Shown one piece after another: positions 1 through 59,569 of a stretch of DNA of 59,569 bases (positions are counted from its first letter, which is position 1; the number at the start of each line of letters is the position of its first letter). The stretch covers positions 1 to 59,569 of the forward strand of contig JAUYTU010000009.1 in the NCBI GenBank assembly GCA_030694975.1, written 5' to 3'. The stretch comes from Erysipelotrichaceae bacterium (GTDB taxonomy: Bacteria > Bacillota_I > Bacilli_A > Erysipelotrichales > Erysipelotrichaceae). A program made the position numbers and the translations under genes. A model generated the notes under the pieces. It ran no database searches, was not told where the DNA came from, and saw only the letters and a program-made list of their open reading frames with translations.

Positions 1-161
1 TCTCGCAAGATATTCAGTCGTGACTTACCACTTCGTCCTTCCCGTACAATGATTTCCTTAAACTCCTTTGTAAAACTAATCGATTTCTCACCTACTTTTT
101 TTACATAACGATTGCTTTTCAGTATTTCAATTTCTTCATTAATAAATGTAACTTTTGACAT
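1..161 (-). CDS. Partial HTH protein, transposase-associated type (runs off left edge)
   Basis: Only the first ~53 codons are present; the gene continues beyond base 1. It starts at ATG 161-159, with an AGAGG ribosome site at 169-173. The N-terminus begins MSKVTFINEEIEIL and continues with a KSISFTKEFKEI segment. This resembles the opening of small helix-turn-helix proteins that act as the OrfA half of IS3-type transposases in Firmicutes, in which an opening beta-like segment is followed by 'YT.EFK'. The HTH itself would lie outside the window. The resemblance is from memory, so a stand-alone regulator of the same fold is equally possible. If correct, it marks an insertion-element edge beside the str operon. 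Confidence 0.5.
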   Translation of the reverse strand, partial: MSKVTFINEEIEILKSNRYVKKVGEKSISFTKEFKEIIVREGRSGKSRLNILR

Positions 162-190
162 TTTTCTACCTCTGTTCTAAGTATAATAAA

Positions 191-238
191 ACCCCATAGC
201 GGAGTCACGTTTTTTATTCCGTGTCTACTCTATGGGGT
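191..238. repeat. Inverted repeat with the GTG start in its loop
   Basis: A 9-base arm at 191-199 (accccatag) is repeated inverted at 230-238 (ctatggggt). A smaller CACG/CGTG pair nests inside. The putative GTG start of the downstream membrane gene (221) lies in the loop. There is no T-run on either side, so it is not an ordinary terminator. It could be a translational control hairpin or the remnant of an element end. Confidence 0.5.
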
Positions 239-607
239 ATAGTATATTTAGCTACTGCTTTACTATTTTCTGCATTGGCATCCGTAGCAACTTCTCAATT
301 GGCACAACGATATTTCAACAGTTCAGTCGTGCTGGGTTCTTCTGTTGTCGGTATATCGGGATATATACTATCGCTGACACTTGGTACTTATAGCGTATTG
401 TTCGCCGGAACGATTTTCGCCGCTTCTTTTGCGGGGATGAGTCAAATTAAGATATTGAAAACCCCGCTCTATTTTGCGATTGCGGGTTTGATTACTGCGA
501 TTATCTTCCTGGCAAGTTCAACCTATTTCTTAGGTTTGGGTGGAAAAATGGGTACCAGTGCATTTATCGGTGTTCTCGCCACTCTTATCCTCATTAAAAA
601 AACGTAA
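221..607 (+). CDS. Small hydrophobic membrane protein, unknown function
   Basis: A 128-residue protein with four likely membrane segments (about residues 5-23, 35-58, 60-80 and 84-125, separated by short loops) and a C-terminus ending in lysines. No known family is recognised. No ATG is available in frame; the first start is GTG 221, and the nearest Shine-Dalgarno-like run (ggag 201-204) is too far away at 16 bases, so the start is uncertain. It faces the tuf gene and ends just before a shared bidirectional terminator. The long open frame with a strongly hydrophobic, non-random composition argues for a real gene, but expression is unproven. Confidence 0.5.
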   Translation: MSTLWGIVYLATALLFSALASVATSQLAQRYFNSSVVLGSSVVGISGYILSLTLGTYSVLFAGTIFAASFAGMSQIKILKTPLYFAIAGLITAIIFLASSTYFLGLGGKMGTSAFIGVLATLILIKKT

Positions 608-636
608 GCGCTATGTTTTTCGATTCTTTGTACAAC

Positions 637-660
637 AAAAGCCGGTTTCCCGGCTTTTTG
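637..660. terminator. Bidirectional terminator between membrane gene and tuf
   Basis: A 7-bp stem aagccgg (639-645)/ccggctt (650-656) with a tttc loop is flanked by T-runs on both strands. It can end both the plus-strand membrane gene and the minus-strand tuf transcript. Confidence 0.85.
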
Positions 661-674
661 AGTTTTTGAATAAA

Positions 675-1859
675 TTAACGGATGATTTCGGTAACGTTAC
701 CGGCGCCAACTGTACGTCCACCTTCACGGATGGAGAACTTTGTGCCTTGTTCAACAGCGATCGGATTGATCAATTCAACGATCATTTCGATGTTGTCGCC
801 CGGCATAACCATTTCAACGCCTTCCGGCAACTGGATAACACCTGTTACGTCAGTCGTACGGAAATAGAATTGAGGACGGTAGTTCGATACAAACGGAGTA
901 TGACGTCCGCCTTCTTCTTTGCTCAATACATAAACTTGAGCTTTAAAGTTGGTGTGCGGCTTAACGGAGTTGACTTTAGCCAATACTTGACCACGTTCAA
1001 CTTCATCACGGTTAACACCACGCAACAATGCGCCGATGTTATCGCCAGCTTGTGCGCTGTCCAACAGTTTGTGGAACATTTCGATTCCGGTAACAACCGT
1101 TTTCTTCGTCGGACGAATACCAACGATTTCAACTTCTTCACCTAATTTTAATGAACCGCGTTCAACACGACCGGTAGCAACTGTACCACGACCAGAAATC
1201 GTAAATACATCTTCAACCGACATCAAGAACGGTTTGTCTGTTTCGCGGATAGGATCAGGAATGTATGCATCTACTGCATCCATCAATTCACCCAATTTTG
1301 GTTCCCAATTTGGGTCGCCTTCGCCACCCTTAAGAGCAGAACCACGGATAACCGGAGCGTTGTCGCCGTCGAATCCGTATGCTGACAATAATTCGCGAAC
1401 TTCCATTTCGACTAAGTCGATTAATTCTTCATCATCGACCATATCGCATTTGTTCAAGAACACGACCATATGCGGGATACCTACTTGGCGGCCCAACAAG
1501 ATGTGTTCGCGGGTTTGCGGCATCGGTCCGTCCGTAGCAGCAACAACCAAGATTGCGCCGTCCATTTGAGCAGCACCGGTAATCATGTTTTTAATGTAGT
1601 CGGCATGGCCTGGGCAGTCAACGTGAGCATAGTGACGAGCAGCCGTCGAATATTCTACGTGAGCCGTGTTAATAGTAATGCCGCGAGCTTTCTCTTCAGG
1701 TGCACCGTCAATTTGGTCATAAGCGACCTTCTTCGATGTACCTTTTTTCGAAAGGTAAGATGTGATAGCCGCTGTTAAAGTCGTTTTACCATGATCGACG
1801 TGACCGATGGTTCCAATATTTACATGCACTTTAGAGCGATCAAATTTTTGTTTTGCCAT
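675..1859 (-). CDS. tuf: Translation elongation factor Tu
   Basis: EF-Tu delivers aminoacyl-tRNA to the ribosomal A site as a GTP complex in the cytoplasm. The 394 residues match the family length. GTPase motifs are intact: G1 GHVDHGKT (19-26), G3 DCPGH (81-85) and G4 NKCD (136-139). Domains 2 and 3 follow, and the protein ends in the usual basic stretch (GNVTEIIR). The ATG start has a strong AGGAGG at 1869-1874. It is the last gene of the rpsL-rpsG-fusA-tuf operon but is separated from fusA by 75 bases that hold a near-consensus promoter, so it can be transcribed independently. The bidirectional terminator at 637-660 ends it. Confidence 0.99.
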
Positions 1860-1897
1860 TGCAATTTTCCTCCTGATTTTGTTATTTTTTTAGAACA

Positions 1898-1925
1898 CTT
1901 ATATTTTATGATAAAAGCCTGTCAA
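1898..1925 (-). promoter_or_regulatory. Promoter of tuf inside the str operon
   Basis: On the minus strand, TTGACA (1925-1920), a 16-base spacer and TATAAG (1903-1898) lie between the fusA stop and the tuf ribosome site. This would give tuf extra transcription beyond read-through from the str promoter. Confidence 0.75.
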
Positions 1926-1934
1926 AATCAATGA

Positions 1935-4013
1935 TTAGTTATCTCTGACATTCTTCTTGGCAACCTTCTCACTGATGCTCTTAGGAACATCCATATAGTG
2001 AGCGAATTGCATCGAGTAACTGCCACGACCCTGCGTAAATGAACGCAGATCCGTTGCATAACCAAACATTTCAGAAAGCGGAATGAATGCTGTAACAGCA
2101 ACCGCATTGCCTCTTTCTTCCTGATCTTTAATCTGGCCGCGACGTGAAGAAATATCTCCCATAACGCTACCCAGATACTCTGCCGGAGCTGTAACTTCGA
2201 CATTCATAATCGGTTCTAACAGAACCGGATTACACTTTTTCGCAGCTTCTTTCAAAGCCATCGAACCAGCAACCTTAAACGCCATTTCCGAAGAGTCGAC
2301 TTCATGGTACGAACCATCATAGAGGGTCGCCTTAATGTCGATAATCGGATAACCGGCAATCAAACCGTTATTTAATGAGGCTTGAATGCCTTCCATCGTC
2401 GGCTTGATGTATTCCTTCGGAATCGTACCGCCAATGGTCGCATCTACGAATGTAAAGCCTTTTCCGGTTTCGTTTGGCTCAAATTTGACCTTAACGTGAC
2501 CGTATTGACCGCGACCACCGGACTGACGCACAAACTTACCTTCGCAATCACCCAACTGACGGATGGTTTCGCGGTAGGCAACTTGCGGAGCACCGATATT
2601 CGCTTCAACTTTAAATTCGCGTTTCATCCGATCAACCAAGATATCCAAATGCAACTCACCCATACCAGCAATGATTGTTTGCCCTGTTTCTGGGTCAGTA
2701 AACGCTCTAAACGTCGGATCTTCTTCAGCTAATTTGCTTAAAGCCAGACCCATTTTGTCTTGATCGCCCTTCGACTTCGGTTCAATGGCAACATTGATAA
2801 CCGGTTCCGGGAATTGCATAGATTCTAAGATGATCGGGAATTTTTCATCACACAGCGTATCGCCGGTGGTGGTGTCTTTCAAACCGACAGCCGCCGCGAT
2901 ATCTCCGGAATAAACTTCCGTGATTTCTTGACGGTGATTGGCATGCATTTGCATCAAACGGCCGAAACGCTCACGTTTATCTTTGGTAGCGTTCAACACG
3001 TAGGATCCTGAAGTTGCCTTACCTGAATATACTCTGAAGTAACTCAAGCGACCGACAAACGGGTCCGTCATGATTTTAAACGCTAACGCCGCAAAGGGCT
3101 CTTCGTCGTTGGAAGGACGCTCAACAACTTCACCATTAGGAAGTATACCTGTAATATGGTCTACATCCAACGGGGAAGGCAGATAGTCGACAACCGCATC
3201 CAACATCGCGGTAACACCTTTATTCTTATACGCCGCTCCGCAGAGGACCGGGAAGAACTCCCCAGTAAGTACTGCTTTACGGATGGCTGCCTTGATTTGT
3301 TCAACGGTTGGTATTTCACCTTCCAGAACTGCCATCATCATATTTTCATCATAATCTGCTAACATTTCGATTAGTTTATCTCTATATTGTTGAGCGGAAT
3401 CCAAATACTCCGCCGGGATTTCTTGAATCAAATCCACTTTCTTCGAAACATCTTGGAAAATACGAGCATTCATTTCAACAAGATCAATGATCCCGTCGAA
3501 ATAGTTTTCTACGCCGATCGGTAATTGAATCGGTGTAGCTTTTGCTCCTAAACGAGTAAGCAACGAGCGGGCAGACATGTAGAAATCAGCACCGGTCGCA
3601 TCTAATTTATTAACAAATACAATGCGCGGAACGTTGTATTTGGTCGCCTGACGCCAAACTGTCTCTGTTTGTGGTTCAACGCCTGACTTCGCATCCAATA
3701 CCGCAACGGCACCATCGAGTACACGAAGTGATCGCTCAACTTCTACGGTAAAGTCTACGTGGCCCGGGGTGTCAATGATGTTGATACGGTGATCATGCCA
3801 TTGGGCTGTGGTTGCGGCAGAAGTAATGGTAATACCACGTTCCTGTTCTTGCGCCATCCAGTCCATCGTAGCGGCACCGTCATGCACTTCACCAATCTTA
3901 TGTGTACGGCCTGTATAAAACAGGATCCGTTCGGTCGTCGTTGTTTTACCAGCGTCAATATGAGCCATAATACCGATATTGCGCGTCTTTGCTAGTGAAA
4001 ACTCACGTGCCAT
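1935..4013 (-). CDS. fusA: Translation elongation factor G
   Basis: EF-G is the GTPase that drives translocation of tRNA and mRNA on the ribosome. At 692 residues it has the normal length, with G1 AHIDAGKT (17-24), G3 DTPGH (81-85) and G4 NKLD (135-138). Domains II-V follow, including the domain IV stretch with [12 protein letters not shown]. The start is ATG with AAAGGAGA upstream. It sits 33 bases downstream of rpsG in the str operon. A single copy is seen in the window. Confidence 0.99.
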
Positions 4014-4046
4014 AGGTAGATTCTCCTTTCGTTGTAGCTCTCACTC

Positions 4047-4517
4047 TTACCAACGGTAATGAGCGAATGCTTTATTTGCTTCAGCCATCTTATGGGTATC
4101 ATCGCGCTTCTTAACAGAAGAACCTGATCCATTGGCTGCATCTAAAATTTCGTTGGCTAAACGTTGTTCCATGGTTTTTTCATTACGCAAACGAGCATAA
4201 TTGACCACCCAACGCAAACCGAGTGTTAAGCGGCGTTCTTGTGTAACTTCGATCGGTACTTGGTAGTTAGATCCGCCGACACGACGAACTTTTAACTCCA
4301 ACATCGGCATTACATTAGCAAGTGCTTGTTCAAAGACTTCCATCGGCTGACGGCCCGTCTTTTCTTCAATAATCTCAAACGCATTATACAAAATTGATTG
4401 TGCGACACCGCGTTTACCGTCAATCATGATTTTGTTGATTAAGCGTGTAACTAATTTCGAGTTGTAAATCGGATCGATTAATACATCACGCTTAGCTATA
4501 TGTCCTTTTCTTGGCAT
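4047..4517 (-). CDS. rpsG: 30S ribosomal protein S7
   Basis: S7 is a primary 16S rRNA-binding protein of the small-subunit head, and in some bacteria it represses its own operon. The 156 residues are the standard length, beginning [12 protein letters not shown] and ending [15 protein letters not shown], both diagnostic. AAGGAGG precedes the ATG. It lies between rpsL and fusA with short spacers, so it is cotranscribed. Confidence 0.99.
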
Positions 4518-4546
4518 ATTTAAATCCTCCTTTCACAATTAACGGC

Positions 4547-4993
4547 TTATCTGCCTTTTTTGACCGGTGCTGTAGCTTGACCCGGTTTCGGGCGCTTCGC
4601 TCCATACAACGAACGACTTTGTTTACGATTGTTTACCCCTGCACAGTCCATGGTTCCACGAATAATGTGGTAACGGACCCCCGGTAAATCTTTAACACGG
4701 CCTCCACGGATAAGAACAACACTATGTTCTTGCAAGTTGTGGCCGATACCCGGAATATATGCTGTAACTTCCATCCCATTGGACAAACGTACACGAGCAT
4801 ATTTACGTAGTGCAGAGTTCGGTTTCTTCGGTGTCATCGTACCTACACGAGTACATACTCCGCGCTTTTGCGGAGAAGAGATATCGGTTGTGGTACGCAG
4901 CAAGGTATTCAAACTTTTATTCAAAGCCGGTGACTTCGACTTGGTAACCTTACTTGACCGTCCTTGACGAACTAACTGATTGATTGTTGGCAT
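4547..4993 (-). CDS. rpsL: 30S ribosomal protein S12
   Basis: S12 is a decoding-centre protein and the target site of streptomycin resistance mutations. I place the start at ATG 4993-4991 ([12 protein letters not shown]), which has AGGAGA at 5001-5006; the open frame extends 15 codons further but without conserved sequence. The 148 residues include the Gram-positive 13-residue insert (around [13 protein letters not shown]), [11 protein letters not shown] and the conserved [14 protein letters not shown]. The lysine at the classical streptomycin position in TPKKPNS is wild type. The C-terminal tail is slightly longer than in Bacillus. It is the first gene of the str operon. Confidence 0.98.
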
Positions 4994-5017
4994 GCGTAAT
5001 CTCCTTTCATTTGTAGC

Positions 5018-5075
5018 ACACACATCCTGGTGTGTCATAATCTTCAGAAAATTTAGTTCCCCGGAAGGGAAACTA
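5018..5075 (-). promoter_or_regulatory. str operon leader with two hairpins
   Basis: The untranslated leader of rpsL contains two stem-loops. One (5054-5075) pairs tagtt-ccc with ggg-aacta round a ttcc-type loop; the other (5018-5035) pairs ACACAC with GTGTGT just before the ribosome site. Leaders of this operon are known to carry binding sites for a ribosomal protein (S7 in E. coli), so autoregulation is plausible, but this exact structure is not one I recognise. Confidence 0.6.
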
Positions 5076-5095
5076 ATTTATCCATAAGCGTGTAT

Positions 5096-5124
5096 ATTTT
5101 ACCTTTATTGAGGAGCAAAGTCAA
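5096..5124 (-). promoter_or_regulatory. Promoter of the str operon
   Basis: TTGACT (5124-5119), a 17-base spacer and TAAAAT (5101-5096) lie downstream of rpoC. The spacer and -35 sit inside a 12-13 bp inverted repeat (5107-5140, attgaggagcaa/ttgctcctcaat) that follows the rpoC stop and lacks a T-run. The hairpin might slow rpoC read-through or modulate this promoter. Confidence 0.8.
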
Positions 5125-5146
5125 CACCTTGCTCCTCAATTATTAA

Positions 5147-8100
5147 CTAATCTTCTGCGCTGACGCGTGTCATTTCTTCCGGAAGGGAAATATAGTCATC
5201 TTTATCCGCATTTCGCTCTTCACGATCCAACTTTAACTCCGCAGCTAAGGCCATAATCTCCTCCGTAGTTTCACGGTAATTCTTCGCGCCGGTACCCGCC
5301 GGTATCAACTTACCGATAATGACATTTTCCTTCAAGCCCATCAACGTATCGATTTTGCCCTTGATTGCAGCATCTGTCAATACTTTGGTTGTTTCCTGGA
5401 AAGATGCAGCCGACAAGAATGAATCGGTTTCAACGGAGGCCTTCGAAATACCTAACAGCGTCGGACCAAAGATGGCCGGGCGTTTATTTGATAGTAATGC
5501 CTTACGGTTGATGCCAGTGATTTGCGGCAAGGAAATTTGCATACCTGCCGACAGCGATGTATCTTGACCGTCAATGATGATAACTTTTCGCAACATCTGA
5601 CGAATCATAACTTCTACGTGTTTATCCGAAATTTCAATCCCTTGAGAAGCATATACCTTTTTGACTTCTTTCAGAATATACTTCTGAACTTCCGCCACAC
5701 CGGCAACTTCCAATAATTCCTTCGGATTGACCTGACCTTCCGTCAGTTTGTCTCCGGCCAAAACTTCCGAACCGACCTTCAACCAAGAACGCTTGGTTTG
5801 AGTCATATCGATTTCATGCTCGATGCTTTCCTTCTCATTGGAAACCACAATCTTCATGCGACCGCCCGATTCCGGATCGATAACATCCGTAATGGTTCCA
5901 TCAATTTTAGATAGTACAGCAGCACTCTTGGGGTGACGTGCTTCAAACAATTCTTCAACACGCGGTAAACCTTGCGTAATATCTTGTCCTTCAGCAGCCG
6001 CAACCCCACCGGTATGGAAGGTACGCATGGTCAACTGAGTTCCCGGTTCACCGATGGATTGAGCAGCCATAATACCTACAGCTTCGCCAACCTCAACAAT
6101 TTTACCGGTCGCCATGTTACGACCATAACAACGCTTACAAATACCATAGGTAGAATCACAAGTAAATACGTTGCGGATGTGCATCTTTCTTACATCAGCG
6201 GCCACAATGCGCTTCGCTGTTGCTTCATTGATAAACTCATCCTCTTCGATTAATACTTCTTTGGTAACCGGATCGATAATCGTTTCTTTTGAATAACGAC
6301 CCACCAAACGGTCATATAAACCTTCAATGACCGAATTGGTCTTGCGATCAACGATTTCTTCGACTAAATAGCCGCGATCGGTTCCGCAATCCTCTTCATT
6401 AATAATGACATCTTGAGCAACGTCGACCAAACGACGGGTAAGGTATCCGGATTCAGCCGTTTTTAACGCAGTATCCGTCAATCCTTTACGAACACCATGG
6501 GTCGAGATAAAGAACTCAGACACATTCAACCCTTCGCGGAACGAAGAGTAAATCGGTACTTCGATAATGCTCGCCTGGTATTCCTTCTTCGATTTCGATT
6601 GAGTCGGTTTCGCCATTAAGCCACGCATACCGGCCAACTGGGTAAAGTGAGAACGGTTACCACGGGCACCCGAGATCGCCATCATGTTGATCGGGTTTTT
6701 ACGTGGCAGGTTTTCCATCAGCTCATCACCGATTTGAAGCTTCACGTTGTCCCACAATTGTGTTAAGTGACGTTCCCATTCGCGAGCCGTCAAACGACCG
6801 CGTTTGTATAATCTCATCAGCTCAGCCGCTTTTTCTTTTCCGTATTCAACATATTTTTGCTTGTTAGGAGCAACGTTGATATCGGCCAATGAAACTGTCA
6901 TGCCGGCGATTGTTGAATATTTAAATCCCAAATCCTTGATTTGATCCAAGATTTCCGAAGTTTTCTTGGTTGAATAACGATTGAACACTTCTGTAATGAT
7001 TAAACCCAAATCTTTCTTTTTGAAATCTTTGGCATTTTCCATCTTTGAAATGACTTCCTTGACATTAGCTCCCTGAGGGATAAAATACTTATCCGGAGTC
7101 GCAATAAAGTTAGCGGCCGTGATTTCATTGATATAAGGAAAGTCCGATGGGAACATTTCGTTAAAAATCAACTTACCCGGTGTCGTAACTAAGAACATCC
7201 TGTTTTGCTCTTCTGTAAAGGTGTCTTTGTTTAGCGCAGATGCTCGAACAGCAACTCGGGTGTGAAGGTGAATTTGTCTGTTTTCATAAGCCATCAAAGC
7301 TTCATTGCGACTTTTGAATACACGGCCTTCATTCGCCCCGTATCCTCTCCACAAATCAGCAGTTTCCTGATCACCTAAAGTTTCCAGTAAATCAGCCTTC
7401 TTAAAGAACTCATCTGCCATTTCTTCCATGTTTAAGTAGAAGTTACCCAAGACCATGTCTTGAGATGGCGTTACAATTGGCTTACCGTCTTTTGGCCCTA
7501 AAATGTTATTGGAACCCAACATTAAGATTTCAGCTTCGGCACGAGCCTCTTCCGACAACGGAACGTGAACCGCCATTTGGTCACCATCAAAGTCAGCATT
7601 AAACGCTGGTGTTACCAACGGATGCAGACGGATGGCTCTACCTTCAACCAGTTTAGGGAAGAAGGCTTGAATGCCCAAGCGATGCAACGTCGGTGCACGA
7701 TTCAATAGAACTGGATGGTGACTGATGACATCTTCAACGATGTCCCAGGCACGCGAATCTTGACGATCGATCAGCTTTTCAGCGGTTTTGGGATTTCCCG
7801 CAATACCACGGCTGACGATTTCATTAATAACAAACGGCTTGAACAGCTGAATAGCCATTTCACGCGGAATACCGCATTCATACATCTTTAAATCCGGTCC
7901 GACCGCAATAACGGAACGACCTGAGAAGTCAACACGCTTACCGAGTAAGTTTTGACGGAAACGTCCTTGCTTACCTTTTAAGCTGTGTGAAAGTGATTTT
8001 AAAGCACGACCGCCGGCACCGGTAATCGGTTTGCTGCGACGTCCGTTATCGATGAGTGCATCGACAGCTTCTTGAAGCATGCGCTTTTCGTTTTGAACGA

Positions 8101-8938
8101 TGATCGCAGGAGTGCCCAGTTCGAGCAGTTTGCGCAAGCGGTTGTTACGGGTAATGACACGACGATATAAATCATTCAAGTCACTGGTCGCAAAACGGCC
8201 GCCATCCAATTGCAACATCGGACGAAGATCGGGTGGAATGACCGGTAATACAGTTAGTACCATCCACGCCGGTTTGTTATCGGAGTGACGGAATGCTTCA
8301 ATGGTTTCTAAGCGTTTGATTAATTTCTTGCGCTTGTCGCCTTGAGCATCAACTAATTCACGTTGGACTAAAGCATGTTCGGATTCAAGATCCACTTTTT
8401 CCAACATCGTTTTAACGGCTTCAGCACCGGTTTGAGCGATAAATGATCCCGGACCGTACATCGCCGCATATTCGCGGAATTCACGTTCGGAAATGACTTG
8501 TTTATAGTCCAGTGGTGTATCCATTGGATCTGTGATAACCCAAGATACGAAGTATACGACTTCTTCAAGTGCCTTGGGTGTGATGTTTAGCAATAGCGCC
8601 ATCCGCGAAGGGATACCGCGCAAATACCAGATATGGGCAACGGGGGCGGCCAGCTCGATATGACCCATCCGTTCGCGGCGGACGCTGGACTTGGTGATTT
8701 CAACACCGCAACGATCGCAGACGACGCCTTTATAACGTACTTTTTTATATTTACCGCAATAACATTCCCAGTCCTTGGATGGACCAAAAATCTTTTCGCA
8801 GAACAGACCATCGCGTTCCGGCTTTTGTGAGCGGTAGTTGATGGTTTCTGGTTTTCTGACTTCCCCAAACGACCAGTCACGGATGCGTTGGGGTGAAGCT
8901 AAACCGATTTGAATCGAGGCAAAATTGTTAATACTCAT
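5147..8938 (-). CDS. rpoC: RNA polymerase beta' subunit
   Basis: The catalytic beta' subunit of RNA polymerase, 1263 residues. It starts [16 protein letters not shown]. The N-terminal zinc cluster is present (CYCGKYKK...CDRCGVE, about residues 59-80), as is the absolutely conserved NADFDGDQM (447-455), whose aspartates bind the catalytic magnesium. The second zinc site ([13 protein letters not shown]) and the trigger-loop/bridge-helix segment ([25 protein letters not shown]) are intact. The gene follows rpoB by 16 bases containing a good ribosome site. Confidence 0.99.
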
Positions 8939-8954
8939 TTTCTAGGCCTCCTTT

Positions 8955-11900
8955 TTAAACATCATATTCATCGAATCCGACGATAGCAGCTTCAGCAATG
9001 TCCTCATCATCGAATGATAAGGTTGACTCAAAGCCTAGATCAGCAGTTTCCAATACGGCCATTTGTGTCAAATCTTCCGCTTCGATCTTTTTCATATCGA
9101 TTTCTGAACCCATTTCATCCAAGAGTTTGACATCGATAGCCAAGGCTTGAAGTTCATGTTTCAATACGCGGAAGGACTCAGGAACACCCGGTTCCGGAAT
9201 GTTTTTGCCCTTAATGATCGCTTCATACGTTTTTGTACGACCGACAATATCATCCGACTTGATGGTCAAGATTTCTTGCAGTGCGTGGGCAGCTCCATAG
9301 GCTTCTAATGCCCAAACTTCCATCTCTCCGAAACGCTGACCGCCGTTTTGCGCCTTACCACCCAACGGCTGTTGAGTAACAAGCGAATAAGGACCGGTAG
9401 CGCGGGCATGGAGTTTGTCATCGACCATGTGCGCCAACTTAATCATATACATAACACCAACTGCGATGCGTTCATCGAATGCATCACCGGTACGACCGTC
9501 AAATAATACGGTCTTCCCATCAGCATTGACTTGTGCTTCTTCCATAATGGCTTTCAATTCATCATTGCTGATACCATCGAAAACCGGAGTGGCAAATTTA
9601 ACACCTAATTTCTTGGCTGCCATACCCAAATGGATTTCCAAGACTTGTCCGATGTTCATACGTGATGGAACTCCGAAAGGATTTAACATAATATCGACTT
9701 GCGTACCATCCGGCAAGAAAGGCATATCTTCAATCGGTAAGATCTTAGAAATAACCCCTTTGTTACCATGGCGCCCGGCCATTTTGTCACCTTCAGAAAT
9801 TTTACGTTTTTGAACGATATATACTTTGACAACTTCATTGACTCCCGGAGGCAACTCATGTCCGTCCTCACGACGGAAGATACGTACCGATTGAACGATA
9901 CCACTACCGCCATGCGGTACTTTTAAGGAGTTGTCACGGACTTCACGAGATTTCTCACCGAAGATTGCTAATAACAGTTTTTCTTCCGGTGAAATTTCAC
10001 TTTGACCTTTTGGAGTTACTTTACCGACTAAAATGTCGCTTTCTTTAACTTCCGCACCGACCATAACAATACCGCGGGCATCGAGATGACGGCAGGCATT
10101 TTCCGAAACGTTGGGAATATCCCGAGTGATTTCCTCAGGTCCCAATTTGGTATCACGAACTTCAATATCATATTCTTCAATATGGATCGATGTATAAACA
10201 TCTTCTTTCACTAAACGCTCGGACATGATGATGGCATCTTCATAGTTGTAACCATACCAAGTCATAAATGCGATGGTAACGTTTTGGCCTAAAGCCAATT
10301 CGCCATTTTGCATCGCCGGTCCATCCGCAAGGATATCGCCGGTTTCAACGTATTCGCCTTTTTTGACAATTGGCTTTTGGTTAATACACGTACCTTGGTT
10401 AGAACGACGGAATTTCTGTAATTGATAAACTTGAGTGCCTGTATCTCCGGTAATAACGATTTTATTGCCATCAACATACGTAACTAACCCTGAGTTTGCT
10501 GATATCAAAGCACTGCCCGAGTCTTTGGCAACGCGGTATTCAATACCGGTTCCGACATACGGTGAGTTTGGTCTTAGTAGCGGAATGGCTTGACGTTGCA
10601 TGTTAGCGCCCATTAAAGCACGGGATGCATCATCATTTTCCAAAAACGGAATACAAGCGGTAGCGACCGATACGATTTGTTTCGGTGATACGTCCGCAAG
10701 TTCGACTAACGACGCTTTTTCCAATACATTTTCACCTTTGTGACGGACAACGACTTGTTCATTAGCCAGTTTACCGTCTACGACTTCGTTGGCTTGAGCA
10801 ATGACGTAATCGAGTTCATCGTCGGATGAAAGGTAAATGATTTCTTCCGTAACACGTCCGTCTTTTTCGACAGTACGATAAGGCGTTTGGATAAAGCCGA
10901 ATTCATTGACTCGTCCATAGGAAGTCAAGTTGGAGATCAATCCGATGTTTGGTCCTTCCGGAGTTTCGATCGGACAGATACGGCCATAGTGAGATGAATG
11001 AACGTCACGCACTTCATATCCAGCGCGTTCACGTGTCAGACCGCCGGGTCCTAAAGCGGAGATACGGCGTTTGTTGGTCAGTTCGGCCAACGGATTGGTT
11101 TGGTCCATAAATTGTGACAACTGGGAGGAAGAGAAGAACTCTTTGATCGCAGCAGTCAGCGGACGGATATTGGTAAGGTTTTTCGGGGTTAGGTTGGAGG
11201 TTTCGGAAATAGACATTCTTTCCTTAACGACTCTTTCCATACGCGATAAACCGATTCTGAATTGATTTTGTATGAGTTCTCCGACGGTACGGATACGACG
11301 ATTGCCCAATTGGTCAATGTCATCCACATCACCAACACCATCCATCATATTCAGTAAATAGGAATACGAGGCATACATATCGGAAATAGTAACGGTTTTT
11401 GCTGTACTGTAGGGATCGATTCCGATTAAGCGAATCGCTTGTTCATCCGAAGCGTCAACACGTACACTTATTTCCTGAATAGCGGCACCAATTAACCATG
11501 CGGTGATTTCAACACCACTATTGACAGCAGCGAAGAGTTTGTCTTCGGCAGACGATGTCAGATCGTGAATGTGTTCTTCGGCTACATAACGAGGAGCGAT
11601 GATTTCATCGTTGATTTTGAAATCTTCATCTTCGACTGTTAAACGGCAAAGTTTGAATAAACGTTGACCGTAATTAAGTACACTGGATAAGTTTTTTGAA
11701 GTCAATTTTGCCGGACGGGCGATGATATCACCATAGACAGAAACTTCTTTGACTTCGTTGGCCAATAAAGTAACGTCTTTTAATGTCAGCACCGTACCGC
11801 GAGTCAATGTAACGTTGTCAGTATCGATTGACTTGGCTAATATGCGCCCGACCAATGCATGTTTGTAACTCGTCGGTTTCACAACAATTTCCGGATGTGT

Positions 11901-13076
11901 GAATAAATGGTTGAACGGCAGTGCGGACATGTGCATACCTTTTGCCAGTTCAGTTCTTAGGGTATTGCGTTCATGACGACCCACTAATGTTCCGGCGCTG
12001 ACAACGATTTGTTGATCAGGTGAAAGAACATCCATAGCCAAGCGAGCATTTTCCACTCGGCTTGCGACGGAAAGTTTCTTGCCGAGTTTATAACGACCGG
12101 ATTTGGTTAAATCATAACGACGGTGATCGAAGAACTTAGCGTTCATTAAGTTGATAGAACCTTCCAAGGTCGGTACTTCATCAGAGCGTTGATTTTCATA
12201 GATTGACAGTAGCGCTTCTTGAGTCGTTTTGACTTTATCAGCAGCCAATGTATTGGCAAGTTCTTCATAGTTTCCGAAGAATGCCGTATATAATAATAAA
12301 TACAGATTTAAGAATTCGCGTTGTTCATTAACGACTTCGATTTCTTCATATACAGGTAAGTCGATGGCTTTTAAGAATGTCTTAAAGGATGAAGTATCAA
12401 ATGCATCTTCACCTTTTTCAATATTTAATGACATTCCGACCGCTTTAAACAAGATCGTAGATAAAATCTTACGTTTACGGTCTACACGCATATTAACGAT
12501 GCGTCCCAGCGCCTGTTTTTTGGCATCGGTCATGTATTCTAACCATGTTCCACGGCTTGGGATCAGCTCGGATTGGAATATTTCTTTACCGGTTTTATCT
12601 TCGGTACCAATTTCATAGTAGGCTCCCGGAGAGCGAACGATTTGAGAAACGATGACACGTTCGGCACCATTGATAATAAATGTTCCGGAATCAGTCATTA
12701 ACGGGAAATCTCCGAGGAAGACGTCTTCATGCTTGATGATGCGTTCTCCGGTATTGGGATCATCGATTTCCAGTTCCATTCTTGCCTTTAGCGGAGCCGC
12801 ATAATTGGCTTCACGTATTTTACATTCGTTGACTGAGTACTTTGGCGTTCCAAAATCATAATCCATAAATTTCAATCGTATATTCTCGCTATAGTTGACG
12901 ATTGGGTAAATCTCTTCGAATACCTCTCTGATTCCCTCTTGTTGAAACCATTTGAATGAGTCGGTTTGAATCTCTACCAAATTTGGCAAATCCAGTTCCC
13001 CAGAGACTTTTGAATAATCTCGGCGAACGGCTTTTTTACCCATTTGAACTAAGCGATAAGATTGATTTTTTTCCAT
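8955..13076 (-). CDS. rpoB: RNA polymerase beta subunit (enlarged central segment)
   Basis: The catalytic beta subunit, 1373 residues. I choose ATG 13076 ([11 protein letters not shown]) over the ATG three codons upstream, because the latter overlaps the AAGGA ribosome site. Conserved blocks include the rifampicin region ([17 protein letters not shown]), [17 protein letters not shown], and the C-terminal [12 protein letters not shown] and [24 protein letters not shown]. The serine, aspartate and histidine-region residues look rifampicin-sensitive except that the usual H of THKRR is N (TNKRR). Residues about 345-576 (lobe 2) are roughly twice as long as I recall for Bacillus subtilis and seem to repeat a motif (see findings). 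Confidence 0.98.
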
Positions 13077-13097
13077 GCACGCCATCCTTTCTTATCG

Positions 13098-13186
13098 GCA
13101 TAACGCCAAAAAAGGCATTATACCCCATCTTAAAATTTTAATATTATGCAATTTATTATAATATCAAACGTTTGTCAATTTGTCAA
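13098..13186 (-). promoter_or_regulatory. Promoter region and leader hairpin of rpoB
   Basis: Two overlapping TTGACA boxes (13186-13181 and 13178-13173) lie upstream of TATTAT (13163-13158, spacer 17 from the first). The first -35 overlaps the stop of the preceding methyltransferase gene. A second TATAAT at 13122-13117 lacks a clear -35. A small hairpin (13101-13120, TAATGCC/GGCGTTA round six T) lies in the leader. This gives rpoBC its own start in addition to read-through. Confidence 0.6.
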
Positions 13187-13776
13187 TGTTTTGTTGACTT
13201 TAATATCCAATAACCCATCGATCGGTCAATCATGTCGCAATTTCCGAAGATTTCGGTCAATTTGTTCTGTGCGCTCTGTGCGCCATGTTGTTTGCGTATG
13301 ACGACCAATAAAATCCCGTCTTTTTTCGTATGTTTTTCGATTTCCTCAAACAAACGATAAATAACGGTCTTACCCGCGCGAATGGGCGGATTGATGGCAA
13401 CCATGTCGAATGAATCGCTGATTTTGTCAAATCCATCGGATTGAATCACTTCACATTGGACTTTATTCAATTTGCAGTTTTCAACGGCTGTATCTACAGC
13501 TCGCTGATTAATGTCGAACATCGTAACGGAACTTTCAGGAAAAATCTTTTTTACAGTGATCCCAATGGCTCCATAACCACATCCAGCATCGCAAAAGGAT
13601 TGTTGATTAAATTGTTTTACGATATGTCTGAGTAATAGTTCACTTCCTGGATCCAAATGATCTTTGGAAAATACACCGGAGTCAGTGGTCAGTGTAATCA
13701 AGGTGTCCAAAAACCGGAAAGATACTTCTTTCCGGCTATGTGGAACATCTTGGTTTTCTGAATAATAATGACTCAC
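13183..13776 (-). CDS. RsmC/YbxB-like SAM-dependent methyltransferase
   Basis: A 197-residue class I methyltransferase of the small RsmC-like type that in Bacillus (ybxB) sits at this same place between rplL and rpoB. The SAM-binding glycine motif is DAGCGYGAIG (about 63-72), and the N6/N2-methylating signature NPPIRAGK (about 129-136) is intact. The likely substrate is a guanine in rRNA, by analogy with RsmC; this is inferred. It begins at GTG with a GGAGGTGAT ribosome site eight bases upstream. It lies in the rplJ-rplL-rpoB run. Confidence 0.9.
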   Translation of the reverse strand: MSHYYSENQDVPHSRKEVSFRFLDTLITLTTDSGVFSKDHLDPGSELLLRHIVKQFNQQSFCDAGCGYGAIGITVKKIFPESSVTMFDINQRAVDTAVENCKLNKVQCEVIQSDGFDKISDSFDMVAINPPIRAGKTVIYRLFEEIEKHTKKDGILLVVIRKQHGAQSAQNKLTEIFGNCDMIDRSMGYWILKSTKH

Positions 13777-13823
13777 AGCATCACCTCCGTGTTTTGCCTA
13801 AAAGCAAAGCGTGGTGACATGAA

Positions 13824-14198
13824 CTACTTGATTTCGACGACAGCTCCAGCTTCCATCAATTTCTTTTTCATTTCTTCAGCTTCTTCCGGTTTAACGTTTT
13901 CTTTGATGTTTACCGGTGCTTTGTCAACGATGCCCTTAGCTTCAACTAAGCCTAAGCCTGTTAATTCGCGGACAACTTTGATAACGCCAACTTTTGAAGG
14001 ACCGACTTCTCTTAATACGACGGTTACTTCCGTCGGTTCAACCGGACCAGCTTCAACGACCGGACCAGCAGCGACTGCGGTAGGAGCAGCAGCGGTTACA
14101 CCGAATTCTTCTTCGATTGCTTTGATTAATTCATTTAATTCTAGGATTGTCATATCCTTCAGTGAAGAAATGACTTCTTGTGCAGTTAATTTTGCCAT
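13824..14198 (-). CDS. rplL: 50S ribosomal protein L7/L12
   Basis: The acidic stalk protein that recruits translation GTPases. It has 124 residues: an N-terminal dimerisation helix ([13 protein letters not shown]), an alanine/valine-rich hinge (about 33-55) and a C-terminal globular domain with the conserved [16 protein letters not shown] segment and a [12 protein letters not shown] end helix. It sits 14 bases after rplJ, as in the standard L10-L12 pair. Confidence 0.99.
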
Positions 14199-14212
14199 GT
14201 TAATTTTCCTCC

Positions 14213-14710
14213 TTATTGGTTAGCTTCGCGTTGATCCGCGATTTGTTTGATAGCATATGCGAAATTGCGTACTGGCGCTTGGAATACGCTTAGCAACATC
14301 GAGATCATGCCATCTTTGTTCGGCAGTTTTGCCAATACTTTAATCATGTCGGCGTCAACGACTTTTCCTTCAACAAGGCCGCCCTTTAAGACTAATGCTT
14401 TGTTCTTAATGGCAAACTCGGAAAGAATACGGCTCGGCGCGACAGCATCCTTACCGAATGCGATTGCGTTAGGTCCGACAAGCTCAGTGACCAATTCCTT
14501 GTGTCCGATTTCTTCTGCTGCGCGTTGTGCCATCGAGTTTTTGTAAACTTTCAGTTCAATGCCTTCATCACGAAGTTTTCGGCGCAAAGTGGTTACTTGT
14601 GCGACTGTCAGCCCGCGATATTCGATGACGACGGCGGATTGGGATTCACGGAATTTACCGGCAATCTCATCCACGACAAGCTTCTTTTGATCGAGTATCG
14701 TTTGGTTCAT
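14213..14710 (-). CDS. rplJ: 50S ribosomal protein L10
   Basis: L10 is the base of the ribosomal stalk and binds L7/L12 dimers with its C-terminal helix. I start it at ATG 14710 ([16 protein letters not shown]), with AGGAGGTGA upstream, giving 165 residues; a longer in-frame extension to 14755 overlaps the ribosome site and is not conserved. The EYRGLTV segment near residue 31 is diagnostic. Expression is controlled by the L10-type leader upstream. Confidence 0.98.
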
Positions 14711-14756
14711 ATCTCTCTTCACCTCCTGTGGCGATGTATACAATATACCAAACAAA

Positions 14757-14871
14757 AATAAATGCCCGTTCCATTACAGCACGGGCAAAAAGATTTTTAG
14801 TTCTTTTTTACCTCGGCAACCTTATTAAGCGACTAGGCCGTTGCTGTCTTGGGTATATTGATAACAGTGTT
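14757..14871 (-). promoter_or_regulatory. L10 leader (autoregulatory mRNA element) with attenuator
   Basis: The long rplJ leader contains the GC-rich L10-binding region (around 14811-14852, including AACGGCC and GGTTGCCGAGG) and, further downstream, an intrinsic terminator: TGCCCGT/ACGGGCA (14787-14781 with 14769-14763) followed by a T-rich tract. In known L10 leaders the L10(L12)4 complex represses the operon. The downstream terminator suggests that attenuation is the mechanism here. Confidence 0.85.
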
Positions 14872-14900
14872 ATTCTAACGGTTATTGGCTCATTTGTCAA
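14872..14900 (-). promoter_or_regulatory. Promoter of rplJ-rplL
   Basis: A consensus-like TTGACA (14900-14895), a 17-base spacer and TAGAAT (14877-14872). It shows that rplJL is transcribed separately from rplKA. Confidence 0.9.
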
Positions 14901-14903
14901 CAT

Positions 14904-14925
14904 AAAAAAACCGGCTTAGCCGGTT
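14904..14925 (-). terminator. Terminator of the 14924-15262 gene
   Basis: The stem accgg/ccggt (14910-14924) overlaps the stop codon of the gene and is followed on the minus strand by seven T. Confidence 0.8.
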
Positions 14926-15262
14926 AGTCAAATAAGATAAAACCAAATAAAACTGAGATTGCGGAGGTTGAGAATTCATTGATCAACATATCCGGTAGAA
15001 ATGCTGATCCAACCATCATGTATGCCAGTAATATTAATAATAACAATACTTTTTCTGTATTGAACTGTAGTTTGAACTTTTTACCGCTGATTATAATGCC
15101 CAATGCTATGCCACCCAAGATAAAGGCGACTGTACGCAATACATTGATGATCAGAAAGTATTCCCAGTTCGAACTGATACTTAATCGTAATACTTCACTG
15201 AGCAGATAGAACCCCACCATAACAACCAGACCCAAATAGACTCTTCCGTACTTAAGTTTCAT
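14924..15262 (-). CDS. Small membrane protein, unknown
   Basis: A 112-residue protein with about four membrane helices (roughly 8-27, 38-61, 72-89, 94-111) and a short basic N-terminus. No family is recognised. AGGAG precedes the ATG, and the gene has its own promoter and terminator, so it is a one-gene unit. It is part of a 2-kb accessory insert that separates rplA from rplJ. The C-terminus ends in FD right at the membrane. Confidence 0.75.
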   Translation of the reverse strand: MKLKYGRVYLGLVVMVGFYLLSEVLRLSISSNWEYFLIINVLRTVAFILGGIALGIIISGKKFKLQFNTEKVLLLLILLAYMMVGSAFLPDMLINEFSTSAISVLFGFILFD

Positions 15263-15284
15263 ATTCTCGCTCCTTTCTGATACG

Positions 15285-15313
15285 AGTATATCATAACAAT
15301 TGTATTAATACAA
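15285..15313 (-). promoter_or_regulatory. Promoter of the 15262 gene with palindrome on the -35
   Basis: TTGTAT (15313-15308), a 17-base spacer and TATACT (15290-15285) with an extended TG. The -35 lies in the perfect 14-base palindrome TTGTATTAATACAA (15300-15313), a likely operator. Confidence 0.7.
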
Positions 15314-15329
15314 CTAATACACTATTAAT

Positions 15330-15680
15330 TTATTCTAAATCTAACGTTTTCATCTTATCGAAATCCGATTTTTGCGGAATTGTATTGATTGCCAGCTTAC
15401 CCACCAGAAATAATACAAGTGTAGGAATCTGAAATACAGTTAAGATAATCAACATATAAATCAGGCGAAGCAATGGGTGGCCATCCATCCGAAATGCCGG
15501 AATTGAGAGTACCATTCCAAACAATAGCATCGCGACTATGGAAATGGCAGGTAATATGAATCGATACTGCTTACCAACAAAATGAACGATCAGAAACTGT
15601 AAAATGTATGCCGGAAACGCTTGTAAGGAAATTACGATTGGAATGATCAGAAATCCCCCCAGCATCATGAAATTTGACAT
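15330..15680 (-). CDS. Membrane protein, paralogue A of the DUF2089 operon
   Basis: A 116-residue protein with about four hydrophobic helices. It is clearly related to the next upstream gene (15693-16040): both have a FVGxxYRFIxP block, a VFQIPT block, an LVGxL block and end in MKxLDLE. No known family is recognised. It lies 12 bases downstream of its paralogue in the same operon, after a DUF2089 regulator. Tandem duplication suggests the two may form a heteromer. Function is unknown. Confidence 0.8.
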   Translation of the reverse strand: MSNFMMLGGFLIIPIVISLQAFPAYILQFLIVHFVGKQYRFILPAISIVAMLLFGMVLSIPAFRMDGHPLLRLIYMLIILTVFQIPTLVLFLVGKLAINTIPQKSDFDKMKTLDLE

Positions 15681-15692
15681 ATTCTTCTCCTT

Positions 15693-16040
15693 CTACTCAA
15701 GGTCAAGATGTTTCATTCTTTTGACATCTTTATTCGGTTCTGTTAGTTTGGTTGTCAGATGACCAACAAGTAATAATATGAATGTCGGGATTTGAAACAA
15801 AACCAAAATCAAAACCCCGAGTACAACTCGTCTAAATAGTTCGCCTGGTGACTCAACGGACATTAGTCCAAATATGAATATCAGCGAGAAAATTGTACAA
15901 ATGATTGAGGATATAATCGGTATTATAAATCGGTAATTTGCGCCTACGAACTTAGTGGTCAATAACTGAATTATGTAAAAGGGTGTACCAAATAAAACTA
16001 ATATCAAAGAAAAGCTAAACACCGGTAAGAATGTCTTCAT
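15693..16040 (-). CDS. Membrane protein, paralogue B of the DUF2089 operon
   Basis: A 115-residue, four-helix membrane protein. Like its neighbour it ends with a short soluble tail, here KDVKRMKHLDLE. The start ATG overlaps the stop of the DUF2089 gene (ATGA, 16037-16040), so translation is coupled to the regulator. The strongly conserved tail shared by both paralogues is probably a cytoplasmic interaction point. No family is recognised. Confidence 0.8.
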   Translation of the reverse strand: MKTFLPVFSFSLILVLFGTPFYIIQLLTTKFVGANYRFIIPIISSIICTIFSLIFIFGLMSVESPGELFRRVVLGVLILVLFQIPTFILLLVGHLTTKLTEPNKDVKRMKHLDLE

Positions 16041-16354
16041 TGGGAATCCTCACTTTCCTCAAGGTTTCTGCCTTTTGTTTTTTTATACTCCGCAATCAAA
16101 AGTTTAGCGGTATCCAAATCAATCTTCTCATTGACTGCCATTCTGCGAATCACGTTGATGTATGGATCTTTGGATTGATTTTCAACCGAGAGTACTTTAT
16201 CGATAATTTTATCTAATCGCAGTCGCACGGTTGGATAGGTCACACCGTAATGAGTCGCAATCTCTTTTAGTGAGCCAGAAGCAAGAACAAACTTTTTAAT
16301 AAACACCAAATCTTCGTCTTCGAGGTTCGCCATCCATTCTGGAAGTACATTCAT
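16037..16354 (-). CDS. DUF2089-type HTH regulator
   Basis: A 105-residue protein, start ATG 16354 (MNVLPEWMANLEDED) with a GGTGGT ribosome site. A longer frame upstream runs through the promoter and is rejected. Residues about 18-50 hold a helix-turn-helix (LASGSLKEIATHYGVTYPTV followed by RLRLDKI), the pattern of DUF2089 proteins, followed by an acidic/lysine-rich C-terminal helix. It is the first gene of a three-gene operon with two paralogous membrane proteins, and its promoter is covered by palindromes, which suggests autoregulation. Confidence 0.85.
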   Translation of the reverse strand: MNVLPEWMANLEDEDLVFIKKFVLASGSLKEIATHYGVTYPTVRLRLDKIIDKVLSVENQSKDPYINVIRRMAVNEKIDLDTAKLLIAEYKKTKGRNLEESEDSQ

Positions 16355-16367
16355 GCGGTCACCACCT

Positions 16368-16408
16368 TTAACAATATTAATGTTAACCTTTAACAATGTT
16401 AAAGTCAA
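16368..16408 (-). promoter_or_regulatory. Promoter and palindromic operators of the DUF2089 operon
   Basis: TTGACT (16408-16403), a 17-base spacer and TAACAT (16385-16380). The spacer carries the palindrome TTTAACA-T-TGTTAAA (16389-16403). A second palindrome, TTAACA-7-TGTTAA (16368-16386), covers the -10 and transcription start. Both share the half-site TTAACA. Confidence 0.75.
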
Positions 16409-16412
16409 GCAC

Positions 16413-16434
16413 AAAAAAAGAAGATTTCTCTTCT
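16413..16434 (-). terminator. Terminator of the DUF1801 gene
   Basis: A stem AGAAGA/TCTTCT with a GAAA loop is followed by seven T on the minus strand. It lies directly after the 16440-16886 gene. Confidence 0.8.
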
Positions 16435-16439
16435 CTTTA

Positions 16440-16886
16440 CTATATTGTATCAGCCACCGAAATCCATTCATCGACAGTGATCTTCTGGAATAATTCCCCA
16501 ATAAGATCATAGGGGATGTTTTGTTTTGGGCGAAATCTGAGACAGGATTTACCTAAATCAGGTGCTTTGCCTACTCTTTCAGTATATTCTTTTATAAACC
16601 AATCATATATTTCCGGAATTGCATACATACCCATGTGATACACGGCAATATGGTTTTTCTGACTCGCAAACCCGGCAAATGGTAATTGAACTTTAGGATC
16701 ACATCGATATCCTTTTGGATATTTTGAGAATGGGACGACATATCCGGCCATTCCATATCCCATCGTTTCCTCAAAGCCTTTGGGAATATTATCATTGATG
16801 ACTTTACGAAGATTTTCAATGATAGTTTTACGTTCTTCGGGGAGTTCGTTGACATATTCGTCAACTGTTTTTGCATCACTGTGCAT
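16440..16886 (-). CDS. DUF1801 domain protein
   Basis: A 148-residue protein with the DUF1801 (YdhG-like) pattern: an opening TVDEYVNELPEERK, then GYGMAGYVVPF, then the middle KNHIAVYHMG and the late GKSCLRFRPKQNIPYDLI. Structures of this family resemble a small alpha/beta fold of unknown activity; an iron-chaperone-like (frataxin) resemblance has been noted for the fold. GAGGTGAT precedes the ATG. It lies between rplA and the DUF2089 operon, with its own terminator. Confidence 0.85.
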   Translation of the reverse strand: MHSDAKTVDEYVNELPEERKTIIENLRKVINDNIPKGFEETMGYGMAGYVVPFSKYPKGYRCDPKVQLPFAGFASQKNHIAVYHMGMYAIPEIYDWFIKEYTERVGKAPDLGKSCLRFRPKQNIPYDLIGELFQKITVDEWISVADTI

Positions 16887-16947
16887 AACATCACCTCTTT
16901 TTTATATACTATCATAATCTGCTTGTTCGTTGTTTTTGATTGCCCAT

Positions 16948-16973
16948 AAAAAAACCAGTCATTTCTGACTGGT
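16948..16973 (-). terminator. Terminator of rplA
   Basis: An 8-bp stem accagtca (16954-16961)/tgactggt (16966-16973), then seven T on the minus strand. It ends the rplK-rplA transcript, separating it from rplJL. Confidence 0.9.
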
Positions 16974-16979
16974 CATTGA

Positions 16980-17663
16980 TTAGTCGACAGTAATGCGGAT
17001 ACCTGGGCTCATCGTTGTGGACAGGACTACATTCTTCATGTAGAAGCCCTTAACGGCTGCCGGACGGGCACGCAGGATTACATCATAAATCGCTTTGAAG
17101 TTTTCTCTTAATTGTTCTTCAGTGAAAGATAATTTGCCGATCATGACATTGATATTACCTTCTTTGTCAACGCGGTAAACGACTTTACCTTTTTTGATTT
17201 CATTGATAGCTTTGGTGACATCCACTGTGACGGTACCGGTTTTCGGGTTTGGCATTAAGCCTTTAGGACCTAATAATTTACCCAATTTACCAAGTTCGCC
17301 CATCATGTCAGGAGTTGCGACGATGATATCGAATTCAAACCATCCGCCTTTAATCTTATCCAGGATTTCTTTGCCACCGACAAAGTCAGCGCCAGCATCC
17401 AAGGCTTCTTTTTCTTTCGGACCTTGAGTAATGACCAATACGGTTTGCGTACGGCCGGTACCATGAGGAAGAACCATCGCTCCGCGGATTTGTTGATCAG
17501 CATGACGCGGATCGACATTTAAACGGAAAGATACTTCAACGGTCGGATCAAACTTTACAAAATTTACTTCTTTTGCCAATGCGATAGCTTCTTCGACCGG
17601 ATACGTTTTGGTACGATCGACCTTCGCTAATGCAGCAAGATATTTTTTACCATGTTTTGCCAT
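16980..17663 (-). CDS. rplA: 50S ribosomal protein L1
   Basis: L1 is the mobile-stalk protein that assists release of deacylated tRNA, and it represses its own operon by binding the mRNA leader. The 227 residues are standard. It begins [16 protein letters not shown], and the [17 protein letters not shown] signature is present (about 130-146). It is 12 bases downstream of rplK, and a terminator follows at once. Confidence 0.99.
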
Positions 17664-17675
17664 TGTTTATCCCTC

Positions 17676-18098
17676 TTAACCTTCCATGCCTTCGATTAAA
17701 ATGCCCATGTTCTTGGCTGTTCCTGCGATGATACGCATTGCGCCTTCAACATCATTAGCATTTAAATCAGGCATTTTGTATTCTGCGATTTTACGCAATT
17801 GGTCTTGAGTGATCGTTCCGACTTTCGTCGCTTTCGGACTGGCCGAACCGCTCTTAACATTCGCAGCTTTCTTCAACAATACCGCTGCCGGTGTTGTTTT
17901 TAAGACAAACGTAAACGATTTGTCTTCAAATGCGGTGATGATAACAGGTACGATATCACCCGCACGGTCTTTGGTCGCATCGTTAAATGCGGTGCAGAAT
18001 TGTGGCATGTTAACGCCGGCGCCAGCCAAAGCAGGACCCGGACGTGCTCCCCCCGCAGGGAATTGGAGCTTAACTACCCTTGCAATTTTTTTACTCAC
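17676..18098 (-). CDS. rplK: 50S ribosomal protein L11, mollicute-type N-domain
   Basis: L11 is part of the GTPase-associated centre. The start is taken as GTG 18098 ([13 protein letters not shown]); the ATG two codons upstream is pressed against AGGAGG, while the GTG has normal spacing. Length is 140 residues. The C-terminal RNA-binding domain is normal ([21 protein letters not shown]). The N-domain loop is unusual: where most bacteria have a proline-rich PPVGPALG segment, this protein reads [12 protein letters not shown] (about 17-28), about four residues shorter, as I recall for mycoplasma L11. The family change touches the thiostrepton site. Confidence 0.97.
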
Positions 18099-18129
18099 AA
18101 ACATTCCTCCTTTTGAAAATGTCTATGCA

Positions 18130-18160
18130 GTGGTTAATGGATGATTGCGCATCCTCCCAC
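18130..18160 (-). promoter_or_regulatory. L1-binding-site mimic in the rplK leader
   Basis: On the minus strand, GTGGGAGG ... ACCAC folds as an outer GTGG/CCAC stem and an inner GGAT/ATCC stem with an asymmetric loop. This imitates the L1-binding region of 23S rRNA (GGUGGGAGG...AUACCACC), the known way by which L1 represses rplK-rplA. Confidence 0.75.
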
Positions 18161-18164
18161 GCAA

Positions 18165-18190
18165 AGAAAAACCCGCCACAATGAGTGGCG
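18165..18190 (-). terminator. Hairpin and T-run at the rplK transcript 5' end
   Basis: The stem cgccac (18174-18179)/gtggcg (18185-18190) is followed on the minus strand by GG and five T. It lies just downstream of the rplK promoter, so it can end the upstream 18239-18781 transcript and also forms the very 5' end of the rplK mRNA. Confidence 0.7.
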
Positions 18191-18196
18191 AGTATT

Positions 18197-18225
18197 ATTG
18201 TACTAAAATAAGATTAAATAGTCAA
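18197..18225 (-). promoter_or_regulatory. Promoter of rplK-rplA
   Basis: TTGACT (18225-18220), a 17-base spacer and TACAAT (18202-18197), in the gap after the 18239-18781 gene. Confidence 0.8.
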
Positions 18226-18238
18226 GAAATTGGTGAGT

Positions 18239-18781
18239 TTATCGGTTCCACAGGACGATTCCCGCATTCAATTGATAAATGTAGGTCGGATTATCAATGG
18301 TTAACTGTAAAATCTCATGCGTACTTAGTACGATCGGCCGAATGGGACGATCAAATTGCGCCTTTGATATCGCATCCAAAATAAAACGATGATTATCCTG
18401 ATCCATCTCAATGAATAAATAGACAGCTTCATCATAGCGTCCGTCATCGTCTTTGGTTTTGTCCAACAGCACAATCTTACGACAGCGCTCCTTGATCATT
18501 GTAATCAATGCAGTTAATTCAACCGCATCCTCAAACATCCGAAACGCCTGAACATAGAGTAACTCTTCTTTAAGTTCAAATTTTCGAACGTCGTTTTCCA
18601 ACTTGCATGAAATGATTTCTTTTTCGCAGAAATCTTCCAATACTTGCAGCGATTGTTCATCACTTAGTGTGCAAGCGTCGGAAATATCCTGTAAAGTCCA
18701 AGCACTTTTCATGTGTTTCGTAAGGAAAGATAGCACCAGCAACGAGGATCGTTGATATAAGAAGTTCTTAAGCGAATTCAT
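18239..18781 (-). CDS. Winged-helix protein of unknown function between nusG and rplK
   Basis: A 180-residue soluble protein. Residues about 1-70 have the look of a winged helix (SLLVLSFLTKHMKSAWTLQDISDACTLSDEQ, then a basic/hydrophobic wing). Residues about 85-150 (ALITMIKERCRKIVLLDKTKDDDG, then AVYLFIEM) resemble the core of a nucleotidyltransferase fold in which the GS and DxD catalytic residues are lost; this is a weak, by-eye inference. AAGGATGA precedes the ATG. It follows the nusG terminator and lies just before the rplK promoter, an unusual place for an extra gene. No family name is claimed. Confidence 0.65.
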   Translation of the reverse strand: MNSLKNFLYQRSSLLVLSFLTKHMKSAWTLQDISDACTLSDEQSLQVLEDFCEKEIISCKLENDVRKFELKEELLYVQAFRMFEDAVELTALITMIKERCRKIVLLDKTKDDDGRYDEAVYLFIEMDQDNHRFILDAISKAQFDRPIRPIVLSTHEILQLTIDNPTYIYQLNAGIVLWNR

Positions 18782-18802
18782 TCCATCATCCTTTCAGGGA
18801 TT

Positions 18803-18827
18803 AAAAAAACCGCACAAAGACGGTTTT
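18803..18827 (-). terminator. Terminator of nusG
   Basis: The stem aaaccg (18807-18812)/cggttt (18821-18826), whose right arm overlaps the nusG stop, is followed by a run of seven T on the minus strand. Confidence 0.75.
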
Positions 18828-19368
18828 AATCTGTTTTTTCTAAATCAATGTAAGCAATTTCGGTAGGAGTTTCGCGTCCGAACAAAATCGTCAGTACCAT
18901 AGCCGTTTGAGCATCATCACTCATGCTGTCAACACGACCTTCGATCCCGCCAAAAGGACCGTTGGTGATACGTACACGATCGCCAACTTTAAAGTTAACC
19001 ACGACCTTGCGATCGCTCATGCCCATACGACGTAAGATGGACTCAATTTCATCGGGTGATACCGGGAAAGGTTTTGCGCCACCGCCTGATGAACCGATAA
19101 ACCCGGTTACTCCAGGAGTATTACGAACGATATACCAAGCTTCATCCGTCATGATCATTTCAACAAATAAATAACCCGGAAACAGATTGCGCATCTTTTC
19201 CGATTTTTTACCATTTTTGAATTCTATTTCTTTTTCTTCCGCAACTAAAATACGAAACAGGTTATCTTCGATACCCATGGTTTCAACCCGACGTTGCAGA
19301 TTTTCTTTAACACGATTCTCATGGCCGGCGTAAGTGTTCACGACATACCATTGTTTTTCTTCAGCCAT
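18826..19368 (-). CDS. nusG: Transcription termination/antitermination protein NusG
   Basis: NusG binds RNA polymerase and modulates pausing, termination and coupling to translation. The start at ATG 19368 (MAEEKQWYVVNTYAGHENRV) gives 180 residues; a TTG six codons upstream overlaps secE and is rejected. The N-terminal NGN domain includes LFPGYLFVEM, and the C-terminal KOW domain FKVGDRVRITNGPFGGIEGRV. It begins one base after the secE stop, so the pair is translationally coupled. Confidence 0.98.
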   Translation of the reverse strand: MAEEKQWYVVNTYAGHENRVKENLQRRVETMGIEDNLFRILVAEEKEIEFKNGKKSEKMRNLFPGYLFVEMIMTDEAWYIVRNTPGVTGFIGSSGGGAKPFPVSPDEIESILRRMGMSDRKVVVNFKVGDRVRITNGPFGGIEGRVDSMSDDAQTAMVLTILFGRETPTEIAYIDLEKTD

Positions 19369-19369
19369 C

Positions 19370-19555
19370 TTAAATTCCGATTCCAATCAAACGTAACAGG
19401 AAAGCTACAGCCGCCTCAGCAGCGACGAAGAATACACCAAATGCTGTCGTAAAAATAATTACGATCAACGAATCTTTAACCATATCATTTGCCTTTGGCC
19501 AACGGATACGTTTAACTTCCGTCATGATGCCTTCAATACTGAACCATTTAAACAT
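19370..19555 (-). CDS. secE: Preprotein translocase subunit SecE
   Basis: The small, single-span subunit of the SecYEG channel: 61 residues with the conserved amphipathic segment EVKRIRWPKANDM followed by one transmembrane helix (about 28-57). A strong AGGAGG lies upstream, overlapping the rpmG stop. It sits in the classical rpmG-secE-nusG order. Confidence 0.97.
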   Translation of the reverse strand: MFKWFSIEGIMTEVKRIRWPKANDMVKDSLIVIIFTTAFGVFFVAAEAAVAFLLRLIGIGI

Positions 19556-19567
19556 TGAGATAACCTC

Positions 19568-19726
19568 CTATTTCGTTTCCTTGTGAAGCGTATGTGCATT
19601 ACATCTTTTACAGAATTTATGTAACTGCAATCGCTCCGTCTGAGTCTTTTTATTACGGCGTGTCGAGTAGTTGCGGGACAGACAGACCGTACAAGTCAGA
19701 ATAACTTTAGCGCTCTTTTCAGCCAC
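19568..19726 (-). CDS. rpmG: 50S ribosomal protein L33
   Basis: A 52-residue protein read directly from the sequence, starting at GTG 19726. It begins [15 protein letters not shown] and keeps four cysteines in two pairs (CTVC and CKRC), so it is a zinc-binding (C+) L33. [10 protein letters not shown] and LHKFCKRC are typical. The ribosome site is weak. The order sigH-rpmG-secE-nusG is that of Bacillus. Confidence 0.95.
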
Positions 19727-19757
19727 GTAAAATCAACTCGCTTTCATTTGCCTTATT

Positions 19758-19786
19758 ACTTTATCATAAAGCAAATATTTAGTCAA
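19758..19786 (-). promoter_or_regulatory. Promoter of rpmG-secE-nusG
   Basis: TTGACT (19786-19781), a 17-base spacer and TAAAGT (19763-19758) with a TG extension; its -35 overlaps the sigma-factor gene stop. Confidence 0.6.
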
Positions 19787-20385
19787 ACAGAACCCAGTTT
19801 CTTCTTAATCCTTTGAAGAGCATTATCTACAGCCTTACTTGACACATCACATAATTCCGCAATCTCGGCATAAGAATAGCCTTCCAATCGATAATGTACG
19901 ACTTTCACTTCAAATGAAGTCATTTTACTAAGTTTCTCAACCAACGACCGCTTCGCTTCATTATACCTAAACTGCCATTGCGGATCAAAATCCGGATTGG
20001 TGCAGGCAATCGTATCAATAAGATACAAATTCTCATCTTCCGATATCGTCATATCCAAAGAAAGGCTTCCACTAATCAGACTATACGACAATCCTCGATG
20101 TTTCCTCAACAACGATCGACATTCTCTTTCTACACAAAGCTTCAAGAAGGATTGAAAAGAAACATTCAAATCTTCTCTATAACACTCTACTGCTTGAACA
20201 AATCCAGTCATACCTGCAGAATATAATTCTTCTTTACTGATTCTCAATAAGCGTGCATATCTGTACATCCCGTAGACGATTCCCATAATCGTATTATGGT
20301 ACTTTTTCAACAACATTTCCAAGGCAACCTCATCTTTCTGACGAATCATATAGAGGAGCTCGTGATCATTGGAGTCATTATACAT
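19783..20385 (-). CDS. sigH: RNA polymerase sigma factor, SigH-like
   Basis: A 200-residue sigma-70 family protein. Region 2 lies at about 5-85 (ELLYMIRQKDEVALEMLLKKY, later AGMTGFVQAVECYRED) and region 4 at about 145-198 (LEGYSYAEIAELCDVSSKAVDNAL followed by QRIKKKL). The position directly upstream of rpmG matches spo0H/sigH of Bacillus. In non-sporulating relatives this factor is linked to competence or stress; which applies here cannot be seen. AAGGAG lies upstream of the ATG, 16 bases after rlmB. Confidence 0.88.
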   Translation of the reverse strand: MYNDSNDHELLYMIRQKDEVALEMLLKKYHNTIMGIVYGMYRYARLLRISKEELYSAGMTGFVQAVECYREDLNVSFQSFLKLCVERECRSLLRKHRGLSYSLISGSLSLDMTISEDENLYLIDTIACTNPDFDPQWQFRYNEAKRSLVEKLSKMTSFEVKVVHYRLEGYSYAEIAELCDVSSKAVDNALQRIKKKLGSV

Positions 20386-20401
20386 AATTAAAATCTCCTT
20401 A

Positions 20402-21127
20402 TTATTTCATTGGATTTCTCTGATTAAATATTTCGTAAAGTAAAACCGCTGTCGCTACAGAAGCATTGAGCGAAGAAACCTTCCCAACCATCGGTATTTT
20501 AACTGTAAAATCACATTGCTCTTTTACCAGTCGGGATAATCCGAATCCCTCAGAACCAACTACTAAAACCAAAGGAGCTGTCAAATTTGCCTGACGATAG
20601 TCTGATGCTTTTTCACTATCGGCACCACAAACCCAAAATCCGGCTTTCTTCAACTCTTTCAGTGTCTGGGTCAGATTCGTCACTTGCGCAACCTTAACTG
20701 TATCAATAGCTCCGGTTGAAACCTTAGCCACCGTCGGAGTCAATGATACCGAACGATGTTTTCCAATTATTACGCCATCAACACCTACCGCATCCGCTGT
20801 ACGTAAAATCGCTCCTAAATTATGAGGATCTTCAAGTCCGTCACACATCACCAACAAAGGTGTTTTGCCTTTTTCAACAGAACTCAAAATCTCATCGATC
20901 GAATACGTCTTATATTCTCGTATCTGAGCAACGATTCCTTGATGGCTGCCATTGGCTAATGTGTCCAATTTAGAGCGACTGCACATTACGACTTCAATGC
21001 GTGCTTTCTTAGCCAAATCCAATACATCCGTCCATTTGCTCTGTTCTAAAAGAAACAGCTTTTCTATCGGCATGTCTTCGTTTAACCGGGTAAGCACGGT
21101 GTTTTTACCGTATATATATTGTGCCAT
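20402..21127 (-). CDS. rlmB: 23S rRNA Gm2251-type 2'-O-methyltransferase (TrmH/SpoU family)
   Basis: A 241-residue SPOUT methyltransferase. I start at ATG 21127 (MAQYIYGKNTVLTRL) with GGAGGA upstream, inside the 3' end of mrnC (23-base overlap). Family motifs: DPHNLGAILRTADAVGVDG (motif 1), VVGSEGFGLSRLV (motif 2) and IPMVGKVSSLNASVATAVLLYE (motif 3, with the knot and the SAM-binding N-A-S). The N-terminal substrate-binding domain is present. It probably methylates G2251 of 23S rRNA or an equivalent. Confidence 0.93.
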   Translation of the reverse strand: MAQYIYGKNTVLTRLNEDMPIEKLFLLEQSKWTDVLDLAKKARIEVVMCSRSKLDTLANGSHQGIVAQIREYKTYSIDEILSSVEKGKTPLLVMCDGLEDPHNLGAILRTADAVGVDGVIIGKHRSVSLTPTVAKVSTGAIDTVKVAQVTNLTQTLKELKKAGFWVCGADSEKASDYRQANLTAPLVLVVGSEGFGLSRLVKEQCDFTVKIPMVGKVSSLNASVATAVLLYEIFNQRNPMK

Positions 21128-21506
21128 AGTTCTCCTCCGTGAATGTCTTATAAATGTCCCAAAGTTGTTCAAGTCGTTGTTGATTATCGGTTAAATACAA
21201 ATAACCCCATAACGCTTCCAACCCTGTCGCTAAACGATATGTCTGCACATCCGCATTTTTGGGAATCGTATCAGATTTGTGATTACGACCACGCTTAAAC
21301 ATTTCAAGTTCTTCTGTGGTTAGTGAAATCTGTTCCAACAGAAATCTTGAATACTCTGCCTGACTTTTAGCACTGACAAACGCCTCGCTGATTGACTGCA
21401 AATCTTTTGATTTCGTATAACCACGCTTAACCAAATATTCTCTGACCTGCAAAGATAAGACCGCATCTCCAATAAAAGCCAAAACTGATCCGGTATGATT
21501 AATCAT
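21105..21506 (-). CDS. mrnC: Mini-ribonuclease 3
   Basis: A 133-residue RNase III-like protein without a dsRNA-binding domain, which matures the ends of 23S rRNA in Bacillus. The catalytic-region motif is GSVLAFIGDAVLSLQVREYL (D14 and its surroundings), with KRGRNHKSDT and ALWGYLYL as further signatures. Its ATG overlaps the cysS stop by four bases, and its 3' end overlaps rlmB; cysS-mrnC-rlmB is the classical operon order. Confidence 0.95.
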   Translation of the reverse strand: MINHTGSVLAFIGDAVLSLQVREYLVKRGYTKSKDLQSISEAFVSAKSQAEYSRFLLEQISLTTEELEMFKRGRNHKSDTIPKNADVQTYRLATGLEALWGYLYLTDNQQRLEQLWDIYKTFTEENYGTIYIR

Positions 21507-22837
21507 AGAATGCCTCTTTGAGTAAGAGCTTTTCGATATTCATCCGCTTTTTCAAAGTCTTTTTCACTTTTCGCTTGGTTCCATCGATCATATAGTTTCA
21601 AATCTTCATCCGTTAACTCTACGCGCTCAATTTTAATGCCAAAGATGTCGATCATTGTCTCTATGGCTACGACCCACTGTGCAACCAAAGGCAAGTCCGC
21701 ATCTTTGATTCTAAGCAGTTGATTTAATTGCTTAACTGCATCGAAGATTTCCATCATAGCATTGGGAGAGTTAAGATCATCCTCCATTGCCATTGAAAAA
21801 CCATTCAATATTTCTTTGTTAACATCTTTTTGTAAATCAACCTTTGCTAATTGCAACTTAACATACGCTTGCTTCAATGCTGCACGGATTTTGTTAAGCT
21901 CCGTCTTCGATTGTTCAATTGTCTCATCGTTGATATTCAGCGGAGCGCGATAGTGTGCGCTCATCATCATCCAACGAATCGTATCGCCACCTAGTTGTTC
22001 TAAAATATCTTTTGCCCACAGAACATTACCGATCGACTTGCTCATCTTCTCGCCATCGATATTCAACATTCCGTTATGCATCCATAATTGAGCGATCGGG
22101 TGATTAAATAAGGCCATCGACTGGGCGATTTCATTTTCATGATGCGGGAATTTCAAATCCATACCACCACCATGAATATCAATCATAGAACCATCGAATT
22201 CCTTCTTGATCATGACCACACATTCGGTATGCCAGCCCGGACGTCCCATACCCCATGGTGAAGACCATCGGATACCTTCCTCCGTTTTTTTCCACAGCGT
22301 AAAATCAATCGGACTTTCTTTGCCGTGATGATCATCAATTCTGGCTCCCACCAATAAATCATCTACTTTTTGATTGGACAACTGACCGTACTTTTCAGAT
22401 TCAGCTACTTTAAAGTAAACATCACCCTCAGATTCATAAGCCATACCGATATCAATCAACGCTTGAATAAAAGAGATAATATCGTCCATGGTTTCGGTCA
22501 CCCGCGGTGTAGCGGCAAGAACTTTCGTATTCAGTCCCTCACGTACCTTCTGATAGGCTTCGATATAGCGGGCAGCTACTTCTTCTTCGCTGACCTTCTC
22601 TTCTAATGCTTTGGCAATGATTTTATCATCCACATCGGTATAATTGGATACGTATTTGACATTGAATCCCAAATACTCAAAGTAGCGGCGCAAAGTATCG
22701 AAGACGATGATCGGCCGTGCATTGCCGATATGAGCATGATTGTATACGGTAGGTCCGCAAACGTACATGGAAACCTCATTGGGTTTCTTTGGTGTGAATT
22801 GTTCAATCTTGTTGCTCATTGAATTAAATAATTTCAT
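21503..22837 (-). CDS. cysS: Cysteinyl-tRNA synthetase
   Basis: Charges tRNA-Cys with cysteine. The start is ATG 22837 (MKLFNSMSNK) with a strong AGGAGG; the frame stays open upstream through the T-box but that is leader RNA. The protein has 444 residues: zinc ligand C27 in CGPTVYNHAHIGN (HIGH-type motif), KFPHHENEIAQ, and KMSKSIGN. The anticodon-binding C-terminus follows. It is the first gene of cysS-mrnC-rlmB and is controlled by the cysteine T-box upstream. Confidence 0.98.
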   Translation of the reverse strand: MKLFNSMSNKIEQFTPKKPNEVSMYVCGPTVYNHAHIGNARPIIVFDTLRRYFEYLGFNVKYVSNYTDVDDKIIAKALEEKVSEEEVAARYIEAYQKVREGLNTKVLAATPRVTETMDDIISFIQALIDIGMAYESEGDVYFKVAESEKYGQLSNQKVDDLLVGARIDDHHGKESPIDFTLWKKTEEGIRWSSPWGMGRPGWHTECVVMIKKEFDGSMIDIHGGGMDLKFPHHENEIAQSMALFNHPIAQLWMHNGMLNIDGEKMSKSIGNVLWAKDILEQLGGDTIRWMMMSAHYRAPLNINDETIEQSKTELNKIRAALKQAYVKLQLAKVDLQKDVNKEILNGFSMAMEDDLNSPNAMMEIFDAVKQLNQLLRIKDADLPLVAQWVVAIETMIDIFGIKIERVELTDEDLKLYDRWNQAKSEKDFEKADEYRKALTQRGIL

Positions 22838-22856
22838 TTTCTTCCTCCTTGAAATA

Positions 22857-23063
22857 AAAAAACGCCTCGTACAAGAGACGCGCAAACGTGGTTCCACTCT
22901 TTTTCGAACAGAAAGTTCCTTGTCCCAATAACGCTGGATGCGTATTCTTGTACTTAGTTCCAAAAATCCCTCATGGATGCATTTCGTGATACTCCGACTC
23001 GATCTTTTCACCCTGCGACCGTCTCTAAAAAGCCAAAGCACCCTACTCTTCCAATCTACGGTT
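22857..23063 (-). promoter_or_regulatory. Cysteine T-box leader of cysS
   Basis: The leader carries a T-box sequence AGAGTGGAACCACG (22900-22887). Its UGGA bulge pairs with the UCCA 3' end of uncharged tRNA-Cys, whose discriminator base is U. A Cys specifier codon TGC at 22981-22979 sits in the context GAAATGCA. The terminator GCGTCTC/GAGGCGT plus T-run (22881-22857) competes with the antiterminator. Uncharged tRNA-Cys should therefore switch cysS on. This explains most of the 305-base stretch between cysS and gap. Confidence 0.92.
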
Positions 23064-23069
23064 TATTAA

Positions 23070-23098
23070 AGTATAACAATCCGACAACTCTTTGACAA
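23070..23098 (-). promoter_or_regulatory. Promoter of cysS
   Basis: TTGTCA (23098-23093), a 17-base spacer and TATACT (23075-23070), just upstream of the T-box. Confidence 0.8.
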
Positions 23099-23112
23099 GT
23101 CGGTAATTTAAT

Positions 23113-23137
23113 AAAAAAGCGGGATTTTCATCCCGCT
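23113..23137 (-). terminator. Terminator of gap
   Basis: A perfect stem agcgggat/atcccgct with a GAAA loop on the minus strand, followed by six T. Confidence 0.9.
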
Positions 23138-23142
23138 CTCAA

Positions 23143-24203
<1,061 letters not shown>

Positions 24204-24237
24204 TTGTGAAACCGTTAGCAATCAAATGTAATCGGTT

Positions 24238-25149
24238 TCATTGAAAATCCGGGTTAAATAAAGGTTTCTTCGCGATCATGTACGCTTCCTGACCATTGAA
24301 CACCGATACATGAAACAATTTATTGAATAGATTGGAATCATTCAATCGAGCCATCATCCAAGGTTTGACTTCGATCAGTGCCTTCGGAAAGAGTTTCGAT
24401 AAGTCCTCTGCGGTTGAAACTGACAAATCAATCCGTTCTTTTAAAGAACTGGCAAAGTTCAATAAGCGATACAATGTATCCGAATTGAAATAAACGATTT
24501 CCTGTATTTCAACATGTAATTGAGATACAGTATACATCATATATCCCTTCAGTTCATTATTCTCGATGTATCCGACCAATCGGCCGTTTTGAGCTTCCAA
24601 ATCTTTTTTGATAATATCAAAGGTTGTTTCATCCCGAACAAAGAACCCAGTGAAATAGTTTGTAAATTTTTGATAAGCTGCCAACAAGTCTTTTGAGTTC
24701 ACTTGATATGTGACACCCATGGTTGATAACTGTGGAATCATGGACCGAGTCAAATGCACGATTTTCTTGTTCATCACAGTCGTAAACCCAAAAGGTTCAT
24801 AAACCTTGGGGTTATACGCTAATAATAAAGTGATTAAATCTTGATGGGACAGAATATCCAATACTTCGGTCATGAGTTCAGTCATGTATCCTTTTCCCTG
24901 ATCTTGAGGTCGTGTGAAAACACCCGATATAAATGAGACTCGCAGTCGCTGCTCATTCAGCATCATGTCGTGTTTCAGAACATTCAAGCCCGAAACGATC
25001 TCTTCCTTCTTCCTCAATACAAAGCAATTGTTCTCACTCCAATAATGGTCAAAGAAAAAATCGATTGACCCATTATCATCATGAGCAAACAACTCCTTCC
25101 AATACAAGTAGACTAAATTCTTATCCTTCGCATCTGCCCTGGCAATCAT
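24238..25149 (-). CDS. Eis-like GNAT acetyltransferase
   Basis: A 303-residue protein with an N-terminal GNAT domain (acetyl-CoA loop SGVFTRPQDQGKGYMTELM, about 75-93), the YEPFGF segment of acetyltransferases, and a second GNAT-like plus sterol-carrier-like C-terminal part. This is the three-part layout of the Eis family, which acetylates amines (aminoglycosides or lysines in characterised members). The substrate here is unknown. It overlaps the upstream DUF2156 gene by 29 bases, and its AAGAGGTGA lies within that gene, so the two are co-expressed. Confidence 0.8.
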   Translation of the reverse strand: MIARADAKDKNLVYLYWKELFAHDDNGSIDFFFDHYWSENNCFVLRKKEEIVSGLNVLKHDMMLNEQRLRVSFISGVFTRPQDQGKGYMTELMTEVLDILSHQDLITLLLAYNPKVYEPFGFTTVMNKKIVHLTRSMIPQLSTMGVTYQVNSKDLLAAYQKFTNYFTGFFVRDETTFDIIKKDLEAQNGRLVGYIENNELKGYMMYTVSQLHVEIQEIVYFNSDTLYRLLNFASSLKERIDLSVSTAEDLSKLFPKALIEVKPWMMARLNDSNLFNKLFHVSVFNGQEAYMIAKKPLFNPDFQ

Positions 25150-26047
25150 GTTTCACCTCTTCGCATATCCGGTATTTCTCAATCAAATACAATGGCATAC
25201 TAGCCATTTTTGCATCCCGCAAATTCTGCTTGCCCATATCATCTTCACGATTAACAAGTTCGCACTCTGTAAAGTTGCGACTCAAGAATTCGCTTTCCAA
25301 CACCTGGTATATTCCGCGTATTTGATCATTGGCTTTTTCTATGTTAATTTGAACCATGCGTTTACTGCCATACGATCCGATGATAAAGCCTTCAACTTTA
25401 TCATTTATCAATATTACACCGCCTTTGGCTTCCAATACTTCAAAATTATCCAAGACATATTCTGTGCCTAATCGTTCAAAATATAGAAAGTCATCACTGT
25501 CATCAATTTTCCATTCTTTTAACATGTCTTTACATTGATCGATATAGGCCATAATGGGCTCAAATCGGTAGCGACCTCCATACGTCTTCATAAAACCATT
25601 GTAATGATTGCGTCTTTTCTGTAATTTCTTACCACTTAACGTAATTAGTTTTTCACGTTCATATACATAATCATAGCTTTCCCTGGGGCTGCATGCGCAG
25701 AAATCCGGGTGTTTTTCCATGATCTGTTCTTTTACATCTTTGGTATAAGCACTCATAACGAAATTTATATCCGCCGTGTGGAAGATTGCTGAAGCCTGAT
25801 TGATTGCATCATTCAAAAATTTTCTTTCACATAGGGGCATATAGAGAAACAAAGTACCCTGATGAATGCCTAATAGTAGTACCCAATCATCTGAAATGCA
25901 TTTGAACAGCGGGTATTGATTTTGCCACATTAACAGATTGACTAAATTATGATTGCTTTCTTCGTATCCAGCTAATGCCAAATATTTTTTTATAAGCGGG
26001 ATATCGTTTTCATTAAGTGGTGAAAAGTCCATGTCACCGAAAGTCAT
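25121..26047 (-). CDS. DUF2156 domain protein (aminoacyl-phosphatidylglycerol-synthase-like fold)
   Basis: A 308-residue soluble protein of the DUF2156 family, related to the C-terminal GNAT-like domain of lysyl-phosphatidylglycerol synthase. Diagnostic stretches are LITLSGKKLQKRRNHYNGF (about 135-153), which is the family basic block, and the late VNREDDMGKQNLRDAKM. No membrane segments are present, so it is not a full MprF. GAGGA lies upstream of the ATG. It is followed, overlapping, by an Eis-like acetyltransferase and preceded by a small membrane protein. The acceptor is unknown. Confidence 0.82.
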   Translation of the reverse strand: MTFGDMDFSPLNENDIPLIKKYLALAGYEESNHNLVNLLMWQNQYPLFKCISDDWVLLLGIHQGTLFLYMPLCERKFLNDAINQASAIFHTADINFVMSAYTKDVKEQIMEKHPDFCACSPRESYDYVYEREKLITLSGKKLQKRRNHYNGFMKTYGGRYRFEPIMAYIDQCKDMLKEWKIDDSDDFLYFERLGTEYVLDNFEVLEAKGGVILINDKVEGFIIGSYGSKRMVQINIEKANDQIRGIYQVLESEFLSRNFTECELVNREDDMGKQNLRDAKMASMPLYLIEKYRICEEVKHDCQGRCEG

Positions 26048-26049
26048 AG

Positions 26050-26286
26050 TTATTCCTCACGTTCCGTATACTGTGCATCGATGACTTCACCCGATTCGAT
26101 CGGGCGCTCTATAGATTCTTGTTGCTTCAAATCGTCAAATGCCTGATTTGTTGCTTTTTTTATTTTCAAAACCACCCAAATCCAATAGATGGCTAGCACG
26201 ACGAAAAGAAGTAAAAACAAAGGCCATGCGACCAACAGGAAGAAGTATAAAAAAATCAAAGAAAGAATAAATTGCAATATTCGCAT
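26050..26286 (-). CDS. Small membrane protein upstream of the DUF2156 gene
   Basis: A 78-residue protein: two close hydrophobic helices (about 4-20 and 22-42) followed by a charged cytoplasmic-looking tail (about 43-78) rich in E, Q and D. AGGTGA lies upstream. It ends two bases before the DUF2156 start, so the three genes (26286 to 24238) form one operon. The function is unknown; it could anchor the soluble partners. Confidence 0.75.
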   Translation of the reverse strand: MRILQFILSLIFLYFFLLVAWPLFLLLFVVLAIYWIWVVLKIKKATNQAFDDLKQQESIERPIESGEVIDAQYTEREE

Positions 26287-26301
26287 AAAATCACCTATTT
26301 C

Positions 26302-26310
26302 ATTATATCA
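26302..26310 (-). promoter_or_regulatory. Extended -10 promoter of the DUF2156 operon
   Basis: TGATATAAT (26310-26302) 16 bases before the 26286 start codon; the -35 is weak. Confidence 0.55.
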
Positions 26311-26344
26311 TGCATTTGCGAAAAGCGAATACAACTGCACCATT

Positions 26345-26373
26345 TAAAAACTGCCGTGTGGCAGTTTTTAAAA
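26345..26373. terminator. Terminator after the XRE gene
   Basis: A stem aaaactgcc/ggcagtttt with a short loop, with T/A runs on both sides. It overlaps the end of the XRE gene and can act in both directions. Confidence 0.8.
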
Positions 26374-26598
26374 CAAATCTTTAAGCGTGCATTCAAGCCC
26401 TAAAGCAATTTTCTCAATACATTTAAGTGAAACATTGCGTTTCCCACGTTCGGCATCTGAAATGTAATTTCGATGCAAGCCGCTACGAATCGCTAATTCC
26501 TGTTGAGAAATGTCTTTGGCCAATCGTAATTCTTTCATCCGATTACCAAATCGCTTCTCAATGTGTAATTCCACGCCATTGCTGTCAAGAATATCCAT
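26368..26598 (-). CDS. XRE-family HTH regulator
   Basis: A 76-residue, single-domain Cro/C1-type DNA-binding protein. The HTH is at about 28-50 (DISQQELAIRSGLHRNYISDAE), followed by the typical RGKRNVSL and the end LECTLKDLF. In size and sequence it resembles controller (C) proteins of restriction-modification systems, but no restriction or methylase gene is adjacent. GGGGGAGGA precedes the ATG. The target is unknown. Confidence 0.85.
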   Translation of the reverse strand: MDILDSNGVELHIEKRFGNRMKELRLAKDISQQELAIRSGLHRNYISDAERGKRNVSLKCIEKIALGLECTLKDLF

Positions 26599-26658
26599 TG
26601 GTCCTCCCCCTTCTTCTCCCCGTTTAGCATGAAGTTCTGCATTCGCAGATAATCCGTC

Positions 26659-26688
26659 ATTCTACAATCTTTATCAAACCTTGTACAA
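26659..26688 (-). promoter_or_regulatory. Promoter of the XRE gene
   Basis: TTGTAC (26688-26683), an 18-base spacer and TAGAAT (26664-26659), directly downstream of the stop of the 26694 gene. Confidence 0.55.
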
Positions 26689-26693
26689 TCTGC

Positions 26694-27440
26694 TTAAATC
26701 GAGTTTCGATTTGCCGCGCTTCTGTGCCAAGATTGTAAAGTCAGTTCGTAGGCGGTTACCAGATCATCGCCTCTAGAAAACATATCCAAGACTTTACTCA
26801 CATCGATTTCTGAAAGATCTTCCAACCAATAAGATCCTCTCTTCTTTATATCCGGTATTTCCAATTGGCAACGTCTTCCAGTAGCAACTTTTGTAAAGTG
26901 CAACATGTCCCCATTTTCATTTTCAACCCCAAAGGTAGCTATGCTTGTTGAATTAAATAGTACTCTGACGTTTTGTTTAACTTTGCTCAACGGCAAAAAT
27001 ATTGGTTGATCGGTCGATATGATCATGTTTACCGCTGGAGCAAATGCATAAAATTTAAGTTTAACTGCATTCCCCCCGGTAATGTTGTCAACCCAAGTTT
27101 GATGAGCCGACTTAACTTCACCATCTTTTGAAAACTCAATAAAACGGAAACCATTATACGTTAAACGTCCATAATCACCTACGCTAAGTTTATTATAGAT
27201 CGTTTTTTTAATTGGGAAAATATGTCGCTTTAAATCTGCTTCAACAAATTCAACAAAATATGGACGATGGTCATTGCCATTGGTACCGTTAAATGAAATT
27301 TCTTCTTCCTGAAAAAGCCGAGCTACTGAGGCGTTGACTTGTGAATCCATCCGACGTTGTGATTTTGCTTCTTCAGCAAGTATCATATACAAAAAAATTA
27401 ATCCGCCTGATATTATTGCTATCGCAAGAAACATATCCAT
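26694..27440 (-). CDS. Membrane-anchored DUF2500-like protein
   Basis: A 248-residue protein with start ATG 27440 (MDMFLAIAIISGGLIFLY); the frame extends to a TTG at 27518 without a ribosome site. One N-terminal transmembrane helix (about 3-22) is followed by a soluble region. The segment KLSVGDYGRLTYNGFRFIEF resembles DUF2500 proteins, which are small one-span proteins with a beta-rich domain; this is a moderate by-eye match. The C-terminal ~120 residues look beta-rich and are not recognised. It is a single-gene unit. Confidence 0.65.
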   Translation of the reverse strand: MDMFLAIAIISGGLIFLYMILAEEAKSQRRMDSQVNASVARLFQEEEISFNGTNGNDHRPYFVEFVEADLKRHIFPIKKTIYNKLSVGDYGRLTYNGFRFIEFSKDGEVKSAHQTWVDNITGGNAVKLKFYAFAPAVNMIISTDQPIFLPLSKVKQNVRVLFNSTSIATFGVENENGDMLHFTKVATGRRCQLEIPDIKKRGSYWLEDLSEIDVSKVLDMFSRGDDLVTAYELTLQSWHRSAANRNSI

Positions 27441-27477
27441 AAGTACCCCCGTACACACGTCCCCATAACGTGACTTA

Positions 27478-27506
27478 ATTATAAAATACGTATGCCAGTA
27501 AGTAAA
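27478..27506 (-). promoter_or_regulatory. Promoter of the DUF2500-like gene
   Basis: TTTACT (27506-27501), a 17-base spacer and a perfect TATAAT (27483-27478); it supports the start at 27440. Confidence 0.7.
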
Positions 27507-27592
27507 CCTTGATTGCAAAGATTATGCCAAATAAACAAGAAAATAACTACATTGTTTGCCTTTTTCGCATAATTAATGCAATTTACTGCCAC

Positions 27593-28525
27593 TTATTTTA
27601 TATGAGAAGCGATTTCGTGCAATTTATTGAATCGATGCTTCATTCCTGACTTACTCATAACTGTACCCGACTGTTCTTCATAAACATCACTCAACTCATT
27701 TAGACTGGCATCAGGATTATCGATTCTTAATAACGCCACTTCTTTGAGTTTTTCTTCCAATGATTCGAAACGTCCAGATTGTTGAATTTTTATGATATCA
27801 TCAATCTGCCGTGATGCCGCTTGTTGTGTCTTAACTTCGTTAGCCACTTCGCAATTATCCAACCGGGTCAATGAATTACGGAAATCACGTTGGATACGAA
27901 TATCCTCAAATTTCATCAATGCATCGATCGCCCCTGTAGCTCTTAAGAAGTCCGAAATCTTATCGGATGCCTTCAGGTAAACAACCTGTTGTTGCCTTCT
28001 TGGTACGACTTTTGCAGGCAGTTCGAAACGATGCATTAATTTACTTATAAATATTGCATGTTTTTCATCATGTGTGGCAATTTCACAATGATAGTTTGTT
28101 TTCGTTGGATTATTGATACTTCCCGAAGCCAAAAATGCTCCGGCCAAATAAGCTCTGGCACAACAATCCTTAGCAACAATCGAACGTGTCGGACGATCCG
28201 ATAATCCCAGCGATGTCCAAAGTCCTACATCTTCCAGAATTTCCTTAACTTTTGCCATAACTTTAATAACATAAACATTGTTCTTTTTAAGTTTCATTTT
28301 TTTAATGATCGAAAGTTCGCACGTTACTTGGTATCGTTCTTTAAGTAAAATCCAAATACGCTTAGCTGTTGTTGGATTTTCAGTTTTGATTATCAGCTGG
28401 TAAGATTGGTTGGAAATAGCCAGCGTAGCATTCAATTGAATCAACGCCGAAAGTTGCGCTCGGGTGCAGCACGGTTTTAATTCATTTTGAGATATTTCCG
28501 ATTTTATTTCTGTGGTAAACGACAT
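27593..28525 (-). CDS. whiA: WhiA family DNA-binding protein
   Basis: A 310-residue protein with an N-terminal LAGLIDADG-like fold (CCARAYLAGAFLASGSINNP, about 120-139) lacking endonuclease function, and a C-terminal helix-turn-helix (about 240-305, ending SGMKHRFNKLHEIA). WhiA controls sporulation in actinomycetes and influences division and nucleoid segregation in Bacillus. It is the last gene of rapZ-yvcK-whiA; AGGAGTGAT overlaps the yvcK stop region. Confidence 0.96.
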   Translation of the reverse strand: MSFTTEIKSEISQNELKPCCTRAQLSALIQLNATLAISNQSYQLIIKTENPTTAKRIWILLKERYQVTCELSIIKKMKLKKNNVYVIKVMAKVKEILEDVGLWTSLGLSDRPTRSIVAKDCCARAYLAGAFLASGSINNPTKTNYHCEIATHDEKHAIFISKLMHRFELPAKVVPRRQQQVVYLKASDKISDFLRATGAIDALMKFEDIRIQRDFRNSLTRLDNCEVANEVKTQQAASRQIDDIIKIQQSGRFESLEEKLKEVALLRIDNPDASLNELSDVYEEQSGTVMSKSGMKHRFNKLHEIASHIK

Positions 28526-28529
28526 TGTA

Positions 28530-29474
28530 TCACTCCTGCGCTAATATACTTGCAATCAAATCTTTGACCCTAAGGGGATCATGGCGTACCAATCCATCCG
28601 AAAAGTCCAACAAACTGCTTAACATGATGGGGTAAGAATGTTCCTTCTGCGCCATTTCGACATTCATACTTCCCATAATTTTATATCGTTCGACAACTTC
28701 CGGAGGCAACGAGTCATTGGCTTTGACGACTAGATCAACCTCGACACCGCAATGTCGAACAATAGCATCCACATGATCTTCCATTGAATAATCATCCGTC
28801 TCCCCCGGTTGGGTCATCGCATTACAAACATATATTTTCTTTGCCTTAGCAACTTTCAAAGCATCCGCAAGATCTTCAATGATCAGATTCGGACAAATAC
28901 TCGTATATAAGCTCCCCACCCCGTAAATGATTAAGTCCGCTGACTTGATGGCATCAATGGCTTGCCGGGAAGCTCGAACTTTTTCTTGATAGAATACGCG
29001 ATTGATCCGATTGCCTGTTTTAGGTATGTTCGACTCTCCACGAACGATGGTTCCGTCAACCATTTCCGCAAATAGTGTGATTACTTGCAATGTTGAAGGA
29101 ATGATATCCCCTTTTACATTGAGTACTTTGGAAATCGCTGTTATGGCTTCCATAAAATTACCGCTTCGATCGGTAAGTGCTGTCAATATCAGATTCCCAA
29201 GATTATGTCCGTATATTTCATTTTCAGGAGAACCTTCAAATCGATATTCCATTAATGTTGATAACATGGTCTCTGATTCAGCCATTGAAATCATAACGTT
29301 ACGAATATCACCCATGGCAGGAATATGAAAAGCCCGGCGTAATCTTCCGGTTGACCCTCCATCATCCGCAACCGTTACAATTGCCGTCAAGTGAATATTC
29401 TGTAATAATTTCAAACCCCTTAGCAATGTAGCCTGACCGGTGCCCCCACCCATAACGACAACTTTCTTAATCAT
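28530..29474 (-). CDS. yvcK: YvcK/CofD-like gluconeogenesis factor
   Basis: A 314-residue protein of the YvcK family, with the nucleotide-sugar-binding start VVMGGGTGQATLLRGL (6-21) and the conserved DDGGSTGRLRR segment (about 37-47). YvcK binds UDP-GlcNAc and is needed for normal wall synthesis and growth on gluconeogenic carbon in Bacillus. Its start overlaps the rapZ stop by four bases (ATGA), giving translational coupling. Confidence 0.95.
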   Translation of the reverse strand: MIKKVVVMGGGTGQATLLRGLKLLQNIHLTAIVTVADDGGSTGRLRRAFHIPAMGDIRNVMISMAESETMLSTLMEYRFEGSPENEIYGHNLGNLILTALTDRSGNFMEAITAISKVLNVKGDIIPSTLQVITLFAEMVDGTIVRGESNIPKTGNRINRVFYQEKVRASRQAIDAIKSADLIIYGVGSLYTSICPNLIIEDLADALKVAKAKKIYVCNAMTQPGETDDYSMEDHVDAIVRHCGVEVDLVVKANDSLPPEVVERYKIMGSMNVEMAQKEHSYPIMLSSLLDFSDGLVRHDPLRVKDLIASILAQE

Positions 29475-30328
29475 ATTCGATCCTTTTTATCCCTGTGATT
29501 CTTAAAACTCTTATACTTCTCTCTGTAATGTTCAAACAACCAATTCGTAATAGCCACCGAACGATGCTGACCACCCGTACAGCCAATACCGACGGTAAAA
29601 TGATTTTTGCCTTCTTTGACATATTCTTCAAAGGCATAGTCCAAGAAATCTGTTAATTTCTTTAAGAAGATCTGCGTTTGCTCTTCGACCATGACATAAT
29701 CATATACTTCTTTGTCATCTCCGCTCAAACCGCGAAGTTCTTCAACCCAATGGGGATTTTTTAAAAAGCGGACATCAAACAATAGATCTGCATCCATCGG
29801 CACACCATTTTTATAGCCAAACGAAATAAAACTAATGGTAAATACCGGTTGTGTTGAGAAAGCAAATACTTTCTCCAATTTCAGTTTTAATTCGTTGTGT
29901 TTTAAAAATGTGGTATCCACCGTGTAATAGGCACGCTCTTTCATGCCGGTAAACATCTCACGTTCAATTTGGATCGCTTCTTCTAAGGTACTTGCCATAT
30001 TTGAAATCAACATCGGATGCGTCCTTCGGGTAAATTTGTATCGTAAAAGCAACTCTTCATCCGATGCTTCCAAAAACAATACTCTTACATCGGCATCGAC
30101 ATTCTCAAAACGCATCAAAAACAAAGGGAAGTCCATGGCGCTGGTCGCTAAGGCCAGGTAATCCAATCGCGGATCTTCTTCTTTGTTGATGAGCTTTAAT
30201 AACGATCCAATGAGTTGGGGAGGATATTGGTCAATGGCATGATAGCCCATATCCTCCAGTATGCCCATGGCCGATGTTTTACCTGCACCAGACATACCTG
30301 TAACCAAGATGACTCTTTTATTTTTCAT
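29471..30328 (-). CDS. rapZ: RNase adapter / nucleotide-binding protein RapZ (YvcJ)
   Basis: A 285-residue P-loop protein: Walker A VTGMSGAGKTSA (9-20) and the late GIGCTGGQHRSV signature near residue 250. In E. coli RapZ senses GlcN6P and delivers a small RNA to RNase E; in Gram-positives (YvcJ) the role is less clear but is linked to competence. It is the first gene of the rapZ-yvcK-whiA operon; GAGG precedes the ATG. Confidence 0.95.
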   Translation of the reverse strand: MKNKRVILVTGMSGAGKTSAMGILEDMGYHAIDQYPPQLIGSLLKLINKEEDPRLDYLALATSAMDFPLFLMRFENVDADVRVLFLEASDEELLLRYKFTRRTHPMLISNMASTLEEAIQIEREMFTGMKERAYYTVDTTFLKHNELKLKLEKVFAFSTQPVFTISFISFGYKNGVPMDADLLFDVRFLKNPHWVEELRGLSGDDKEVYDYVMVEEQTQIFLKKLTDFLDYAFEEYVKEGKNHFTVGIGCTGGQHRSVAITNWLFEHYREKYKSFKNHRDKKDRI

Positions 30329-30344
30329 AGGATACCTCGGATAT

Positions 30345-30353
30345 ATTGTATCA
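30345..30353 (-). promoter_or_regulatory. Extended -10 promoter of rapZ-yvcK-whiA
   Basis: TGATACAAT (30353-30345), between the trxB stop and rapZ. No good -35 is visible. Confidence 0.55.
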
Positions 30354-30375
30354 GAAACTACATGATTTTTTTGAT

Positions 30376-31305
30376 TTAGTGGCTTAATTCTTGGATATAA
30401 TGGAAAATCATCTGTGCTGCAACAGCGCCATCACCAACCGCCGTTACGATTTGACGTAAGTTCTTCGAACAGACATCGCCCGCCCCATAGACACCCGGCA
30501 CTGTTGTTTCCATTTTTTCATTAACGATCAGATATCCTTCCGGGTCTGTAACATGCAAATGTGCAACAGCTTGTGTTGCCGGAGTTGATCCTATATACGG
30601 AAAAACCGCTGAAGTAGGGTAAGACTTCTTTTCTTTTGTATCCACATTGGTTAAAACGATTCCCGAAATCTTCCCATCTTCTTCTTGATATGAAGCAGGA
30701 ATACTCTTGGTAATGATCTCGATTTTAGGATGTTTATTAACCAAATCCTGAATATGCGGTTCTCCACGGAAAACATCGCGACGGATAACTATACGAACAT
30801 GAGATGCAAACTGCGTTAGATACAGCGCTTCTTCTAACGCTGAGTTTCCGCCACCGATGACTGTAACGACCTTTTCCTTATAGAAAGCCCCATCACACAC
30901 TGCACAATACGATATTCCACGTCCGGTCAGACGTTCTTCGTTCTCTAAACCAAGTTTTTTCTCAACGGTTCCGGTAGCAAGAATGACCGCATAGGCCGTA
31001 TAGACATTGCCATCATCACAAATTACTTTGCGAATTTTACCGTCAACTTCTACACGCATGACTCGACCGTAATTGTACTCACAACCATATTCTGTGGAGT
31101 GTTCAAACATTTGCATTGCCAAATCTACACCGGCTACGCTTTTCATTCCCGGCCAGTTACTGATTTCAAAGGTTTTGACAAGTTTGCCACCCGGTGCTTC
31201 CGGTTCAAGCATCATCGCTTTCAAACCGGCGCGTGAAGCATAAACGGCTGCTGTCATTCCGGCTGGACCTGCACCTATGATAATTACATCGTACTGTACG
31301 TCCAT
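30376..31305 (-). CDS. trxB: Thioredoxin reductase
   Basis: An FAD/NADPH flavoenzyme that reduces thioredoxin, 309 residues. The FAD motif is GAGPAGMTAA (11-20), the redox pair CAVC (134-137), the NADPH motif VIGGGNSALEEA (about 149-160), and the C-terminal FAD block GVYGAGDVC. It overlaps the lgt-phosphatase fusion by 22 bases, with AAGGAGGAT inside that gene. It ends the uvrA-hprK-lgt-trxB run. Confidence 0.97.
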   Translation of the reverse strand: MDVQYDVIIIGAGPAGMTAAVYASRAGLKAMMLEPEAPGGKLVKTFEISNWPGMKSVAGVDLAMQMFEHSTEYGCEYNYGRVMRVEVDGKIRKVICDDGNVYTAYAVILATGTVEKKLGLENEERLTGRGISYCAVCDGAFYKEKVVTVIGGGNSALEEALYLTQFASHVRIVIRRDVFRGEPHIQDLVNKHPKIEIITKSIPASYQEEDGKISGIVLTNVDTKEKKSYPTSAVFPYIGSTPATQAVAHLHVTDPEGYLIVNEKMETTVPGVYGAGDVCSKNLRQIVTAVGDGAVAAQMIFHYIQELSH

Positions 31306-32738
31306 TCGACATCCTCCTTCAACACGTCATTGATTTCACTTAACGAAGAAATCAAACGCGTGGGTTTCATTTTCTCTAACAATTCCTTGCGTTCTTGATC
31401 TGTCGCAAACGCAATAGTAAACATTCCGGCATTGATTCCCGCCAATACATCGCCTGTGGTGTCCCCAACGTAAATCACGGAATCATGACCTTTTCCAAGT
31501 TTTTTGCATGCCTCAAATAATCCTTCCGGATCTGGTTTGTGTTTCTTCACTTGCTCAAGCCCGATGATTACCTCAAAGTAATCTTTCATATCGAACATGT
31601 TCAGGCCCAAGTCAATGGCATCTGTCAGTTTGCTTGAAACGATTCCAAGCTGATAACCATTTTCTTTCAATTCACTTAATAATTCTTTGGCTCCATCAAT
31701 CGGATTGACATGTGTTTTATGCATTTCGAAATTGATCGTCCGGTAATCTTCAACCAATTTGTCAGCTGACTCATTGGGTAAATACTTTTCAAACGTTTCC
31801 CATAAGGTCGGTCCTAAGAAGGATAATTCCATTTCCCGGGTAATAATCATATCCGGCGCATATTTATTAAAGACTTGCTTAAAACTTTCGATAATAGCAG
31901 GTTCGGTATCCATCAGTGTCCCATCAAAATCAAAGAGGATGATAGGTTTCTCTCTTTTCATCAATTTTCTAAAAAGTCCTAACGTACCTAAGACTCCCAC
32001 TAGAATAAAGGCAATGGATACTAATTGTGCGGAGCGCAATCCCATGAACATCAGACTGTCTGCGCGCAACCCTTCAATAAAGAAGCGTATGACACCATAC
32101 CACATCAAATAAGCGTAAATCATATCGCCTCGTTTAGGTTTAGAGAATTTCTTCAAAACAAATGTTATGAGCAAAAATCCGACAATATTTAGTACACTTT
32201 CATATAAGAAGGTCGGTTCACGGAACTGTCCGGCAATAAACATTTGATCTTTAATCAGTTGTGGCCAACCGCTGTAAAAAGATTCTTGAACAACGCGGCC
32301 ATACGCTTCTTGATTTAAGAAGTTACCCCACCGTCCAATCGCTTGCGCGACCAAAATGTTGGGTACGATGGCATCCGCAACTCGAATAAAATCGATCTTT
32401 TTACGCTTGACAAACCAAAGGCCAAACAATACTCCGCCAAATAATCCGCCTTGAATCGCTAGTCCGCCTTGCCAAGTCATAAAGATTTCCAAGGGACGGG
32501 CAAGGTAGTAGTTTAGGTCAAAGAAAACCACAAACCATAAACGGGCTCCGATAACACCGCATAGCAATGCGCCAAAAAACAGGTCATCAGTCAAATCTGA
32601 TTTGTACCCCATTTTCTTTAAATTACGATAGCTTAAATAATAGGCCAAATAGGCTCCCACTAAAATGAGAACAGCATACCACTTGATGGAAATCGGCCCA
32701 ATATCCAAAAAGGTTTGTAAATCTGGAAAAAATTTCAT
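31284..32738 (-). CDS. lgt: Fusion: prolipoprotein diacylglyceryl transferase + HAD phosphatase (PpaX-like)
   Basis: One continuous 484-residue frame. Residues 1 to ~257 are Lgt: seven membrane helices, the signature GRWGNFLNQEAYG (135-147) and HxGG-like GGLAIQGG (91-98). Lgt lipid-modifies prolipoproteins. Residues ~264-484 are a HAD phosphatase: DFDGT (270-274), an SSK motif II (368-370), KHKPDP (399-404) and GDTTGD (425-430). It resembles PpaX, the pyrophosphatase that in Bacillus follows lgt and hprK. No stop or frameshift lies at the junction. The phosphatase would sit on the cytoplasmic side of the membrane. The pyrophosphatase activity is inferred from context. Confidence 0.93.
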   Translation of the reverse strand: MKFFPDLQTFLDIGPISIKWYAVLILVGAYLAYYLSYRNLKKMGYKSDLTDDLFFGALLCGVIGARLWFVVFFDLNYYLARPLEIFMTWQGGLAIQGGLFGGVLFGLWFVKRKKIDFIRVADAIVPNILVAQAIGRWGNFLNQEAYGRVVQESFYSGWPQLIKDQMFIAGQFREPTFLYESVLNIVGFLLITFVLKKFSKPKRGDMIYAYLMWYGVIRFFIEGLRADSLMFMGLRSAQLVSIAFILVGVLGTLGLFRKLMKREKPIILFDFDGTLMDTEPAIIESFKQVFNKYAPDMIITREMELSFLGPTLWETFEKYLPNESADKLVEDYRTINFEMHKTHVNPIDGAKELLSELKENGYQLGIVSSKLTDAIDLGLNMFDMKDYFEVIIGLEQVKKHKPDPEGLFEACKKLGKGHDSVIYVGDTTGDVLAGINAGMFTIAFATDQERKELLEKMKPTRLISSLSEINDVLKEDVEWTYSTM

Positions 32739-32748
32739 AGTTCCTCCG

Positions 32749-33699
32749 TTATTTCTTATTTAATTCATTTTGACGTTCAATGTAATCGAATACCCGACGA
32801 TCAAAATCACTGCCAGCATCAAAGCCTTTATCTTTTAGCGTAAAATCGGTAACGGCAGCTTCGATCAATATTGCCAAGTTTCTGCCTTCTTTTACTGGGA
32901 ATAATAACTGTGGAACCTCAATGTCCAACATCGTCATCACTTTATTTAATTCAATCCCAACTCGCTTATAGTCTTTTGAATCATCCCATTTTTCTAAGTA
33001 TACTACAAAATCGATTCGGGTACTGTCAAGCATTGCCGAAGCGCCAAACATCCGTGCAACATCGATGATCCCAATTCCACGCAGTTCCAACAATCCTTTT
33101 AGCAGTTCAGGAGCATAACCGATGACGGTGTTATGAACACGTCGGATATCGACCCGATCATCTGAGACTAAGACATGCCCTTTACGAATAAGTTCCAATG
33201 CTGTCTCCGATTTACCCATTCCGCTTTCACCGGTAATGAGAACGCCCTTGCCGAATACACTGATTAAGACACCGTGTATATTGTCGGTTGGCGAGAGATG
33301 TTCATCCAGAAACCCGATGATATCGACCATCAGCCGATAGGTCTTTTGTTCAGATGTGAAAATCGGAAAGTTCTTGTATGCCGCAATTTCATTTAAGATC
33401 GGCGGACATTGATAGTGACGGGCTATAATAATAGCGGGTGTCCAACCATCGGTAAGACGGTCAAATACATAACGTTGTTGTTCTTCGGATATCGTTTCGA
33501 TATACGCCATTTCTTTGTCACCCATAATGACGATTCTTCGTGGTTCCGTGTGTTCAAAAAATCCGGTTAATTCTAGACCTGGACGGTTAATATCAGGGAC
33601 AACGACCCAGCGGTCTAAAGATTCGTCATTACCCGTGATTTGTTCAAATCGGAAATAATTCTTTACTTCCCGCATGGAGCATTTTGCTTCAAAGCTCAC
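32749..33699 (-). CDS. hprK: HPr kinase/phosphorylase
   Basis: Phosphorylates HPr at Ser46 in response to glycolytic signals, and dephosphorylates it by phosphorolysis that releases pyrophosphate. Length 316; Walker A GESGMGKSE (157-165) and the family signature LRGIGIIDV (206-214). The start is GTG with AAGGAGGGG, two bases after the uvrA stop. The neighbouring HAD domain fused to Lgt could remove the pyrophosphate. HPr itself and PTS genes are not in the window. Confidence 0.97.
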   Translation of the reverse strand: MSFEAKCSMREVKNYFRFEQITGNDESLDRWVVVPDINRPGLELTGFFEHTEPRRIVIMGDKEMAYIETISEEQQRYVFDRLTDGWTPAIIIARHYQCPPILNEIAAYKNFPIFTSEQKTYRLMVDIIGFLDEHLSPTDNIHGVLISVFGKGVLITGESGMGKSETALELIRKGHVLVSDDRVDIRRVHNTVIGYAPELLKGLLELRGIGIIDVARMFGASAMLDSTRIDFVVYLEKWDDSKDYKRVGIELNKVMTMLDIEVPQLLFPVKEGRNLAILIEAAVTDFTLKDKGFDAGSDFDRRVFDYIERQNELNKK

Positions 33700-33701
33700 A
33701 G

Positions 33702-36533
33702 TTACCCCTCCTTTTTATGGAATAGTCTGTTAAGATACTGCCCGGTATAACTGGTTGGATGCTCGGCTACTTGTTCCGGTGTTCCGGTGCACAAAATCAT
33801 TCCGCCTTCATCGCCGCCTTCGGGTCCGATATCTATAATAACATCTGCTGATTTAATAATATCAAGATTATGCTCAATAACAATGACTGTATCTCCGTTT
33901 TCGACGATTCTCTGTAATACTTTGAGCAATTTAGCGACATCATGACTGTGCAGTCCGGTCGTTGGTTCATCAAGAATGAAAACGGTCTTACCGGTGGCAC
34001 GACGTTGAAGTTCGCTCGCCAGTTTAACGCGCTGTGCTTCTCCACCGGAAAGCGTCGTGGCAGGCTGACCAAGTTTGATGTATCCCAAACCGACATCCAT
34101 CAGCGTTTGTAAGCGATGTTTGATTTTATGAACATTGGTGAAAAACTCAATCGCATCTTCCACACTCATCTCCAGAACTTCGTAAATATTCTTACCTTTA
34201 TACGTTACTTGTAACGTTTCTTCATTGTATCGTTTGCCTTCGCACTCTTCGCAAGGAACAAATACATCCGGTAAAAAGTGCATGGAAATCCGTTTGACAC
34301 CATCCCCTTGGCATAATTCACAACGTCCGCCACGAACATTGAAGGAGAAACGTCCCTTTAGAAATCCTCTGACCTTCGCTTCGGGTGTAAGTGCGAATAA
34401 ATCACGGATATCATCGAAAATCCCTGTATAAGTAACCGGATTGGAACGCGGTGTGCGACCGATCGGGTCCTGATCTATCTCGATTACCTTATCGATGTAT
34501 TTAAGTCCGACAACCTTTTCGACCAATCCGGGCTTTACTTTCGCTCTGCCCAAATGATGTTGTAAGGTTTTACATAGGACTTCGTTGACCAACGATGATT
34601 TACCGCTGCCACTGACACCAGTGACCGCAATAAACGTGTTGAGCGGAAACTCAACCGTTACATTTTTCAGGTTATTTTCTCTGGCTCCGATAACTTTCAG
34701 TATCTGGCCATTGCCTTTACTGCGTACCGTAGGGATAGGAATGAACATCTTACCGGATAAATACTGCCCGGTAATCGAATCGGGATTATTCTTAACTTCC
34801 TCTGGTGTTCCATTGGCAATGACTTCACCCCCGTGCTCACCTGCTCCAGGTCCGATATCGACAATCCAATCCGATGCCATCATGGTTTCTTCATCGTGCT
34901 CGACAACAATCAATGAGTTCCCTAGATCGCGCATATTTTTCAATGTACGGATAAGTTTGGCATTATCACGTTGATGAAGTCCGATGGATGGTTCATCGAG
35001 AACATAGAGAACACCGGTCAAGTGTGAGCCGATTTGAGTAGCCAAACGAATTCGTTGGGCTTCCCCACCGGACAAACTACCGGCAATCCGATCCAATGTC
35101 AAGTATTCCAAACCAACATCTTTGAGGAACTCTAAACGTTCGCGGATTTCTTTAAGTACCAAGCGTGCGATTTCAGTTTGCATTTGACCCAATTGTAACT
35201 GATCCATATATAGTAATGCATTTTTGACGGACATTTGTGTCCATTCATTAATATTCTTGATACCGACATGCACACATAAAGCCATCTCATTCAGTCGATA
35301 GCCATTGCATGTTTCACAAGTAGATTCAGACATAAAACTTGCATACCATTCCCGTGACATCTGTGAGGTTGTTTCCATAAAGCGTCGTTCAATCAGCGTC
35401 GCCACACCCTCAATATAGTCTTTTCGAGAAAAGGTGTTTCCGGAGCGTGAAGAGATACTGTAAGCGATTCGCTCTTTGGAACCGTGCAACAGAATATTCA
35501 ACTCTTTTTCAGTCAGATTTTTGATAGGTGTGCGCATATCAATATTATATTGTTCGCACAACGTTTTAAATACTTGCCATTCGATATTCTCGCTTCCGGC
35601 GATGTTTTTATAGTAAGCAATACCCCCTTGGCGGATCGATTTGTTTCGATCGGGAATCAGATAGTCGACATCGACTTTCTGAGTGACCCCTAACCCTTTA
35701 CATGTCTCACACGCTCCTAAAGGAGAGTTGAACGAAAATAAGCGGGGTTCTAGTCGAGAAACAACAAAACCGCACTCTTTGCAAGCGTAGCGCTGTGAAA
35801 ACAGGATTTCCTGTTCAGATGTTGAGACTATAGCCAAACCATCTGCCAATCGGAGCGCCGTTTCCAATGAATCATGCAGACGGGTCTTGTTTTCATCGGT
35901 TTTAATGATTCGATCAACTAGGACATCGACATCATGTTTTTTGTTTTTCTCTAATACGATATCTTCTTCGAGCATGTGGATGTCACCATTAACCCGAACC
36001 CTAACAAATCCTTCTTTTAAAAGTTTTTCGAAGAGGTCTTTGTGCGTTCCTTTTTGTTGGCGCAATACCGGAGCGAGAATTTGAATTCGCGATTGATCCT
36101 CAAGTTCAGATATCCGTTCCATCATTTGCTTGATCGTCTGAGATTGAATGGGCGTGTGATGTGTTGGACAATACGGTGTGCCGATACGCGCATATAGCAA
36201 ACGTAGATAATCATAGATTTCGGTTACCGTCCCAACGGTCGAACGGGGATTATTGCTTGTGGTTTTTTGGTCGATGGAGATAGCCGGAGACAGTCCTTCA
36301 ATAAGATCAACATCCGGTTTTTCGGTATTACCTAAAAACTGACGTGCATAAGCACTCAGTGATTCTACGTATCTGCGTTGACCTTCCGCGTAAATCGTAT
36401 CGAAGGCCAACGAAGTTTTTCCAGACCCTGAAAGTCCGGTCATAATGACTAATTTGTTGCGTGGGATATCTAAATCAATATTTTTTAAGTTATTGACTCG
36501 CGCTCCTTTAATATGTATGACATCTTGTTTCAT
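33702..36533 (-). CDS. uvrA: Excinuclease ABC subunit A
   Basis: The damage-recognition ATPase of nucleotide excision repair, 943 residues with two ABC modules: Walker A GLSGSGKTSLAF (34-45) and GVSGSGKSSLV (~640), and two ABC signatures LSGGEAQRI and LSGGEAQRV. Zinc cysteine clusters CETCKGLG and CELCQGDG...CEECEGKRY are intact. It is the first gene of the uvrA-hprK-lgt-trxB run. No SOS (LexA) box is seen upstream. Confidence 0.98.
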   Translation of the reverse strand: MKQDVIHIKGARVNNLKNIDLDIPRNKLVIMTGLSGSGKTSLAFDTIYAEGQRRYVESLSAYARQFLGNTEKPDVDLIEGLSPAISIDQKTTSNNPRSTVGTVTEIYDYLRLLYARIGTPYCPTHHTPIQSQTIKQMMERISELEDQSRIQILAPVLRQQKGTHKDLFEKLLKEGFVRVRVNGDIHMLEEDIVLEKNKKHDVDVLVDRIIKTDENKTRLHDSLETALRLADGLAIVSTSEQEILFSQRYACKECGFVVSRLEPRLFSFNSPLGACETCKGLGVTQKVDVDYLIPDRNKSIRQGGIAYYKNIAGSENIEWQVFKTLCEQYNIDMRTPIKNLTEKELNILLHGSKERIAYSISSRSGNTFSRKDYIEGVATLIERRFMETTSQMSREWYASFMSESTCETCNGYRLNEMALCVHVGIKNINEWTQMSVKNALLYMDQLQLGQMQTEIARLVLKEIRERLEFLKDVGLEYLTLDRIAGSLSGGEAQRIRLATQIGSHLTGVLYVLDEPSIGLHQRDNAKLIRTLKNMRDLGNSLIVVEHDEETMMASDWIVDIGPGAGEHGGEVIANGTPEEVKNNPDSITGQYLSGKMFIPIPTVRSKGNGQILKVIGARENNLKNVTVEFPLNTFIAVTGVSGSGKSSLVNEVLCKTLQHHLGRAKVKPGLVEKVVGLKYIDKVIEIDQDPIGRTPRSNPVTYTGIFDDIRDLFALTPEAKVRGFLKGRFSFNVRGGRCELCQGDGVKRISMHFLPDVFVPCEECEGKRYNEETLQVTYKGKNIYEVLEMSVEDAIEFFTNVHKIKHRLQTLMDVGLGYIKLGQPATTLSGGEAQRVKLASELQRRATGKTVFILDEPTTGLHSHDVAKLLKVLQRIVENGDTVIVIEHNLDIIKSADVIIDIGPEGGDEGGMILCTGTPEQVAEHPTSYTGQYLNRLFHKKEG

Positions 36534-36550
36534 GTTTGATCCACCTTAAC

Positions 36551-36615
36551 CTTATTCATTATACATGATAAACTTATTCATTAAAAATACAATGCGTAAA
36601 CCGGGTTACCCCGGC
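36551..36615 (-). promoter_or_regulatory. uvrB terminator-like hairpin and uvrA promoter
   Basis: The stem ccggg/cccgg (36601-36614) follows uvrB but has a poor T-run. TATAAT (36563-36558) lies 25 bases before uvrA, with only a weak TTTTAA-like -35 at 17 bases. An 11-base direct repeat, cttattcatta, occurs at 36551-36561 and 36573-36583. Confidence 0.5.
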
Positions 36616-38592
36616 TTACTCAGCTTTCATTTCGATGATGATATCGCGTAGCTCGGCTGCCCGTTCAAAATCAAGAACACGAGCGGCTTCGTGCATTTCT
36701 TTTTCCAACTGACGAATGACTTCATCTTTTTCTTTTTTACCAACCTTACCTTTTTTCTTTAGCAGCCGAGCCGTCATTTCCTGGGTTTCTTTTCCGCGAA
36801 TTGAATCACGGATTTCCTTGACGATCGTTTTCGGAGTAACGTTGTTGTCAATATTATACTGCTCTTGCACAGTGCGTCTACGATTGGTTTCGTTGATTGC
36901 ATTGATCATCGAGTCAGTCATACGGTCAGCATATAAGATGACCTTCCCATCCGAGTTGCGTGCTGCCCGACCGATGGTTTGAATCAATGAGCGCGTTGAA
37001 CGAAGAAATCCTTCCTTATCCGCATCCAAAATCGCTACCAACGATACTTCCGGCAAATCCAATCCTTCTCTTAAAAGGTTGATTCCGACCAGTACATCGT
37101 ACTTCCCTTTACGCAAATCGCGTATGATGTCAATGCGTTCAAGCGTCTTGGTTTCATGATGTAAATAAGCTACATTTAAGTTCAATTTCTTCAGATATCC
37201 GGTCAGTTCTTCCGCCATTTTGACGGTCAATGTGGTGATTAACACCCGTTGGTTTTTGGCCATGCGCAATTTGATTTGGTCGACGATGTCATCGATTTGA
37301 CCGCGTGACGGTTTGACTTCGATTTGCGGATCTAGCAGTCCGGTCGGGCGAATGATTTGTTCGACGATTTCCCCGTTGGTTAACTGAGTTTCATAATCAC
37401 CGGGAGTTGCGGATACGAAAATCGTTTGCGGTGTCAATTTTTCAAATTCTGCAAATTTCAGGGGTCGGTTATCGAGTGCTGAAGGCAAGCGGAATCCAAA
37501 CTCTACAAGAACTTCTTTGCGAGCTCGGTCACCGTTATACATGCCTTTAACTTGAGGGATACTGGCATGAGACTCATCCACCACAAACAAAAAATCTTTA
37601 GGAAAGAAGTCGAAAATAGTAAAGGGTCGCTGTCCTTCTGCTCGGCCATCGATATGACGGGAGTAGTTTTCTATGCCCGGACAAAATCCAAATTCGCGCA
37701 AGGCTTCCAAATCATAACGGGTCCGTTGTTCCAGGCGTTGCTTTTCAAGAAGCTTACCTTCTTTCTCAAACTCTATCAGTCGCTCCCTTAGCTCGGCTTC
37801 GATATCATTGCATGCCCTCAAGATATGTTCTTTATTGCGTGCATATTCATTGGCGGGGAAGATGTGATATAAGGAATAAGCGTTGATAATCTTGCCGGTA
37901 ATGGGATCAACTTCTGTGATGCGTTCGATTTCGTTGTCAAACATTTCAATACGCAGAATGAATGCATCGGTATAACCCAAGCAGATCTCGATTACATCGC
38001 CTCGAACCCGAAAGGTTCCACGCGTTTGTTCGATGTCATTGCGTTGATACTGGCGCTCCACAAGTGTGTGTAACAGCTGTTGGCGATCAATGGTTTCTTC
38101 GACTCGAAGGGTAAAGAACATGTCGCGATATAATTCCGGATCGCTGGATGCGTAGATACAGGCGACAGAAGCGACGACGATCGTGTCTCTGCGTTGAAGG
38201 ATACTGTTAATCGAGGATAAGCGCAACATATCCAATTCTGCATTGATCATCGCACTTTTTTCAATGTATGTATCGGTTCTTGGCATATAGGCTTCTGGTT
38301 GATAGTAGTCAAAGTTTGACACAAAATACTCTACCCGATTGTTTGGGAAGAGTTCTTTGAATTCTGAATATAGCTGTCCGGCCAGTGTTTTGTTATGTAC
38401 CAAGACCAAGGTGGGCCGATTGACTCGTGCAATTACCTGGGACACGGTAAAAGTCTTACCGGTTCCGGTAGCACCTAAGAGGACTTGGGCTTTTTTATTT
38501 TGATTTAATCCTTCTACCAGTTGTTCAATCGCTTTGGGTTGGTCCCCTTTGGGATCAAAAGTGGAGACCAGTTGAAAGCTTTGGTCATTCAT
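36616..38592 (-). CDS. uvrB: Excinuclease ABC subunit B
   Basis: The helicase-like damage-verification subunit, 658 residues. Walker A GATGTGKT (about 40-47), the beta-hairpin region YYQPEAYMP (about 95), DESHASIPQ (Walker B area), and the C-terminal UVR motif [19 protein letters not shown] (about 631-649) that binds UvrC. Its start overlaps the end of the S41 protease by eight bases, so the two are one transcription unit. Confidence 0.98.
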
Positions 38593-40066
38593 TGATGAGT
38601 TCTAGTGCTTTCTGTAATTGTGAATCCAAGGTTGCGCGATTGGTAAACCAGAAGCGAATGATTTCGGTGGATAAAACTTGCAGAGTTTTCTTGTCTAGAC
38701 GTTCTGATTCTTCCAGAGCATAATCAGCTTTGAATTTAACGATTGCATCTACAGTCGATTGATCAAAGTAGCCATCTGTACGGTTTACGTTGTACCCTAA
38801 GAAATCAAGGGCTAATTGAGCGAGCTCAACACTTTCATCCACCTGATCCAATCCATAGGTAACGCCATCATCTAATACGATTTTATCGAAGTAGAAAACA
38901 GGGTGTAGCTCAACAATATAGTCCGGTTTTATTCCGACGCCATGAATAGCATTGCCATTGGGTGTCTTCCATTGAGCCGTTGTGAACTTAAGTGCACTGC
39001 CATCCGCAAAGGGTCGGGTAATCTGTACGGTGCCTTTACCATACGTTTGAACACCGACCACTTTGATACCGGCCTGCTCTTGCAAGGCTGCGGTCAAAAC
39101 TTCAGATGCACTGGCCGTATTCGCATTAACCAAGATAACGATATCTTTGAAGTTGGTCATTTGACCGCCTAAGGTCTTACCAATTTCACTGGTTCCGTCT
39201 TTGTATTCTTGTCGGATCACGATGGCGTCTTTGGGTAACAGTAAACTGGATATGCCGACTAAGGTATTTAAATACCCCCCGCCATTATCTCTTAAATCTA
39301 TAACAAGCTTGGATACATTTTTTTCTTGCATATCATTAAGATAAGTAACGACTTCCTGTGTGGTGGACGATCCGAATTGGTATATTTCAAGATATCCGAC
39401 ATTCCCAGCAAGAATCTGTCCAAACGCTGAATTCTTTACAAGTCCGCGGATGATTTCTTTCTTAACGACCACTCCGGCACGTAAAAATTCGATAATAACC
39501 GTGGTTCCTTCTTCGCCTTTGACTCTTGAAGCGATTTCTTCAGATTCCATTCCTTTAATATCCACTCCATCAACCGTATAAATAATATCCCCAGGCATAA
39601 CACCGAAGGCTTCTGCCGGTGAGTTTTTGAATACTCGTTCCACCACCGGGTAACCGTCTCCGCTCATGTAGTATTGTACGCCGATTCCCACAAATCCCAT
39701 GTCAATGGAATCATTAAATTGTGCTACTTCTTCAGCAGTCATGTAGTCGGTATGAATGTCTCCGTTGAGATCGATCATGCCATTGATGGCATTATCAAGC
39801 AACCAAGTTTCAAGGTCTTCGACATCTTTGCCGAAATACCATTGAGCGGACAAGGTTTCGATGATTGCATCCAAACGGGTATACTTTCCTGAGTTATTGA
39901 CAGTAATCGGCGTTTGAAGAAAAGATCCAAATAGCCATCCGATGCCAAAGGAAAGAACGATCGCAATTATGACCGTGCTTACAAATATTTTCTTGCGCTT
40001 TCGGTTGGCTTTTTCATCGGGCCAAACGTGGCGCTCTAATTTAATTCTTACGTTTTCTTCTTCCAT
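38585..40066 (-). CDS. C-terminal processing protease (S41) with PDZ and PG-binding domains
   Basis: A 493-residue membrane-anchored serine protease: a cytoplasmic basic N-terminus, one transmembrane helix (27-48), a PDZ domain (about 115-200), the S41 core with catalytic S319 (NANTASASE) and K344 (TYGKGTVQ), and a peptidoglycan-binding-type domain (about 403-470, [20 protein letters not shown]). Related CtpB/Prc proteins trim wall enzymes or signalling proteins. It is upstream of and overlaps uvrB; in many Firmicutes it sits next to ftsEX, from which it is separated here by 14 kb. Confidence 0.93.
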
Positions 40067-40164
40067 ATCGTTACCTCGCAGTACGCTTATTTTAGCACAA
40101 GTCCATGATGGTGTTCATACTAAGTTGCCCACACTATCTATTTTCACACATTATACACAACATT

Positions 40165-42492
40165 TTATGACTTTTCGGTTTTTTTTCGTTCAAATAAATA
40201 CAAGCGTGCCGATTGATCGAACATGATTCGCGATTCCTCATGCAATCCGGCCACAAATGGTTGTTTTAATGCCCACCCAGCCAAGTTTAAGCAATCGCCA
40301 TACGCATTCAGATTCTCGTGTTCACTTTTCACTTTCATGAAAATATCAACTGTCTTATGTAATAGAGAATTTGGTTTGATATGAATCGGGGAGACATAGT
40401 TGATTAAATCCCCAAATTCTATGATGCTCATATCAAAGGGAACTGACTTGACGGAGTAATATCCATCTTCGTCCAGTCCTCGGGTAATAAATCGCTCACT
40501 TTTAACATTGACCGGATTTCGTGATTGAAAGTACATGGCTACAGCTGCTTGTTTCTGTTGGTCGACACACATCCAGCGAACCTGGTTTTTATCGCACATG
40601 ATTCGATAAAACGTACCATACTGAAGCGTATTTCGATAAGCTTTATACAAGGTTATATGTGCAGCGATTTCTTTTTTCTGCTTATCATTACAATCGTTCA
40701 AATTGATCTCACATCCAAATACACCGAAACTGGCAACAGCCAGACGAGAGTTCAATGGTGATATCCGTCGGGTCTGATGATTCGGTACAGCACTGATGTG
40801 TGCGGATATTGAGGATAGCGGATAGCCGTAACTGGTTCCGGTCTGAATGACCGTGCGATCGAGGGCATCGGTATTATCGCTTGTCCAGATTTGCGGAGTG
40901 TAACATAACATGCCCAGATCAAAGCGGTTTCCGCCGGATGCACAACTCTCAAACAGTACATGTGGAAATCGCAGGATAAGCTGTTCTAAAACGCGGTATG
41001 TTCCCAATATAAATGAGTGTGTGAATTTTCCTTGGTGATCAAGGATCGATCCATAATGATCGGAGAAGATTCGGTTGTAATCCCACTTTACAAAGCTCAC
41101 TTCGGCTTCGGTGAAGATTTGAGTTAATCGCTCGATCAGATAATCTTGTACTTGGGGATTGCTCATGTCGATCAGTCGTTGATTTCGACTGAGTGATGCC
41201 TCGCAATCAACTCTGCCAACGGCCCAATCCGGATGCGCACGATATAAGTCACTGTCTTCGTTAATCATTTCCGGTTCTACCCATAAGCCAAAACTCATGT
41301 TCATGGCTTGGATTTGTTTGCTCAACCAATTCAAACCGTGGGGAAGTTTCTTGGTATCGGTATACCAGTCGCCCAGTGCACGCAGGTCGTCTTTACGGTT
41401 TTTAAACCAGCCGTCATCCAACACAAAGCATTCTACCCCGATTTTTGAGGCCTCTTTTGCCAAATTCAGTATCTTACTTTCAGAAAAATTAAAATAGGTT
41501 GCTTCCCAATTGTTCAGTACGACAGGGCGTTCTTTGTTTTTCCACTCCCCGTGAATGATGTTTTGATTGATGAAACTGTGAAACTGTTGGCTCAGTTGAT
41601 TGAGTCCAAAAAAGCTAAATGAGAAAACAGCTTCGGGAGATTGGAAAGTTTCATCGGGTTTTAATGGCCAGTGAAAGTGAGTCGGATGGATGCCACTCAG
41701 TATTCTCAATCGATCATAAGCGCTGACTTCGATGTTACTTTGATGATTTCCGGAATATATAAGATTAAATCCTAAACACTCTCCCAGATCCTCATCTGTA
41801 TGTGCTTTCTTTAATATAAAGAACGGATTTTGACGATTACTTGAACTACCGGCTAAGCTCTCTACAACGCTTCGCCCATACCCGATATCCCGTGTATGAG
41901 GGGTGCGTTCCCTTCCCCAATGTCCATCGAATGTCATGATTTGCCAGTCGATGTCATCACGGTCCAATTGCATGGAGAATAGTGATTCAATGGTGATGAT
42001 CATTTCTGTTTGATTAATCAGTTTACTGCTACGTACAATCACATCCGACTCATAAAATGAGCTGTACTTTAATTGAAGATATATTTCATGATTCTTTTCT
42101 TTTAAGGTAATGATTATCGTTTCAATTTCATCATCAGATCCATAACTGCTCGGAAGTCCTTTTAAAGCTTCTTTTCCTCTTTTTCTTTCGGCTTTATGAA
42201 ATACAAAATCCGACACATACGATGTGTCGGGGAAGATAATCTCTACTAAAGACTGGCGGATGTCTCCTTTTCCGGGGGAGGAGTGTTCGAGCATGCGGTG
42301 CTCTAAAGAGATATGGGGAACTTTGCGATCGTAGACAACGCAGTTCCCACTAGGGAATACCGCTTTTTCACTTAATACCGAGGGATCTTCCAACCGTATC
42401 TTCTTTCCATAGTAAAGATGTTCGAGTTGGCCGGTGGACAACACCGTGAATGCGTAGCTGGTATTTTTTGTTTGTAAGTGGAACAGTTCCAT
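40165..42492 (-). CDS. Alpha-galactosidase (GH36)
   Basis: Hydrolyses terminal alpha-1,6-galactose from raffinose-family sugars; 775 residues, start ATG 42492 with GGAGGTAAT. The GH36 core shows the nucleophile D471 in VKWDYNR and acid/base D539 in WTSDNTDA, as well as ESCASGGNRFD. There is no signal peptide, so it is a cytoplasmic enzyme that would need an oligosaccharide importer not seen here. It is divergent from pepT with overlapping promoters. Confidence 0.93.
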   Translation of the reverse strand: MELFHLQTKNTSYAFTVLSTGQLEHLYYGKKIRLEDPSVLSEKAVFPSGNCVVYDRKVPHISLEHRMLEHSSPGKGDIRQSLVEIIFPDTSYVSDFVFHKAERKRGKEALKGLPSSYGSDDEIETIIITLKEKNHEIYLQLKYSSFYESDVIVRSSKLINQTEMIITIESLFSMQLDRDDIDWQIMTFDGHWGRERTPHTRDIGYGRSVVESLAGSSSNRQNPFFILKKAHTDEDLGECLGFNLIYSGNHQSNIEVSAYDRLRILSGIHPTHFHWPLKPDETFQSPEAVFSFSFFGLNQLSQQFHSFINQNIIHGEWKNKERPVVLNNWEATYFNFSESKILNLAKEASKIGVECFVLDDGWFKNRKDDLRALGDWYTDTKKLPHGLNWLSKQIQAMNMSFGLWVEPEMINEDSDLYRAHPDWAVGRVDCEASLSRNQRLIDMSNPQVQDYLIERLTQIFTEAEVSFVKWDYNRIFSDHYGSILDHQGKFTHSFILGTYRVLEQLILRFPHVLFESCASGGNRFDLGMLCYTPQIWTSDNTDALDRTVIQTGTSYGYPLSSISAHISAVPNHQTRRISPLNSRLAVASFGVFGCEINLNDCNDKQKKEIAAHITLYKAYRNTLQYGTFYRIMCDKNQVRWMCVDQQKQAAVAMYFQSRNPVNVKSERFITRGLDEDGYYSVKSVPFDMSIIEFGDLINYVSPIHIKPNSLLHKTVDIFMKVKSEHENLNAYGDCLNLAGWALKQPFVAGLHEESRIMFDQSARLYLFERKKTEKS

Positions 42493-42519
42493 AAAATTAC
42501 CTCCGTTCCCGTTTGTTAA

Positions 42520-42560
42520 ATTATAGCACAACTTGAGTTTTACGGCGGATGGTCTATAAT
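42520..42560. promoter_or_regulatory. Divergent promoters of the alpha-galactosidase and pepT
   Basis: On the plus strand, TTGAGT (42533-42538), a 16-base spacer and TATAAT (42555-42560) drive pepT. On the minus strand, an extended -10 TGCTATAAT (42528-42520) drives the alpha-galactosidase. The two regions overlap. Confidence 0.7.
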
Positions 42561-42587
42561 AGAAATATCGAATGAAAGTAGGAAATT

Positions 42588-43811
42588 ATGGAAACCATGA
42601 TAGAGCGGTTGATCCGCTATTGTAAAGTGAATACACGTTCGGATGAATCAAGCAAGTCTGTACCATCCACACCAGCACAAGTAGAATTTGCGAAGATGTT
42701 GGCGAATGAACTTTCGGTGTTGGGTTTTGGTGAAGTTGTTCATCGTTTGGACAATGGGTTTGTGACAGCGACGATTCCCTCAAATTCGGATCAAGTAGTT
42801 GATTCTTTGGGTTTTATCGCCCATTTCGACACAGCGGATTTTAATTCTGAGAACATTCAGCCTCAAATCATTGAGAACTATAACGGTCAAGATATTGTAT
42901 TAAATAAAGAGTTGGATGTTGTGATGAGTGTTAATAAGTTTCCAAATCTGAAGAATTATGTTGGTCACACGTTGGTTACAACCGACGGTACGACGTTATT
43001 GGGTGCGGATGACAAAGCAGGAATCGTTGAAATTATTGAGGCAATGTTGTACATAATGGCACATCCTGAACTCAAACACGGGGAAATTCGTGTTGCTTTC
43101 GGTCCGGATGAAGAAATCGGTCGCGGAGCAAATTTATTTGATGCGAAGGATTTCAGAGCAAGATATGCTTACACATTGGATGGCAGTGTCTTGGGAGAAT
43201 TAGAATATGAGAGTTTTAATGCGGCTTCGGCGAAGGTGACGTTGCATGGCGTGAGTGTACATCCGGGTACCGCGAAGGATAAGATGGTCAACACTTCGAA
43301 ATTAGCTTTGGAGTTTGATTCAATGTTGCCCCAAGATGAAGTTCCGGAGAAAACGGAAGGTTATCAAGGTTTCTTCCTTTTGAGTGAAATGAAAACGACG
43401 ATCGAATTGGGTCATATGAGCTATATCATTCGTGATCATGACAAGGAGACGTTTTTATTGCGTAAGCAGTTGATTTGGGATAATGCGAAGACGATGAACG
43501 ATAAATACGGAACAAGTCGCGTCGTTGTGGATATGAAGGATTCCTATTATAATATGGCGGAAGTTATTTCTAAAGACTTTAAGCCGGTTGAATTAGCGAA
43601 GCAGGCAATGGCGAATTTAGGTATTACTCCTATAATAAAGCCGATTCGCGGTGGAACGGACGGATCGAAGATTTCATTTATGGGAATACCAACCCCAAAT
43701 TTGTTTACAGGTGCTGAGAATTTCCACGGAAAATTTGAATTTGCTTCGAAGGAAGTCATGGAGAAAGCCGTGAGTGTAATCATTGAGATCGTTAAGCTTA
43801 ATGCAAAATAA
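42588..43811 (+). CDS. pepT: Peptidase T (tripeptide aminopeptidase, M20)
   Basis: Removes the N-terminal residue of tripeptides; a cytoplasmic dizinc enzyme of 407 residues. Metal-ligand and catalytic residues are in place: H79/D81 (AHFDTAD), D141 (GADDKAG), E175-E176 (GPDEEIGRG), D198 (TLDGS) and the late H in ENFHGKFEFA. AGGA precedes the ATG. It is on the plus strand, followed by an attenuator-like terminator and the photolyase. Confidence 0.97.
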   Translation: METMIERLIRYCKVNTRSDESSKSVPSTPAQVEFAKMLANELSVLGFGEVVHRLDNGFVTATIPSNSDQVVDSLGFIAHFDTADFNSENIQPQIIENYNGQDIVLNKELDVVMSVNKFPNLKNYVGHTLVTTDGTTLLGADDKAGIVEIIEAMLYIMAHPELKHGEIRVAFGPDEEIGRGANLFDAKDFRARYAYTLDGSVLGELEYESFNAASAKVTLHGVSVHPGTAKDKMVNTSKLALEFDSMLPQDEVPEKTEGYQGFFLLSEMKTTIELGHMSYIIRDHDKETFLLRKQLIWDNAKTMNDKYGTSRVVVDMKDSYYNMAEVISKDFKPVELAKQAMANLGITPIIKPIRGGTDGSKISFMGIPTPNLFTGAENFHGKFEFASKEVMEKAVSVIIEIVKLNAK

Positions 43812-43833
43812 GGCGGGTTTCCCCGCTTTTTGT
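43811..43833 (+). terminator. Terminator/attenuator between pepT and phr
   Basis: The stem gcggg/cccgc (43813-43826), then five T, starting at the pepT stop. The photolyase ribosome site lies just after it, so phr depends on partial read-through unless it has an unseen promoter. Confidence 0.75.
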
Positions 43834-43845
43834 TAAAGGGGACAT

Positions 43846-45132
43846 ATGAAAGAAAATGTGGTTATTTATTGGATGAGTCGGGCGATTCGAGTCAATGAGA
43901 ATCCGGCGCTTGTAGAAGCATCAAAAATAGCGAAGGAAAACAGTGCGAAGTTAATCGTAGTTTTTGCTTTGATTCCCAACTTTCCTTATGCCAATACACG
44001 TAATATGGACTTTTTGTTAAAAGGACTCGCAGAAGTTAGTGACAAATTAGCAACAAGGGGTATACCGCTCTATCTTTTTCAAGGTCATGCGCTTGAAGCG
44101 TTTGAACATTTTCAAAAAGAATATCGTATTCTTTCTATTATTAATGAACATCACGTCTTAAAGCCTTTTCTTTCTTCTCAAGAGAAAGTGCGGGAGTGGT
44201 GTTTGTATCAGGATGTTGATTTACAATTGATCAATACCGCCTGTGTAATTCCGGTGGAAGAAGCCAGTGGAAAACTGGAGTTTGCGGCGAAGACGATTCG
44301 AAATAAGATAATGAGTAAGTTTACGGAGTATCTGGATGAGATCGATTTTGATTATTCTCAGGATATGGATACAGCAGATAGATTTAAGAGAGATGAAGTT
44401 GATACATTATTAAACAACTATCCTAAACTCGCTCTCTCGCGCCTTCTTCCCGGAGAAGATGCCGCGGTTCACACACTCAACGACTTTATTACCCATGGTT
44501 TGGATCATTATGATCAGCGCAATCTCTTTGATGCTAAGGGTCAGTCCTATTTGTCCGCCTATTTACACTTTGGGATGATCTCCCCCGTGAAGATGATTCG
44601 TGAAGTCGAGAAAACCAACCATCCCAATGCTCCATTGTTTGTGGAGGAGGCGATGGTTCGAAGAGAACTTGCGGAGAATTATTGTCATTATCAGAAGAGT
44701 TATGATTCGCTTAAGGGTGCGTGGCCATGGGCAAGGGAGACATTAAGTTCACATCTTCAAGATACTAGAGAATACATTTACTCTCGTGAACAGTTTGAAC
44801 ATGCTCAGACACACGATGTATTATGGAATGCTTGTCAACGTATGGTTATCGAAGATGGCTATCTTCACTCGTATTTACGTATGTATTGGGCCAAGATGGT
44901 GCTCCTTTGGACCAAACATCCTCAGAATGCTATAGATATTTTAATTTATCTTAATGATACCTACTTTTTAGATGGACGTGATCCGAATGGATATACCGGA
45001 ATTATGTGGTGTGTGGCCGGTGTTCATGATCGTCCGTGGTTTAATCGGCCGGTCATTGGTTTGATTCGGGCGATGGGTAAGGATGGCACATTGAAGAAGA
45101 CGAAATTTGATCCTATGAGAGTAATTTATTGA
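43846..45132 (+). CDS. phr: Class II deoxyribodipyrimidine photolyase
   Basis: Light-driven repair of cyclobutane pyrimidine dimers with FAD. The 428 residues match the class II form: an N-terminal alpha/beta domain (YWMSRAIRVNENPAL), then FAD-domain signatures FVEEAMVRRELAENYCHY, SYLRMYWAKMVLLWT, LDGRDPNGYTGIMW and GVHDRPWF. Class II enzymes are patchily spread in bacteria and suggest a light-exposed habitat at some point. It sits in an accessory block together with pepT and is followed by a small membrane protein. Confidence 0.95.
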   Translation: MKENVVIYWMSRAIRVNENPALVEASKIAKENSAKLIVVFALIPNFPYANTRNMDFLLKGLAEVSDKLATRGIPLYLFQGHALEAFEHFQKEYRILSIINEHHVLKPFLSSQEKVREWCLYQDVDLQLINTACVIPVEEASGKLEFAAKTIRNKIMSKFTEYLDEIDFDYSQDMDTADRFKRDEVDTLLNNYPKLALSRLLPGEDAAVHTLNDFITHGLDHYDQRNLFDAKGQSYLSAYLHFGMISPVKMIREVEKTNHPNAPLFVEEAMVRRELAENYCHYQKSYDSLKGAWPWARETLSSHLQDTREYIYSREQFEHAQTHDVLWNACQRMVIEDGYLHSYLRMYWAKMVLLWTKHPQNAIDILIYLNDTYFLDGRDPNGYTGIMWCVAGVHDRPWFNRPVIGLIRAMGKDGTLKKTKFDPMRVIY

Positions 45133-45163
45133 TAGTCTGTTAAACTTTTAAATGGGGGTACTT

Positions 45164-45376
45164 ATGAGAGAACTAATACAATTTGGTACATATCTGGCAT
45201 TCATCTTCTTTGTATCTTGGATCGTTTACAGTTCCGCAAAGTTCTTTGGGGTAGCTTATAAGAAGAATGAGTTTATCGAGAATCATGTTCTTAAGTTTGT
45301 TGTCGCTCTATTCTTTTCGATCATTTATGGTGTTGCGGCTTTATTTGGCGGTATCCCAACAAAAGATGTCGATTAA
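45164..45376 (+). CDS. Small membrane protein, two helices
   Basis: A 70-residue protein with start ATG 45164 (MRELIQFGTYLAFIFFV), with GGGGGT just upstream. Helices at about 6-26 and 44-64, with a short KKNEFIENH linker. No family is known. It is the last gene of the plus-strand group (pepT-phr-this), with a terminator following. Confidence 0.7.
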   Translation: MRELIQFGTYLAFIFFVSWIVYSSAKFFGVAYKKNEFIENHVLKFVVALFFSIIYGVAALFGGIPTKDVD

Positions 45377-45413
45377 AAACAGCAGAAGAATACTAAATAC
45401 CATTTAACTACGA

Positions 45414-45444
45414 AACAACGAAGAGATCCTCGTTGTTTTTTTGC
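45414..45444 (+). terminator. Terminator of the pepT-phr group
   Basis: An 8-bp stem aacaacga/tcgttgtt, loop agagatcc, followed by six or more T. Confidence 0.9.
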
Positions 45445-45475
45445 TAACAGTTTGATTGACAAAGATAATAATCAG

Positions 45476-46243
45476 CTACAATCCATAAACAGTGATAAGT
45501 AAGTCTTTTATTTCTTGCATTGATATATCCACAATGCCTAACTGCTTAAGAAACAGATCATTTTCGATAATATCTGTCACGAGTAATAACATATCCTCTC
45601 GAATAACATCCGGGACATTTTCTATTCTTTCATTCACCAACAAACGAGACATTCTGAAAATATCATACTTGTGTTTTTTTATATCACTATTTTTAATGTT
45701 TTCCTTTTTTCCTTTACGAGATTTCAAATCAAGATAAGCTCGTGCTTTAAGCGGAATAATAACTCGATGATCGGCCAAAGGTATACCATCTATCGATATT
45801 TTGAGATTAATCATAAAATTGTAGTATTCCTGATTAAGTATGATTGCTGATAAACTCACGACTTCTTCCCCTATTGTCATCGGAAGAACAACTTGACCCT
45901 GAACATCCCTGAAAATATCAGGCAAAGGCGAAAGTAATTCGATCATACCAGGAAAGCCTACTTCTTCCGGCTTATCGAATCGATAGAAGCATCTTTTGCC
46001 ACTCGCTTTCATCGCTGTTCTGTATTTTCCTTTTTTAATATAAGACCAAAAGTGATGCACAAAATCAACACTAAGCGTTTGCACACATAGCACTATGTCT
46101 AAGTCTTTTGTGACCCTAAAATCAAATCCTGCATTTCCTAGTAAGATTTGACAAGCGCTCCCTCCAATCAGAATATAACTTTCGTGGTAATCCTGAAAAT
46201 AATTTTTAAACTCTTCAATTTCCCTGCTACCTAGTTTCCTCAT
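45476..46243 (-). CDS. AbiEii-like nucleotidyltransferase toxin
   Basis: A 255-residue protein with a nucleotidyltransferase fold: ILIGGSACQILLG (25-37) and the metal motif TKDLDIVL (45-52, D47 and D49). These are the hallmarks of AbiEii/AbiGii toxins of type IV toxin-antitoxin pairs, which transfer nucleotides to tRNA in characterised cases. Later LKARAYLDLKSRKGKK with a downstream helix (about 166-200) fits the family (K-rich, 'DIRKHK'-like). It follows the antitoxin by five bases. It is AT-rich compared with neighbours, suggesting transfer. Confidence 0.75.
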   Translation of the reverse strand: MRKLGSREIEEFKNYFQDYHESYILIGGSACQILLGNAGFDFRVTKDLDIVLCVQTLSVDFVHHFWSYIKKGKYRTAMKASGKRCFYRFDKPEEVGFPGMIELLSPLPDIFRDVQGQVVLPMTIGEEVVSLSAIILNQEYYNFMINLKISIDGIPLADHRVIIPLKARAYLDLKSRKGKKENIKNSDIKKHKYDIFRMSRLLVNERIENVPDVIREDMLLLVTDIIENDLFLKQLGIVDISMQEIKDLLITVYGL

Positions 46244-46248
46244 ACTTT

Positions 46249-47259
46249 TTACTTAGATTTCCAATTGTACGTTATCATCATGTTTTCAATTTCGCCTTGT
46301 ATTCTCTCATCGATTTCCTCCTTGAACATCAAAGCAATCGCTAATGGATGTAACAATTTTTCATTGTGAGGCATTCGATGCTTAAATATGTAAATGGTTG
46401 AAGAATTACTATCTTTGATTGGTATTTCTTCAATTTCATTTGAAATCAATTTATACTGCTTACTTGTAATACCGTATTCTACATTTTCTGGATGAGCTAA
46501 CATTGAATACTGTGTCAATGCAGATTCTCCTGCTACCAAAAGCTTTTCTATAACAGCATTTTCTAGTATATCCGATTTAAAGTAGACTTTTCTAAGAAGC
46601 GGATTTATTAGGAAGGATTGAGCTTTCTTCCACGTCTCTTCCTCTGTTGAGAAGAATTTGTATTTTGAGGATTTATTACTCTTATCATATTTTACTAATC
46701 CCAAGATCTTTAACTCTGCATAAGCACGGGAAACAGTCATTTTTGTCATGTCTAATCTCTTTGCGCTTTGTTCCATGGACTTACTGAAATCACGAGTAAT
46801 TAGTAATTCTAAGAAAAGGGCTTGTGTAGATGGTGACATTTTAATTATAGATTCGTCATTACTGTTTGCATATCTCAACTCTCTTCTTTCACTAAATACC
46901 TTTCCCAGCTTTGGAATGTATATTTGTTTTCCAATCGAGACAAATGAGAGTTTCGCTTTAATCAGTTGCATTCGTAAATAGTTTGATATACTACCAAAAA
47001 CTAATATATAGCTAATATCGTTATCTTTATCTACGATTCTCTCTATATTTTGAATGTGTTTTTGGTAGATTTCAGCACTGAGATTACTCTTCCTTGAACA
47101 ATCGATCAAAATGAAAATTGAGTTGAATATTTCAACTTCTAGAAATTCATATCCTTTACTCAAATAAATTGGCAGTTTCTTGACCCATACAGATTCTTTT
47201 AAAACAACATCACAGTGAAAGTTATCCTTTATGTAACTAATTGCGGAGTTAAGTACCAT
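46249..47259 (-). CDS. AbiEi-like HTH antitoxin of the type IV pair
   Basis: A 336-residue protein. Residues about 1-130 form an N-terminal domain of unknown role. About 145-215 is a winged helix (LFLELLITRDFSKSMEQSAK then RLDMTKMTVSRAYAEL, LGLVKYD). The C-terminus (AGESALTQYSMLAHPE to the end) is the conserved effector region seen in partners of nucleotidyltransferase toxins, as I recall it. It is the upstream gene of the pair, with an operator array before it, as expected for an autoregulating antitoxin. Confidence 0.7.
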   Translation of the reverse strand: MVLNSAISYIKDNFHCDVVLKESVWVKKLPIYLSKGYEFLEVEIFNSIFILIDCSRKSNLSAEIYQKHIQNIERIVDKDNDISYILVFGSISNYLRMQLIKAKLSFVSIGKQIYIPKLGKVFSERRELRYANSNDESIIKMSPSTQALFLELLITRDFSKSMEQSAKRLDMTKMTVSRAYAELKILGLVKYDKSNKSSKYKFFSTEEETWKKAQSFLINPLLRKVYFKSDILENAVIEKLLVAGESALTQYSMLAHPENVEYGITSKQYKLISNEIEEIPIKDSNSSTIYIFKHRMPHNEKLLHPLAIALMFKEEIDERIQGEIENMMITYNWKSK

Positions 47260-47290
47260 GTAAATACCTCTTTGTATCTTTTATATTTTT

Positions 47291-47361
47291 TGTAACATAT
47301 GTGATGTTACAATATACATTCATGTTACAAATATAATAGCATAAGTCGCAAATGAAATCAA
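47291..47361 (-). promoter_or_regulatory. Promoter and TGTAACAT operator array of the AbiE-like pair
   Basis: TTGATT (47361-47356), a 17-base spacer and TATTAT (47338-47333). Downstream of the -10 lie three half-sites: tgtaacat (47291-47298), atgttaca (47304-47311) and atgttaca (47322-47329). The first two form an 8-bp inverted repeat with a five-base centre. Confidence 0.7.
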
Positions 47362-47425
47362 TGAAGAGTGATTATACGCTGATCTCTACTAACTTAGTTG
47401 ATTGATATTATTGGTCATTTCCTGA

Positions 47426-47446
47426 TAAAAAGCGAGTTGCCTCGCC
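47426..47446 (-). terminator. Terminator of the DUF2177 operon
   Basis: A GCGAG/CTCGC stem directly after the 47447 stop, then five T on the minus strand. Confidence 0.8.
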
Positions 47447-47848
47447 TTACTTTAAGAATGTTGTAATAATCAGATAACTGATCGAGCTCACCGCCGCAGA
47501 GAGTGATGTTCCCCAAATCAAATCGATGATCGTAATTGTGATTGGCCAATCTCTGATTGTGGCTAAATTGGTTAGATCGTAGGTTGCATAGGTGAAGAAT
47601 CCGAACAGTGCTCCATAGATCAATGCATGGGATAGAGATTGCTTATCCAATGCCGGCAACAATACGAAGATCATTAATCCCACGATAAATAACAGATAGA
47701 ATGTGATGGCGGCTGCCCAGTTAATCTGAGGAGCCATCAGATAACCAAGATACTTTGCATACAGGTCTTTCGCTACAACACCCAACCAAAACAAATCAAT
47801 CGCAAAGAATACGACCAATACCACTAAAAATTGACTTACTAATTTCAT
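47447..47848 (-). CDS. DUF2177 family membrane protein
   Basis: A 133-residue, four-helix membrane protein, start ATG 47848 (MKLVSQFLVVLVVFFAIDLFWLG) with AGGGGAA. The DUF2177 pattern is visible: the DxFWLG end of helix 1, LYGALFGFFTYATYDLTNLAT-like region (YGALFGFFTYATYDLTN) and the DLIWG end. It starts one base after the DUF1295 gene stop region, so it is coupled. In other bacteria DUF2177 genes lie near fatty-acid-modifying genes. The function is unknown. Confidence 0.87.
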   Translation of the reverse strand: MKLVSQFLVVLVVFFAIDLFWLGVVAKDLYAKYLGYLMAPQINWAAAITFYLLFIVGLMIFVLLPALDKQSLSHALIYGALFGFFTYATYDLTNLATIRDWPITITIIDLIWGTSLSAAVSSISYLIITTFLK

Positions 47849-47849
47849 A

Positions 47850-48614
47850 TTAATTCCCCTTTTTATTGAACCACAAGGCAAATATGCTTGTGCTCTTACG
47901 GTAACTTTCGAAATCCGGATATTTTTCCATTCGTTTTTCCAACATTGGAACACCCGATACATATCGAACCAACAATGTAATTGTCAATGGACTAAAGAAG
48001 GTCCACCACGGCGCACCATAGGCCACAGCAACCAAGTAAATTCCCCACCATAGGACGGCTTCCCCAAAGTAATTGGGATGGCGGGAGTACTTCCAAAGCC
48101 CTTTACGAATTAAGGTTCCTCTTGTTCTCGAATCGCTTACATGTGCCTTTAGTTGAGCATCCCCGATGGCTTCAATTGAGAAGCCGAGCAGATAAACGAT
48201 AACTCCGATGATCGCTAGTGGAGTGAATAGTTCACCCTCTTGGCGTTGACCCATCAAATGAGCGACCGAGATAATTCCCATTAACAATCCTTGAAACAAA
48301 AACAATTGGAAATAACTTCTGAGCAAATAGGATTTACCCCATTCCCTGCGGAAGTTGGCATAGCGGAAGTCTTCGGGTTTGCCTAGATTGCGCTTGCCAA
48401 TGTGCCAGCTCAATCGAGCACCCCAGACAAAAACCATCGCCGTCAACAGCCAACCACTGTCAAAACCGGTAGAAAACTGTTGAAGTACAGCGAGTAGCAC
48501 AAATCCCGATCCCCAGCCGATATCGATGATACCGGCATTGTTCATGATTTGAGCTACAATGTACCAAATTGTAAAGTAGGCTAATAAAACCAAGATAATG
48601 GTTGTTATACTCAT
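47850..48614 (-). CDS. DUF1295 / steroid 5-alpha-reductase-like membrane enzyme
   Basis: A 254-residue protein with about six or seven helices. The C-terminal cofactor-region signature is GLWKYSRHPNYFGEAVLWWG (about 168-187), and the N-terminal part carries GWGSGFVLL. The DUF1295 family includes NADPH-dependent reductases and methyltransferases acting on lipid-like substrates; the actual reaction is not known. Its ATG overlaps the DAK/DegV stop by four bases, and the DUF2177 gene follows at once, so the three genes are a tight operon. Confidence 0.88.
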   Translation of the reverse strand: MSITTIILVLLAYFTIWYIVAQIMNNAGIIDIGWGSGFVLLAVLQQFSTGFDSGWLLTAMVFVWGARLSWHIGKRNLGKPEDFRYANFRREWGKSYLLRSYFQLFLFQGLLMGIISVAHLMGQRQEGELFTPLAIIGVIVYLLGFSIEAIGDAQLKAHVSDSRTRGTLIRKGLWKYSRHPNYFGEAVLWWGIYLVAVAYGAPWWTFFSPLTITLLVRYVSGVPMLEKRMEKYPDFESYRKSTSIFALWFNKKGN

Positions 48615-50389
48615 ACTGTCCCCTTTATATAGCCGATAGCAAAAGCTCCTTTACCGGCATTCAATCCGACAATCGGCGAAATTGCTTCAATATAGGCTGG
48701 TTTTTTACCGATGATTTGCTCAACTTGATATGCAAATTGAGTTAAATCGTTTGGATCATCCGCATAGACCAATCCATACGTACTGATTCCCTTGGCATCC
48801 ATGTCTTCTTTAACTTTTTTCAAGATAAGACTGATCGCCTTCTTTTGAGAAAGTGTCTTCTTATAAATTTCACCCTTACCTTGCGGATCGATGGAAATTA
48901 CCGGCTTTAAATCGAGTTTCGAAAGAATAAATCCTTGAACCTTCGATACACGTCCCCCACGCAACATATATTTCAAATTTCTGACACTCACATAAATATG
49001 CGTATTCGCAATGGCTTGTTCTGTTTTATCGACAAGTTCTTCGAAAGAAAGTCCCTGATTTCGCCATTTCGCCAACTGAGCCACCAACAAACCTTGAGCA
49101 ATGGAATTAACTTTCGAATCTATAAGTTTTACTTTTTTACCTTGTAGGTTCATTCGACTGACCACCCGCTGGATGTTATTGAATGTTCCACTCATCTTCG
49201 CAGAAACGAATATTCCAATGATTTCATCTGCGCTTTGAAGCGCTTGATTAAAGAGTCGTTCGATTGTTTCGATGGTCGCTTGCGCTGAGGTAGGATTCAT
49301 TCGATAATCATCCAAATGTCGATAAAACAAGTCAGGAGTCATGGTCAGTTTATCAAGATACACCGTCGAATCAACAATGAGATTGAGCGGAATAACAACA
49401 ATATTTTCCTGTTCAAGGAAATCCTTACTTACATCCGCAATCGAATCTGTTACAATCGTGATTTTATTCTTCGGTTGAAATTTCAAATTGGCTTGAAGTT
49501 GCATGTCATCAATTTTATGTGACAAAACCGTTCCCTCTTTGACTAACGCTTCCATAATTAGCTCCGGAGATTTGGCATGTAAATGCACTTGAACATGATC
49601 GTCTTTTGAAGTTACGACCAACGAATCTCCAAAAGGCGATAAAAGCTGTTGAAAGTAGCTCTTATCTTTTTTGGATTCCACCAAAAACTGCGAACAATAC
49701 TTAAACTCACCCACATTGGTATCTGGATGGATTTCCGGAAATTCCTCCATTTGTGCAGCCTTAAACTTTAATGTCTCAAGGTTACCGGTTTTAATGAACT
49801 GGCCTATTCCTTCAATAAAATAATAAAAGCCCTTGGCTCCGGCATCGACGACATCGTTGTCCAACAATACCTTCAACTTAAACTTCGTTTGATCTACGAC
49901 TTTTTTCGCATTGGTAATTGAGGTTTCAAAAACGTTCTCAAATTCGCCCGCGATATTGTCCATTAGCTGGGTAGACCATTCTTTCATAACCGTCAGAATC
50001 GTACCTTCTTTCGGAGATGCTACGGCTTCATAAGCATATTTGACAGCTCGTTGTGTCGCCAGAGCAAATTCCTCTTGAGAAATGGATTCCTTATCACCAA
50101 TTTCAATGGCCAACCCATTGAGGTATTGTGCAAAGATCATCCCCGAGTTTCCATACGCGCTTTCTAATGCGACTTTAGCAATTGAATTCATCGTCAGTTG
50201 CGCACTGACATCCTTTTTGGCATTGGATAAAATATTCTTCATGGTGAGTGCAAGATTGGTCCCGGTGTCACCATCCGCAACCGGGAAAACATTGATTCGA
50301 TTTAAATTGTGCTCATTAACAATAAGGTTCTGAGCACCCGATGCCACAAAGTCATAGAGCTTGTGTCCATCAATCATGTATTTTGTCAT
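48611..50389 (-). CDS. DAK(DhaL)-DegV fusion, fatty-acid-kinase-like
   Basis: A 592-residue protein starting at ATG 50389 (MTKYMIDGHKL). Residues ~1-200 are a DhaL-type kinase domain (DGDTGTN at 39-45, GNSGMIFAQYL); ~225-300 is the FakA-like middle (VQVHLH 266-271); and ~308-592 is a DegV domain (TIVTDSIADV, MNPTSAQAT, SAKMSGTFNN), the fold of FakB fatty-acid-binding proteins. FakA plus FakB phosphorylate exogenous fatty acids, so one chain may hold both roles. It is the first gene of the operon with DUF1295 and DUF2177. Confidence 0.9.
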   Translation of the reverse strand: MTKYMIDGHKLYDFVASGAQNLIVNEHNLNRINVFPVADGDTGTNLALTMKNILSNAKKDVSAQLTMNSIAKVALESAYGNSGMIFAQYLNGLAIEIGDKESISQEEFALATQRAVKYAYEAVASPKEGTILTVMKEWSTQLMDNIAGEFENVFETSITNAKKVVDQTKFKLKVLLDNDVVDAGAKGFYYFIEGIGQFIKTGNLETLKFKAAQMEEFPEIHPDTNVGEFKYCSQFLVESKKDKSYFQQLLSPFGDSLVVTSKDDHVQVHLHAKSPELIMEALVKEGTVLSHKIDDMQLQANLKFQPKNKITIVTDSIADVSKDFLEQENIVVIPLNLIVDSTVYLDKLTMTPDLFYRHLDDYRMNPTSAQATIETIERLFNQALQSADEIIGIFVSAKMSGTFNNIQRVVSRMNLQGKKVKLIDSKVNSIAQGLLVAQLAKWRNQGLSFEELVDKTEQAIANTHIYVSVRNLKYMLRGGRVSKVQGFILSKLDLKPVISIDPQGKGEIYKKTLSQKKAISLILKKVKEDMDAKGISTYGLVYADDPNDLTQFAYQVEQIIGKKPAYIEAISPIVGLNAGKGAFAIGYIKGTV

Positions 50390-50410
50390 AGTATTGTACC
50401 CTCTGTAATC

Positions 50411-50439
50411 ATTGTATATATCCACAAAACCCTCGTCAA
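50411..50439 (-). promoter_or_regulatory. Promoter of the DAK/DegV operon
   Basis: TTGACG (50439-50434), a 17-base spacer and TACAAT (50416-50411). Further upstream (about 50490-50551) is an AT-rich imperfect stem-loop whose inner stem is TACAAG/CTTGTA. Confidence 0.75.
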
Positions 50440-50564
50440 TCAAAATGAATCATTACATCAGCATGCAAAATTTTAAAAGAAAAGCATAAACATTTTCACA
50501 TTGAAAATACATACAAGATATACTTGTAACTTTATGTCCGTGTGAAATTGCTTAACCAGTAGAT

Positions 50565-50822
50565 TTAGAACTCCATTGTCCGAACTGAAATAGATCCAAA
50601 TTTCTTAAGTTTTTCAATTAATTCTTTCACTTCAACTTCCGCATCAGAAATAAACTCAATAATGACTAATCCCGCATCAGAACAAAAAGTACGATCGTCA
50701 GCCGCATTATGTAAACCCAATCGTGTTTTTATAAAACACCCATATTCACTCAACAACTTCTGAACTTGAACAGCTTCATCGTTACGATGCAAAATCTGAA
50801 TCCCCATAATAATCCGTGGCAT
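50565..50822 (-). CDS. TM1266-like ACT-domain protein
   Basis: An 85-residue single ACT/NikR-C-like domain, start ATG 50822 (MPRIIMGIQILHRND) with AAGGAGGA. It resembles the TM1266 family ('iron-only hydrogenase system regulator'): LSEYGCFIKTRLGLH and the late SISVRTMEF. No hydrogenase genes are near. It has no partner, so the effector is unknown. Confidence 0.72.
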   Translation of the reverse strand: MPRIIMGIQILHRNDEAVQVQKLLSEYGCFIKTRLGLHNAADDRTFCSDAGLVIIEFISDAEVEVKELIEKLKKFGSISVRTMEF

Positions 50823-50968
50823 AATCTTCCTCCTTATGATCATTCACCTCATAGGTGATAATCTCCATATAAAACAGACACCGATTTTACTATTGGAATA
50901 ATCTGAACAACATAGCAATATTTGTAACTGATTTCTACATACCAACCGGAATCAACCCGTGGACAAAA

Positions 50969-53344
50969 CTACAACAATTTTCTAATAGAAACATTCTTTC
51001 TTACTTCTTCAAACCCAGGGCTGTTAATTATAATTACAGATTCTCCCACTTTACCCATCGTCCGAACATAGAAAACTGCGTTGCCACCAACAAAACTTAT
51101 CAACGCAGGCCCGATCAATTTTGCCTGACCGCTGATTGATACAGAAATCGCACTTTGGAAATAGACGAGTTTTTGATTGTTTTGGTCAATAACCTCACAC
51201 GTCACCGTCATGACATCGTAAGTGCCTGCTTCCACAAGTTCGTCCCGATCAAAACTAACTGACATTTTCTTATGCGTTACAGCACCACGCTTGCACTCAA
51301 TAAGTTCGTCCTTACGCTTGCCAACAAAGGTATAGACAACGCTTTCACTTCCCCAATTACCCACGTATTTCGTATACATTGCGGCACCTTTTTTAAACGT
51401 CAGTTGATTGATCGTCATCAGTTTTCCCATTAACAACTTCTTACTTAACGGCATATCCATACCATAACGATTGTATGACACCAGGACATCCTTGATTTGA
51501 TCAGCAATCTTCTCTGAATAGTCATCGTTTGTGCGAATTTGATTTCCGATGAAATCAGAGATGATCAAAGGTTCATTAAACCCATTGTTCTTCACTACTG
51601 CATAATCGCCCAATAATACCTCATTCTTATAAAGTGATATAGTGTCACAGTTGGTAAAAACAACGACCTGATTCATATTGGAAGAAGGATAGTCACCCAT
51701 GCTCATCGAAGAATCTACATCCAAGTAAATATCTTTTTGTTGTGCCATGTACGTTTTCGCGGCAGTTTTCGGCTGTCTGAACATATCCAAAACGCCGTGA
51801 TGACAAACCTTATCACCACTGCCAAAATCTTTATGGGTCTGATAGTCATTCATACACCAGCCGATGACCGCATTTACTCTTGGATATTTAAGCGCATCCG
51901 AGATCACTTTGCCATGACGAAGGGCTTGAGACGTACGTAGTACTTGATTATCAAAACTTTTAACCGGGTACATATGGCCGTTATGCTCAGATATGATGAA
52001 AGGGACTTCCAGATGGGCACATATTTTATCCGGATCCTCACAACCCGCATTCTTTCCGGTGTGTGAGAAATCATTATAAGAATAAACATCCTCTAACAAC
52101 TCACTACCCTTAAAATTTCGAACACCGCTGGTAGGTCGGGATGGATCAAGGTGGTGAGCCATCTTATTTGATTCTGTATAAAACTCATGATGATCAGCAG
52201 ATTCATTGATTCGCACACCCCAAAGAATGATACTGGGATGATTTCGATATTGAACAATCATTTCCTTTAACATATTCAACGCGTTTGATTGCCAATTCTC
52301 ATCACCAATGTGTTGCCATCCGGGGAGTTCCGTGAAAACAAGCAGACCAAGTTCATCGCAAGCTCTGATAAAATGTTTTGATTGGGGATAATGCGATGTT
52401 CTGACTAAATTTACATGAAGCGTTTTCTTCAATATTTCCGCATCGTTTCGTTGTAAACTTTCGACTGCCGCATAGCCCATGTATGGATAACTCTGATGCC
52501 GGTTCAGACCGATCAAATTGTGTTTAACTCCATTGAGGAAAAATCCGTTTTTTGTAAATTCAAATGTACGAAATCCGAACATATCCGAAACAGCATCGAC
52601 CTCGACCTCATTTTTCATCAGTTTACATTCAATATTGTATAAATTAGGATCATCTATATCCCACAAACTAGGACTATCCACATCAAAATCAAAAATGTTT
52701 TGGGTCTCAATGATATTACGATTGAACTGAGCAACCATATTATCCGCTTTTTTCAAAGTTATTTGCAAAGAAAAATCCTGCGGATTTGAACATACGATGT
52801 CTACAGACACCGATACGGAGTGTACAACTTTTGTTTTCTCTTTTGTTTGGACAAACAAATCCTTTAAATAGTTCTTACCTGTTAGAATCATCGTTACTTC
52901 ACGATAGATACCATGATATCCCAAATAATCCACAACATGACCAAAAGGTGGTATGTCTGCTTTCTCACTTCCATCCGCAACCACGACGATCCAGTTGGTC
53001 GATTCCCACAGGATTGCTTCGGTCGCATCGGCCTCAAAAGATGTATAACCTCCGATATGCTCACATATAAGCTGCTGATTCACATATACTCTGGCATGAT
53101 GGGCTATTGCTCCAAAATTAAAGACAACCCTTCGATTACGCAAAGTCGTATCCAAGACAAAAGCCTTGCGATAGCACATCGACTTAAAACCCAACGATTC
53201 GTCCACATACGTCAGATGATCCAATGGCAATTGATGAGGTATATGAACCAATTCAAAACCCAAATGATCCTCAATCAATAAATCCCGTGAATCAAAGGAT
53301 GGTTTAAACTGCCAATCAAAATTGAATGGTCGAACTTGTCTCAT
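50969..53344 (-). CDS. Glycoside hydrolase family 2 protein (beta-galactosidase-like)
   Basis: A 791-residue GH2 enzyme; start ATG 53344 chosen over a GTG three codons upstream. Layout: sugar-binding N domain (about 5-155), immunoglobulin-like domain (about 160-260), TIM barrel (about 265-555) and C-terminal sandwich domains. Acid/base E381 in WGVRINES and nucleophile E453 in FIISEHNGH. No signal peptide, so cytoplasmic. Beta-galactosidase is likely but other GH2 activities (glucuronidase, mannosidase) are possible. Confidence 0.87.
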   Translation of the reverse strand: MRQVRPFNFDWQFKPSFDSRDLLIEDHLGFELVHIPHQLPLDHLTYVDESLGFKSMCYRKAFVLDTTLRNRRVVFNFGAIAHHARVYVNQQLICEHIGGYTSFEADATEAILWESTNWIVVVADGSEKADIPPFGHVVDYLGYHGIYREVTMILTGKNYLKDLFVQTKEKTKVVHSVSVSVDIVCSNPQDFSLQITLKKADNMVAQFNRNIIETQNIFDFDVDSPSLWDIDDPNLYNIECKLMKNEVEVDAVSDMFGFRTFEFTKNGFFLNGVKHNLIGLNRHQSYPYMGYAAVESLQRNDAEILKKTLHVNLVRTSHYPQSKHFIRACDELGLLVFTELPGWQHIGDENWQSNALNMLKEMIVQYRNHPSIILWGVRINESADHHEFYTESNKMAHHLDPSRPTSGVRNFKGSELLEDVYSYNDFSHTGKNAGCEDPDKICAHLEVPFIISEHNGHMYPVKSFDNQVLRTSQALRHGKVISDALKYPRVNAVIGWCMNDYQTHKDFGSGDKVCHHGVLDMFRQPKTAAKTYMAQQKDIYLDVDSSMSMGDYPSSNMNQVVVFTNCDTISLYKNEVLLGDYAVVKNNGFNEPLIISDFIGNQIRTNDDYSEKIADQIKDVLVSYNRYGMDMPLSKKLLMGKLMTINQLTFKKGAAMYTKYVGNWGSESVVYTFVGKRKDELIECKRGAVTHKKMSVSFDRDELVEAGTYDVMTVTCEVIDQNNQKLVYFQSAISVSISGQAKLIGPALISFVGGNAVFYVRTMGKVGESVIIINSPGFEEVRKNVSIRKLL

Positions 53345-53367
53345 GATATTCACGCTCTCTTTTCATT

Positions 53368-53376
53368 ATTTTACCA
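53368..53376 (-). promoter_or_regulatory. Extended -10 promoter of the GH2 gene
   Basis: TGGTAAAAT (53376-53368), 24 bases before the start; it follows the capA terminator. Confidence 0.5.
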
Positions 53377-53384
53377 TATCCAAA

Positions 53385-53407
53385 ATAAAAACGGAGACTA
53401 ACTCCGT
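53385..53407 (-). terminator. Terminator of the CapA-like gene
   Basis: The stem acggag/ctccgt (53391-53407) overlaps the stop codon, then five T on the minus strand. Confidence 0.85.
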
Positions 53408-54522
53408 TACTCATCAAAGAATCCGCCCAAGGTGATTTTATCCGGTTGCAAGCGTGTAATGATTTTTGCATACGCCTGATATTTAGCATCTCGGTCGGGC
53501 ATGATGCTCAATGGAACCTGACTCATCGGATAAAGAGTGAACTCTTTAAAGTCAGGTGTGTAATAATTATAGAGCAAATCTGCTTTAACATTTTCCAATC
53601 GATAGTAAGTCTTTTCTGATGTTACAATTTTTACCATATCAACACTGGCAATCAATTCGACTAGACGAGGCTCACCAATCTGAGACGAAACGAAGTTCCC
53701 TAGTGAGTAAATAACCAATGTATCTTCAATAAAATCAATCGGTTGAATAACATGCGGATGATGCCCGATGATTATGTCCGCTCCTTGCTCAGCAATGAAC
53801 GTTGCCATTTGTACATGTATAGGGTGTGGAATATGATTGTATTCTTGGACAAAATGTAAGGAAACAATTATGAAATCTACTTCATCACGATACCTAGCCA
53901 TATCCTTGCGTACCAGATTTTCATCATAAATATCAATAAGATACTTTTGATCGTCAGGAATTGATCTCGTATTGGATTCGTAAGTATAAGCTAAAAAGGC
54001 AAAAGTAATCCCATTTATCTCATGTATACGAAACTGATCACGTTCTTCTTGGCTTCCCCAGCTACCGGCGGTAATAACGGGCTGTTCTTTCCAAAAGTCA
54101 TAGGAGTTCAATGCTCCTCTGACCCCTTTGTCCATGGTGTGGTTGTTCGCAAGACTTACCATATTAAATCCCATTTCAATCATTTGTTCCCCAAAATCAG
54201 CAGGTGAATTGAAATTTGGATATCCACTGTATCCTAATTCTTTTCCGCCAAATACCGTTTCTTGGTTATAGAAAGCTAAATCATAGTTCTTAACGATCGG
54301 AGCAATATAGCGTAAAGATGGTCGAAAATCATAGGTGCCATCTTCATTTTCCCCATGACTAAAGTAGTTTTGATGTAAAATCGCATCTCCCACCATCATC
54401 AGCGAAGCCCGATACTCCAATGAAATCGGGGACTGAAAGGGAAACTCATAAGGATATTCGATTGCCGGTTCGACAGTGCAAGCCGTTAACAAGATTAGTA
54501 GTAGTATAATAGATTTCCTCAT
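53407..54522 (-). CDS. CapA family lipoprotein (metallophosphatase-like)
   Basis: A 371-residue protein with a lipoprotein signal: MRKSIILLLILLTAC, lipobox LTAC, cysteine 15, matched by the Lgt encoded here. CapA/PgsA metallophosphatase motifs: MVGDAILHQ (about 42-50), YNQETVFGG, SLANNHTMDKG, and GHHPHVIQP. In Bacillus, CapA helps make or anchor poly-gamma-glutamate; no capB/C genes are near, so the exact role is unknown. GGGGGG precedes the ATG. Follows the M23 terminator. Confidence 0.9.
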   Translation of the reverse strand: MRKSIILLLILLTACTVEPAIEYPYEFPFQSPISLEYRASLMMVGDAILHQNYFSHGENEDGTYDFRPSLRYIAPIVKNYDLAFYNQETVFGGKELGYSGYPNFNSPADFGEQMIEMGFNMVSLANNHTMDKGVRGALNSYDFWKEQPVITAGSWGSQEERDQFRIHEINGITFAFLAYTYESNTRSIPDDQKYLIDIYDENLVRKDMARYRDEVDFIIVSLHFVQEYNHIPHPIHVQMATFIAEQGADIIIGHHPHVIQPIDFIEDTLVIYSLGNFVSSQIGEPRLVELIASVDMVKIVTSEKTYYRLENVKADLLYNYYTPDFKEFTLYPMSQVPLSIMPDRDAKYQAYAKIITRLQPDKITLGGFFDE

Positions 54523-54537
54523 ACAACCCCCTAATAG

Positions 54538-54557
54538 AAAAGCGGTTTCCCGCTTTT
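54538..54557 (-). terminator. Terminator of the ftsE-ftsX-M23 operon
   Basis: A stem aaagcgg/ccgcttt with a tttc loop; T-run on both strands. Confidence 0.8.
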
Positions 54558-55965
54558 AATAACCTCTACCCGTTACAACATTAAACACGTTTAACGGATT
54601 TAGTCGGCATGGTGGTTTATTACCATTGGCTTCACACCGACGATTGTATCCTGTTGTTCCCCAACCAGCCCCGAATGACAAATCACCATTCCAGCGGCTC
54701 GCATAGTAATTCATTGAGTTATTACCTACATAAACAACTTCAATATGTAGATGTGGTCCGGTTGAGTTCCCTGAAGAACCTATATTCCCAATTCTATCTC
54801 CCTGATTGACAATTGTACCCATCGGACGTGTTGAACCTTCTTTCATGTGGAAATTAATGATCCAATACGTTTTATTGTTAATTGATGTCAATAAATAGGT
54901 TTGATTTCCACCCATGGCAACGCCAGGACGACCACATCTGTTGCCTAAATAACCATAGGTTGCGCAACCGTCTGCACTATACATAATGATGCCATTCCCT
55001 ACGGCTCTGATTGGTGTCCCGACAGGTGCAGCAAGGTCTATTCCAATATGTCGCCCACCACCAAAGGAAGCTGGATAATTCCATGCTCCGGCGGAAACAC
55101 GATATCCTGACGCAACCGGACGCAAGAATCCATTGGAAGTCACAACCGCTTTAAGCGCTGCTGAAACTCTTTTAAGTTTATCTTGTACGGCTTTCAAATC
55201 AGAAATTAATTCCGCTTGCATTGCCAACAGGTCTGCTTCTTGTTTTTTATACTCAGAAATGATTTTCTCAACTTCAAGTTTCATTTGAGCCATCGTTGTC
55301 TGATTGGATTCGAGATTGACACGGTTTTCAACCAAAACGACTTGCTGCCGCACCAACTCTTCTCTATCAATTTTTATTAGTTCAATTTCAGTTTGAAGTG
55401 CTTTGATTTGCTCTTTATCATAAGTCGTAGTATCTTGAATGCCCTCAACTCTACGAATCAAATCAGAAAAACTTGTAGCATTCATGATGAACTCGATATA
55501 GCCATTCACGGATAGAAATCCCTGCATGACAACCAAGCGTTCGCGAATACCATTATCGATTTTCTTGGCATTGTCTTCACGGATAACAATTTCTTTTTCC
55601 AATGTTTTAATATTGGATTCAAGATAGTAAATTGAATCTGTTAAAATACGGATTTGACGATCTAATTCAACAATCGTCGCCTCATATTCACTTACCTTTT
55701 GAGCCAAGGCTACAATATTTTTCTTCACATCTTTCAAATCATTTTGCAGAGCAGCTAAGTCTGCTTGCGCATTTTTAGCCTTTTGATTGATGTAAGTTTG
55801 AAATTGCTGACACACTGTATAATTTTCTCTTGATATCGTCCCAAAACAGAGTTTCTCATAATAACTCTCGTTTTTACTAAAGTCTATGGCCGATGCAGTT
55901 ATTGTTGTCGCGAAGATCAACAAAACTATCGGAACTATTAATAATGATTTAAAGTATTTCTTCAT
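54556..55965 (-). CDS. Coiled-coil M23 peptidoglycan hydrolase of the FtsEX complex
   Basis: A 469-residue exported protein, start ATG 55965 (a GTG three codons upstream lies in the ribosome site). Layout: signal peptide (about 1-27, cleaved near TASA), long coiled coil (about 57-270), and a C-terminal M23 (LytM) domain. Zinc ligands appear intact: H306/D310 in GRHIGIDL, H373 in NFHMK, and the HLH motif (405-407). The position directly after ftsX, overlapping by four bases (ATGA), identifies it as the hydrolase controlled by FtsEX, like PcsB/CwlO but with a different catalytic domain. Confidence 0.93.
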   Translation of the reverse strand: MKKYFKSLLIVPIVLLIFATTITASAIDFSKNESYYEKLCFGTISRENYTVCQQFQTYINQKAKNAQADLAALQNDLKDVKKNIVALAQKVSEYEATIVELDRQIRILTDSIYYLESNIKTLEKEIVIREDNAKKIDNGIRERLVVMQGFLSVNGYIEFIMNATSFSDLIRRVEGIQDTTTYDKEQIKALQTEIELIKIDREELVRQQVVLVENRVNLESNQTTMAQMKLEVEKIISEYKKQEADLLAMQAELISDLKAVQDKLKRVSAALKAVVTSNGFLRPVASGYRVSAGAWNYPASFGGGRHIGIDLAAPVGTPIRAVGNGIIMYSADGCATYGYLGNRCGRPGVAMGGNQTYLLTSINNKTYWIINFHMKEGSTRPMGTIVNQGDRIGNIGSSGNSTGPHLHIEVVYVGNNSMNYYASRWNGDLSFGAGWGTTGYNRRCEANGNKPPCRLNPLNVFNVVTGRGY

Positions 55966-56858
55966 CGTTGCCACCTCAAATATCGGGTTACCGATACAAA
56001 GCTGCCAATCAGCCCTACAAATACCGCAATACCAACCAAGATTCCGGCTGTATAGTAAACTAGCGGAAAGGGTGATTGAAGCACAAACATTTGAGCCAAG
56101 AAGACTCCACCTAAGGCTTCGTATAAATATATATATCCCATCGTTGCCACCAATATTGGAAAAATGGATCCCAATATTCCAATAAGGATTCCCTCAATAA
56201 CATAAGGCATCCGGATAAAACCGTTTTTTGCACCTACTGTCCGCATGATCGATATTTCATTAATCCTTGAACATATTGACGCATTAATTGTATTAGAAAT
56301 AAGGAAAACGGCAACAATACTTAATCCTATAACTAAAATATAACCAACTGATCGAATATAATCAAGCATATTCATTAATTGTACCGTCCCGGTACCACCA
56401 TAAGATACTTTTTCAACACCTGCAATTAATCGGATAGATTCAGCAACTGCTTCGATATCCGAACCTTCATTTGTCTTTACTAAGTACGCAGCACGTAACG
56501 GATTTCCTACTCCACGGTATGATTCAAAGATTTTTCCATCCTCACCATACGTGGCAACCAGTTTATCCAATTCTTCATCTTTTGAAGAATATTCAACATC
56601 CAAGACTCCGACGATTTCCGAAATCTGTGTATAAATGATTCCCAATGGCTCTTCTTTATTGAATTCCTCATTGACTTTCACGTGAATCTGAACACTTTCT
56701 TCAACAGAATACGTAATCTGTTCAATGTTGATGCTTAAGATAATAAATATTCCTACAAACAATAGTGCATAAGCGACTGCAGATGCACTGGAAACCGTCA
56801 TGGCACCATGACGTACCAAGCCTAGGAAGGCTTCTTTAAAGTGTCGGAACAGGTTCAT
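55962..56858 (-). CDS. ftsX: FtsX, division/wall-remodelling permease
   Basis: A 298-residue membrane protein with four helices (about 20-43, 168-190, 217-245, 267-290) and the extracellular loop (about 45-165) that contacts the hydrolase. Together with FtsE it transmits ATP-driven shape changes to the wall hydrolase across the membrane. It overlaps ftsE by 23 bases and the M23 gene by four. Confidence 0.95.
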   Translation of the reverse strand: MNLFRHFKEAFLGLVRHGAMTVSSASAVAYALLFVGIFIILSINIEQITYSVEESVQIHVKVNEEFNKEEPLGIIYTQISEIVGVLDVEYSSKDEELDKLVATYGEDGKIFESYRGVGNPLRAAYLVKTNEGSDIEAVAESIRLIAGVEKVSYGGTGTVQLMNMLDYIRSVGYILVIGLSIVAVFLISNTINASICSRINEISIMRTVGAKNGFIRMPYVIEGILIGILGSIFPILVATMGYIYLYEALGGVFLAQMFVLQSPFPLVYYTAGILVGIAVFVGLIGSFVSVTRYLRWQR

Positions 56859-57540
56859 TTTTTATGTATCCTCCTTCCGCCAAATCAGCTACAATGTGAC
56901 CATCATATAGTAAGACAGTGCGTTTTTTAAACTGATTGACCAACGTAATATCATGTGTGACCATCAAGATTGTCGTACCTTCTTCACGATTAATCTTTTC
57001 AAGAAGTAACATGATATCCGTAGACATATCCGGATCTAGATTACCGGTGGGTTCATCACAAATCAACAGTTTCGGTTGATTGGCAATCGCCCTGGCAATC
57101 GCGGTGCGCTGTAATTGTCCGCCTGACAACTGCTCCGGGAAACTTTTCATTTTGTCAGATAAACCGACCAAATGAAGGATTTCACGAACTCGTTGTCGTG
57201 CTTTAAGCTTTGGTGTTCCAATTGCTTCCAAAGCAAAGTATACATTCTCAAATACTGTTTTTCTTTCAAGCAACTTATAATCTTGAAAGACAACGCCTAC
57301 ATTTCTTCGAAACATCGGAATCTTAGAACGTCTAAGTTTTCCGATATTGATTCCGACAACTTCCACAAGACCCCCGGAAGGAATCTCTTCACCATCCAAT
57401 AATTTGATGAGTGTCGATTTCCCCGAACCCGTAGGTCCTATGATATACACGAACTCTCCCTGTTCTATGGTCATATTTATATTGTGAAGAGCGTTGACTC
57501 CGTTTTTATAAGTTTTACTAACATTTCTCATTAATACCAT
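56836..57540 (-). CDS. ftsE: FtsE, ABC ATPase of FtsEX
   Basis: The cytoplasmic ATPase subunit, 234 residues: Walker A GPTGSGKST (35-43), Q-loop VVFQDYKLLE, ABC signature LSGGQLQR, Walker B LLICDEPTGNLD, and H-loop VTHD. GGGAGG precedes the ATG. It is the first gene of ftsE-ftsX-M23, with an extended -10 promoter (TGGTAGAAT, 57572-57564) and palindromes upstream. Confidence 0.97.
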   Translation of the reverse strand: MVLMRNVSKTYKNGVNALHNINMTIEQGEFVYIIGPTGSGKSTLIKLLDGEEIPSGGLVEVVGINIGKLRRSKIPMFRRNVGVVFQDYKLLERKTVFENVYFALEAIGTPKLKARQRVREILHLVGLSDKMKSFPEQLSGGQLQRTAIARAIANQPKLLICDEPTGNLDPDMSTDIMLLLEKINREEGTTILMVTHDITLVNQFKKRTVLLYDGHIVADLAEGGYIKNEPVPTL

Positions 57541-57563
57541 GAGTTACCTCCCTCGTACATTGT

Positions 57564-57659
57564 ATTCTACCACAACATGTGTGAATTGTTGATGAAAGTT
57601 ATTGTCAATTCGTGACAAGCATGTCAATACGTGACAAATAAGTAATGACAAAGTCGTCA
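57564..57659 (-). promoter_or_regulatory. Promoter and TGTCA-N5-TGACA palindrome array of ftsEX
   Basis: Two similar inverted repeats occur 19 bases apart: TTGTCA-attcg-TGACAA (57602-57618) and TGTCA-atacg-TGACA (57622-57636). A looser one, TGAC-6-GTCA (57646-57659), overlaps the YitT stop. They lie upstream of the extended -10 TGGTAGAAT (57572-57564). They look like regulator sites; the regulator is not identified. Confidence 0.6.
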
Positions 57660-58508
57660 CACTTTATAATCCAGCGTAAATCCATACCCCTTAACTTCTG
57701 TGGTTTCATTTGCTATAAAGAACGCCTGTTTGTCAACCGAATGAATGATTTGTGTCAACTCAGGATATTGATTCTTCATAATAACCGCCAAAATGATCGG
57801 ACGATCTTCCCCAGTATATCCACCCGTCGCATTAAGCAATGTAGTTCCTCTATCAAGTTTATCATGTATCAGTGGAATCAGTTCTTTATAATGCTCAGAA
57901 ATGATATACACAGCTTTAGCCTGTTGCCCACCAAATACTAAAATCTTATCTAAGGAAAAGGCACATGCCCAAACCGATATAAACCCGATCAAGACCGCTT
58001 CAAGCCCAAAGGCATATAAACCCAATAGTACTGTAAGAGCATCCACGATTAATACGAGTTTATGAATTTCAATGTGAGTGTATTTATGTATGACCAGTGG
58101 AGGAACATCCATTCCACCCGTCGAAGAGCCACTTCGAATAACCATACCAACACCTATACCTGCTAGTAATCCACCATACAAACTGGCTAAGATCGGATCC
58201 AACGCCTGCGTGTATTGCATCTTTATAGTAAATGTAAGCATAAACGGATATAGAAAGGAACTTATGACCGTGCTGAATGCAAATTGTCTGCCTAAAGCAA
58301 AAGCACCAACAATAAACAACCCAATAACCAATATGTTAATTACAATTCCTGGGGAAACATTGATCAGAGGTTGCAATGCAACTGCAATACCGGCTACCCC
58401 GCCCGATAATATATTGTATGGCAAAATAAACACCCCGACCGATAATGCCAAAATGTAATTTCCAACGACCAATAGCAACCCATTCTTAATCCATTTTTTC
58501 ATTACCAT
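57657..58508 (-). CDS. YitT family membrane protein
   Basis: A 283-residue protein: five or six membrane helices (about 5-200) followed by a cytoplasmic DUF2179 domain (about 205-283, PIILAVIMKNQYPELTQII). The YitT signature SGGVAGIAVAL near residue 35 and GSSTGGMD (about 125-132) are present. The family is widespread in Firmicutes; the transported substrate is not established. The start at ATG 58508 has AGAGG; a TTG five codons upstream is rejected. It is on the same strand as ftsE but independently promoted. Confidence 0.9.
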   Translation of the reverse strand: MVMKKWIKNGLLLVVGNYILALSVGVFILPYNILSGGVAGIAVALQPLINVSPGIVINILVIGLFIVGAFALGRQFAFSTVISSFLYPFMLTFTIKMQYTQALDPILASLYGGLLAGIGVGMVIRSGSSTGGMDVPPLVIHKYTHIEIHKLVLIVDALTVLLGLYAFGLEAVLIGFISVWACAFSLDKILVFGGQQAKAVYIISEHYKELIPLIHDKLDRGTTLLNATGGYTGEDRPIILAVIMKNQYPELTQIIHSVDKQAFFIANETTEVKGYGFTLDYKV

Positions 58509-58529
58509 ACGATACCTCTTCAATAATAC

Positions 58530-58538
58530 ATTATAACA
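58530..58538 (-). promoter_or_regulatory. Extended -10 promoter of the YitT gene
   Basis: TGTTATAAT (58538-58530), with TTATCG at 17 bases as a poor -35. Confidence 0.55.
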
Positions 58539-58601
58539 CTATAGCAAAGTTACGATAACCCCCACTCTTAATGTTACACCCTTGAGACAAAATCATTATA
58601 A

Positions 58602-58627
58602 CAAAAGCGTCGTTGATATCGACGCTT
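58602..58627 (-). terminator. Terminator of pcp
   Basis: The stem aagcgtcg (58605-58612)/cgacgctt (58620-58627), then TTTTGTT on the minus strand. Confidence 0.85.
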
Positions 58628-58635
58628 GCGGAGAA

Positions 58636-59259
58636 CTAGGGAGCGAGGTCGCTTCCTTTTTTAATGATTGTTTCAAGGGCTATGTTGATACCTTTGACCA
58701 TCATATCCAAAGGCATAGAAGGCATTGTTGGTTTATTGATGACTTGTTCCGGCAAAAAAGGAACATGAATAAACCCCGATTGAATATTTAGACATTCCGT
58801 TTCGCAATAATGTCGAATTGCATAGATGACATGATTGCACACAAAGGTTCCCGCTGTATTGGAAATCGATGCTGAAATACCGATATCTCTTACGCTATTC
58901 ATCATATCCTTAATCGGCAGATTGACCAAGTAAGCATCCGGTCCGTCTTTAATGATCTTCTCATCGACGGGTATGTTGTGCTCATTGTCTTCAATCCCAT
59001 AGTCATCCACATTAATGCCTACCCTCTCAAAGGTAATATCCGTTCTACCACCCGCCTGGCCAAGACTTAGCACAACATCGGGTTGATGTTTTCGGATCAT
59101 TTCGATAATAACATCAACAGATTTAAAGCGGACGGTAGGAATCTCGACTTTGATAAGGGGTTTCCCCAAGATTTGATCGGGTAATAACTTCAATATCTCC
59201 AATGCCGGATTCACATTTTCTCTACCGAAGGGTTCAAAAGCTGTTACAAGTATCTTCAT
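58636..59259 (-). CDS. pcp: Pyroglutamyl-peptidase I
   Basis: Removes N-terminal pyroglutamate from peptides; a cytoplasmic C15 cysteine protease. The start at ATG 59259 (MKILVTAFEPFGRENVNPAL) with GAGGTGAT gives 207 residues; the frame extends 16 codons further but is not conserved. Catalytic triad: E78 (DITFERVGIN), C141 (TAGTFVCNHVIY) and H165 (GFIHVPFLP), the standard spacing. It is a single-gene unit. Confidence 0.97.
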   Translation of the reverse strand: MKILVTAFEPFGRENVNPALEILKLLPDQILGKPLIKVEIPTVRFKSVDVIIEMIRKHQPDVVLSLGQAGGRTDITFERVGINVDDYGIEDNEHNIPVDEKIIKDGPDAYLVNLPIKDMMNSVRDIGISASISNTAGTFVCNHVIYAIRHYCETECLNIQSGFIHVPFLPEQVINKPTMPSMPLDMMVKGINIALETIIKKGSDLAP

Positions 59260-59278
59260 AGCAATCACCTCATTTTTC

Positions 59279-59307
59279 AATATATACCTGCCTTTGTTCT
59301 GCGTCAA
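59279..59307 (-). promoter_or_regulatory. Promoter of pcp
   Basis: TTGACG (59307-59302), a 17-base spacer and TATATT (59284-59279). Confidence 0.7.
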
Positions 59308-59387
59308 TAGATCACCTCAAATTTATCATTTATGCAAGTCATCTATCAACATTGGCAACTTATCGAAAAGACATATGCTTTTTCTCG

Positions 59388-59439
59388 TTTCTCTTTTACA
59401 ATCAGAAACGTAGCGGTTATCGCTTTGTAAAAGGAGAAA
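59388..59439 (+). repeat. Long imperfect inverted repeat near right edge
   Basis: A 14-base arm tttctcttttacaa (59388-59401) is repeated inverted at 59425-59439 with one extra G; a small AGCG/CGCT hairpin lies in the loop. The right arm contains AAAGGAG, a perfect ribosome site that the fold would hide if transcribed rightward. No ORF of length follows it directly. Confidence 0.5.
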
Positions 59440-59495
59440 TTAACTATTATAAATCAAGAGAAAAATGAGATAAAACGAAAAGAATAATTCTATCC

Positions 59496-59569
59496 ATGAC
59501 AAAATCCAGTCAGTTCGACTGCTTTGTCGATTGCGTAATCCCGGATTTCAAAACGCTACCTCATTTTGG
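59496..59569 (+). CDS. Possible partial ORF at right edge
   Basis: From ATG 59496 the plus-strand frame stays open for 24 codons to the end of the window (begins MTKSSQFDCFVDCVI). All three minus-strand frames contain stops here. There is no convincing ribosome site. The two cysteines and KSSQFDCF are suggestive of a transposase start, but no family can be named from so short a piece. Confidence 0.25.
   Translation, partial: MTKSSQFDCFVDCVIPDFKTLPHF

Follow-up and report, generated by a model that had tools for sequence, protein, structure and literature searches.

A fused lgt–HAD phosphatase gene beside hprK and separate losses of its two halves in related bacteria

The closest described gene arrangement is the ptsK(hprK)-lgt cluster, for which the passages found in Comas et al. 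(2008; PMC2405797) report an association with uvrAB and trxB in Firmicutes and Mollicutes. YvoE/PpaX of B. subtilis is given as a pyrophosphatase of the hprK operon (Mijakovic 2002, as cited in PMC2937029). For E. coli Lgt, residues R143, N146, E151, G154, Y235, R239, E243 and R246 belong to the signature or to a buried hydrogen-bond network, H103 of the HGGL motif is critical, the active site opens to the periplasm, and glycerol-1-phosphate (G1P), the leaving group, is proposed to exit on the periplasmic side (PMC4728403).

The locus described here lies in a window of 59,569 nucleotides (the whole stretch of DNA analysed; GenBank accession number JAUYTU010000009.1, from an Erysipelotrichaceae bacterium). 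Like the ptsK(hprK)-lgt clusters, it combines hprK-lgt with uvrA/uvrB and trxB, but lgt is fused to a gene for a HAD phosphatase, an arrangement that is unmentioned in the passages found in Comas et al. (PMC2405797). The literature searched, also for lgt, hprK and ppaX in combination, yielded no description of an lgt-HAD fusion. Most genera of a single family, which includes gut-type as well as environmental bacteria, have a lipoprotein-biogenesis enzyme joined to a predicted cytosolic phosphatase. Annotation under the single name Lgt would mask the phosphatase half. The preferred reading, with a probability of about 0.72, is that the product is a true two-enzyme membrane protein, made by fusion of operon neighbours, in which each enzyme acts independently of the other.

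The fused gene and its neighbourhood

The initial annotation had placed lgt and a PpaX-like HAD in a single frame at 31284-32738, and these coordinates were found to be right. The minus strand there carries a single uninterrupted frame (484 aa), stops are numerous on the plus strand (ORF list and translation), and both domains are complete by Pfam, NCBIfam and AlphaFold2. The features of the gene are as follows.

31284..32738, minus strand: lgt::HAD fusion gene, 484 aa (single open frame; Pfam LGT and HAD_2; AlphaFold2 pLDDT 91.0, pTM 0.84)
31989..32711, minus strand: Lgt domain, residues 10-250, seven TM helices (Pfam LGT 240.5 bits; TIGR00544 226.9 bits; Foldseek top match 5AZB)
32451..32453, minus strand: Q96 at the position of E. 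coli Lgt H103, HGGL to QGGL (alignment to 5AZB, residue table)
32298..32336, minus strand: Lgt signature GRWGNFLNQEAYG, residues 135-147 (5AZB alignment, residue table, 41 homologues)
31947..31982, minus strand: junction, TM7 end and short basic linker, residues 253-264, LGLFRKLMKREK region (AlphaFold2; internal-start scan)
31410..31940, minus strand: HAD domain, PpaX-like, residues 267-443 (Pfam HAD_2; NCBIfam PpaX 181.9 bits, under the cut-off)
31923-31931, 31635-31637, 31536-31538 and 31449-31463, minus strand: HAD catalytic residues D270/D272, S368, K401 and D426-D430, respectively

Pfam matched LGT to residues 10-250 (E 2e-71) and HAD_2 to residues 267-443 (E 8e-53) of the 484-aa product. 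In the AlphaFold2 model, built with 41 fused homologues, seven long helices that resemble those of E. coli Lgt are followed by a short helix of five residues and, from residue 266 on, by a HAD fold. At the junction, helix 236-252 is followed by a strand from 266, leaving a basic linker of ~10 residues between TM7 and the first HAD strand. The best Foldseek matches to the model were 5AZB (E. coli Lgt) and HAD phosphatases. Seven helices, an outside N-terminus and the basic linker after TM7 together predict that the HAD half is located in the cytosol. An internal translation start giving a free HAD product was unsupported, as none of 73 fused genes had an ATG for a separate HAD start preceded by a Shine-Dalgarno match of at least 5 bases.

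Equivalents of E. coli R143, N146, E151, G154, Y235, R239, E243 and R246 are all present in the Lgt half (residue table), and G135, R136, G138, N139, F140, N142, E144 and G147 of the Lgt signature GRxGNFxNxExxG are invariant in 41 homologues. Membership of the Lgt family is shown by this signature, by the conserved Y235, R239, E243 and R246, and by the score against the TIGR00544 lgt profile (226.9 bits, cut-off 118.9). The earlier statement that all Lgt signatures are present holds for these residues but not for the His of HGGL (H103), which is Q96 here. However, this position is occupied by H, Q, L, I, M or V across Lgts of the class, free Lgts included, and Q is found in most of the window's family (f1) and in the free Lgts of its sister family f2. 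The position is therefore not diagnostic, and Q96 is no argument for a dead Lgt. Compared with E. coli Lgt (TIGR00544; 5AZB), the fold, seven TM helices, signature motif and R143/R239 network are the same, and the differences are the added C-terminal HAD domain and the Q. The fused Lgt is the only one found in the window's genome, where LspA is also present, which is consistent with, though no proof of, diacylglyceryl transfer.

The HAD half has the features of HAD_2 (PF13419), namely the DxDGT nucleophile/acid pair, the Ser/Thr, the Lys, GDxxxD and a score above the profile cut-off, and the motif residues D270, D272, S368, K401, D426 and D430 are all found, with little or no variation among the 41 fused homologues. 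The best NCBIfam match was the PpaX pyrophosphatase model (NF009804) with 181.9 bits, followed by phosphoglycolate phosphatase with 91 bits. PpaX was the top-scoring HAD model for every HAD tried, with 113-146 bits in HADs of f8 and g7, and free relatives in f2, f13 and f7 pass its cut-off. As 181.9 bits is below the cut-off of 218, the half is named PpaX-like; the type proposed by the initial annotation therefore stands, and PpaX proper would be too strong. In comparison with PpaX/YvoE of the Bacillus hprK-lgt-ppaX cluster, the HAD type, the best-scoring model and the place between lgt and trxB are the same, but here the domain is the tail of Lgt rather than a free soluble protein, its score is under the cut-off, and its activity is assigned by homology. 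It shares a HAD fold with helical cap with phosphoglycolate phosphatases (2nyv, 2yy6) and a Bacteroides thetaiotaomicron pyrophosphatase (3qxg series), though identity is low (about 20-26%) and those are free proteins.

Pyrophosphate (PPi) appears to be the likeliest substrate, favoured by profile ranking and the operon, and the sub-cut-off PpaX score together with the persistence of HAD in genomes without HprK may leave room for a Gph-like role. The HAD could accordingly be a general house-cleaning phosphatase of the PpaX/Gph group, acting on phosphoglycolate and other small phosphates and carried on Lgt by an accident of gene order, which differs from the preferred reading only in the substrate. 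The scores under the cut-off (181.9 against 218, and 113-146 bits in f8 and g7), the retention of HAD without HprK and the mostly Gph-like solved structural neighbours all point this way; however, the PpaX model scores far above the phosphoglycolate models (182 against 91 bits) and comes first in every HAD tried, making this alternative possible but the less probable choice. The window's genome also encodes a family II PPase (DHHA2) and a membrane H+-PPase, and the former is present in 23 of 23 f1 genomes tested. The HAD half is thus ruled out as sole pyrophosphatase, and general PPi clearance is independent of it.

On the minus strand the gene order is uvrB, uvrA, hprK, lgt::HAD, trxB, rapZ, yvcK, whiA, with the following coordinates for the neighbours.

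36616..38592, minus strand: uvrB-like (ORF, named by sequence; same-placed homologue in f2 loci)
33702..36533, minus strand: uvrA-like, upstream of hprK (ORF, named by sequence; same-placed homologues in relatives)
32749..33699, minus strand: hprK, HPr kinase/phosphorylase, 10 nt upstream of the fusion (TIGR00679 336.9 bits, cut-off 240)
31284..31305, minus strand: 22-nt overlap of the fusion 3' end and the trxB start, encoding the conserved tail WTYSTM (ORF coordinates)
30376..31305, minus strand: trxB, thioredoxin reductase (TIGR01292 345.4 bits)
27593..30328, minus strand: rapZ, yvcK and whiA (NCBIfam PRK05416, TIGR01826 and TIGR00647)

The hprK gene is found directly upstream of the fusion nearly throughout f1. 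Free lgt and HAD genes occur in the order hprK, lgt, HAD, trxB in f13, f7, f9, f11 and f2, indicating that the fusion preserves the ancestral order, as had been proposed from the Bacillus gene order. The final 22 nt of the fusion overlap the beginning of trxB, and this explains the conserved tail WTYSTM; the overlap also accounts for the tail motif WTxxxM without its being a functional element of HAD. As a separate observation, WTxxxM is kept in g7, though trxB no longer adjoins there.

Range and origin of the fusion

Other fused forms and their taxonomic range, which the initial annotation had left to a database search, were found to extend well beyond the window. The fusion is present in about 175 of 272 genomes and in 48 of 59 genera of f1 (match to the fused protein, E 1e-100 or better), a figure counted from the listed genomes and including a few matches that end at contig ends. 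Several of these genomes are complete or single-contig and were independently assembled. Fusions were also found elsewhere in the class, in f21 (all seen), part of f11, two f8 genera and two f6 genera, and in the sister family f2 lgt and HAD are separate genes. This range covers one class, and the phylum-level search returned the same class only. The recurrence in about 175 genomes, several of them complete, and the conserved junction region rule out chance and a frameshift, and leave a negligible probability that a sequencing or assembly artefact joined two genes.

A maximum likelihood tree of 126 Lgt domains requires 10 changes between fused and free states, at least 8 of them on well supported branches, and the HAD tree likewise requires 10, both trees coming from quick searches with SH-aLRT support only. 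The fusion is old and is therefore recurrent as well, having arisen several times from neighbouring genes that are often overlapping. Linkers differ among fused clades, and genus g85 contains two species with the fusion and one without. In the window's genus, dN/dS is 0.02-0.05 for the Lgt half and 0.04-0.08 for the HAD half; both halves are under strong purifying selection.

Two nearly complete f1 genomes (G136 and G140) gave no match to Lgt, HprK or LspA, and may be masked, misplaced or very unusual.

Relatives with a dead or missing Lgt half

The relatives form a natural dissection series of fused proteins, dead-Lgt anchors, free HADs and dead HADs, which separates the function of the domains from the fusion. 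In g7 (about 70 genomes, the loci read being a sample), g17 and g35, the Lgt half is without most of the signature and the TM6 catalytic residues, and all HAD residues are intact.

L150, L153, L154, L159, L163, L164, L165, L072 and L074 (g7), L161 (g17) and L162 (g35): dead Lgt half as a seven-TM relic before an intact HAD, directly behind hprK
L147, L148, L149, L151, L152 and L155-L158 (g7; nine loci read): Lgt half deleted, free HAD of 213-221 aa overlapping or abutting the hprK stop

An AlphaFold2 model of one g7 protein (pLDDT 82) keeps the seven helices, and the periplasmic region between TM4 and TM5 is missing; alignment of this model to structures gave matches on the HAD side only, and is silent on the pseudo-Lgt fold. 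In three of four pairs compared the Lgt half evolves faster, with dN/dS of 0.13-0.23 against 0.05-0.11 for the HAD half, and the fourth pair gave 0.15 and 0.20, respectively. In g2 (L073:4917-6146) a HAD is fused to a hydrophobic N-terminal stretch of ~187 aa that is unrecognised by Pfam. This is probably a further decayed Lgt, the HAD of g35 (L162) being the closest relative of that in g2. In the tree, the free HADs of g7 fall within the fused ones and therefore derive from the fusion through deletion of the Lgt half, showing that a gene fusion can be undone.

A second stand-alone Lgt-like protein is encoded elsewhere in nearly all genomes of the group with a dead or lost Lgt half. In the 16 read (L096-L111), GRxGCFxAGCCYG replaces GRxGNFxNxExxG and the TM6 residues are kept, and this 'CCYG' protein may serve as the functional Lgt in genomes whose fused copy is dead. 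LspA was kept in 68 of 73 genomes tested, and together with the second Lgt this rules out that loss of Lgt in g7 reflects loss of lipoproteins. As the HAD is kept on a dead Lgt relic, or free, after the second Lgt appears, it needs neither Lgt nor the membrane.

Selection for the membrane address itself would be another way to read the repeated origin of the fusion, with the dead seven-helix Lgt of g7, g17 and g35 retained to anchor the HAD once lipoprotein modification had passed to another Lgt, but this was considered rather doubtful. For the reading of two independent enzymes it is nevertheless a caveat that the g7 pseudo-Lgt keeps seven TM helices under some constraint (dN/dS 0.13-0.23), so that an anchor may still be of use in that genus. 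A benefit beyond co-expression could likewise lie behind the repeated fusion and its long persistence in 48 genera.

Dephosphorylation by the HAD of G1P, the by-product and leaving group of Lgt (PMC4728403), with the fusion coupling the reaction to disposal of its product, would account for the repeated fusion to Lgt and for the presence of HAD without HprK, and the nearest solved structures are HAD phosphatases annotated for small phosphate esters. However, G1P is proposed to exit on the periplasmic side (PMC4728403) and the HAD is predicted to be cytosolic. Moreover, the HAD outlasts the death or loss of the fused Lgt, and Lgt outlasts the death of the HAD, and this explanation is thus very improbable.

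HAD decay, HprK absence and the question of coupling

Three genera (g47, g50 and g57) have an intact Lgt half followed by a HAD remnant that is missing the nucleophile.

L083/L095 (g47), L093 (g50) and L092 (g57): decayed HAD half of about 95-120 aa, no catalytic residues

HprK scores above the profile cut-off in all three genera despite the decay of HAD. At these loci the frame still extends to the conserved tail, and that of L093 overlaps trxB, perhaps being kept for translational coupling.

HprK is missing in each of the 30 f8 genomes, in the majority of those from f6 and in two from f11, a result from draft assemblies that are 88-100% complete, some being closed. A HAD beside or fused to Lgt was nonetheless found in 24 of the 29 f8 loci read, and also in f6 and f11/g169. 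Among the HprK-less genomes of the tree set, HAD is kept in 22 of 27 from f8, 5 of 6 from f6 and 2 of 2 from f11, absence of HAD meaning absence at the lgt locus and not from the genome. In 65 non-f1 genomes, the presence of HAD and HprK showed no association (HprK-less, 29 with and 9 without HAD; HprK-bearing, 24 with and 3 without; Fisher p 0.33), though there are only 5 independent pairs, too few for a tree-based test. HAD does not follow HprK as expected for an HprK-dependent module, as 29 HprK-less genomes keep HAD and 6 genomes with HprK in the tree set are without it.

The initial annotation had suggested that the fusion ties PPi removal to the membrane, and so perhaps to the PTS or lipoprotein machinery, and the comparison gave this no support. 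In its most specific form, a membrane-anchored pyrophosphatase would dispose of the PPi that HprK produces, linking PPi removal to PTS signalling. The position of hprK directly upstream nearly everywhere in f1, the g7 HAD that abuts or overlaps hprK once Lgt is lost, the rank of PpaX as best HAD model for every HAD tried, and the assignment of B. subtilis YvoE/PpaX as hprK-operon pyrophosphatase (Mijakovic 2002, as cited in PMC2937029) would all suit such a role. However, the HAD sits on a dead relic in some g7 species and the anchor is gone in many others, HAD persists in the HprK-less genomes of f8, f6 and f11 at the frequencies given above, it is lost beside HprK in g47, g50 and g57, and two other PPases are present, making this role unlikely. 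No line of evidence requires that PPi removal be coupled to the membrane or to HprK, as Lgt decay, Lgt loss, HAD decay and HprK absence each bypass it. A weaker link between HAD and HprK is possible, since HAD stays directly behind hprK after Lgt loss. The locus is a warning that a fusion and an operon neighbourhood alone are no proof of functional coupling.

The reading of two independent enzymes starts from the observed architecture, conservation, selection and independent loss of each half. Two adjacent genes of an ancestral uvrBA-hprK-lgt-ppaX-trxB cluster would have fused, and did so several times because lgt and HAD genes are adjacent and often overlap. By homology, the Lgt half with its seven TM helices would move diacylglyceryl from phosphatidylglycerol to prolipoproteins at the outer side of the membrane, and the HAD half, predicted to hang from the cytoplasmic end of TM7 via the ~10-residue linker, would act in the cytosol as a PpaX-like phosphatase. 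We infer catalysis, topology, substrate and lack of coupling: the two active sites would be separated by the membrane, one on each side, and function independently, and the fusion would give one-to-one production and a membrane address, with neither activity requiring it.

The Lgts of f8 (L080, L082, L087 and L112-L141), from genomes with no HprK, are extended at the N-terminus by a further hydrophobic stretch (about 140-190 aa), and the residue aligned with H103 is mostly L, I, M or V. An HprK-like domain was considered for this extension and rejected, as the stretch had no Pfam match and looks like extra TM helices.

Follow-up and report, generated by a model that had tools for sequence, protein, structure and literature searches.

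The DNA analysed here (the window, 59,569 nt of the Erysipelotrichaceae genome G000) carries an ftsE-ftsX pair followed by a PcsB-like M23 gene that continues on the same strand, and an array of short inverted repeats lies between ftsE and its upstream neighbour yitT. The features of this region are:

54556-55974, minus strand: PcsB-like hydrolase or hydrolase activator (CC_PcsB coiled coil plus Peptidase_M23)
55962-56858, minus strand: ftsX (NF038347, FtsX_Gpos, 307.4 bits, cut-off 225)
56836-57540, minus strand: ftsE (TIGR02673, 267.6 bits, cut-off 264.85)
57564-57569, minus strand: -10 hexamer TAGAAT with a TG extension (promoter scan and alignment)
57582-57602, minus strand: invariant 21-bp stretch from the proximal palindrome to the promoter spacer (all 21 columns identical in four genomes)
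57603-57617, no strand: promoter-proximal palindrome, TGTCACGAATTGACA in the ftsE-strand reading (motif scan and alignment)
57622-57636, no strand: distal palindrome, TGTCACGTATTGACA in the ftsE-strand reading (motif scan and alignment)
57646-57650, no strand: lone outer half-site, TGTCA read on the ftsE strand (alignment)
57657-58523, minus strand: yitT, upstream neighbour of the array, its stop codon abutting the array region (ORF list and family match)

The FtsEX-PcsB set stands side by side with all three members above cut-off (TIGR02673, NF038347 and PF24568), and the YitT and FtsEX gene calls of an earlier sequence-only reading were correct. On the same strand, the pcsB-like gene is followed by a PGA_cap (CapA-like) gene (window 53407-54522), which starts like a lipoprotein gene and may be a further member of the ftsE-ftsX-pcsB operon. 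The ftsE -10 hexamer reads TAAAAT in relatives, the start site is assumed to lie at about 57557, and a weak -35-like TCAACA (57592-57587) falls inside the invariant 21-bp stretch.

Exact TGTCA-N5-TGACA occurs twice in the window, at the two palindromes, which start 19 bp apart as the sequence-only reading had described; the rest of the window is free of exact matches. The proximal palindrome is centred at about -53 and ends 33 bp before the ftsE -10, and the distal one is centred at about -72 and ends 52 bp before it. The conserved part of what had been taken for a third, looser copy is a single half-site rather than a palindrome (TGACA on the plus strand), 14 bp from the next half-site and off the 19-bp register, and this distance is kept in all four array-bearing genomes (G000, G093, G150 and G007).

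Frequent chance occurrence of the motif, which had been raised as an argument against the array, was not found, as G000 (2.19 Mb) has four exact sites in 2,188,236 bases and none of the reversed control pattern. Two of the four are those at ftsE, one lies within an ABC-ATPase ORF and one (L032:4118-4132; C42:53117) precedes a Fur/PerR-like gene by about 100 bp. The loosened motif, with at most two mismatches, shows no enrichment in the window (26 matches vs 32.1 expected), so that only the exact, clustered form is informative. At least three TGTCA/TGACA words per 60 bp occur at a single place in the window, 57603-57650, with five words; when the window was simulated 200 times with an order-1 Markov model, clusters of at least four words averaged 0.02 per run (maximum 1) and those of at least three 0.8. 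The cluster at ftsE is beyond chance.

Across the family, the pattern TGTCAYGNWTTGACA has 14 exact matches in the seven genomes of the genus vs six in the 188 other family genomes, where its reversed control gave zero and nine, respectively, and on these genome counts the motif is a peculiarity of the genus. The 14 genus matches fall at ftsE (six), rlmD (three), the gene of a coiled-coil exported protein (two), the Fur-family gene (one), within an ORF (one; G093 C35) and upstream of a lipoprotein gene (one; G062), and the six outside the genus fall within ORFs (five) and in an intergenic stretch (one; L115). With one mismatch allowed, 22 places were obtained in the seven genomes: of 14 that were read together, 13 lie within an ORF and one is intergenic (L124). 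The other eight are the distal site at ftsE in G007 and in G150, the exported-protein site of G117, four places already read among the sites of the genus, and window position 41932, whose G007 counterpart (L131) sits within an ORF. Relaxed matches were dropped as candidates for real sites, being mostly chance.

Conservation was read from a search with FtsX against 195 family genomes, of which 184 matched; the best 30 of these 184 loci were taken, 28 of them extending upstream of ftsE, by only 70 bp at L003 and by 114 bp at L018, and two being cut. The array is present in four of the five same-genus genomes with a readable stretch (G000, G093, G007 and G150, in the last on the other contig end, L064) and missing in the more distant G062 (FtsX identity 63%), so that its absence from close relatives, the other outcome thought to count against it, was not borne out. 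It is also missing in all 23 other-genus loci read, none of which has an exact palindrome in the up to 300 bp upstream of ftsE, and single two-mismatch matches occur in five of them (L018, L021, L023, L024 and L028). The two remaining genus genomes are uninformative for the ftsE array, since ftsE is cut by a contig end in G137 and no FtsX was found in G117, and searching the genus at the DNA level with the array region gave no further copy. The G150 assembly breaks inside the ftsE promoter, and its two ends, L064 and L003, share the stretch around the proximal palindrome.

Three of the four array-bearing genomes are draft MAGs and, because G093 and G150 are close relatives, the four amount to about three independent lines. 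Among them all 20 columns of the palindrome arms are invariant and five of the 10 columns of the cores, as well as 21 of 21 columns just downstream; the remaining spacer has seven invariant columns of 12, and the 5' UTR has 12 of 23. The half-sites are 9-10 bp, or one helical turn, apart. Conserved arms around variable cores at this spacing are compatible with the dimeric regulator that had been proposed, as is the finding, described below, of the same half-sites over the promoter of a Cro/CI-type candidate.

The motif keeps a fixed distance to the promoter at other genes. Thirty-three bp separate the site end from the -10 at the four ftsE promoters and at three promoters of the coiled-coil exported protein, and a second position is used by the distal ftsE site (52 bp) and by the rlmD site of three genomes (51 bp). 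Searched for in the seven genomes, the promoter-phased pattern occurs at 12 places (four at ftsE, three at the coiled-coil protein and five singletons), and its reversed control at one. The coiled-coil protein has 472 aa, begins with a hydrophobic segment near its N-terminus and belongs to no Pfam family, and its gene adjoins rnf-like genes; it bears the motif exactly in G007 and G137 and with one mismatch in G117 (L057:3820-5238, L060:2215-3618 and L090), and was not found in the other four genus genomes. The rlmD site is present in G007, G093 and G150, where it has, as read by eye, a terminator-like hairpin on one side and the promoter on the other, and is degenerate in G000 (L093, C18), the only other genome readable there, which indicates turnover of targets inside the genus. 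The best -35 hexamers of the ftsE, coiled-coil-protein and rlmD promoters match at 3-4 of six positions. Sites kept at a constant distance ahead of promoters whose -35 is weak are what an activator requires, and the recurrence of the 33- and 51-bp spacings at an unrelated gene and at rlmD suggests an activator.

The lead to a protein that might bind these sites was an exact TGTCA-N5-TGACA in G062 that immediately precedes a gene for a Cro/CI-type HTH protein (L067). Its G000 counterpart is:

G000 C18:61452-63026 (L157): candidate regulator of about 525 aa, with a Cro/CI HTH and a degenerate PLD-like domain

Orthologs are present in six of the seven genus genomes, each at a distance of 4-6 kb from the gene that neighbours rlmD; none was found in G117 (69% complete). 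Phage genes were not seen beside it in the ORF list of G000 C18:60232-69482. The G000 protein is of Cro/CI type by Pfam (HTH_26, 25.8 bits, cut-off 22; HTH_3, 23.3 bits, cut-off 23), and a Cro/CI HTH match at E <= 0.1 was obtained for all six orthologs, the G062 protein alone scoring below cut-off (HTH_3 18.9, HTH_26 13.7).

All six genus orthologs have five to six TGTCA/TGACA words over their own promoter. The array of the G000 regulator, ATGTCATGACACAATTTGTCATTGACATTTTTTGTCAATTTCTGTCATAATG, covers a consensus -35 (TTGACA) and a -10-like CATAAT, as read by eye. A profile search of the 195 family genomes matched 27, several by the HTH alone, and 10 of the 16 full-length homologs with a readable start carry at least four words in the 150 bp upstream. 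These 10 belong to three genera: six to g1, the genus of G000, three to g36 (25-27% identity) and one, G078, to g35 (19%), and the g36 and g35 loci were selected by protein similarity alone, without use of the motif. The word spacing (0, +6, +16, +26) is identical in all nine g1 and g36 promoters, and G078 has the first three positions. The six other homologs have at most two words (two in G085, G133 and G092, one in G154 and G164, none in G171). A recognition helix of the form S-L-V/L-S-R-W-R/K-N-G is found in the g1 and g36 proteins and in none of the six array-poor homologs; that of G078 differs (SLISRLRTG) though the array is present.

Dense clusters of these words are otherwise rare. Among 405 mechanically defined ORFs with a 150-bp upstream stretch (taken from the window and a further 400 kb on other contigs, together about one fifth of G000), three have at least four words upstream: ftsE (five), the regulator (six) and a divergent region (four). 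In 666,606 bases of loci, a redundant set chosen partly by the motif, every cluster of at least four words is at ftsE or at the Cro/CI regulator, and the 400-kb G000 sample adds one further place. The eight clusters of that sample comprise the regulator's promoter and seven classed as within ORFs, one of which (L188:3398-3448) is a divergent intergenic region on close reading.

Outside the HTH the regulator has no Pfam family at E <= 0.1, its PADLOC and PHROG matches lie at the HTH end, and its sequence gave one match among solved structures (E 0.79). An AlphaFold2 model built with 17 homologs reached a mean pLDDT of 81.9, compared with 49.6 for an earlier six-sequence model. In the model, residues 148-310 resemble the archaeal TrmBL2 (5bpi_C; Z 13.9, rmsd 2.8 Å over 137 residues) and Nuc (1byr; Z 13.7, 3.1 Å over 142 residues), which assigns them a predicted PLD fold; the best Foldseek E-value (2.3e-6) was to a polyphosphate kinase, with a long alignment and a poor superposition. 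This second-domain fold is shared with TrmB-type regulators, and TrmB families are absent from the Pfam matches at E <= 0.1. The HKD motif H-x-K-x4-D/E is missing in 15 of the 17 aligned homologs, including all six genus proteins, and occurs once in L164 (at residue 365) and once in L166 (at residue 502). By analogy with TrmB, the PLD-like domain would be non-catalytic, and it probably senses a ligand.

Taking these results together, we put at roughly 0.6 the probability that the array is the operator of the candidate Cro/CI regulator and that this protein activates ftsE-ftsX-pcsB. Regulator dimers would occupy both palindromes, centred at about -53 and -72, and stimulate a promoter with an extended -10 and a poor -35. 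A Cro/CI HTH dimer fits half-sites spaced roughly one turn from each other, and this spacing makes dimeric binding a candidate reading; the 19-bp repeat would likewise allow cooperative binding at ftsE. Over its own promoter the regulator would cover the -35, the spacer and the -10 and thus repress itself, and the PLD-like domain may set its activity. The main gap in this reading is that the ftsE dyad, TGTCA-N5-TGACA, differs from the arrangements on the regulator's promoter (TGTCA-N1-TGACA, TGACA-N5-TGTCA and TGTCA-N5-TGTCA, often 10 bp apart), where the ftsE arrangement occurs only in G062. Also against it are G062, which has the regulator and lacks the ftsE array, G117, which has one motif site and in which the regulator was not found, the loss of the rlmD site in G000, and the six of 16 homologs with few words.

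The same difference between the two promoters would accord with another palindrome-binding regulator, for instance of the RpiR, Fur or TetR kind, as owner of the ftsE array, the Cro/CI half-site then being coincidental, and one exact G000 site does lie upstream of a Fur-family gene. That site is missing in all four other orthologs examined, and a Fur-family regulator was accordingly rejected as owner of the motif; the rarity of dense 5-mer clusters, with those of at least four words at ftsE, the Cro/CI regulator and one more place, also speaks against a different owner, which we consider rather unlikely. It is unlikely, too, that the Cro/CI regulator binds the array and represses ftsEX, whether by looping or by blocking a promoter activated by a response regulator. 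The protein very probably represses itself from an array spanning -35 to -10, whereas the sites at ftsE, rlmD and the exported-protein gene are wholly upstream of the -35, at a fixed distance, and accompanied by a poor -35.

That WalR, or a different response regulator of the OmpR type, acts here by way of a direct repeat that has diverged would accord with passages of PMC4996995 that place pcsB under direct positive control by WalR-type regulators (YycF/VicR) in streptococci, and the word TGTCAC/T is one position off the WalR half TGTWAH. The consensus TGTWAH-N5-TGTWAH, as quoted in PMC9210968, has no counterpart within one mismatch in 57540-57760, in agreement with the sequence-only reading that the motif is not that of WalR; the best match on either strand has two mismatches and overlaps a non-conserved stretch, and a direct repeat at an 11-bp period is missing. 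A WalR box was therefore ruled out, and this kind of control is very improbable here. The repeats stand just past the yitT stop and each could form a short stem, as would RNA stem-loops of a 3' end or terminator, or they might be meaningless. Folding of the array region is no better than that of shuffled sequences (z -0.33), no terminator-like site was found at the array, and the rlmD site lies between its terminator-like hairpin and the promoter; covariation has nothing to offer to the RNA reading because the arms never vary. An RNA element or terminator was rejected, and we regard either version as hardly credible.

The proposed Cro/CI activator is nearest in kind to Cro/CI-type (XRE, HTH_3) regulators with multi-site operators, e.g. 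lambda CI, here with a different second domain. Common to both are the Cro/CI HTH, half-sites in palindromes with a spacing of about one turn, an array over the regulator's own promoter and upstream sites elsewhere that are placed as for activation. In contrast to lambda CI, the candidate has a long C-terminal PLD-like part instead of a CI-type oligomerisation/protease domain, and its proposed targets are chromosomal and concern cell division. Archaeal TrmB/TrmBL2 proteins, the source of the best structural match, likewise join a PLD-fold domain to a DNA-binding domain; the candidate differs in being bacterial and in having a DNA-binding part of Cro/CI type by Pfam. The combination of a Cro/CI HTH with a PLD-like domain lacking HKD is unusual, and searches of the open-licence literature gave, among the matches listed, no such regulator.

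To our knowledge, WalRK is the main route by which FtsEX-dependent wall hydrolysis is known to be controlled transcriptionally in Firmicutes. For Erysipelotrichaceae, the present work offers a testable single-gene candidate for a non-WalRK route, in which the positions of both the operator and the regulator are given. Direct action of a DNA-binding regulator at FtsEX/PcsB promoters has parallels in WalR/VicR at pcsB and in the response regulator CpxR, for which passages of PMC10562621 describe direct positive control of ftsEX. These are two-component response regulators, however, and the WalR direct repeat is missing at ftsE here. Control after translation also occurs, as FtsEX acts on CwlO at that level according to PMC7299342. 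The arrangement looks like regulatory rewiring, in which an old operator word of autoregulation would have been put to new use at a division promoter. As a tentative extension, the protein could represent a new kind of one-component regulator, with a Cro/CI HTH and a dead PLD-fold sensor through which an envelope-derived ligand would switch on FtsEX-PcsB, the self-repressing array being older (three genera) and the ftsE array added in one genus in place of WalR-type control.

The divergent region at L188:3398-3448 (G000 C18) separates a TrpR-like (yerC-type) gene from an operon with GH3 and GAF-GGDEF-HD genes. It has four words in G000 and three in G093 (L065, upstream of the ATG at 3552, minus strand), at matching places, and is possibly a further target of the candidate regulator. 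Exact G062 sites (L069 and L070) lie upstream of a lipoprotein gene or near other genes, and G007 has an exact site at L063. The site TGTCATGCTTTGACA (L069:827-841, minus strand) stands just upstream of the TATAAT-like hexamer of the lipoprotein gene, a position that would suit repression.
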